From a virus, in the IMG/VR virus record IMGVR_UViG_3300025087_000273, positions 1-26,933 of that record: a DNA stretch of 26,933 nt. One strand, written 5' to 3'. Below, piece after piece: positions 1-26,933 of this stretch. Every line of letters starts with the position of its first letter. Position 1 is the stretch's first letter. Both the position numbers and the translations under genes were made by a program. A model generated the notes under the pieces. The model saw only the letters and a list, made by a program, of their open reading frames with translations, had not been told where the DNA came from and made no database searches.

Positions 1-506
1 TGTTTATTATTATTGATATTTGTTACTTTCTTTTCTATTTCCGCGATTAGATTGTTCCAATCATCAAGAGCTTGTTTAACGGTTGGTTGTTTTATGTCGT
101 CTTGCAGATTGTTTGGTAGTAATTCATTTTTGAAATTACATTGTATAGATAATGAACAAGAGCTACATTTAACAATGATTTTACCTGTCTCATGAATGAC
201 TAACGGAGAATGCCCACAGTAGCAGGGGGATGTTAACATGGTTGTTTGTGCTTTGTGAATGATATGATTATTATCTGGTAAAGCTAGTACTTTACCTAAT
301 CCTAACTGTGTTAGTCCCCAAACACCACCAACGATTATCTCGATATTACCAGTTTCAGCCATGTCTTTTATGATCTCCTGATATTCTGCTTTGTTGAGAT
401 CATAACACTTATCCAGAATATACTTTAGGCTTTCTTCATCTCCATGGACATTGTAGAAGTATTTAAGTATACTATCAATAACTGCTATTTTCATTCCAAA
501 CTTCAT
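1..506 (-). CDS. Winged-helix plus Lar-like zinc-ribbon protein, partial (3' end beyond left edge)
   Basis: An open frame of 168 codons starts at 506 and runs off the left edge without a stop. A GGAG site lies 8 nt before the ATG, and the start sits 2 nt after the upstream gene's stop, so it is the last visible gene of the leftward operon. Residues ~38-76 look like a small winged helix (helix, short wing with IIVGG, then LTQLGLGKVL). Residues ~94-155 carry a zinc-ribbon pattern: C95-Y-C97-G, then C114-x2-C117, then an ALDDWNNLI tail. That tail strongly recalls Lar-family restriction-alleviation proteins (CPFCG...CxxCG...EAIxxWN). The first knuckle is C-x-C rather than the usual C-x2-C. The combination suggests a small DNA-binding or anti-restriction protein, but function is inferred from pattern only. 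Confidence 0.7.
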   Translation of the reverse strand, partial: MKFGMKIAVIDSILKYFYNVHGDEESLKYILDKCYDLNKAEYQEIIKDMAETGNIEIIVGGVWGLTQLGLGKVLALPDNNHIIHKAQTTMLTSPCYCGHSPLVIHETGKIIVKCSSCSLSIQCNFKNELLPNNLQDDIKQPTVKQALDDWNNLIAEIEKKVTNINNNK

Positions 507-508
507 GA

Positions 509-1132
509 TTATTTCTCCAGTGTTTTGAATTGATTTTCTAAATGGTCATCTATCTTCTTGAGTAGGTTTAATAACCTGTTATACTCTTGAATGGAGGGCG
601 GCTCATAGCTATCTCGCAATGCTAGAAATTTCTCTTTTATTTTTTCGTATACAGATTGTTTGTCTTCATAGTGTTGAATGTTTTTGGGGCCAAATTCATT
701 TTCAAAGTTATTAAAAAACCAATGTATTGCTGCCAGATATTGTTTAGAAATATTTTTAGGGTTATGTTCTAAGATATATCTTTTCGCCGCCGTTAAGGGG
801 AAATAACACGATTTATTATGCATTTTTAAAAGCATATTAATCGCCCTTTCCCGACTATAGAAAAAGGAATCATCCTTAGAAGTAGTAGCGGCCCAGGCAG
901 TATGAAGCTGGTATGACCTAACCAGATTATCTAAAGTCGGGAGTTCTGTGATCTTTGCAAATTCTGGCCAATACCTAATCTGGTGACTAGGTATGTGATC
1001 TATTGTTCCGCGCCGATTCCACTTAAATGATCCGCCGCCATCAGTCAGAATATGGCATAGCGCCCACTCTGCATTCTTAATGTAAAGTGGGTGATAAACA
1101 ATAGTTGAGTAGATTAGATGTGATAATTTCAT
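509..1132 (-). CDS. Hypothetical protein, 207 aa
   Basis: The family is not recognised. The protein is soluble, without signal peptide or membrane segment, and rich in aromatic and charged residues. The C-terminal third (about residues 160-207) is strongly charged and helical, possibly a short coiled coil. The start is supported by GGAAAG about 8-9 nt upstream and by tight packing: the ATG begins 1 nt after the stop of the DHH phosphoesterase gene. The next gene starts 2 nt after its stop, so it is translated within the same leftward operon. A WNRRG patch near residue 40 and a DHIPSHQ stretch are the most distinctive points, but no catalytic signature is visible. Confidence 0.8.
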   Translation of the reverse strand: MKLSHLIYSTIVYHPLYIKNAEWALCHILTDGGGSFKWNRRGTIDHIPSHQIRYWPEFAKITELPTLDNLVRSYQLHTAWAATTSKDDSFFYSRERAINMLLKMHNKSCYFPLTAAKRYILEHNPKNISKQYLAAIHWFFNNFENEFGPKNIQHYEDKQSVYEKIKEKFLALRDSYEPPSIQEYNRLLNLLKKIDDHLENQFKTLEK

Positions 1133-1133
1133 T

Positions 1134-2105
1134 TTATGTTCTTTCCAAGAAGTTCATTAGCGCCGACCAAGTAGTTATAAACCCGGCCGCGCCAGTATGA
1201 CCACCGCCATTGTATTTTTTAGCAATCTGACTTACATCTATTTTGTCTGAATAGAGGGAAACAGAAAACATCCCATTTTTCAAGCAGACATAAACAAGCA
1301 TCAAGTCATGCTTAGCCGGATCGTATACACTCTGGAAAGCTCGGGAACCACGATCACAACTATTGATAGTTATTGCCCTGTATCGCTCGTCATCGTGATA
1401 GATAATCTTTTCCACAGCATAAGAATGCATATTTTGCGCGTTGAGGTTATCTCGGTATTGCTGTAATGTCTTTCCTAGTTTAATATATTTTTTGTGATTA
1501 TCAAATAATTCTTGCCAGATAGTATCGGCATCTTTATGTTTTGGATTAGCATTCATTCCGCTGATAAAAGCCATAGTTGGCATAACTACTTCTTCCCAAT
1601 CAAACATCCCCTTTTCTTGCCACGTATCAAACTGGCTAACCAAAGATACAACCTTCGGCTTTACCTTGTCACCATTGAAATACTCCCAAGTTAATTCACA
1701 AGCACCTTTACCAACTTGTAATATGCCATTCAAGACAGGTTCATCTTTCCCCATCTTGTTCTTGATGCTATCAACAAAGCAATTGAAATTACCATAGTCC
1801 TGCTCAAGTACAGTCTTATGATGATCTATCCAAATAAGATTTGCTTGTTGTAATCCAATCTCCCGAAACAAAGACTGCATAACATCTGGTTTAAGGGAGA
1901 AATCCATCAAACAAACAACATCTTTACGGCCAATACGTTGTTTATTGCTGAGATGTTCATCTATTTCGGAAATGAACAAGGGGAAGTTATTTCCATGATC
2001 TATTGAATAGTATTTTATCTTGTCAGTCTTTTGCTTGAAATACTGACTGGCGATATATCCTGATAGATAGCCGTCAGGGTCGTTATGGTAAATGAGATGA
2101 ATCAT
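1134..2105 (-). CDS. DHH-family phosphoesterase
   Basis: The 323-residue protein has the DHH metal-binding set: HNDPDG (D9, D11), MDFSL (D68), IDHHKT (D94-H95-H96) and SQFDTW (D160). At the C-terminus it has the DHHA1 substrate-binding GGGH (300-303) followed by TGAAGF. Members of this family (NrnA, RecJ-related, phage-encoded versions) hydrolyse short oligonucleotides or cyclic dinucleotides using Mn2+. Here a nanoRNase, pAp phosphatase or cyclic-dinucleotide hydrolase activity is possible, and the exact substrate cannot be told. The start is placed at 2105 rather than 14 codons upstream. This ATG overlaps the stop of the preceding gene (ATGA) and has an AAGGG site 7 nt before it. The gene lies in the leftward accessory operon, where a nucleotide-salvage or anti-defence role would fit. 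Confidence 0.9.
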   Translation of the reverse strand: MIHLIYHNDPDGYLSGYIASQYFKQKTDKIKYYSIDHGNNFPLFISEIDEHLSNKQRIGRKDVVCLMDFSLKPDVMQSLFREIGLQQANLIWIDHHKTVLEQDYGNFNCFVDSIKNKMGKDEPVLNGILQVGKGACELTWEYFNGDKVKPKVVSLVSQFDTWQEKGMFDWEEVVMPTMAFISGMNANPKHKDADTIWQELFDNHKKYIKLGKTLQQYRDNLNAQNMHSYAVEKIIYHDDERYRAITINSCDRGSRAFQSVYDPAKHDLMLVYVCLKNGMFSVSLYSDKIDVSQIAKKYNGGGHTGAAGFITTWSALMNFLERT

Positions 2106-2425
2106 GATTTTCCCTTGTGGTTTTGATATGCATTTTCGTATTGACACCGATCACAGCTGGATGCTCCATTGAGTGAACACTTTTTGCAATGCAATTCAAA
2201 CATATACATCAGAAAAGCTTTGTATTTTTTGTAGGAAGTGTATTTTGAACAACAAACGTAGCAATAGTCGCCGTCTCTATCGTTACAATACCGACAGCAT
2301 TTATTATAGAGCTCTTTCCGTTCCTTGTGTTGGTCTGCGGCGTATACCAACAACACAGGGGTCACCATCAAACCAAACACCACCAGTAACACAACAAATA
2401 CACAAATAGCACCGATAAAGATCAT
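2102..2425 (-). CDS. Small Cys-rich membrane protein
   Basis: A 107-residue protein. Residues 1-28 form a strongly hydrophobic N-terminal membrane segment (IFIGAICVFVVLLVVFGL and on). A Cys-rich tail follows, with CCxxC, CxxCC, CxxC and CxxC groups, which looks like one or two zinc or redox sites on a basic, Tyr-rich domain. The start at 2425 is chosen over 2437 because a perfect GGAGGT lies 5 nt upstream of it, inside the longer frame. The stop overlaps the DHH gene's start by 4 nt. The family is not recognised. It is probably anchored in the cytoplasmic membrane with the Cys-rich part on one face; orientation is uncertain. Confidence 0.72.
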   Translation of the reverse strand: MIFIGAICVFVVLLVVFGLMVTPVLLVYAADQHKERKELYNKCCRYCNDRDGDYCYVCCSKYTSYKKYKAFLMYMFELHCKKCSLNGASSCDRCQYENAYQNHKGKS

Positions 2426-2451
2426 TTTAACCTCCATACTATGTCTACTTC

Positions 2452-2850
2452 TTAAATAATTATGGTTCTGCTTAAATTTGGAACGAGAGTAGAAGGAAAG
2501 CCACCTACTCGGTAGTCTGGAATAAACTTTCTATTATGCATTTCGATTTCAGTGTGAAGTTGCATAAAACTAGGATTAAAATTCTCAGTATCAAGATTTT
2601 TTATATAGGCTTCTTCTATAGTCCACGGATAAATTCCAAACAGTCTATTTAAAAATTTCCGGAACATTGGTTGTTTTCTTTCATATTTACTATAATCATG
2701 ATTATTATGTACAAAGTAGTACTGAAAAAACCTATTCTCGTCAATGGCTTTTTGTAAATCGTTTTTAACATCTATTCGACAGGCATTACACATTGCATAT
2801 TTGTTTCTGTCGAAATAACCCATACATAAACCATAATCAGGACAAGACAT
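2452..2850 (-). CDS. Hypothetical protein, 132 aa, with N-terminal Cys pairs
   Basis: Not recognised. The N-terminus has C3, C9 and a CNAC pair (C21, C24), which could bind a zinc ion. The rest is charged and aromatic-rich (residues 40-110), with no membrane segment. AAAGGAG lies 6 nt before the ATG, and the start overlaps the previous stop (TAATG), which fixes the start and shows translational coupling. It is part of the leftward operon between an unknown 93-residue gene and the Cys-rich membrane protein. Confidence 0.75.
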   Translation of the reverse strand: MSCPDYGLCMGYFDRNKYAMCNACRIDVKNDLQKAIDENRFFQYYFVHNNHDYSKYERKQPMFRKFLNRLFGIYPWTIEEAYIKNLDTENFNPSFMQLHTEIEMHNRKFIPDYRVGGFPSTLVPNLSRTIII

Positions 2851-3131
2851 TATGTTCTCCTTTTACTTATTTTAGATTCGATAAAAGTACTAGGTAGAAA
2901 GTCAAACCAAAAGCTGCCGCCATAACCAGTTTTACAATACTCTTTAAATTTTGTAAATTCAGGAGATGTTCGTTTTCCTTTCCCATAGAAGTCTAAGCAG
3001 CCAAATTCAAACAAAGTTACGATTTCATGAGCAGTAAAGCAACCGTGATAGACATGCTTTCCAAAACGAGTTCTGCAAGCTAATGGTTTTGTTTTAAGAA
3101 TAGCAGATTCTATCACGGTTGCCTTAGACAT
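2850..3131 (-). CDS. Hypothetical protein, 93 aa
   Basis: Not recognised. A basic, compact protein with a TAHEIVTLFEFGCLDFYGKG stretch that could be a small helical domain and a C-terminus rich in Lys/Arg. The start overlaps the stop of the DUF932-like gene by one base (TAATG), with a GGAAG about 10 nt upstream. It is translated in the leftward accessory operon. No catalytic motif, signal peptide or membrane segment is visible. Confidence 0.72.
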   Translation of the reverse strand: MSKATVIESAILKTKPLACRTRFGKHVYHGCFTAHEIVTLFEFGCLDFYGKGKRTSPEFTKFKEYCKTGYGGSFWFDFLPSTFIESKISKRRT

Positions 3132-4225
3132 TATAGTAGACTTCCAGCTATTTCAGACAGTTCCAGACTTCTTCGCTTAGCTTCAGCATCTCCGCGATTC
3201 AAGAAATTACTCAAGGCGGAAATGGAGTTTGAAACACGCCAGATATTATTTCCTGCCGGAAGCATTTCAACATCTGGCTTATTATAAATATTGGTAATTG
3301 CTTTCTCTTCTTTCTTTGTTATCTTATTAGCGGAACGAAGGGAAGCAAAGACCTTAGAAGCATCTACTTCCTTTTCCGCTGCATTCTTAATGGTTTCCAT
3401 TGTACTGTCAATAGTCTTGTCTTGCAGTAGGTAATTGGTAGTATCCCGAACTACTTTGGAAATAAGGTTTGTTTCCGCCCTTAGTGTATCGACTGCATAG
3501 ATAGCATCGGCTTCAATCCGGGAGCCAAGATGCTTCTTCCTGATCTCCTCACTACGAATTGCGCCATTCGCACACCACATACGAAGGATGAATGACCGCA
3601 TAGCAAGAACACCATCTCCATAATCGCTATTGGTGAAGTTTATTCCATAACCGATTATTTCATTGGTAAAAGGTTCATATAAAGTCGGGAGAAGCATGGA
3701 TACATCATACTTCGTTGTAAGGTCTCGGGACATGTAAGGAACCATCCCAAACTTACTCGCCTCTGTAAACAGAGATTCAAATATTGGTTGCGTGTCCATC
3801 CTCTTGTAGCGGTCAGAAACGAAACCAAGAACCTTGTCATTACTTACCCGAACCATGTTCCTCTCTTCTTCTTTCTTATTGTGATATAACTGGTTCAGGT
3901 TATGAGCAAGAAGATCATTCGCCCAAGGTTCTTTTACTTCCATCAGGTTGTTGATATAAGAAGTACCAATAGTTACTTCTCCCTTTGCTGCAATTTGCTG
4001 AACAGCGTGCTTATGAACCGGGTAAGTATCTTCCGCCATACTTACTGTCAAACCAGTTTCATCTACGCCAAACTGCAACTTACGAGAATTGACAATATAA
4101 TCCTTATTGTCATCTGTCATAAGTTTTTCATAGAAGGTCTGGAACTGGTTTTTTCCGGTTTCAAAGAGGGTTTCTAGTTTATCACGCATCTTCTGCGCTT
4201 GTTCGGAATTAGTCGCTGCATACAT
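3131..4225 (-). CDS. DUF932-like protein
   Basis: A 364-residue protein resembling the DUF932 (phage/plasmid-like TIGR03299) family. The recognisable blocks are VLGFVSDRYKRMDTQPIF (about 132-149), the GYGINFTNSDYGDGVLAM stretch (about 192-210) and FILRMWCANGAI (about 212-223), followed by a basic KKHLGSR. The biochemical role of this family is unknown; members are common on phages and plasmids. AAAGG lies 8 nt before the ATG. The start is 15 nt from the end of the deaminase gene, and the gene is second in the leftward operon. The helical N- and C-terminal regions are less conserved in character. Confidence 0.78.
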   Translation of the reverse strand: MYAATNSEQAQKMRDKLETLFETGKNQFQTFYEKLMTDDNKDYIVNSRKLQFGVDETGLTVSMAEDTYPVHKHAVQQIAAKGEVTIGTSYINNLMEVKEPWANDLLAHNLNQLYHNKKEEERNMVRVSNDKVLGFVSDRYKRMDTQPIFESLFTEASKFGMVPYMSRDLTTKYDVSMLLPTLYEPFTNEIIGYGINFTNSDYGDGVLAMRSFILRMWCANGAIRSEEIRKKHLGSRIEADAIYAVDTLRAETNLISKVVRDTTNYLLQDKTIDSTMETIKNAAEKEVDASKVFASLRSANKITKKEEKAITNIYNKPDVEMLPAGNNIWRVSNSISALSNFLNRGDAEAKRRSLELSEIAGSLL

Positions 4226-4240
4226 TTTCAGTACCTTTCT

Positions 4241-4654
4241 TTATAAATATGTTTCTTCAATAACACCTTGCCAATTAGAGAAAACAATTCTTTTAATCCT
4301 TGCTTCTCTAATCGCCGCCATACAAGAACTACATGGAAAAGCCATAGAAATTACATTATCAACTTTTCTTCTTCTTGTTACGTATAATGTTGCTTTTGAT
4401 AAATCCTTGCAATTGTGTAAAGCTTCTATTAAAGCATCTATTTCTGCATGAAGATACTGCTTCTTCGGGCCACCATACTTCTTTTGTGTCGGATGGGTTT
4501 TTTCCCGATTAGACCCGGTTCCCAGTACCCGCCCGCGACGCGCTATAATGCAGCCAATAAATTGATTGCAGTGACCCCCGAACTTTGTTAAGGTTGCGGC
4601 CAGGGCCATCAGGTCAACGTCTTTTTGGGAAATGGTCATTGGCTGGGCTTTCAT
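4241..4654 (-). CDS. Deoxycytidylate/cytidine deaminase family protein
   Basis: A 137-residue zinc deaminase. It carries the HAE motif (H69, E71, the proton shuttle) and PCSSC (C108, C111) as zinc ligands, in the usual spacing. A basic loop with TGSNR..K precedes the active site, as in dCMP deaminase-type proteins. It would convert (d)CMP or a cytidine nucleotide to the uracil form, feeding dTTP synthesis or altering the nucleotide pool; the substrate is not determined. It is the first gene of the leftward operon, about 12 nt downstream of the predicted transcription start. No good ribosome binding site precedes the ATG at 4654, nor the in-frame ATG at 4639, so either start is possible and translation may be nearly leaderless. 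Confidence 0.88.
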   Translation of the reverse strand: MKAQPMTISQKDVDLMALAATLTKFGGHCNQFIGCIIARRGRVLGTGSNREKTHPTQKKYGGPKKQYLHAEIDALIEALHNCKDLSKATLYVTRRRKVDNVISMAFPCSSCMAAIREARIKRIVFSNWQGVIEETYL

Positions 4655-4671
4655 GCAGCATCAACAAAATG

Positions 4672-4700
4672 ACAGTATCAAAAATAAAAAGGCGCGTCAA
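4672..4700 (-). promoter_or_regulatory. Leftward sigma-70-type promoter
   Basis: On the minus strand there is TTGACG (4695-4700), a 17-nt spacer and TACTGT (4672-4677). It is placed to start transcription at about 4665, just before the deaminase gene. The -35 box abuts the A/T palindrome that separates it from the rightward promoter. Confidence 0.65.
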
Positions 4701-4734
4701 GAAAAAAAGCAAAAATATTTTTCTTTTTTTTCTT
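4699..4734. repeat. A/T-tract palindrome between divergent promoters
   Basis: Two 18-nt arms (4699-4716 and 4717-4734) are inverted repeats with 16 of 18 positions matching, made of long A and T runs. The palindrome fills the space between the two outward-facing -35 boxes, which are themselves nearly symmetric (CAAG...CTTG). It may be a bent UP-element-like region or an operator. It is unlikely to be a terminator because no GC stem is present. Confidence 0.6.
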
Positions 4735-4761
4735 GCGGAATATAAGTCCTTTATATATAGT
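4733..4761 (+). promoter_or_regulatory. Rightward sigma-70-type promoter
   Basis: TTGCGG (4733-4738), a 17-nt spacer and TATAGT (4756-4761), preceded by a T-rich tract. Transcription would start at about 4768 and give a 36-nt leader to the zinc-knuckle gene at 4804. Confidence 0.65.
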
Positions 4762-4803
4762 TGCCTTGGGAACGAGAATTAATTAACTGAAAGGACTGCT
4801 AGA

Positions 4804-5235
4804 ATGGAAACTTTACAAACTTGTGTCGCTTGCAATCAACCAATCACTTACATGGAGCCGATCCGACTCAAGAAGGGTGAAAAAGTCGGAAGGCTGGAAG
4901 ATGGGGATATTGTTTGCCAGTACTGCTATAATGCAATCGCTTTTCTACGGGAAATAACCACTGATATTTATAATCGAGTAGTAGCCGGAGAAGACAAGGA
5001 TTTAATTGCATTAGACATTATGAAGAGATTCGGTAAACATAACTATTCCTTGGTATTCGATTGTCACGAAGGGTCTTTTAACGTAGAATCTTTTGATGTA
5101 AGCGGGAATAACCGAACATTCTTCGTTGAACAGAGTTTCCATAATGCGGTATTCAAGACAATTGAGCATACAATTATTGGAACAAGCAACAGGCTTATGA
5201 AGGTGATAGAAAAAGCGGAAGAAGCTAGAAAATAA
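4804..5235 (+). CDS. Hypothetical zinc-knuckle protein, 143 aa
   Basis: Not recognised. The N-terminal 41 residues contain two Cys pairs, C7-x2-C10 and C38-x2-C41, in the arrangement of a treble-clef or ribbon zinc site. The rest appears alpha/beta with a charged helical C-terminus. AAAGGA lies 8 nt before the ATG, and a good promoter lies upstream. It is the first gene of the small rightward block, so it is probably expressed early and could be a regulator; this is inference from position and the zinc motif only. Confidence 0.8.
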   Translation: METLQTCVACNQPITYMEPIRLKKGEKVGRLEDGDIVCQYCYNAIAFLREITTDIYNRVVAGEDKDLIALDIMKRFGKHNYSLVFDCHEGSFNVESFDVSGNNRTFFVEQSFHNAVFKTIEHTIIGTSNRLMKVIEKAEEARK

Positions 5236-5237
5236 CA

Positions 5238-5267
5238 TTGGAAACTTCTTTTCCTAATTGCTATAAT
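5238..5267 (+). promoter_or_regulatory. Sigma-70-type promoter
   Basis: TTGGAA (5238-5243), an 18-nt spacer and a perfect TATAAT (5262-5267) followed by TAAACC. It begins right after the stop of the preceding gene. The predicted start point is about 5274, which coincides with the first ATG of the next frame. The -10 plus downstream bases match the promoter at 6138-6167. Confidence 0.65.
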
Positions 5268-5273
5268 TAAACC

Positions 5274-5552
5274 ATGACAATTTGTATAATGGAGACGAAA
5301 ATTAAAACAGAATGGATGGAGGAAAGGAAGGTGTTTCTAAAGACAGAACTAGACCACGGACACATCACAGCGGAAATAAAGCAGTACAAGGATGCTTATC
5401 GCGGCGTAGTATCAGTGACGTATAAAAATAAAGATACTTCTTTAGAATTGTTTAAGGAGTACAATGAAGACTCTGAAGAAGCTTGTAAGTCGGCAATGGA
5501 GACGGATATTCTAATGGTGCTGGACATCATAGAATATCAAGGGAAAAAGTGA
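5274..5552 (+). CDS. Hypothetical protein, up to 92 aa (start uncertain)
   Basis: Not recognised. A small acidic alpha/beta protein with a strand-rich middle and an acidic helical C-terminus. The start is uncertain. The ATG at 5274 lies on the predicted transcription start, so it would be leaderless. The ATG at 5289 has no ribosome site. A GTG at 5331 has a strong GGAGG 8 nt upstream and would give a 73-residue product with a coherent fold. I keep the longest frame but favour 5331 as the translated start. The stop overlaps the next start (TGATG). Confidence 0.6.
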   Translation: MTICIMETKIKTEWMEERKVFLKTELDHGHITAEIKQYKDAYRGVVSVTYKNKDTSLELFKEYNEDSEEACKSAMETDILMVLDIIEYQGKK

Positions 5553-5734
5553 TGGATCATGAACTGTTCGAGTTAGTAGAAATGTCTGGCAGAGCAGAAG
5601 AACTACTAGAAGAAGACTCTTCTTTGGCAAATGCTATTCTAGCAGTACTAGAAAGACTAGACGAAGATTTGATGTACAATGTAACTATCTTCGCAAACAA
5701 GAATGGGAATGTAATAATTTCGATAAAGATTTGA
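5552..5734 (+). CDS. Hypothetical small acidic protein, 60 aa
   Basis: Not recognised. A very acidic N-terminal helical half (ELFELVEMSG then EELLEEDSS) is followed by a short beta-rich end. The ATG at 5552 is preferred over the GTG one codon earlier because AAGGG lies 8 nt before it and it overlaps the previous stop by one base. The high negative charge resembles small phage modulators of host enzymes or DNA mimics, but this is only a resemblance in composition. Confidence 0.65.
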   Translation: MDHELFELVEMSGRAEELLEEDSSLANAILAVLERLDEDLMYNVTIFANKNGNVIISIKI

Positions 5735-6141
5735 ACTACAATATCGACAAGTTTACTTTCACTGATTATATCGACTATAAACGACAATTCGAGTCGATAA
5801 CCTTTAATCAGGCGAGACCTTCTTTCCTGGCATGGCTTGCTCGATATACTGTAAAAGACAACAAGGGGAGGTACATAACAAATAATTCAGAAGAGACGAT
5901 CCCACTCTTAATCTCCCATCTAAATAATCTGGCGCAAAATAGTTGTCTTGTTTGTGGTCATCAATGTAAAAATATAGTCTGTGAATCGTGTAAAAGGGAA
6001 GGGTGGAAAACACAACATGATATGGACAGTATATTTTCATTTATGAAAATATCAGAACTTGTCGGAACTGGCGTATGGGCGCGAAACAAAGAAAGGATTA
6101 TTTATTACAAGAATGGAATGCTAAACAAAACAAATATTTGA
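5731..6141 (+). CDS. Hypothetical Cys-rich zinc-finger-like protein, 136 aa
   Basis: Not recognised. The middle has a cysteine cluster, CLVCGHQC then CESC (about residues 72-87), consistent with a zinc-binding module, flanked by aromatic and charged regions. No ATG is available, so the likely start is TTG at 5731, overlapping the previous stop as TTGA. No clear ribosome site is present, so it is probably translated by coupling. It is the last gene before the terminator at 6171-6197. Confidence 0.65.
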   Translation: MNYNIDKFTFTDYIDYKRQFESITFNQARPSFLAWLARYTVKDNKGRYITNNSEETIPLLISHLNNLAQNSCLVCGHQCKNIVCESCKREGWKTQHDMDSIFSFMKISELVGTGVWARNKERIIYYKNGMLNKTNI

Positions 6142-6167
6142 CATAATAATATTAAGTCTTGTATAAT
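6138..6167 (+). promoter_or_regulatory. Consensus sigma-70 promoter for the structural module
   Basis: A perfect TTGACA (6138-6143), an 18-nt spacer and a perfect TATAAT (6162-6167). The -35 box overlaps the end of the upstream gene. Predicted transcription starts at about 6174, inside the left arm of the terminator stem that follows, so its own transcript could not form the full hairpin. Confidence 0.7.
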
Positions 6168-6170
6168 TAA

Positions 6171-6197
6171 CCCAAGGATCATTCCTTGGGTTTTTTT
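6171..6197 (+). terminator. Rho-independent terminator
   Basis: A 7-bp stem CCCAAGG/CCTTGGG (6171-6177 and 6184-6190) with a 6-nt loop, extendable by AA/TT, followed by seven T residues (6191-6197). It ends transcripts of the small rightward block. The next gene begins 28 nt downstream. Confidence 0.85.
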
Positions 6198-6225
6198 GTG
6201 TCGAATTTCCAAAACGAGTAGGTTT

Positions 6226-8439
6226 ATGTCAGAAATTGATCATACAAGTCTATCTGACCAAGAATTAAATTCCATAAATGATGCAATAAAAGAATCAGAA
6301 GATTTTGTAAAGAAGGGTGTAGATACAAATATACAAATCCTGTCAGATGAATTTATGTGGGATTTAGCAAAGAAATGTACTCAATATTGTATCTTGCAGA
6401 ATGGAAAAGAGTTTAGAAAATACCAGACTTGGTTTTGTAATAGGATTATCTATTCGCTTCTTATAGAAGATGTAGAGACTATCACTGGACTCTGGGCGAG
6501 GCAGTGTCTTCCTGGAAATACTATTATCTTTGACCGCGATGGCACTGCTTTACAAATTAAAGATCATAAAGATGCTTGGTATACCGGGCATAGAGAAGTG
6601 TTTAAAGTAACTGTTGCAAATGGAATGCTTGTTCGTGCAACCGGAAATCATCCATTTCTTACAAAACGTGGTTGGATTCCAGTACTTGATTTAGTTCCAG
6701 ATGATTATCTTTGTATATTATCTTCTTGGGATCGTCTAAAGAGTAAGTTTGATAAACTAACAAATACTGATAATTGTTACGAAGCAGCGGAAGACGGAAT
6801 TGATGGCGAGAAGAGAGTTTGGGTAAAACTAAAATCAGTAGTTCCAGATGGAACAGAAGATGTTTATGATATTACTTTCCCTGGAAAGGGTTGGTTTGTA
6901 GCGAATGGTTTTTGTGTTCACAACTCAGGGAAGACAGAGGTACTAGCTACAATATGTGCTGGAACTGCTATTATTCTTCCCACGCTATCTAAATACCTAA
7001 GTGATCCTCGTATACAAAAGTATAAAGATGGAATGTGGATGGCTATCTTTGGCCCCACTTATAGTCGCGCTGGTATTATGTATAACCGGGCTAAGCAATT
7101 CCTTTTAAGCAAACATTCACGAGATGTTATTCGTTCTTTAGGAACTGGGATTAACTTAGATAACTTCCGTGGTTCAGTATTAAAACTTCCAAATGGTAGT
7201 TTTATTGATATTCGTACTGCTAGTCCTGGTTCTAAGCTAGAGGGAGATACCTATCACTTTGTTGTAATGGAAGAGGCGCAGGATATTTCTAATACTCTTG
7301 TGCGAAAGTCTATTACACCAATGATTAGTGATACGGCAGGAACCAGGGTAAAGATCGGAACTCCTACTAAAACAAAAAACCACTTTTACGATTCGATTAA
7401 ACGAAACGTGGCAGCAGATGGAATAGCTAAGATTGGGGACTGGGAAGACAAGACTGAGAGTTATAAGAACAAACTACACTTTGAATTTGATTGGAAAACA
7501 GTAGTTAAATACGCTGGGACAAATCGGTATGAAAAAGTTGTCAAAAAAGTAATAGAAGAGTTTGAAAGTATTGGTGGTGAGAATTCAGAAGACTTTAAGA
7601 TGGCATACTGTTGTAAGTGGTCTGATAGTCTAAGTTCTTTCTTATCTAGCGCCGCGTTAAAGAAGTGCTCAGTTATCCATGGAGCATCAGAATTTGTGTA
7701 CGGTGAAAAGGGAGAAGTAATCTCTGAATTTAAGAAGCGGGCTTTAACGGAAAGATCAGAAGGTGATCATCCTGTTATTATAGCGGGTGACTTCGGTAAA
7801 ATGAAATCATCAACTGTACTTACCGCTGGGAAAGTATGGTTAGACAACCCCATTAAGTTTGCTGGAGAGACACGGTATCGAATACACATTTTGGACTGGC
7901 TTGAGATTATTGGCGACGATCATGAATTGCAACATAAACAAATACTAGAATTTGTTTCGCGGTATCCAACTTGCTTTAAGTTCGTTGGCGACGGAACAGG
8001 TAAAGGTGATCCAATTATTTCCCGTCTTCGGGGTGATTTGGAGCCGAACAGAATTGCGGTTGTACCATTTATATTTTCTAAGCAATCAAAACATGAAGGG
8101 TATGGCGTATTAGAGCAAGAGATAAACAGCGGAAGGATAACTTGGCCTTATGGAAAAACAACGAAAACCAAGAGAGTAGACCGCTTCTATCAGCAGTTGG
8201 AAGGTTTGGAAGTTGAATGGGTAGGCAACATCAGGAAGGTTGGTAAACCAGAAGATGAATCTTCGGCGCAAGATGACTACCCTGATAGTTTAATGATGCT
8301 TTGTTGGGGTGCAAATAAAGATAGAAGACATATTTCTACTCAACTTGATTACAATCCACTAATTAAAGTAGATACAAGATATTTTGAGAATTTCCTTTAC
8401 GAAAGACCAGACAACTTCAGTAGGCGCCCTTTTAGATAG
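6226..8439 (+). CDS. terL: Terminase large subunit, intein-containing precursor
   Basis: The precursor is 737 residues; removal of the intein (residues 94-233) leaves about 597, a normal TerL size. The N-terminal ATPase packages DNA through the portal. The spliced P-loop reads WARQ-SGKTE, and Walker B is FVVMEE (345-350). A C-terminal RNase H-like nuclease has candidate metal ligands D522 (IIAGDFGK), D589 (VGDGTGKGD) and D687 (DDYPDS), and would cut concatemeric DNA. I prefer ATG 6226, with a weak GTAGG site, to a TTG ten codons earlier that falls in the terminator's T run. The portal gene starts 8 nt after the stop. No small terminase subunit is recognisable in the window. Confidence 0.93.
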   Translation: MSEIDHTSLSDQELNSINDAIKESEDFVKKGVDTNIQILSDEFMWDLAKKCTQYCILQNGKEFRKYQTWFCNRIIYSLLIEDVETITGLWARQCLPGNTIIFDRDGTALQIKDHKDAWYTGHREVFKVTVANGMLVRATGNHPFLTKRGWIPVLDLVPDDYLCILSSWDRLKSKFDKLTNTDNCYEAAEDGIDGEKRVWVKLKSVVPDGTEDVYDITFPGKGWFVANGFCVHNSGKTEVLATICAGTAIILPTLSKYLSDPRIQKYKDGMWMAIFGPTYSRAGIMYNRAKQFLLSKHSRDVIRSLGTGINLDNFRGSVLKLPNGSFIDIRTASPGSKLEGDTYHFVVMEEAQDISNTLVRKSITPMISDTAGTRVKIGTPTKTKNHFYDSIKRNVAADGIAKIGDWEDKTESYKNKLHFEFDWKTVVKYAGTNRYEKVVKKVIEEFESIGGENSEDFKMAYCCKWSDSLSSFLSSAALKKCSVIHGASEFVYGEKGEVISEFKKRALTERSEGDHPVIIAGDFGKMKSSTVLTAGKVWLDNPIKFAGETRYRIHILDWLEIIGDDHELQHKQILEFVSRYPTCFKFVGDGTGKGDPIISRLRGDLEPNRIAVVPFIFSKQSKHEGYGVLEQEINSGRITWPYGKTTKTKRVDRFYQQLEGLEVEWVGNIRKVGKPEDESSAQDDYPDSLMMLCWGANKDRRHISTQLDYNPLIKVDTRYFENFLYERPDNFSRRPFR
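6505..6924 (+). mobile_element. Mini-intein (140 aa) inserted in the TerL P-loop
   Basis: In frame within terL. Block A starts with C1 (CLPGNTIIF); block B has TGNH (T46, H49); block F is VYDITF with D122; block G ends GFCVHN with H139-N140; the next extein residue is Ser. All catalytic positions for Hint-type splicing are present (Cys1, Thr/His of block B, penultimate His, terminal Asn, +1 Ser). The gap between the N- and C-terminal splicing blocks is only about 40-60 residues, with no LAGLIDADG or HNH homing endonuclease, so this is a mini-intein. The insertion point is between Gln and the SGKT of Walker A, the most conserved point of the ATPase. Confidence 0.93.
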
Positions 8440-8447
8440 GAGTCACT

Positions 8448-10049
8448 ATGGACTATAGAAAACTAGCACTTGCCTCTGCTTCAATGTCAAATTTTCATCG
8501 GCATTTAATGCAGAATGCTGAAAATATGCAAAGAATCATGCAGTATGAAACATATTGGGATTTTTATAATGGGATTCAGTGGATAAACAGGTCTCCAAAT
8601 GACAAAAATAAGCTAAAAACAATTAACTATTGCAAGGCAATTATAGATCGACATGTAGAATTTCTAGTAAGAAACGGATTTGATATAGTTATCCCGGATA
8701 TTCCTGATACCCCGGAAAACGAACAGGAATCAAGGCAATTCCAGAAGAATTATTTGGATGATGCTTGGCGCAGAAACGACAAGAATCTTTTCCTGTTCCT
8801 ATTGGCGCAAACAGGGTTTGTAACAGGTGATACTTGGATACGAGTATCTTGGGTTGGTGATGATATATATGACAATTCAAGTTTTGATGCTTCAGAAAAC
8901 AACTATGTAAAACTAGATGTTATCCCTCCTAGTTTTGTTTATCCTGTTGTTGGTGGTCCTTATGGGGTAGATAAGGATAATATACAAGAGATTACTATTC
9001 TGTATCCTGTATACAAGCGTATTGAATCTAAAAAATTCTTTTCTTATGATACACATTTTGAAGATAATATAGTAGTAAAGTCAGAAACCTGGACAAAAAA
9101 TACTGTTACTTACAGAGAGGGTAAAGATTCAGAAGTAACTAAAGAACACTTCTATGGGGAAATACCACTTATACATATCCCAAACTGGTTGCAAGGATCG
9201 AATTATTACGGTTATTCTGATCTAGCAGAGATCATAGATATTCAGAGAACCTACAACGAAAAGACTTCCGATCTTTGTAGAATGCTAGACTATTATGGGC
9301 ATCCTACAACAGTAATTATAGGAGCAACACCATCTAATCTTTCTCGCGCGGAAGACAGGGTGTGGTTCATGCCAGAAGGAACGGAAGTAGAGAATCTGGA
9401 AATGCAAAATTCTCTTGCCGCCGGACTAGAGTTTAGAGATGCACTTAGGTCTGATTTATTTGAACTATCGTCTACCCCGGATGATGCCCTTGGTAGAAAG
9501 AATGATAAATCACAGGCGGATAATACTTCGGCTATATCATATCATTACATGCCAATGACTGACAAACGAGACGTAAAACAGAATCTGTATTCTAAAGGAC
9601 TGGAGAAAGTAAATGAACTGATTATGAAAACATTGGAAATGAAAGATCAGAACTTTAGAAAGCAGATGGATGCTTTAAAGAAGTATGGAACACATATCTA
9701 TCGTAACCAAGTTATATTCAAAGAGACTCTCCCTCGTAACGAGCAGATGGAACGATCTAACGCTGAAACCGATCTTAGATTAGGATTGACTACAAGAGAG
9801 CGGGAATTAAGACGACGTGGTTGTGGTGATTCAGATGCTAAATTTATTGTTGAAGAAGCAAAGAAAGAAATGAAAGAAGAATTAGAAACCAAGTTACAAT
9901 TAGAAAATCAATATGCAATAAAAGTAAATGCAGGCAGCAACAACAGTGATAGTACAAAACAAAACGCGGGTAACAAAAGCCCAACTAGACCAGAACAAGA
10001 AATACAAGGGAATAAAGTTTCCTTGACAAGTGAAAAGAAAGTGCAATAA
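8448..10049 (+). CDS. Portal protein
   Basis: A 533-residue protein with features of SPP1 gp6-like portals. It has an N-terminal helical region with YNGIQWI and CKAIIDRHVEFLV, a wing/stem rich in beta strands, and a long central helical segment near residues 265-345 (DIQRTYNEKTSDL onward). A charged C-terminal tail (470-533) ends in a low-complexity Asn/Ser/Lys stretch. It forms the dodecameric vertex ring to which TerL and the neck attach. TAGGAG lies 5 nt before the ATG. It directly follows terL and precedes the promoter at 10056. Confidence 0.88.
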   Translation: MDYRKLALASASMSNFHRHLMQNAENMQRIMQYETYWDFYNGIQWINRSPNDKNKLKTINYCKAIIDRHVEFLVRNGFDIVIPDIPDTPENEQESRQFQKNYLDDAWRRNDKNLFLFLLAQTGFVTGDTWIRVSWVGDDIYDNSSFDASENNYVKLDVIPPSFVYPVVGGPYGVDKDNIQEITILYPVYKRIESKKFFSYDTHFEDNIVVKSETWTKNTVTYREGKDSEVTKEHFYGEIPLIHIPNWLQGSNYYGYSDLAEIIDIQRTYNEKTSDLCRMLDYYGHPTTVIIGATPSNLSRAEDRVWFMPEGTEVENLEMQNSLAAGLEFRDALRSDLFELSSTPDDALGRKNDKSQADNTSAISYHYMPMTDKRDVKQNLYSKGLEKVNELIMKTLEMKDQNFRKQMDALKKYGTHIYRNQVIFKETLPRNEQMERSNAETDLRLGLTTRERELRRRGCGDSDAKFIVEEAKKEMKEELETKLQLENQYAIKVNAGSNNSDSTKQNAGNKSPTRPEQEIQGNKVSLTSEKKVQ

Positions 10050-10055
10050 AATATA

Positions 10056-10084
10056 TTGACATTAGAATTTATACTTGTTAGACT
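10056..10084 (+). promoter_or_regulatory. Sigma-70-type promoter upstream of scaffold/capsid genes
   Basis: TTGACA (10056-10061), a 17-nt spacer and TAGACT (10079-10084). It begins 7 nt after the portal stop. Transcription from about 10091 would boost the scaffold and capsid genes relative to terL and portal. Confidence 0.6.
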
Positions 10085-10133
10085 ATAGATTGGTATCTTA
10101 AATGTTAGTTCTATTTTTCCTAGGAGGAAAATT

Positions 10134-10331
10134 ATGAAGAGTGCTGGATCGAAATCGAATGATCGGGTTAATGATGGGGATTCTCAGGTTAAGAATGGCG
10201 AGATTAATACCTTTTCTTTTACCAAAGAACAGCGGGATGATCGAGTAGTTGGTGGTGTAGGTTCGGTTGAGAACGACCATTCCAAACCAACTGTTCAAGA
10301 TCATAAGGTTCTGAAGAATAACATCGTTTAA
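10134..10331 (+). CDS. Hypothetical small hydrophilic protein, 65 aa
   Basis: Not recognised. It is highly charged and polar, with many Asp, Lys, Asn, Ser and Gly, no hydrophobic core and no Cys, so it is probably disordered. It has one of the best ribosome sites in the window (TAGGAGG, 6-7 nt spacing) and is the first gene after a promoter, so strong expression is expected. Its place between portal and scaffold suggests a head-assembly accessory or minor capsid role; this is inference from position. Confidence 0.7.
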   Translation: MKSAGSKSNDRVNDGDSQVKNGEINTFSFTKEQRDDRVVGGVGSVENDHSKPTVQDHKVLKNNIV

Positions 10332-10357
10332 CAATTATTGATAATTAATTACGGAGA
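10329..10357 (+). repeat. Intergenic leader repeat, copy 1
   Basis: A 29-nt block that begins exactly at the TAA stop of the small gene and ends at the CGGAGA ribosome site of the scaffold gene. It matches positions 17226-17254 at 26 of 29 bases. It contains a short AATTAT/ATAATT inverted repeat. Confidence 0.7.
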
Positions 10358-10363
10358 ATAACT

Positions 10364-11104
10364 ATGGCTAGTATGGAAGAAGTGTTAGGCGACATCCAAA
10401 CTGATGAACTTGTGAATGATCTTTCTAAACCAACTGGAGAAGATAATCCTGAAAAGGAAAAGGTCATCACTATTACTAAGAAGGAACTTGAGGACCGGCT
10501 GAATAAAGTTAGGCAGTCTGAAAAGAACCTTCGAGTTAAGCAAGTCGATGCTGCTGTAAAGAAGTTCACCGACGAAGAGCAGCTTCGTAAAGAACTAGAA
10601 AAGAAACTTGCTGAAAAGCAAGAAGCCCCAAAACAAGAAGTTTCGGAAGTATCTAGTCTTCTACAGGAAATTAATAGACACAAAGAAGAACTAGAAGAGA
10701 CTAAGAAAGCTGTTTCACAGATCATTTCTGACCAGGTTACTAAGATTAAACAGGAGCAGGAAGCTGCTTTTGAAAAATATAAGGCGGAAGTTATCAGGGA
10801 ACGGCTCATCAAGGAGAATGGGATTACAGAATCCTTTTCTAAACTTGTTATTGGAAAGACTGTCGGCGAAGTGGAAGCATCTGTACTGGAAATTAAGGTT
10901 ATGCAAGAAAAGGTTTTTGGTGAAGTACAGGAAAAGTTGGCGAAAGAACGAAGCGAATCTGTAGCCAAACCGCTTTCAATGGTTGAGATTAATAAGAACG
11001 TAATGAAGAGTCTCGGGATGGATTCTGATATTCGTGACAAGATAGTTCATGCCAAGGAAGAAGATTTCCAGAAGATGGTGGATGAACTATTACATAAACA
11101 CTAA
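10364..11104 (+). CDS. Capsid assembly scaffold protein
   Basis: A 246-residue, highly charged Glu/Lys-rich protein, almost entirely helical, with strong coiled-coil character (about residues 35-155) and a small C-terminal domain. It sits directly before the major capsid gene, the usual place for scaffolds, and has no enzymatic motif. It would direct procapsid assembly and then leave the shell. CGGAG lies 9 nt before the ATG. A long frame on the opposite strand here arises from the biased Glu/Lys codons and is not coding. Confidence 0.82.
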   Translation: MASMEEVLGDIQTDELVNDLSKPTGEDNPEKEKVITITKKELEDRLNKVRQSEKNLRVKQVDAAVKKFTDEEQLRKELEKKLAEKQEAPKQEVSEVSSLLQEINRHKEELEETKKAVSQIISDQVTKIKQEQEAAFEKYKAEVIRERLIKENGITESFSKLVIGKTVGEVEASVLEIKVMQEKVFGEVQEKLAKERSESVAKPLSMVEINKNVMKSLGMDSDIRDKIVHAKEEDFQKMVDELLHKH

Positions 11105-11117
11105 CGGAGGATAGATT

Positions 11118-12095
11118 ATGGCTAATGTGGGTTTTGGTGTTAATACTGGTGGGCAGTATATTGCTCTACCAGAGACGAAGCTTCCTGTTTATTCCGCTGT
11201 AATTGAACGTCTTGCTCTTCCTAATATGCCTTTTGATTACTTTGCTGTTCAGAATGAAGACCTGAGCAAAATGCCAGGTGAGCAGATTATCTTTACTCGT
11301 TTTGGCGACATTGATCTTGGTGGGCCGCTGCTTGAAACTAAAACCATTGAGACTAAAGCTTTTACCGCCTCCCAGTATTCAGTTACCGTGACTGAATGGG
11401 GCAATGGTATGGAAGTATCTGAAAAGCGACTGCATCTAGCGCAAGAAGATACTCTTATGGAAGCTTCGATCTCTCTAGGCCGCGATTATGGTATGACTAC
11501 CAATAAGTGGCTGCGAGATACCGTGATGGGCACTCCGAATGTTATCTATTCCAATGGCCGGGCTTCTCGTGCTGCTTTGCAAGGTGGCGTTGACTACTTC
11601 AATATTGATCTAGTACATCAAGCTGCTGAAACACTAGATACTGCCGGCGCTCCTAAATTCCAGGGTTTGAATGCTTGGGTTTGTGTGTGCCACCCTCACC
11701 ACATTGCTTATTTGCGTCAAGACCCACACTGGGAAGCTGTTCAACTTTATAATCGTACCGGCCGCCCGATGGATTATACTGTTGGTCGCATTGATGACAT
11801 GGTGTTTATTTCCTCGACTGGAATGCCAAACGGCGCACAGGCTAATACTGGCAAGAATAAGATTGCTTACGATGCCACTTTGATCAATGCCTCTGTTGGT
11901 GGAACTGCCCCAGCAAACGTGTACAAGTCTGTTTTCTTTGGTGACTATTGCTATGTTCGTGCTACTGCACTACCAGTCCAACTTCGTTATGACATTCCTG
12001 CTGACTTTGGCCGTCAACACAAACTAGCTTGGTATGGCATCTTCGGTCTTGGGCTTATGGAAGCCGATTTCGCAGTCGTAGCCGAAACTGTTTAA
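11118..12095 (+). CDS. Major capsid protein, N4-gp56 family
   Basis: A 325-residue HK97-fold capsid protein resembling the N4-gp56 family. It has an N-terminal arm, IIFTRFGDIDLGG (E-loop region), the beta-rich ETKAFTASQYSVTVTEWG followed by the long spine helix (about 105-140), and the CVCHPHHIAYLRQDPHW block (about 193-209) typical of this family. CGGAGG lies 7 nt before the ATG. Its codons are noticeably C-richer than neighbouring genes, as expected for the most highly expressed protein. It follows the scaffold gene by 13 nt. Confidence 0.92.
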   Translation: MANVGFGVNTGGQYIALPETKLPVYSAVIERLALPNMPFDYFAVQNEDLSKMPGEQIIFTRFGDIDLGGPLLETKTIETKAFTASQYSVTVTEWGNGMEVSEKRLHLAQEDTLMEASISLGRDYGMTTNKWLRDTVMGTPNVIYSNGRASRAALQGGVDYFNIDLVHQAAETLDTAGAPKFQGLNAWVCVCHPHHIAYLRQDPHWEAVQLYNRTGRPMDYTVGRIDDMVFISSTGMPNGAQANTGKNKIAYDATLINASVGGTAPANVYKSVFFGDYCYVRATALPVQLRYDIPADFGRQHKLAWYGIFGLGLMEADFAVVAETV

Positions 12096-12121
12096 TAACA
12101 TTTCCTATAAGGAGAATATCC

Positions 12122-12325
12122 ATGGTAAAGAAGGAAGTTGAATTGGTGGAAACTACTGAAAAGCAAGAGCAAGAGGATGACAAGGAACGATACGTAGTTT
12201 ATATGCAAACGCGAACTGTGCGTATTGGGCCTAAGTTGTATTATGCTGAAAAAGATAAAAAGGAAAAACTGCCAGCATTTGTAGCCGAACATTTGTCGGA
12301 GAAAGGAGTAGCGCGGATAGTCTAA
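12122..12325 (+). CDS. Hypothetical small neck-region protein, 67 aa
   Basis: Not recognised. An acidic/basic N-terminal helix of about 22 residues (rich in Glu, Lys, Gln) is followed by a small compact part (YVVYMQTRTVRIG to the end). AAGGAG lies 7 nt before the ATG at 12122; a longer frame starting inside the capsid gene lacks any ribosome site. It overlaps the next gene by TAATG. Small genes at this place often encode head-tail joining or decoration components, but nothing here proves that. Confidence 0.7.
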   Translation: MVKKEVELVETTEKQEQEDDKERYVVYMQTRTVRIGPKLYYAEKDKKEKLPAFVAEHLSEKGVARIV

Positions 12326-13140
12326 TGGCTAATCTAAGTGACACAATAAGACAAATCCGTTATCTGGTTTTTGATAGGAACCCCCCGGCAGCGGGGGGAA
12401 CTCCTGTTTATTCCGATCAATACTATGTAGACGCTATAAACTGGTCGTTAAAAAAACTAAACTTTGATCTAGTTGATTGTCTAAAGTTTATACCATTACC
12501 GCCATGGACTGTAGCTTCCCTGCCCTCTATATTGGATTTTCTATTAATCAAACTTGCCTGTATCCAATTATGCCAAATGCGCGGGGCGGAAGATACAGTT
12601 GGTATAAATGGTGTGCTTGCAGATGGTGAAGTAAAACATATTTCTGTACCTGATTTAACAGTTATCGAACATGACAAGGCGTCAGGTGATTATATAGGTG
12701 CTGCGTATTGGTATAGGCGAGCTAAAGAACTTCAGAATGAATATGATGGCGAAATAGAGAGGTTTGTTCCTTCTGAAACGCGATGGCTTGGCGCCGGAAT
12801 GAGTATGTATTGTACAACAATGAATACTCGAACTGGCGGAATGCAAAATTACGAATACGATGCACCATTGACTGCTCCAACATTATCATTGGCATATACC
12901 AATAATAAACTTGTGGCAAACTGGACTAAATCTGCTTCTGAATATTTTTATTCGTACACTTTAGTAAAAGTTATTTCCGCCGATGAAGAAGAAACTGTGT
13001 TTATTATATATGACAATCAAATAATTACTAACACGTTGGATTTAGTATTGGGATCGGGTACACATACTTATAAGATGTATTTAACCAATGCTAACGATCT
13101 TGCATCGGAAAGTAACGAAGTTGATATAGTAGTTTCATGA
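12325..13140 (+). CDS. Head-tail connector protein with C-terminal Ig/FN3-like domain
   Basis: A 271-residue protein. The N-terminal part (about 1-175) is helical, beginning ANLSDTIRQIRYLVFDR and containing LPSILDFLLIKLAC, in the style of portal-adaptor proteins of the SPP1 gp15 / HK97 gp6 type. A linker at about 165-182 leads to a C-terminal beta domain (about 183-271): APTLSLAYTNNKLVANWT..., ...THTYKMYLTNANDLASESN, the pattern of a fibronectin type III or related Ig-like module. Such domains are often surface ornaments on virions. It is coupled to both neighbours by overlapping start/stop codons. Confidence 0.68.
   Translation: MANLSDTIRQIRYLVFDRNPPAAGGTPVYSDQYYVDAINWSLKKLNFDLVDCLKFIPLPPWTVASLPSILDFLLIKLACIQLCQMRGAEDTVGINGVLADGEVKHISVPDLTVIEHDKASGDYIGAAYWYRRAKELQNEYDGEIERFVPSETRWLGAGMSMYCTTMNTRTGGMQNYEYDAPLTAPTLSLAYTNNKLVANWTKSASEYFYSYTLVKVISADEEETVFIIYDNQIITNTLDLVLGSGTHTYKMYLTNANDLASESNEVDIVVS
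12381..12398 (+). other. GC-only hairpin inside coding sequence
   Basis: A perfect 7-bp stem CCCCCCG/CGGGGGG with loop GCAG, lying about 57 nt after the connector gene's start. It encodes a PPAAGG loop. It stands out in AT-rich DNA. No T run follows, so it is not an intrinsic terminator. Confidence 0.6.
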
Positions 13141-13571
13141 ACGAAGCATCTGTACTAAATAAAGTTGATAAGCTTCTTACGGATCATCAATCTCTGGAAC
13201 CGATTTACATATTAAAGTACGAAGGAACTCTCCCTTCACCAAAAACACCATTTACAACAGCGGTTAAAAAGTATGGTTCACCAATTGCTGTTGTTGGCCG
13301 AGCCATAACAAATCCAACAAAAGAACTTGCATCTTTATTCGGAAATCTAGCAAAGATTGAAATTGCCTTTGTATGGTCACGATTGGAACTAATCAAGAAG
13401 TTCCCTCTTGCCGCAGAAAATGATTGGCTAGATTCAAAAGATATAGTGCAGTATAAAGACAATACATATGATTTAATACAAGTCAAACCAAGTGGGCACT
13501 ATGCAAGTTTTTGCACGCTGGTAATAGGCGCAGGTAAAACAGGGCGTGGAGATAAGCCGAACACACCTTGA
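13137..13571 (+). CDS. Probable head-closure/stopper (neck) protein, 144 aa
   Basis: The sequence is small and beta-rich. A helical N-terminus is followed by a barrel-like C-terminal half ending WLDSKDIVQYKDNTYDLIQVKP and a VIGAGKT turn, as often seen in head-closure proteins (SPP1 gp16-like) that bind below the adaptor. The assignment rests mostly on gene order between connector and tail-completion genes. The start overlaps the previous stop as ATGA, and no strong ribosome site is present, so translation is coupled. Confidence 0.55.
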   Translation: MNEASVLNKVDKLLTDHQSLEPIYILKYEGTLPSPKTPFTTAVKKYGSPIAVVGRAITNPTKELASLFGNLAKIEIAFVWSRLELIKKFPLAAENDWLDSKDIVQYKDNTYDLIQVKPSGHYASFCTLVIGAGKTGRGDKPNTP

Positions 13572-14137
13572 TTTATGGCGATTGGGATAAAGTAAGAGAA
13601 ATATTAAAATTCTGCATTAGTGGGTCAGAAGATGTGTTCTATGATGATGTTGTTGACCTAACTAAAAGAATACATAAGGAAATAAGAACACACGTTACTT
13701 TGGGCGGAAGAGGAAGAGAAGGATTTCTTCCGTTGGCGGAAGAGACAATCAGACGCCGTAGAACATATGTTGGTGATCGTCCTGTGCGGTCTTTTACAAG
13801 ACCTATGTTTAGAACAGGGAAATATAGAGATAGTATTTTAAAAAAGGTTGTAAAAGACGATAAAGTAGTATATTCTATTATTGATGTAGATGAGAAGGCA
13901 TTTGAAATTCATCGTAAAAAAGATGGTTCTATTGTTAGGGTGCCGATGAGAGATGTAGCAGGTTGGTTGGAGAATGGAACAGTTCATCAAAAACCAAGAA
14001 TGCATTGGCGAGTAATATATTCAAACATTCCTGTTTTCAAAGAATATGATTGGTTAGTTAAGTCAAGATTGCTGAGAATTAGGTTAAATAAAATTGCTGC
14101 ATCTGTACCAAGGATTCCGAAAAGGATGAAGAAGTGA
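13568..14137 (+). CDS. Probable tail-completion/neck protein (HK97 gp10 / virion-morphogenesis type), 189 aa
   Basis: The middle has features of this group: PLAEETIRRRRTYVGDRP, MFRTGKYRDSI (akin to the PLxxTGxLRxSI block), then GWLENGTVHQKPRMHWRVI (akin to the hxxG...PxRpFl end). The C-terminus is basic. The only possible start is TTG at 13568, overlapping the previous stop as TTGA. It would join the completed tail to the neck. Assignment is by pattern and position. Confidence 0.6.
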   Translation: MIYGDWDKVREILKFCISGSEDVFYDDVVDLTKRIHKEIRTHVTLGGRGREGFLPLAEETIRRRRTYVGDRPVRSFTRPMFRTGKYRDSILKKVVKDDKVVYSIIDVDEKAFEIHRKKDGSIVRVPMRDVAGWLENGTVHQKPRMHWRVIYSNIPVFKEYDWLVKSRLLRIRLNKIAASVPRIPKRMKK

Positions 14138-14799
14138 CTTCTTACTACACCTCAATTGATGTAGATTTAGCTTGGCACAAGCTATTGAAGCCGTTTTCGC
14201 CCTTATCTGATGGAACAGTAGTAAATATATTTAGTGAAGCACAAGATGTAGACATTCGAGACTTTGAAAATTTACCAGCAATATCACTAGAACTTCGATA
14301 TGAAACACCGGATACGGATCGACTAGAAGGATGGATAGAATCCCCAGTTGGTTATGTATACGATGGCGCGGGAATTGAAAAGCAAGAAGTTTGGATGAAG
14401 CAACCTCAACCATATCTTTTAACGTACTTTATGACAGTAAGAGCTTTAAAGCCGGAGCATTCAAGAGAGATTGATTATAAGTTTGCAACACTGATTAAAA
14501 ACGACCATGTACTTGAGATTCCGGTTGATGACACAGTACATTACGTAAATTACAGACATACATTTTTTGAGAACTTGGAATGGGAAGGTTCTAGGTATGC
14601 TGGGGAAGTCGATAATGGTGATCGGTTGTTTGGAAGTGTGAGATTGTACTTGGCGCATGTACTTTATTATTATCCGCAAAACGTTTTATATGATCTGCCA
14701 AAGCAAACCAAATGGGATTTGAGTGTACGCTATAAGAACAGTAGCGGAGTTTATACGAACAAAGAAGCTTTAGAAGCTATAACCACACATAGGAGTTAG
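14134..14799 (+). CDS. Probable tail terminator protein, 221 aa
   Basis: Gene order (neck gene before, tail sheath after) and the alpha/beta layout, with a central beta-rich stretch QPYLLTYFMTVRAL, suit a tail terminator/tail-completion protein of the SPP1 gp17 / lambda gpU type that caps the tail tube. It is longer than the small lambda-type versions. The start is GTG at 14134, overlapping the previous stop (GTGA), with AAGGA 8 nt upstream. The family is not recognised with certainty. Confidence 0.55.
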   Translation: MTSYYTSIDVDLAWHKLLKPFSPLSDGTVVNIFSEAQDVDIRDFENLPAISLELRYETPDTDRLEGWIESPVGYVYDGAGIEKQEVWMKQPQPYLLTYFMTVRALKPEHSREIDYKFATLIKNDHVLEIPVDDTVHYVNYRHTFFENLEWEGSRYAGEVDNGDRLFGSVRLYLAHVLYYYPQNVLYDLPKQTKWDLSVRYKNSSGVYTNKEALEAITTHRS

Positions 14800-14805
14800 G
14801 GAATT

Positions 14806-16683
14806 ATGCCTAATTATAATGATTTTCCTCCAGGGTCGTTTGCAAATATTGATACGAGTAGAGTTGTTACTCCTTTTACCGCGATTAATAGTATTACTCC
14901 TTGCTTTTATGTAACTTGTGAATGGGGTCCTACTCTTACTCCGACTCTTGTTACTCCAGACTTCTCTTCGTTTGAGAAGCAGTTCGGTACTTACAAGAGT
15001 GGATTAAATGGTGCTTATCAGGTAAACAACTTCTTTGAAGAAGGCGGACGTGCTTGCTATGTTTACCGATTAGCCCAGATGGATGTGAATCTACAATATG
15101 TAGATGCTACTAAGGCTTCTGTAACTATCCCAGGTCTTGATCTTGATGGTGCTTATGGCTACGGACCACAAGTAGGTTTGGTTGTTTGGGCTAAATATTA
15201 TGGATTGCTTGGTAATGATCTTAAAGTAACTTTTACCAAAAACTCTGAACGACCGAGTTTTGGTACTGGACTAGACCTTGCTGCTAATGCAGTAGCCGGC
15301 AATGCTTACATTGATGTGTTAGGTCTATATGGCTTTAAAGCTGATATGGTGCTTCGTATACACGAAGGAACCAAGGACGAATGGGTTTCAGTACAGGCTG
15401 TAGAAACTATTGTAAGTGGTGGAACCACAACTTATCGGGTGCATCTAAATGATGATTTGATTCAAAGTTTTGCTTTTGCAACAACTACAGTCGAATCCAT
15501 GGAATTTGATGTTCTTGTTTACGTAAAGAACAAGTTGGTTGAATCCTTCTCTAAGTTGTCTGTAAATGCTGACGCTAATAACTACTTCGCCACCGTAATC
15601 GACAATGAATATGAAGGGTCAAATTATATTACTATAGTTCCGGGTTCTGGAGCTACTACATTCTCTGCTATGTTCCCGGATGATATTGTCAAAGCGTTGC
15701 TTGCTGGGGCTACTACAGAATTAAATGCTAATAATTATGTTGCTGATACTGAAGTAATCGGCGTCAAGGGATTCAAAACTGGTTTATATGCAATGGACGA
15801 TTTCCGTTGGCTTATTAGCAAACTTTGTATTCCAGATGGTAACACCAATATCTATCGTAAGGCTCAGGTATATTGTGACAATCGACAAGACATGGGGTTA
15901 TCTTTAGCAGTTCCGAATGCAGATGTGCCGGCAGGATTTACTACAATTGCTGCTTACACCACTGCTGCTAGTTGGCGACAAAAGTTTGGTGCATCTTCGT
16001 TGTTTGTTGACGGCCCATTGTGGGCGGATATTGAAATCTATGATCCAATTGGCAAGGGTAAAAATCCTCGTAAGTGGATCGATCCAACTGGCGCTGTTTT
16101 GGGAATGAACGCTCGTATTGCAACCCTGCCATTTAATATTGACGGTGGTATCCATGCTTGCCCGGCAGGGTTTGACGACAACTTTGGTTATCTCCGTACT
16201 GCTTACGATGTGAAGTACAAGACTTCCCCTGATGAACACACTTACCTTAACAATGCTGGGGTAAATGCAATTATCAAGAGCGGCGCTAAAGTGTATGTCC
16301 GTGGTTGCCGTACTACTTCCGCAGACGAAAGGTTCCGCTTCATTGGTAATACCAACTTGCTGATTAGTATCAAGAATACTTTTGAGCAATCTTCTGAATA
16401 TGCTGTGTTCCGTGGTAATAATAAACGACGTTGGAACGCTCTTGTCAAAGCTGGCGAAGATTATCTTAAGGGACTTTTTGATGATGGCCAACTTGGTGGG
16501 GCTAACTATGACGAAGCTTTCACCATTAAAATGGGAGTAGACCAAAACACTATGACTCTTGCAGATGTTCAGAAGGGGCTAGAACTAGGGCAAGTAGCAG
16601 TACTTCTCCCTGGCGTAGCCGAAAAGATATTCTGGAATATCAACGTAATTGATCCAAACCAGATTGGTTTGTCAATCGTTTAA
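14806..16683 (+). CDS. Contractile tail sheath protein
   Basis: A 625-residue protein. The N-terminus (PPGSF, RVVTPFTAI) is followed by FEKQFGTYKSGLNGAYQVNNFFEEGG, the standard sheath signature in which a virion-specific VTSFAEFExxFG-like motif precedes a helix and a glycine turn with aromatic YR. The C-terminal part (about 480-625) holds the conserved core that attaches to the tube, with INVIDPNQIG as the last strand. A large insertion (about 130-330) forms the outer domains. The next gene is the tail tube, 14 nt downstream. An AGGAG site, with a second AGGG 5 nt before the ATG, supports the start. Confidence 0.93.
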   Translation: MPNYNDFPPGSFANIDTSRVVTPFTAINSITPCFYVTCEWGPTLTPTLVTPDFSSFEKQFGTYKSGLNGAYQVNNFFEEGGRACYVYRLAQMDVNLQYVDATKASVTIPGLDLDGAYGYGPQVGLVVWAKYYGLLGNDLKVTFTKNSERPSFGTGLDLAANAVAGNAYIDVLGLYGFKADMVLRIHEGTKDEWVSVQAVETIVSGGTTTYRVHLNDDLIQSFAFATTTVESMEFDVLVYVKNKLVESFSKLSVNADANNYFATVIDNEYEGSNYITIVPGSGATTFSAMFPDDIVKALLAGATTELNANNYVADTEVIGVKGFKTGLYAMDDFRWLISKLCIPDGNTNIYRKAQVYCDNRQDMGLSLAVPNADVPAGFTTIAAYTTAASWRQKFGASSLFVDGPLWADIEIYDPIGKGKNPRKWIDPTGAVLGMNARIATLPFNIDGGIHACPAGFDDNFGYLRTAYDVKYKTSPDEHTYLNNAGVNAIIKSGAKVYVRGCRTTSADERFRFIGNTNLLISIKNTFEQSSEYAVFRGNNKRRWNALVKAGEDYLKGLFDDGQLGGANYDEAFTIKMGVDQNTMTLADVQKGLELGQVAVLLPGVAEKIFWNINVIDPNQIGLSIV

Positions 16684-16697
16684 TAAGGAGTAAATAG

Positions 16698-17228
16698 ATG
16701 CCTCTTAATGCAGATTTTGTCGCTAAAGAAAAATTAATCAATTCTGGATTTATTGTGACATTCAACATCCCAGCATACCCTGACACTATTCAGGTCGGTA
16801 TGTCCAAGATTACCGGACTCAACAGTAAATCACAAATCATTGAATATCGTGAAGGTGATGAGATTGAGATCAATCACAAGTTTCGTGGTAATGCAGTATT
16901 TGACAACGTGTCTATGGAACGAGCTGTTCCACGAAAAGGGGTATTAAATGCTGGCTTTTTCAAAAAGTGGAAAGAAGACAGTAACCGTTTTACAAACATA
17001 AAACATGGCGGAAACCCGAACAGCGCCATTGTACCGGCTCAGTATCGCGGGACGGCAATAGTAGAAGTGCTTGATGTAGATCGTGCAAATTTAGCATATG
17101 AATTTGAATTGCCTAATGTTTGGCCAGCAGAAGTATCTTGGAGTGATCTTGAAGGTGCTGGCGGTGCATTATTTACAGAAACAATTTTATTTGCTACCGA
17201 AGCAGTATTTGCTACTTTGTCAAAATAA
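16698..17228 (+). CDS. Tail tube protein (T4 gp19-like)
   Basis: A 176-residue protein resembling T4 gp19 superfamily tubes. It has GFIVTFNIPAYPDTIQVGMSKITGL, then EYREGDEIEINHKFRG and NVSMERAVPR, with a later ALxxFF-like helix (FFKKWKEDSN). The C-terminal strands include VWPAEVSWSDLEG. It stacks as hexameric rings inside the sheath. AAGGAG lies 7 nt before the ATG. It follows the sheath gene directly, as in most contractile tails. Confidence 0.93.
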   Translation: MPLNADFVAKEKLINSGFIVTFNIPAYPDTIQVGMSKITGLNSKSQIIEYREGDEIEINHKFRGNAVFDNVSMERAVPRKGVLNAGFFKKWKEDSNRFTNIKHGGNPNSAIVPAQYRGTAIVEVLDVDRANLAYEFELPNVWPAEVSWSDLEGAGGALFTETILFATEAVFATLSK

Positions 17229-17254
17229 CAATTACTGATAATTATTAACGGAGA
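17226..17254 (+). repeat. Intergenic leader repeat, copy 2
   Basis: A 29-nt block starting at the TAA stop of the tail tube gene and ending in the CGGAGA ribosome site of the chaperone gene. It matches 10329-10357 at 26 of 29 bases. Confidence 0.7.
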
Positions 17255-17260
17255 TTTTCC

Positions 17261-17998
17261 ATGGCTAAAGAAATTGACCTGTTCTTTGGAATTACACTTA
17301 ATGGTACGCGATTCAAAAAGGTAATTGTAGATGGTATGATTGGAATTGATGAAGAGATAATGGCCGATGAGGAATACCGGGATAGTTTTTCGCGAGCTAG
17401 TACAGCATTGCTATCCCGATGTATTTTGGAAGTGCCAGGATATAACAAACTAAAGGCGCGGCCAGAAGATCGTATTCCAATAGATGTAATACAGGAAATG
17501 TATCAGTGTGATAAAGATATGTTGCTCATGGGGGTGTTTTCACAAGCAGAAAACACTCTCATGAAAGCAACACTTACTTGTAGTTGTAAAAAGAAATATA
17601 ATTTTGAACAAGATGTAAATGAACTAAAACTAAAAGAATGTGACCCAGTTGAAATGTTGGATATGGTTCTTCCTCGGGGTTTTGCCAATGAGACAGGAAC
17701 TTACAAAGTTGGTAAGTTGACATTGCCGAAAGTTAAAGTAGTAGAAGAGATGGACCCTTGGATTCAGACTAATCCGGCGAAAGCAGAAACGGTTCAATTC
17801 TGGCGTTGTCTTACACATATGGACGGCGATCTAGTTGTTACGGAAACTAGAATTAGGCGTTTGAGTTCAGTTGACCGGCGGTATATTGGAAGATTGTTGT
17901 CGGAACATACGCCCGGACAAGACATGGTTGTAAAGCATAAATGTTCTTGTGGAAAAGAACTAACTGGAACTTGGGATTTGTCAGGTTTTTTCCAGTAA
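17261..17998 (+). CDS. Tail assembly chaperone (T4 gp26-like/T4_baseplate family), frame-0 product
   Basis: A 245-residue protein lying between tail tube and tape measure. It has two CxC knuckles (C107/C109 and C228/C230, KHKCSCGKE) that could share a zinc ion. The end LSSVDRRYIGRLLSEHTPGQD...C-x-CG...LSGFF matches the pattern of the T4 gp26-like 'T4_baseplate' family used as tail assembly factors in many phages and contractile injection systems. A slippery T-TTT-TTC sits four codons before the stop, so a fraction of ribosomes should shift to -1 and make a longer fusion. CGGAG lies 7 nt before the ATG. Confidence 0.82.
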   Translation: MAKEIDLFFGITLNGTRFKKVIVDGMIGIDEEIMADEEYRDSFSRASTALLSRCILEVPGYNKLKARPEDRIPIDVIQEMYQCDKDMLLMGVFSQAENTLMKATLTCSCKKKYNFEQDVNELKLKECDPVEMLDMVLPRGFANETGTYKVGKLTLPKVKVVEEMDPWIQTNPAKAETVQFWRCLTHMDGDLVVTETRIRRLSSVDRRYIGRLLSEHTPGQDMVVKHKCSCGKELTGTWDLSGFFQ

Positions 17999-18030
17999 CC
18001 GCTGAATATCAGGAAATGGTATTACAGCGG
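17986..18030 (+). promoter_or_regulatory. Programmed -1 ribosomal frameshift site
   Basis: The heptamer T-TTT-TTC (17986-17992) is in the correct phase for X-XXY-YYZ slippage. The frame-0 stop TAA is at 17996-17998. A perfect CCGCTG/CAGCGG stem (17999-18004, 18025-18030, 20-nt loop) begins 6 nt after the heptamer, the usual spacing for a stimulatory structure. The shifted frame stays open to 18177. Confidence 0.85.
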
Positions 18031-18177
18031 CTTGAAGATCATGTGGTTGCTATGGCGGAAAGATGGAGATGGCCAGAGAGTGAAATCTTACGACTGCATA
18101 CAAAGCGCAGACTAAATTATATTGACAGGATAGTTGCAATATGTAAGCGAGAACAGCAGGCCATGGATCGTCATTAA
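17992..18177 (+). CDS. -1 frame extension of the tail assembly chaperone (GT-type)
   Basis: Sixty-one codons read after slippage, giving a fusion of about 305 residues with the upstream gene. The segment ends WRWPESEILRLHTKRRLNYIDRIVAICK in its conserved-looking part: a Trp-rich helix followed by EILxL and an arginine-rich helix. This resembles the small DUF6760-like proteins found near the same place in contractile injection systems. An internal ATG at 18016 has no properly spaced ribosome site, so independent translation is less likely. By analogy with lambda G/GT, the fusion would recruit tube subunits to the tape measure. Confidence 0.78.
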   Translation, partial: PVTAEYQEMVLQRLEDHVVAMAERWRWPESEILRLHTKRRLNYIDRIVAICKREQQAMDRH

Positions 18178-18185
18178 TTAAAAGG

Positions 18186-18216
18186 CAACCGACTATTAAA
18201 GTCGGTTGTTTTGTTT
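18186..18216 (+). terminator. Rho-independent terminator before the tape measure gene
   Basis: A perfect 9-bp stem CAACCGACT/AGTCGGTTG (18186-18194 and 18200-18208), 5-nt loop, followed by TTTTGTTT. It lies between the chaperone and tape measure genes, and no promoter is visible between it and the next gene. Confidence 0.85.
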
Positions 18217-18226
18217 AGGAATAAAT

Positions 18227-21200
18227 ATGGCGAATAGTACTTCCCCATTAAATATTGGGATTACGATTGATCTCAATAGTGCTCCTTTTTCCAGAGGATC
18301 AGAAGTTGCGTTGGCGCAGTTTCTTGCCTTGGAAAGGGCGGCAAAGAAAACAAGTGTAGCTATAGATGCTGAAACAAATAAATGGGGGACTGCTTTTGAG
18401 CGGGCTGCTTCTCGTACTGCTAAAATGAATCAGAGGATGAATGGTTTATTTACTAATCTATCACAAAGATTGCAAAAGGTAACGGCTTCGTTTCAGAGCG
18501 AGGTGGGTAAATGGCCAGCTATATTCAAAGAAGCAGCAGATGCTATTCGTGCTGCTACTCCTGGTTTGGTGGCAGCAATAAAAGACCTGACACTTGTCTT
18601 TAAAGAAGTATTAGTACAGTTAGAACGATTAGCAATTGTTACTACGAGATCAATGAATAAGTTGAGAAGCGATGTAGTGACTAATGCTGCTGGTGCGGCG
18701 GGAGGGATGAATAGTCTCCGGGGAGCAATTGCTGGTACTTCCGAAGAGATGTATAAATTAATGCGTTTGAGTATTGTTGGTATGATGCTCTCAAGTGCCT
18801 TGAAGACTATCGGCGGCTGGGGTATGAAGGGGGCAGTTCTTCCTAGTGTGGAAGAAGCATCCGCTTTTGAAAGAAAATTACTAGACATTGAATTTACCTT
18901 AGATGCTGTTGGTGAGTCTATTGGTAGTGTAAAAGACAAGTTAATTAAGTTTGGTGAAACTTCAGCATTTACAATGAAAGGTGTGCAAGATGGATTCTTG
19001 CAGTTGAAACGTGCTGGTTTGGACTATGCTACTTCTATGGCGGCAATGCCGACATTACATAATATTGCGCTGTTTTCTGATGCGCTTGATGATACTACAG
19101 ACTCGGCAAGATTACTTACTTCGGCAATGATTCAATTTAATTTACATAACGATCCACAAAGAGTAGGCGATGTTTATGCTGCAATGGTAAAGACTTCTAA
19201 GTTTGAACCGACAAACGTATTGCCATTTATGCGATCTTTATCTTCCTTACCGAAACGATATAGAACGACAATGGAAGAGATGTTTGCTGTTGCCGGTGCA
19301 CTGTCTACTGGAAATCTACTGCCAGCGCAGATTGGCGATAGAATGAAGATTTTCGCCAATTCATTCGATACCATTGCCTTGTCAGTAAAAAAATTAGAAA
19401 GCATACGAACAGGAACCGGACTCAAAGGTCTGTTTACAAGTATTGGATTCACAGAAGAAGATATTAATAAGACATTACCTGGGCTTGATCTAACAAAGGC
19501 AAGAAAACAATACCAGACTCTTGTGAAAGGTGGGGCTGCTGCTTTATCTGGTATGAACTTCTATGATGAATCAGGACAATTCAAGGGTTATATTAATGCC
19601 TTGGAATTAGCCATTAACGGAATAAAAAGACTACGTACAGAAGAAGAAAGAAATATTGTTTCTATGATCCTGTTCCGAACCCAAGCCAAAGACATGATTA
19701 AAATTATCGAAGAATTTAGTAATAAAGCATTTAAGAAACCGGGAGAAAAAGACTTAACAGGCATTGACGCTTTGCGTGCTTATGAACAATATATGCATGA
19801 ATCTAAAGGTTCGTTAGAAACACTAGCTGATAAAGTTCTTAATAGTTGGAAGGGTATATCCAAACTACTAGAGGGTGTTTGGGCGTCAATACAAGTTTCT
19901 TTTGGCGAAGGAATACTCCATACATTAAAACCCCTTGGACAAGTGCTGTATTGGATACTTACGGGTATATCTAAGTTCTTGCGGGAAAATGCTGCTGCAA
20001 CTGCTGTTATTGCTTCTTTTGTTACTGGTCTATCTCTACTGGCAACGGCATTAGGAACAATTGGTTTTGCTCTGTTCGGATTTATTATGTCCATGACTCT
20101 TACTTTGTACTTTACACAAGCAACCGGAGCTTCTGTATTATCCCTTACAGCATCATTAAAAGTGTTCTATACAACAGTTAACAGTGTAGTAATGGGAATG
20201 ATGCCTTTTGGAATTGGTTTAGGTACAATCTTTACTATGCTAATGCTGGTTAGCGCGGCGATTGTGGTCTTTAGTGTTGCATATACAAAAAACATCGCGG
20301 GAGTAAGAGAATGGACTGACGCTCTAGTTGGTGATATACGACTTGTAAAAGACGCTCTTATGATCATGAATAGTGAAGGTTCCATATCAATGGACATGTT
20401 CAAGATGCTTCTTGGCCGGGGATTATATGATATATTCCGCCAATTATGGTTAATTGGTGTGGAACTCGGGAAAGTATGGGAGAAGATTAAAACTACGTTT
20501 AGTGATTGGTTTAAAGAAATAGTTCCTCTTTTTGCTTCTATTGCCAAACATGTATTGCATATACTAGGAAACCTCTGGAAGATATTTAAGGCAATATTTG
20601 GAATTAAATCTTCTACAACTTTTATCGCAGCTTTGGGAGATGCTTTTGTCTTTGTATTAAAATCAATACTGTGGGTAGTGAAAGCTGCTATTTGGTTAGT
20701 TGATGTTTTTATATCGGCGGTTGATTGGATTATAACGCTAGTGTCAAAAATAGACATTCTTCGCATAGCATTAGAAGGGGTCGCAGTTTACTTATTGATC
20801 ATTAGTCTAATAAGTTCTGTAAAACTTGCTGTTGCCCTCGGGGGTTTGGCAACTAAATTTATTGGTTTGGGTCTTGCCGCCATATTCATGGGTACTGCTT
20901 TGCTACCTACTATTGGTTTTCTTCTTTTATTCATTGCAACAGCAGTTGCACTTTCAGCTACATTATATGTTCTTTCAAAAACATATGATTTATTCGCATT
21001 GAAAATAGGTAACAATGACTATATGGGTAAGGTTTTTTCTTCTTGGGATGGTTTTAGAATGCTCCTCAATGACATACTATCCATAGTAGGATGGCTAATC
21101 AAAGGACTCGGGGAACTCCAATCCTTAACATCTTTAGGTACGTTTGGTAGTGGATTAATCGGATTGGGAACAGCATTGGAGAATAAAGCCGATTTCATGT

Positions 21201-21751
21201 CTGCTAAGTATAAAATGAAAATAGAAGCAACACCAGAAAACCAAGCAAGAGAACTAAATCGCAAAGAACGAGAAGAAAAAGTATGGGATTTGTTAGAACC
21301 TTTTAGACGCCGGGACGAGAAAGGAGAACAAGCAGGTTGGTTGGGCGGCTGGAAAAATATGTTCCAAGATACAATGAAAGCTGTACTTCCAATGCAAAAT
21401 ATATATCCTCAAGGAACACATTTTGATATGGGAGAAAAATCTGGTTCTTTGCGCTTTCAACAAGATGCTTATGGTCTTGGTGGGCGCGAAGATATGAGTA
21501 CCCAAGCTGGTTATGATGAACAGGTACGGTTAAATAAAATTGCTGAAAAGTATTATGGCCAGGGTGCAACCATGGAATCCATGGGTAGATTTGGTCCGAT
21601 GGGGCAAGAAGCCGCTCCTAAGTTCGAGGTAAATATATATGGTAATGTTGTAAATATGGAAGAGTTCAGAGAGATAATTAATCAGGGTGTGGAAAGACAA
21701 GCAGAATTTATGAGAGAACAACAAGAAAGAAACATGCAGCAGGGGTTATAA
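18227..21751 (+). CDS. Tail tape measure protein (TP901-type core)
   Basis: A 1174-residue protein, the longest in the window. The N-terminus is helical. A TP901-type core domain lies at about residues 200-400: EASAFERKLLDIEF, GETSAFTMKGVQDGFLQLKRAG, and the SLPKRYRTTMEEMFAVAGAL block. Hydrophobic, membrane-like helices lie near 590-700 and 850-930, as expected for a protein that is ejected and may span the cell membrane. The C-terminus is Gln/Glu-rich. It sets tail length; at roughly 0.15 nm per residue this predicts a tail near 175 nm. The ATG at 18227, with TAGGA 6 nt upstream, is chosen over a TTG inside the terminator. Confidence 0.93.
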   Translation: MANSTSPLNIGITIDLNSAPFSRGSEVALAQFLALERAAKKTSVAIDAETNKWGTAFERAASRTAKMNQRMNGLFTNLSQRLQKVTASFQSEVGKWPAIFKEAADAIRAATPGLVAAIKDLTLVFKEVLVQLERLAIVTTRSMNKLRSDVVTNAAGAAGGMNSLRGAIAGTSEEMYKLMRLSIVGMMLSSALKTIGGWGMKGAVLPSVEEASAFERKLLDIEFTLDAVGESIGSVKDKLIKFGETSAFTMKGVQDGFLQLKRAGLDYATSMAAMPTLHNIALFSDALDDTTDSARLLTSAMIQFNLHNDPQRVGDVYAAMVKTSKFEPTNVLPFMRSLSSLPKRYRTTMEEMFAVAGALSTGNLLPAQIGDRMKIFANSFDTIALSVKKLESIRTGTGLKGLFTSIGFTEEDINKTLPGLDLTKARKQYQTLVKGGAAALSGMNFYDESGQFKGYINALELAINGIKRLRTEEERNIVSMILFRTQAKDMIKIIEEFSNKAFKKPGEKDLTGIDALRAYEQYMHESKGSLETLADKVLNSWKGISKLLEGVWASIQVSFGEGILHTLKPLGQVLYWILTGISKFLRENAAATAVIASFVTGLSLLATALGTIGFALFGFIMSMTLTLYFTQATGASVLSLTASLKVFYTTVNSVVMGMMPFGIGLGTIFTMLMLVSAAIVVFSVAYTKNIAGVREWTDALVGDIRLVKDALMIMNSEGSISMDMFKMLLGRGLYDIFRQLWLIGVELGKVWEKIKTTFSDWFKEIVPLFASIAKHVLHILGNLWKIFKAIFGIKSSTTFIAALGDAFVFVLKSILWVVKAAIWLVDVFISAVDWIITLVSKIDILRIALEGVAVYLLIISLISSVKLAVALGGLATKFIGLGLAAIFMGTALLPTIGFLLLFIATAVALSATLYVLSKTYDLFALKIGNNDYMGKVFSSWDGFRMLLNDILSIVGWLIKGLGELQSLTSLGTFGSGLIGLGTALENKADFMSAKYKMKIEATPENQARELNRKEREEKVWDLLEPFRRRDEKGEQAGWLGGWKNMFQDTMKAVLPMQNIYPQGTHFDMGEKSGSLRFQQDAYGLGGREDMSTQAGYDEQVRLNKIAEKYYGQGATMESMGRFGPMGQEAAPKFEVNIYGNVVNMEEFREIINQGVERQAEFMREQQERNMQQGL

Positions 21752-22443
21752 TGGGCGCACCATCTCAAAAAATAAAAGACGAAGCTTGGACTGGTTTTTC
21801 TGGAGTACAGCATGGGTTTATTGCTACAATAGATAAAGAAAAGATAAGTCCTTATTACTTCCAGTTTAATCCGAATAAACTCTCGGGTAGGTTAGATGCT
21901 AATTATGAAATGCAAAAGATGTTCTCTAGCCGACTTCCTGTTGCTTCGTTTTTGCAGATGAACTCTCATCCGATTCAATTCCGCCTGTTTGTTGATGCCT
22001 CTGATTATGGAAGTTATAACATGGATCGACGTAAGTTGTTTGAAGAACATTTGGGTATATGGGCTGATATTCTAATTCTTATTGGGATGATGAATCCAAA
22101 TTATAAAGATTCTCAATTTGAACAAATACAAAATGTAAATCGGTTTAACGCACCAACAAACATACTTCTTGGTTGGGGGCCAATTATTGATAAGTGTGTA
22201 ATGACAACAATTGCTTGGGAAATCACATTCTGGGCTAATACCATTCCTATACGCGCGGAAATAGATATAACTGTTTCTCCAATTTCTTCTGGTTTGGAAA
22301 ATGATTATAAATATATGCAGAGAATACAGAAAGCAACAAGTCGCGTACTATTAAACAAGATCGAACATGACAAAACAAATGATTTTTACAAAAAGATATA
22401 TGACTCTGGAAAATACTTTGCGATAACAGGTAATCAATCATGA
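21751..22443 (+). CDS. Baseplate/tube adaptor, CIS_tube (Afp7/gp53-like) family
   Basis: A 230-residue protein with the CIS_tube pattern: YYFQFNPNKLSG near the N-terminus, PIQFRLFVDAS in the middle, and the block LLGWGPIIDKCVMTTIAWEITFW..PIRAEIDITVSPI (about 135-177). In injection systems and simple myophages this domain caps the tube at the baseplate and is often followed by a LysM domain. No clear LysM is seen here, and the C-terminal 50 residues are a charged helix. The start overlaps the tape measure stop (TAATG) with AGGGG upstream. Confidence 0.75.
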   Translation: MGAPSQKIKDEAWTGFSGVQHGFIATIDKEKISPYYFQFNPNKLSGRLDANYEMQKMFSSRLPVASFLQMNSHPIQFRLFVDASDYGSYNMDRRKLFEEHLGIWADILILIGMMNPNYKDSQFEQIQNVNRFNAPTNILLGWGPIIDKCVMTTIAWEITFWANTIPIRAEIDITVSPISSGLENDYKYMQRIQKATSRVLLNKIEHDKTNDFYKKIYDSGKYFAITGNQS

Positions 22444-22709
22444 GTTACTTCGGCAATGGTGAAATAGTTAAGGCAAAGATATATGGGGAATTTGCTTCTT
22501 ATCATGATGTTGACATTGTTAATCTTCCGCCGCTAACCAAGGATTCGGTTAATATACGATTTATGAAGTCAGGTATTAACCTTGATGAATATGCTTGGAT
22601 AAAGTATAATGATCCGATGTCTTGGGATAGATTCTGTATTATTAATCCCCAAGTAATGTATCCATTGGATATTGAAAAGCATGGTAGATCAGTCGCGGAA
22701 GAGAAGTAA
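22440..22709 (+). CDS. Small baseplate protein (LysM/gpX- or gp53-like), 89 aa
   Basis: Not firmly recognised. A middle block YAWIKYNDPMSWDRFCIINPQVMYPLDIE recalls the small hub-stabilising proteins (P2 gpX, LysM-like; T4 gp53) with their 'W..I...N....P.DI' pattern. It sits between the CIS_tube adaptor and the hub, the usual place for such a protein, possibly replacing a LysM domain missing from the adaptor. The start overlaps the previous stop (ATGA). Confidence 0.6.
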   Translation: MSYFGNGEIVKAKIYGEFASYHDVDIVNLPPLTKDSVNIRFMKSGINLDEYAWIKYNDPMSWDRFCIINPQVMYPLDIEKHGRSVAEEK

Positions 22710-24154
22710 TGGGATATTATGATCCGGCGGTAAAACTTACAAGCACATGGAGCATCACAATAGATGGTGCTCTATTGCGTGATGATGTAATGCAATACCT
22801 TGAAAGTATATCTATTAATGAAAGTCTGTATAAGGCGGATCAGGCAACAATAACCTTCCTTGATCCAAATTTTAAATTAAGCGACATGCAAGAAAAGGGT
22901 GGGAAGGAGTATTTCTTTAAAAGCGGGCGGAAGATAGAAGTTCGACTTGGGCACAAGGACATGACTTTCTTTTACCAGTTGCGCCTTGACAAGATACGGC
23001 ATAAATTAAATGGTCCAGATGGTGAAGATAGAATGATTCTTCATCTCTTGGATACTTCTATTAATCTGCATCTTTCTCGAAAGAAGCCTTCTTACAGCGG
23101 GTCTTTGCAAGATATAGTACAAGAAATAGCAGATGCTCATGGGCTTACATTATATATGGATAAACAACAAGAAGAAGCTTGGCATACGGTTATTAATGCC
23201 GGGCATAGAACAGATTTACAGGTGCTCCAGTATCTAGCTAGGGAATATGGTTATCGTGTAAAGATGAAAGGGAATGTCCTTATATTCCGGGATAGATATA
23301 GAGAACTACTTGACTTTTCTAGTAATCCGCGTGGAATATTGCATTACAAATCCGAAGATAATACAATTGCACGATGGGATTTGATGGAAAAACAAATATC
23401 AGGAATCGGTAACGCAAATGCTAAAAAGAATATTTGTGGGATTGATAAGAAGAATGATATTGAATATAAAGTAAATGCCTATCATGAAGAAAAGAAGGGA
23501 ACACCATCACAAGTTAAGGCAGCAGGAAAGCCAAAAGAAGAACCTAAAACAGAACAAAGATTTTTCTTAGATGAAAGAGGTGAAGCATACTTAATTACAC
23601 GGGAATTACCAGAAAAGAAAGCCGATGAGAAGCCTGCTGAAACACCATCTAAGATTTCTGCTAAAGACGCTATTGACGCACAATTGAAAGCGGCTGGTTT
23701 GAGTAAGGCAAAGCAACATCAATATGATGCTACTTGTACTTGTTCTTTTGCCGATCCTCTTCTGTTATGCGGATTACGTATAAGTTGCCAAGGATTAGGC
23801 ACTAGGATGAGTGGTCTTTATAAGATTGGTGGACGATCTATTAGCATGAGTCAATCAAAAGCTCCTGAACTAATACTCTATCTTGACAAGGCTTATCTTG
23901 GCGGGAATAAGATTAAGTGTCCTGATGTTGCAAAAACTACTGTTGTTGATGCTGCCGTTAATGGGAAGATAGTAGCGACGGGCATGGAAGACGGTGAATT
24001 GTTGCAGTCAGTCTCATTAGACAAACTCGGAAATACTACATTTAATCTAAAGGCAAGTATACTGGAAAAGGTAGAGGCTGCAAAAGCAGCAATAACAGAA
24101 ATACAGAATCAAAGTGATAAACCTCATCTTGAAGATCAGAGTTATGACGAATGA
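22709..24154 (+). CDS. Baseplate hub protein (gpD/T4 gp27-like)
   Basis: A 481-residue protein. Residues 1-125 form the first tube-like barrel: SWSITIDGALL-type N-terminus, ADQATITFLDPN, and IEVRLGHKD with FYQLRLDKI. Residues 130-200 (GSLQDIVQEIADAHGLTLYM, DLQVLQYLAREYGYRV, GNVLIFRDR) are the standard Phage_GPD late-control D signature. A Lys/Glu/Pro-rich linker (about 265-330) precedes the last barrel, which ends SKAPELILYLDKAY. A charged helical tail follows. It forms a trimer between tube and spike. The start overlaps the previous stop (TAATG). Confidence 0.88.
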   Translation: MGYYDPAVKLTSTWSITIDGALLRDDVMQYLESISINESLYKADQATITFLDPNFKLSDMQEKGGKEYFFKSGRKIEVRLGHKDMTFFYQLRLDKIRHKLNGPDGEDRMILHLLDTSINLHLSRKKPSYSGSLQDIVQEIADAHGLTLYMDKQQEEAWHTVINAGHRTDLQVLQYLAREYGYRVKMKGNVLIFRDRYRELLDFSSNPRGILHYKSEDNTIARWDLMEKQISGIGNANAKKNICGIDKKNDIEYKVNAYHEEKKGTPSQVKAAGKPKEEPKTEQRFFLDERGEAYLITRELPEKKADEKPAETPSKISAKDAIDAQLKAAGLSKAKQHQYDATCTCSFADPLLLCGLRISCQGLGTRMSGLYKIGGRSISMSQSKAPELILYLDKAYLGGNKIKCPDVAKTTVVDAAVNGKIVATGMEDGELLQSVSLDKLGNTTFNLKASILEKVEAAKAAITEIQNQSDKPHLEDQSYDE

Positions 24155-25485
24155 TGTATGATGAACACCTAGAACCGGAATTAAATGAGAAAGTACAACT
24201 TTATCCTGGAATCTATATTGGACGTGTTAAAGAAGTTGATGACCCAGAAGAACTATTCCGGGTAAAAGCAACTTGTCCTTTTATCAATGGCGACCATGAA
24301 ACAGTAACAGATTGGGCGTGGCCTTCTCAATACATAACGAACTTACCCAAACCAGGTGATAAAGTTTGGCTTATGTTTGAGAATGGCGATTTAAGAATGC
24401 CTATTTGGTTTCCCGGACCATATAGCAAAAGAGAAGCGCCAAAGCATTCTCGGGGATTGCCGGGAGATGAGGATTTAGGACAGAAGGGGATTGGATCACT
24501 TCCTAAGTCACAGTTCAAAGGGGAATACGGCGAAGTATATATATGGAAAACTCCGCAAGGGCATGTAATAGAACTTGATGATACCTTAGACAGTCGCAGG
24601 ATTCAAATAAAACATGCTTCTGGGGCTTTTATCGAGATACTAGATGATGGGTCGGTTTTAGAAAGCGCAACTGGTAGTAGGGTAGAACAAAATGTGGGCA
24701 GTAAGACTACTGAGACTTTCGGTAGCGGTGTGGAATATGTTGGAGGGAATAGTAATACTGCTATTGATGGGGATTCTACTACTACAATCAAAGGCGATAC
24801 GAAGGTAGAAATAGGTGGCAGACTTAATCTTAAAATTAGTGGGATTGACTGGTCTACAAATGGGGGATTTTCTATTAATAGCGGCGGTGCTATCTCTACT
24901 ACTTGCCAGGGCAGCAGCAAAGAAACTGTAGGCGGGAGTCGATCTGTCAAGGTAACTGATTCTGAAACAAAGACTGTATTAGAAGCTTGTAAACTTCTAG
25001 TTGCTAATGCGACGGGTAAACCAACAGACGATGCGCTTTATGAACAAGTATTAAATGGTAAGTTGACTATATTAGAAGCTGATCCTTCTGGCAAAGCAAT
25101 GGGAAATACAATCCAATTATCCTGTGCGCCTACTCCAACACTCAAGTTATATTCAGGTCCAACCCCTAACCCAGAACAACAACAGGGTTGGCCTAATGAA
25201 CCTAAAATTGGTTCTGGATTGATACTAGATGGGAAGGGTACTAGTACTACATTACATTCTATGGCTAAATTAATCCTTAAAGCTGCTGTAAATATACTTA
25301 TAGATGCTGCTACGATTCAACTAGAAGGTGGTCTTATACAGTTAGGAAGGGGCGCTACGGAACCAGTAATTAAAGGACTTCAATTTTATGCATTATATAA
25401 TGCGCATACCCATGCTGCGCCGGGATCGCCTCCAGTAGTATTAATGTCACCAACTGTATTATCAACCACGGCTTTTGTAGCATGA
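24151..25485 (+). CDS. Baseplate spike protein (gp5/gpV-like, OB-fold plus beta-helix)
   Basis: A 444-residue protein. The N-terminal OB-fold (about 18-90) has GIYIGRVKEVDDPEELFRVKA, DWAWPSQYI, LPKPGDKVWLMFENGD and PIWFPG. A stretch with ELDDTLDSRRIQIKHASGAFIEI (about 140-165) precedes a repetitive Gly/Thr/Ser beta-helix region (about 165-270). After further repeats it ends in a segment with H419-T-H421, resembling the HxH iron site at spike tips. No lysozyme domain is present. The gene follows the hub with an ATGA overlap and would form the trimeric membrane-piercing needle. Confidence 0.88.
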   Translation: MMYDEHLEPELNEKVQLYPGIYIGRVKEVDDPEELFRVKATCPFINGDHETVTDWAWPSQYITNLPKPGDKVWLMFENGDLRMPIWFPGPYSKREAPKHSRGLPGDEDLGQKGIGSLPKSQFKGEYGEVYIWKTPQGHVIELDDTLDSRRIQIKHASGAFIEILDDGSVLESATGSRVEQNVGSKTTETFGSGVEYVGGNSNTAIDGDSTTTIKGDTKVEIGGRLNLKISGIDWSTNGGFSINSGGAISTTCQGSSKETVGGSRSVKVTDSETKTVLEACKLLVANATGKPTDDALYEQVLNGKLTILEADPSGKAMGNTIQLSCAPTPTLKLYSGPTPNPEQQQGWPNEPKIGSGLILDGKGTSTTLHSMAKLILKAAVNILIDAATIQLEGGLIQLGRGATEPVIKGLQFYALYNAHTHAAPGSPPVVLMSPTVLSTTAFVA

Positions 25486-26153
25486 TTATAGACGAAATAA
25501 AACAAATATCAATATTTGTTCCCCCGGAAGTTGAGGAACAGGGGATAAATGTATTTACAAATCAAATAGTAAAAGTAGAAAACATAAGAGCATTTCAATA
25601 TTTGTCTATTCTTGGTAAAGCAATAAGTTGCCTTTATGAAGATGTTGATAAGAAGATGGATGCTAAGGGTGTTGCTGTTATTGCAACTCAAGCAGCTTTA
25701 ATGAATAGGCAATCTCAAATAGAAGAGGTGAATGATGGCAGCTTGGATTCCTTTTACCCCGGGCAATCTTATACCAGCCGGGACGGAGCAGATAGCATCG
25801 CAGATTCTTACCGTAGTGAGCTTGATAAGCTCTGTACTAGATACGCTATCGAACATCCTGGACATTATAGGGAACTTATTAGTCGGATTAACGAACGTCT
25901 TAGCAACAGCATTGAAAACACTGATAGACTCGATAAAGAATCTGCTACTGGATTTGGCCTCGACAGGATTCTATTTTCTTTATCACATTCCGCAATTGGA
26001 AGCCAAGCAAAGGACATTCGATCAGTGGGTTCAGGATGTAGCAGGATCAATCCCGAACTACAAGGAGATGCAGAAAGCAATAAAGATTGCGAAGAAGGAC
26101 CCGACAAACCCAGTAGCACAGGATTGGTTACAACGTCCGGCGTTCTCGAATGA
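25482..26153 (+). CDS. Hypothetical baseplate-region protein, 223 aa (C-terminal two thirds overlap the next gene)
   Basis: Not recognised. It starts with an ATGA overlap after the spike. Residues 1-84 look like a normal small protein (MIIDEIKQISIFVPPEVEEQ, then a helix with AFQYLSILGKAISCLYEDVDKKM). From residue 85 it runs in a different phase across the beginning of the next gene for about 420 nt. There the sequence becomes Ser-rich and less protein-like at the end, though the segment ELDKLCTRYAIEH to ENTDRL is still plausible. Either this is a true overlapping gene, or the C-terminal part is a reading-frame extension after loss of a nearby stop or a sequence error. Confidence 0.55.
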   Translation: MIIDEIKQISIFVPPEVEEQGINVFTNQIVKVENIRAFQYLSILGKAISCLYEDVDKKMDAKGVAVIATQAALMNRQSQIEEVNDGSLDSFYPGQSYTSRDGADSIADSYRSELDKLCTRYAIEHPGHYRELISRINERLSNSIENTDRLDKESATGFGLDRILFSLSHSAIGSQAKDIRSVGSGCSRINPELQGDAESNKDCEEGPDKPSSTGLVTTSGVLE

Positions 26154-26933
26154 TGCTTATGTCGGAGCAATAGCAATTGTCCTAGCTTATCCTTCTTTTC
26201 AAGAATTTATGGATTGGTGGGATTCAGTAAAGAAACTATTTGACTTTAATGCATACCGCGACCCTATACCTATTAGAAAATCAGAAGAGAATCTAGCGCT
26301 ATCTAAGTTTGGAACTCCCAGGTGGTATTCAAGTTCATTCAAACAATGGGGACCATTCCGAGATTTCATCAATATCATGCTGGAATTTATAGATTCGCTA
26401 GATGTCTTTGATACCGCTGAAAATGCGATCAAGGAATTCGCCAGGTTTTTACAAGAGAAAGCAGATAGATTACGTACAGTTACTAAAGCAATTGCTGATA
26501 TTATAGAACGGCTAGTCAAGGCGATTAACCAAACCGGGTTGTGGGCGTTACCGATTTATGGCCAAGGTGGTAACGAATTAGTCCGGAATGCATTGCTTTC
26601 AACATCCGGTGAAAGTGCTGATATACAAACCAGCGCCGAGAAGGGCGCGGCTAAAGCTATTTCCCAATTAACTGAATTATCAAGCCAGTTAGAAACAGAA
26701 CAAAATGATGGCTTTATCGCCCCGCCAAATCGTGACTCTCAGACGTTTACTAAGGGGGCAGACCAACAAGCAGATCAAAGCCTAGAATATCTTGAGAAGA
26801 TTCTTAAAAAGAATAATACAACGTTTGCACATACAGATGGGTTAGGTGTAGCAAAAGCAATTGGCGTAGCCAATACAAAACCAATGCATGTAGCTTATGA
26901 ACGTAGATCGGGAGATGCACTTTCCGGATGGTG
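25735..26933 (+). CDS. Unknown baseplate/tail protein with long amphipathic helix, partial (3' end beyond right edge)
   Basis: An open frame of 399 complete codons runs to the right edge without a stop. Two ATGs (25732, 25735) follow AGAGG; the second has better spacing (6 nt). After a short start (AAWIPFTPGN), residues ~18-70 form a hydrophobic amphipathic helix with regular Leu/Ile spacing (VVSLISSVLDTLSNILDIIG and on). A mixed domain with FDQWVQDV, FMDWWDSVKKLF and FGTPRWYSSSFKQWGPF follows, then charged helices and a segment SLEYLEKILKK. The family is not recognised. Position after the spike points to a baseplate or tail-tip component. The amphipathic helix could interact with a membrane or trimerise. 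Confidence 0.75.
   Translation, partial: MAAWIPFTPGNLIPAGTEQIASQILTVVSLISSVLDTLSNILDIIGNLLVGLTNVLATALKTLIDSIKNLLLDLASTGFYFLYHIPQLEAKQRTFDQWVQDVAGSIPNYKEMQKAIKIAKKDPTNPVAQDWLQRPAFSNDAYVGAIAIVLAYPSFQEFMDWWDSVKKLFDFNAYRDPIPIRKSEENLALSKFGTPRWYSSSFKQWGPFRDFINIMLEFIDSLDVFDTAENAIKEFARFLQEKADRLRTVTKAIADIIERLVKAINQTGLWALPIYGQGGNELVRNALLSTSGESADIQTSAEKGAAKAISQLTELSSQLETEQNDGFIAPPNRDSQTFTKGADQQADQSLEYLEKILKKNNTTFAHTDGLGVAKAIGVANTKPMHVAYERRSGDALSGW

Follow-up and report, generated by a model that had tools for sequence, protein, structure and literature searches.

A 419-nt stretch behind the spike gene of a contractile-tail phage appears to code for two proteins in two reading frames

Two overlapping frames behind the spike gene

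The 26.9-kb window, i.e., the whole stretch of DNA analysed here, comes from an uncultured phage and shows a contractile-tail gene order, with genes for terminase, portal, capsid, sheath, tube, tape measure, a CIS_tube-like protein, hub and a gp5/gpV-like spike. The last of these genes (24151..25485, plus strand) was identified by a domain search as coding for a baseplate spike with a Phage_base_V OB domain, and two further plus-strand frames, referred to as f1 and f2, lie directly 3' of it. Streptomyces phage GiJojo and Leptospira phage LE4 largely share this tail gene order, and neither contained a match to f1 or f2; the spike gene is followed by a gp25-like gene in GiJojo and by unrelated small genes in LE4. 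The terminase large subunit (window positions 6196-8439) contains an intein (Pfam Intein_splicing, E = 2.9e-14), which is compact at about 135 residues and leaves scant space for a homing endonuclease. Contigs from three IMG/VR sample sets (L004, L005 and L008-L010) showed 99.6–100% protein identity to the phage and, by this measure, the same phage population recurs across several assemblies. None of these contigs covers the overlap of f1 and f2, and searches using the spike, sheath and TerL as bait matched only contigs of the same population, none of which was recorded as reaching position 25482.

Frame f1 (25482..26153, plus strand, 223 codons) starts with an ATG overlapping the TGA of the spike gene in an ATGA junction and ends with a TGA codon at 26151..26153. 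Its residues 1-84 are single-coding and show a normal coding composition; a coupled start and a sensible N-terminal part had been claimed in the initial annotation. The last ~139 codons overlap with f2 (25735..26931, plus strand), which comprises at least 399 codons, is shifted by +1 relative to f1 and runs off the right contig edge. The two frames, correctly described before as lying out of phase, share 419 nt (25735..26153), whereas neighbouring tail genes overlap by only 1 or 4 nt, which also agrees with the earlier description of the region. A Shine-Dalgarno-like site, AGAGGTGA (25724..25731, plus strand), is present within the codons of f1, in line with the ribosome site noted before for f2, and is followed by two consecutive ATG codons of f2. 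Because the ATG at 25735 is spaced by 6 nt from the AGG of this site and that at 25732 by only 3 nt, we consider 25735 the better start. A single-sequence AlphaFold model of f1 was uninformative (pLDDT 35), and that of f2 predicted a mostly helical protein at low confidence; the quality of both models was insufficient for a fold search. Judging by the position of the genes, the products of f1 and f2 probably have roles in tail or baseplate assembly.

Openness and codon composition of the overlap

The openness of f1 was evaluated by keeping the f2 protein fixed, drawing its codons by phage usage and counting the resulting f1 stops. The mean expectation was 10 stops, and none of 200,000 simulations yielded a frame without any. 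Dynamic programming resulted in a probability of 4.6e-7 for the span including f1's own stop and of 3e-6 for the open part only, and the probability of f2 being open given the f1 protein was 1.5e-4. There are 22 codon boundaries of f2 at which an f1 stop would arise from a T; T was absent from all of them, compared to 9.6 expected. When 17 plus-strand genes were scanned, each in five alternative frames, the f1 stretch ranked first, followed by values of 5e-5 and 1.4e-4 as the next ones outside the locus. Under phage codon usage, these values belong to an open 89-codon alternative-frame stretch at 10695-10961 in the probable scaffold gene (10364-11104), which carries no third-position shift comparable to that of f2, and to a 224-codon antisense frame open at 15907-16578 in the sheath gene, respectively. 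Because such values occur elsewhere in the gene scan, the P values for f1 and f2 somewhat overstate their significance. The probability of f1 being open was 0.0024 under local codon usage and 0.0055 after shuffling f2's own synonymous codons, and its rise to as much as 0.001–0.006 once local third-base composition is allowed for is the weakest point of the case for dual coding. A shuffle of the codon order of f1 at fixed codon counts, in which f1's own stop codon was counted, was weakly suggestive (P = 0.07). Taken together, the overlap is not an ordinary chance read-through, a conclusion that is weaker under local codon usage.

The initial annotation had described AT-rich third positions in f1 and G/C-rich ones in f2 over the overlap, and the numbers bear this out. 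The GC3 value of f1 is 0.36, and that of f2 is 0.51 inside and 0.32 past the overlap. Because the third positions of f1 are the second positions of f2 and are set by its hydrophobic protein, the AT-richness of the former is no sign of a greater age of f1. The informative signal is in the third positions of f2, which are the first positions of f1. Over the overlap, their base frequencies of T.18, C.18, A.31 and G.33 match those at codon position one in the remaining genes of the phage (T.19, C.16, A.31, G.34). After correction for the encoded amino acids, f2 third positions in the overlap deviated with z = +5.5 for G and z = −5.7 for T, while past the overlap G was normal (z = −0.3) and T mildly low (z = −2.3); no window in 16 other genes tested went beyond a z of 2.5 for G or −2.6 for T. 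The maximum-likelihood change point along f2 was located at 26149 (permutation P = 0.006), two bases 5' of the f1 stop codon, where the third-position composition of f2 becomes normal again, and the twelve best change points all fell within 26104-26155. The third-position shift of f2 is confined to the stretch in which f1 is open. The openness of each frame exceeds chance, and the synonymous positions of f2 track the first-position composition of f1 up to the f1 stop.

Synonymous codon usage over the overlap resulted in z values of −3.5 for f1 and −6.0 for f2, compared to a mean of −0.1 (sd 1.3, minimum −3.7) for 125 windows of real genes. Coding by f2 alone is rejected, its value being lower than those of all 125 real windows, and coding by f1 alone is rejected with 0.8% of the real windows. 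The synonymous usage of f1 was no better than that of a typical shadow frame, and coding-versus-shadow scores of −0.079 for f1 and −0.041 for f2 are intermediate between those of most real genes and those of most shadow frames, with f2 scoring like a shadow frame over 25782-25916. Neither single-frame account fits the overlap. In a likelihood model of the synonymous choices in f2, f1 codon preference and stop avoidance produced a gain of 2dLL = 40.4; the largest gain in 63 background windows was 13.6, and the best 6 of these 63 all showed a negative f1 preference. When local third-base composition was fitted first, stop avoidance was still significant (likelihood-ratio P = 0.0012) and f1 codon preference added nothing further (lambda about 0); the third-position shift of f2 exceeds the prediction from f1 codon preference alone. 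By these statistics, the 419 nt appear to code for two proteins in two frames, and several tests, in part independent of one another and all using one sequence of the overlap, lend good support to the possible dual coding proposed at the outset.

Some of these features would also be obtained if f2 alone coded in the overlap and a local third-base shift of other origin, e.g., a GC-richer phage segment, opened f1 by chance, with f1 being a short gene minus its stop. The probabilities of 0.0024–0.0055 calculated from local composition alone are in favour of this explanation, as are the good unaided fit of the third-base tilt and the high GC content (GC3 of 0.65) of the phage containing the f2 homologue described below. 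We still regard it as unlikely, since the shift favours G over C and A over T instead of representing a plain GC increase and equals the first-position composition of the phage, f2 shows no increase in GC1 or GC2, the shift ends at most one codon from the f1 stop, and stop avoidance persists after the tilt is accounted for. A true stop of f1 may alternatively have been removed by an assembly or sequencing indel 5' of 25735, the real end of the gene then being a TGA such as that at 25733-25735, in an ATGA overlap with the ATG at 25732. Another frame does contain this TGA, and genes of the cluster are as a rule joined by ATGA, but the first 84 codons of f1 are normal in coding composition with no internal frame change seen. 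An indel would also explain neither the missing stops nor the shifted composition of the 139 codons that follow, and we consider such an error very improbable. Finally, the synonymous constraint on f2 may come from an RNA element or from a 103-codon antisense ORF (25865-26176) instead of f1; given phage codon usage, the openness of this antisense frame is likewise unusual (P = 1e-5). However, the shift is already present before this ORF (25735-25866: G3.32, T3.25) and is lacking where the antisense frame passes the f1 stop (26155-26205: G3 0, T3.47), and the folding of the overlap is not unusual (z = +0.8), with Rfam giving no match. Both causes were therefore rejected and carry almost no probability.

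Relatives of f2 and relative age of the frames

A relative of f2 was detected by tblastn in the uncultured phage LR745208.1 (485 kb), which codes for an 867-aa protein at L002:7941-10541. Its N-terminus matched residues 19-81 (~19-83) of f2 with 38% over 63 residues, with E = 7e-3 for the full phage set. Against a local set with filtering switched off, the E value was 4e-6 and the alignment reached both N-termini (f2 residues 3-83), and a comparison of the f2 N-terminus with that of the same protein (P0003) scored z = 8 over hydropathy-preserving shuffles. The similarity thus occurs at the same, N-terminal position, as expected for members of one family, and the rest of f2, which is cut at the contig edge, showed weak matches in helical regions. 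The 867-aa gene of LR745208.1 is preceded by a 72-aa gene that ends just before its start codon in the f1-equivalent frame, and this frame hits a stop 63 codons further on. The N-terminus of f1 showed no similarity to the small genes that precede the 867-aa gene of LR745208.1, including the 72-aa gene. Searches of phages, viral contigs and genome contigs by tblastn revealed no relatives of f1 and none of f2 beyond the protein of LR745208.1 and contigs identical to it, and Pfam, PHROGs and PDB sequence searches with both frames returned nothing significant.

The initial annotation had further suggested that f2 was written over an older f1. Of this claim, the two coding layers stood, but their direction is doubtful and was not established, with codon usage speaking for it and homology against it. 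Because distant homology sits in f2 within the overlap and f1 is without a detectable homologue, f2 is favoured as the older frame. Because the upstream gene of LR745208.1 stops before the start of its neighbour and f1 has no relative, an older f2 combined with an f1 tail gained as a stop-loss extension is favoured. The criterion of Pavesi et al. (PMC3744397), by which the frame with less atypical synonymous usage is the older one, here f1, points the other way. We gave more weight to homology than to codon usage for the order of ages; it seems more likely that f2 is older and the 138-residue tail of f1 newer. If both frames code and the long f1 is instead ancestral, the start of f2 would have shifted upstream into f1. 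In addition to the less atypical codon usage of f1 (z = −3.5 vs. −6.0), the shadow-frame-like stretch of f2 at 25782-25916 would be consistent with this order of events. We consider it rather unlikely because the matched region of f2, which shares homology with the N-terminus of a tail-region protein from a distant phage, falls inside the overlap, implying that this part of f2 predates the split; moreover, f1 had no relative in the searches, and 3' elongation of the upstream gene was the commoner route to overlap in the simulation of Fonseca et al. (PMC3887535).

Proposed account and known overlapping genes

In the account we prefer, translation of f1 would be coupled to that of the spike gene via the ATGA junction, yielding a putative 223-residue protein, and f2 would be translated from an internal start behind AGAGGTGA inside f1, yielding a putative long helical tail or baseplate protein. 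The N-terminal domain of f2 would represent the older layer. The ancestral f1 may have been short (about 84 codons), ending beside the f2 start, until loss of its stop let reading continue into f2; its last ~138 residues, once read, would then have been kept by selection, and the overlap may tie translation of both neighbouring tail genes together. We assign a probability of about two in three to this account as a whole, i.e., coding by both frames, coupling of f1, the internal start of f2, the greater age of its N-terminal domain and the origin of the f1 tail by stop loss. That a segment of about 138 residues was born de novo by upstream stop loss over a conserved tail-protein N-terminal domain and is now functional in a structural or assembly protein is put forward more tentatively, at somewhat less than even odds. 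If real, the overlap would mean that a new protein segment has arisen inside a conserved tail gene. Gene-calling programs normally remove such overlapping pairs, and a single metagenomic sequence can hold testable evidence of dual coding in the third positions of one frame.

Overprinted gene pairs on the same strand are known from viruses, such as the nested genes of phiX174 and Rz/Rz1 of lambda, which resemble f1 and f2 in encoding two proteins by one DNA stretch in two frames of one strand. Unlike these, f1 and f2 form a terminal overlap of 419 nt in the tail cluster of a tailed dsDNA phage, and the evidence is statistical only. Tailed phages are usually not short of space for separate genes, and because their overlaps mostly consist of a few bases, a two-frame overlap of 419 nt is unusual. 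Overlapping genes as such are already known, and f1/f2 is an unusually long example, of a length rarely seen in tailed phages. In a survey of 12,609 virus genomes, +1 overlaps had a median length of 14 nt (IQR 8–26), and longer virus genomes had shorter overlaps (PMC8903798). The 867-aa protein of LR745208.1 shares the homologous N-terminus with f2, located at the protein start, but is more than twice as long as the visible part of f2, and its upstream 72-aa gene is unlike f1 and stops just before it, with the f1-equivalent frame closed. Overlapping frames in the tail module are also found in the lambda G/GT frameshift pair (cited in PMC8008677), whereas f2 has its own start and a frameshift product is not needed; a slippery site was not evident at the f1 end (CTC GAA TGA TGC), as inspected by eye. 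A parallel in the proposed mode of origin is provided by long phase-1 unidirectional overlaps of prokaryotes arising by stop loss (PMC3887535), in which the upstream gene is likewise extended 3' into the next one; compared to these, f1/f2 is far longer than typical, and the statistics indicate that its extension is kept open more than chance would allow.
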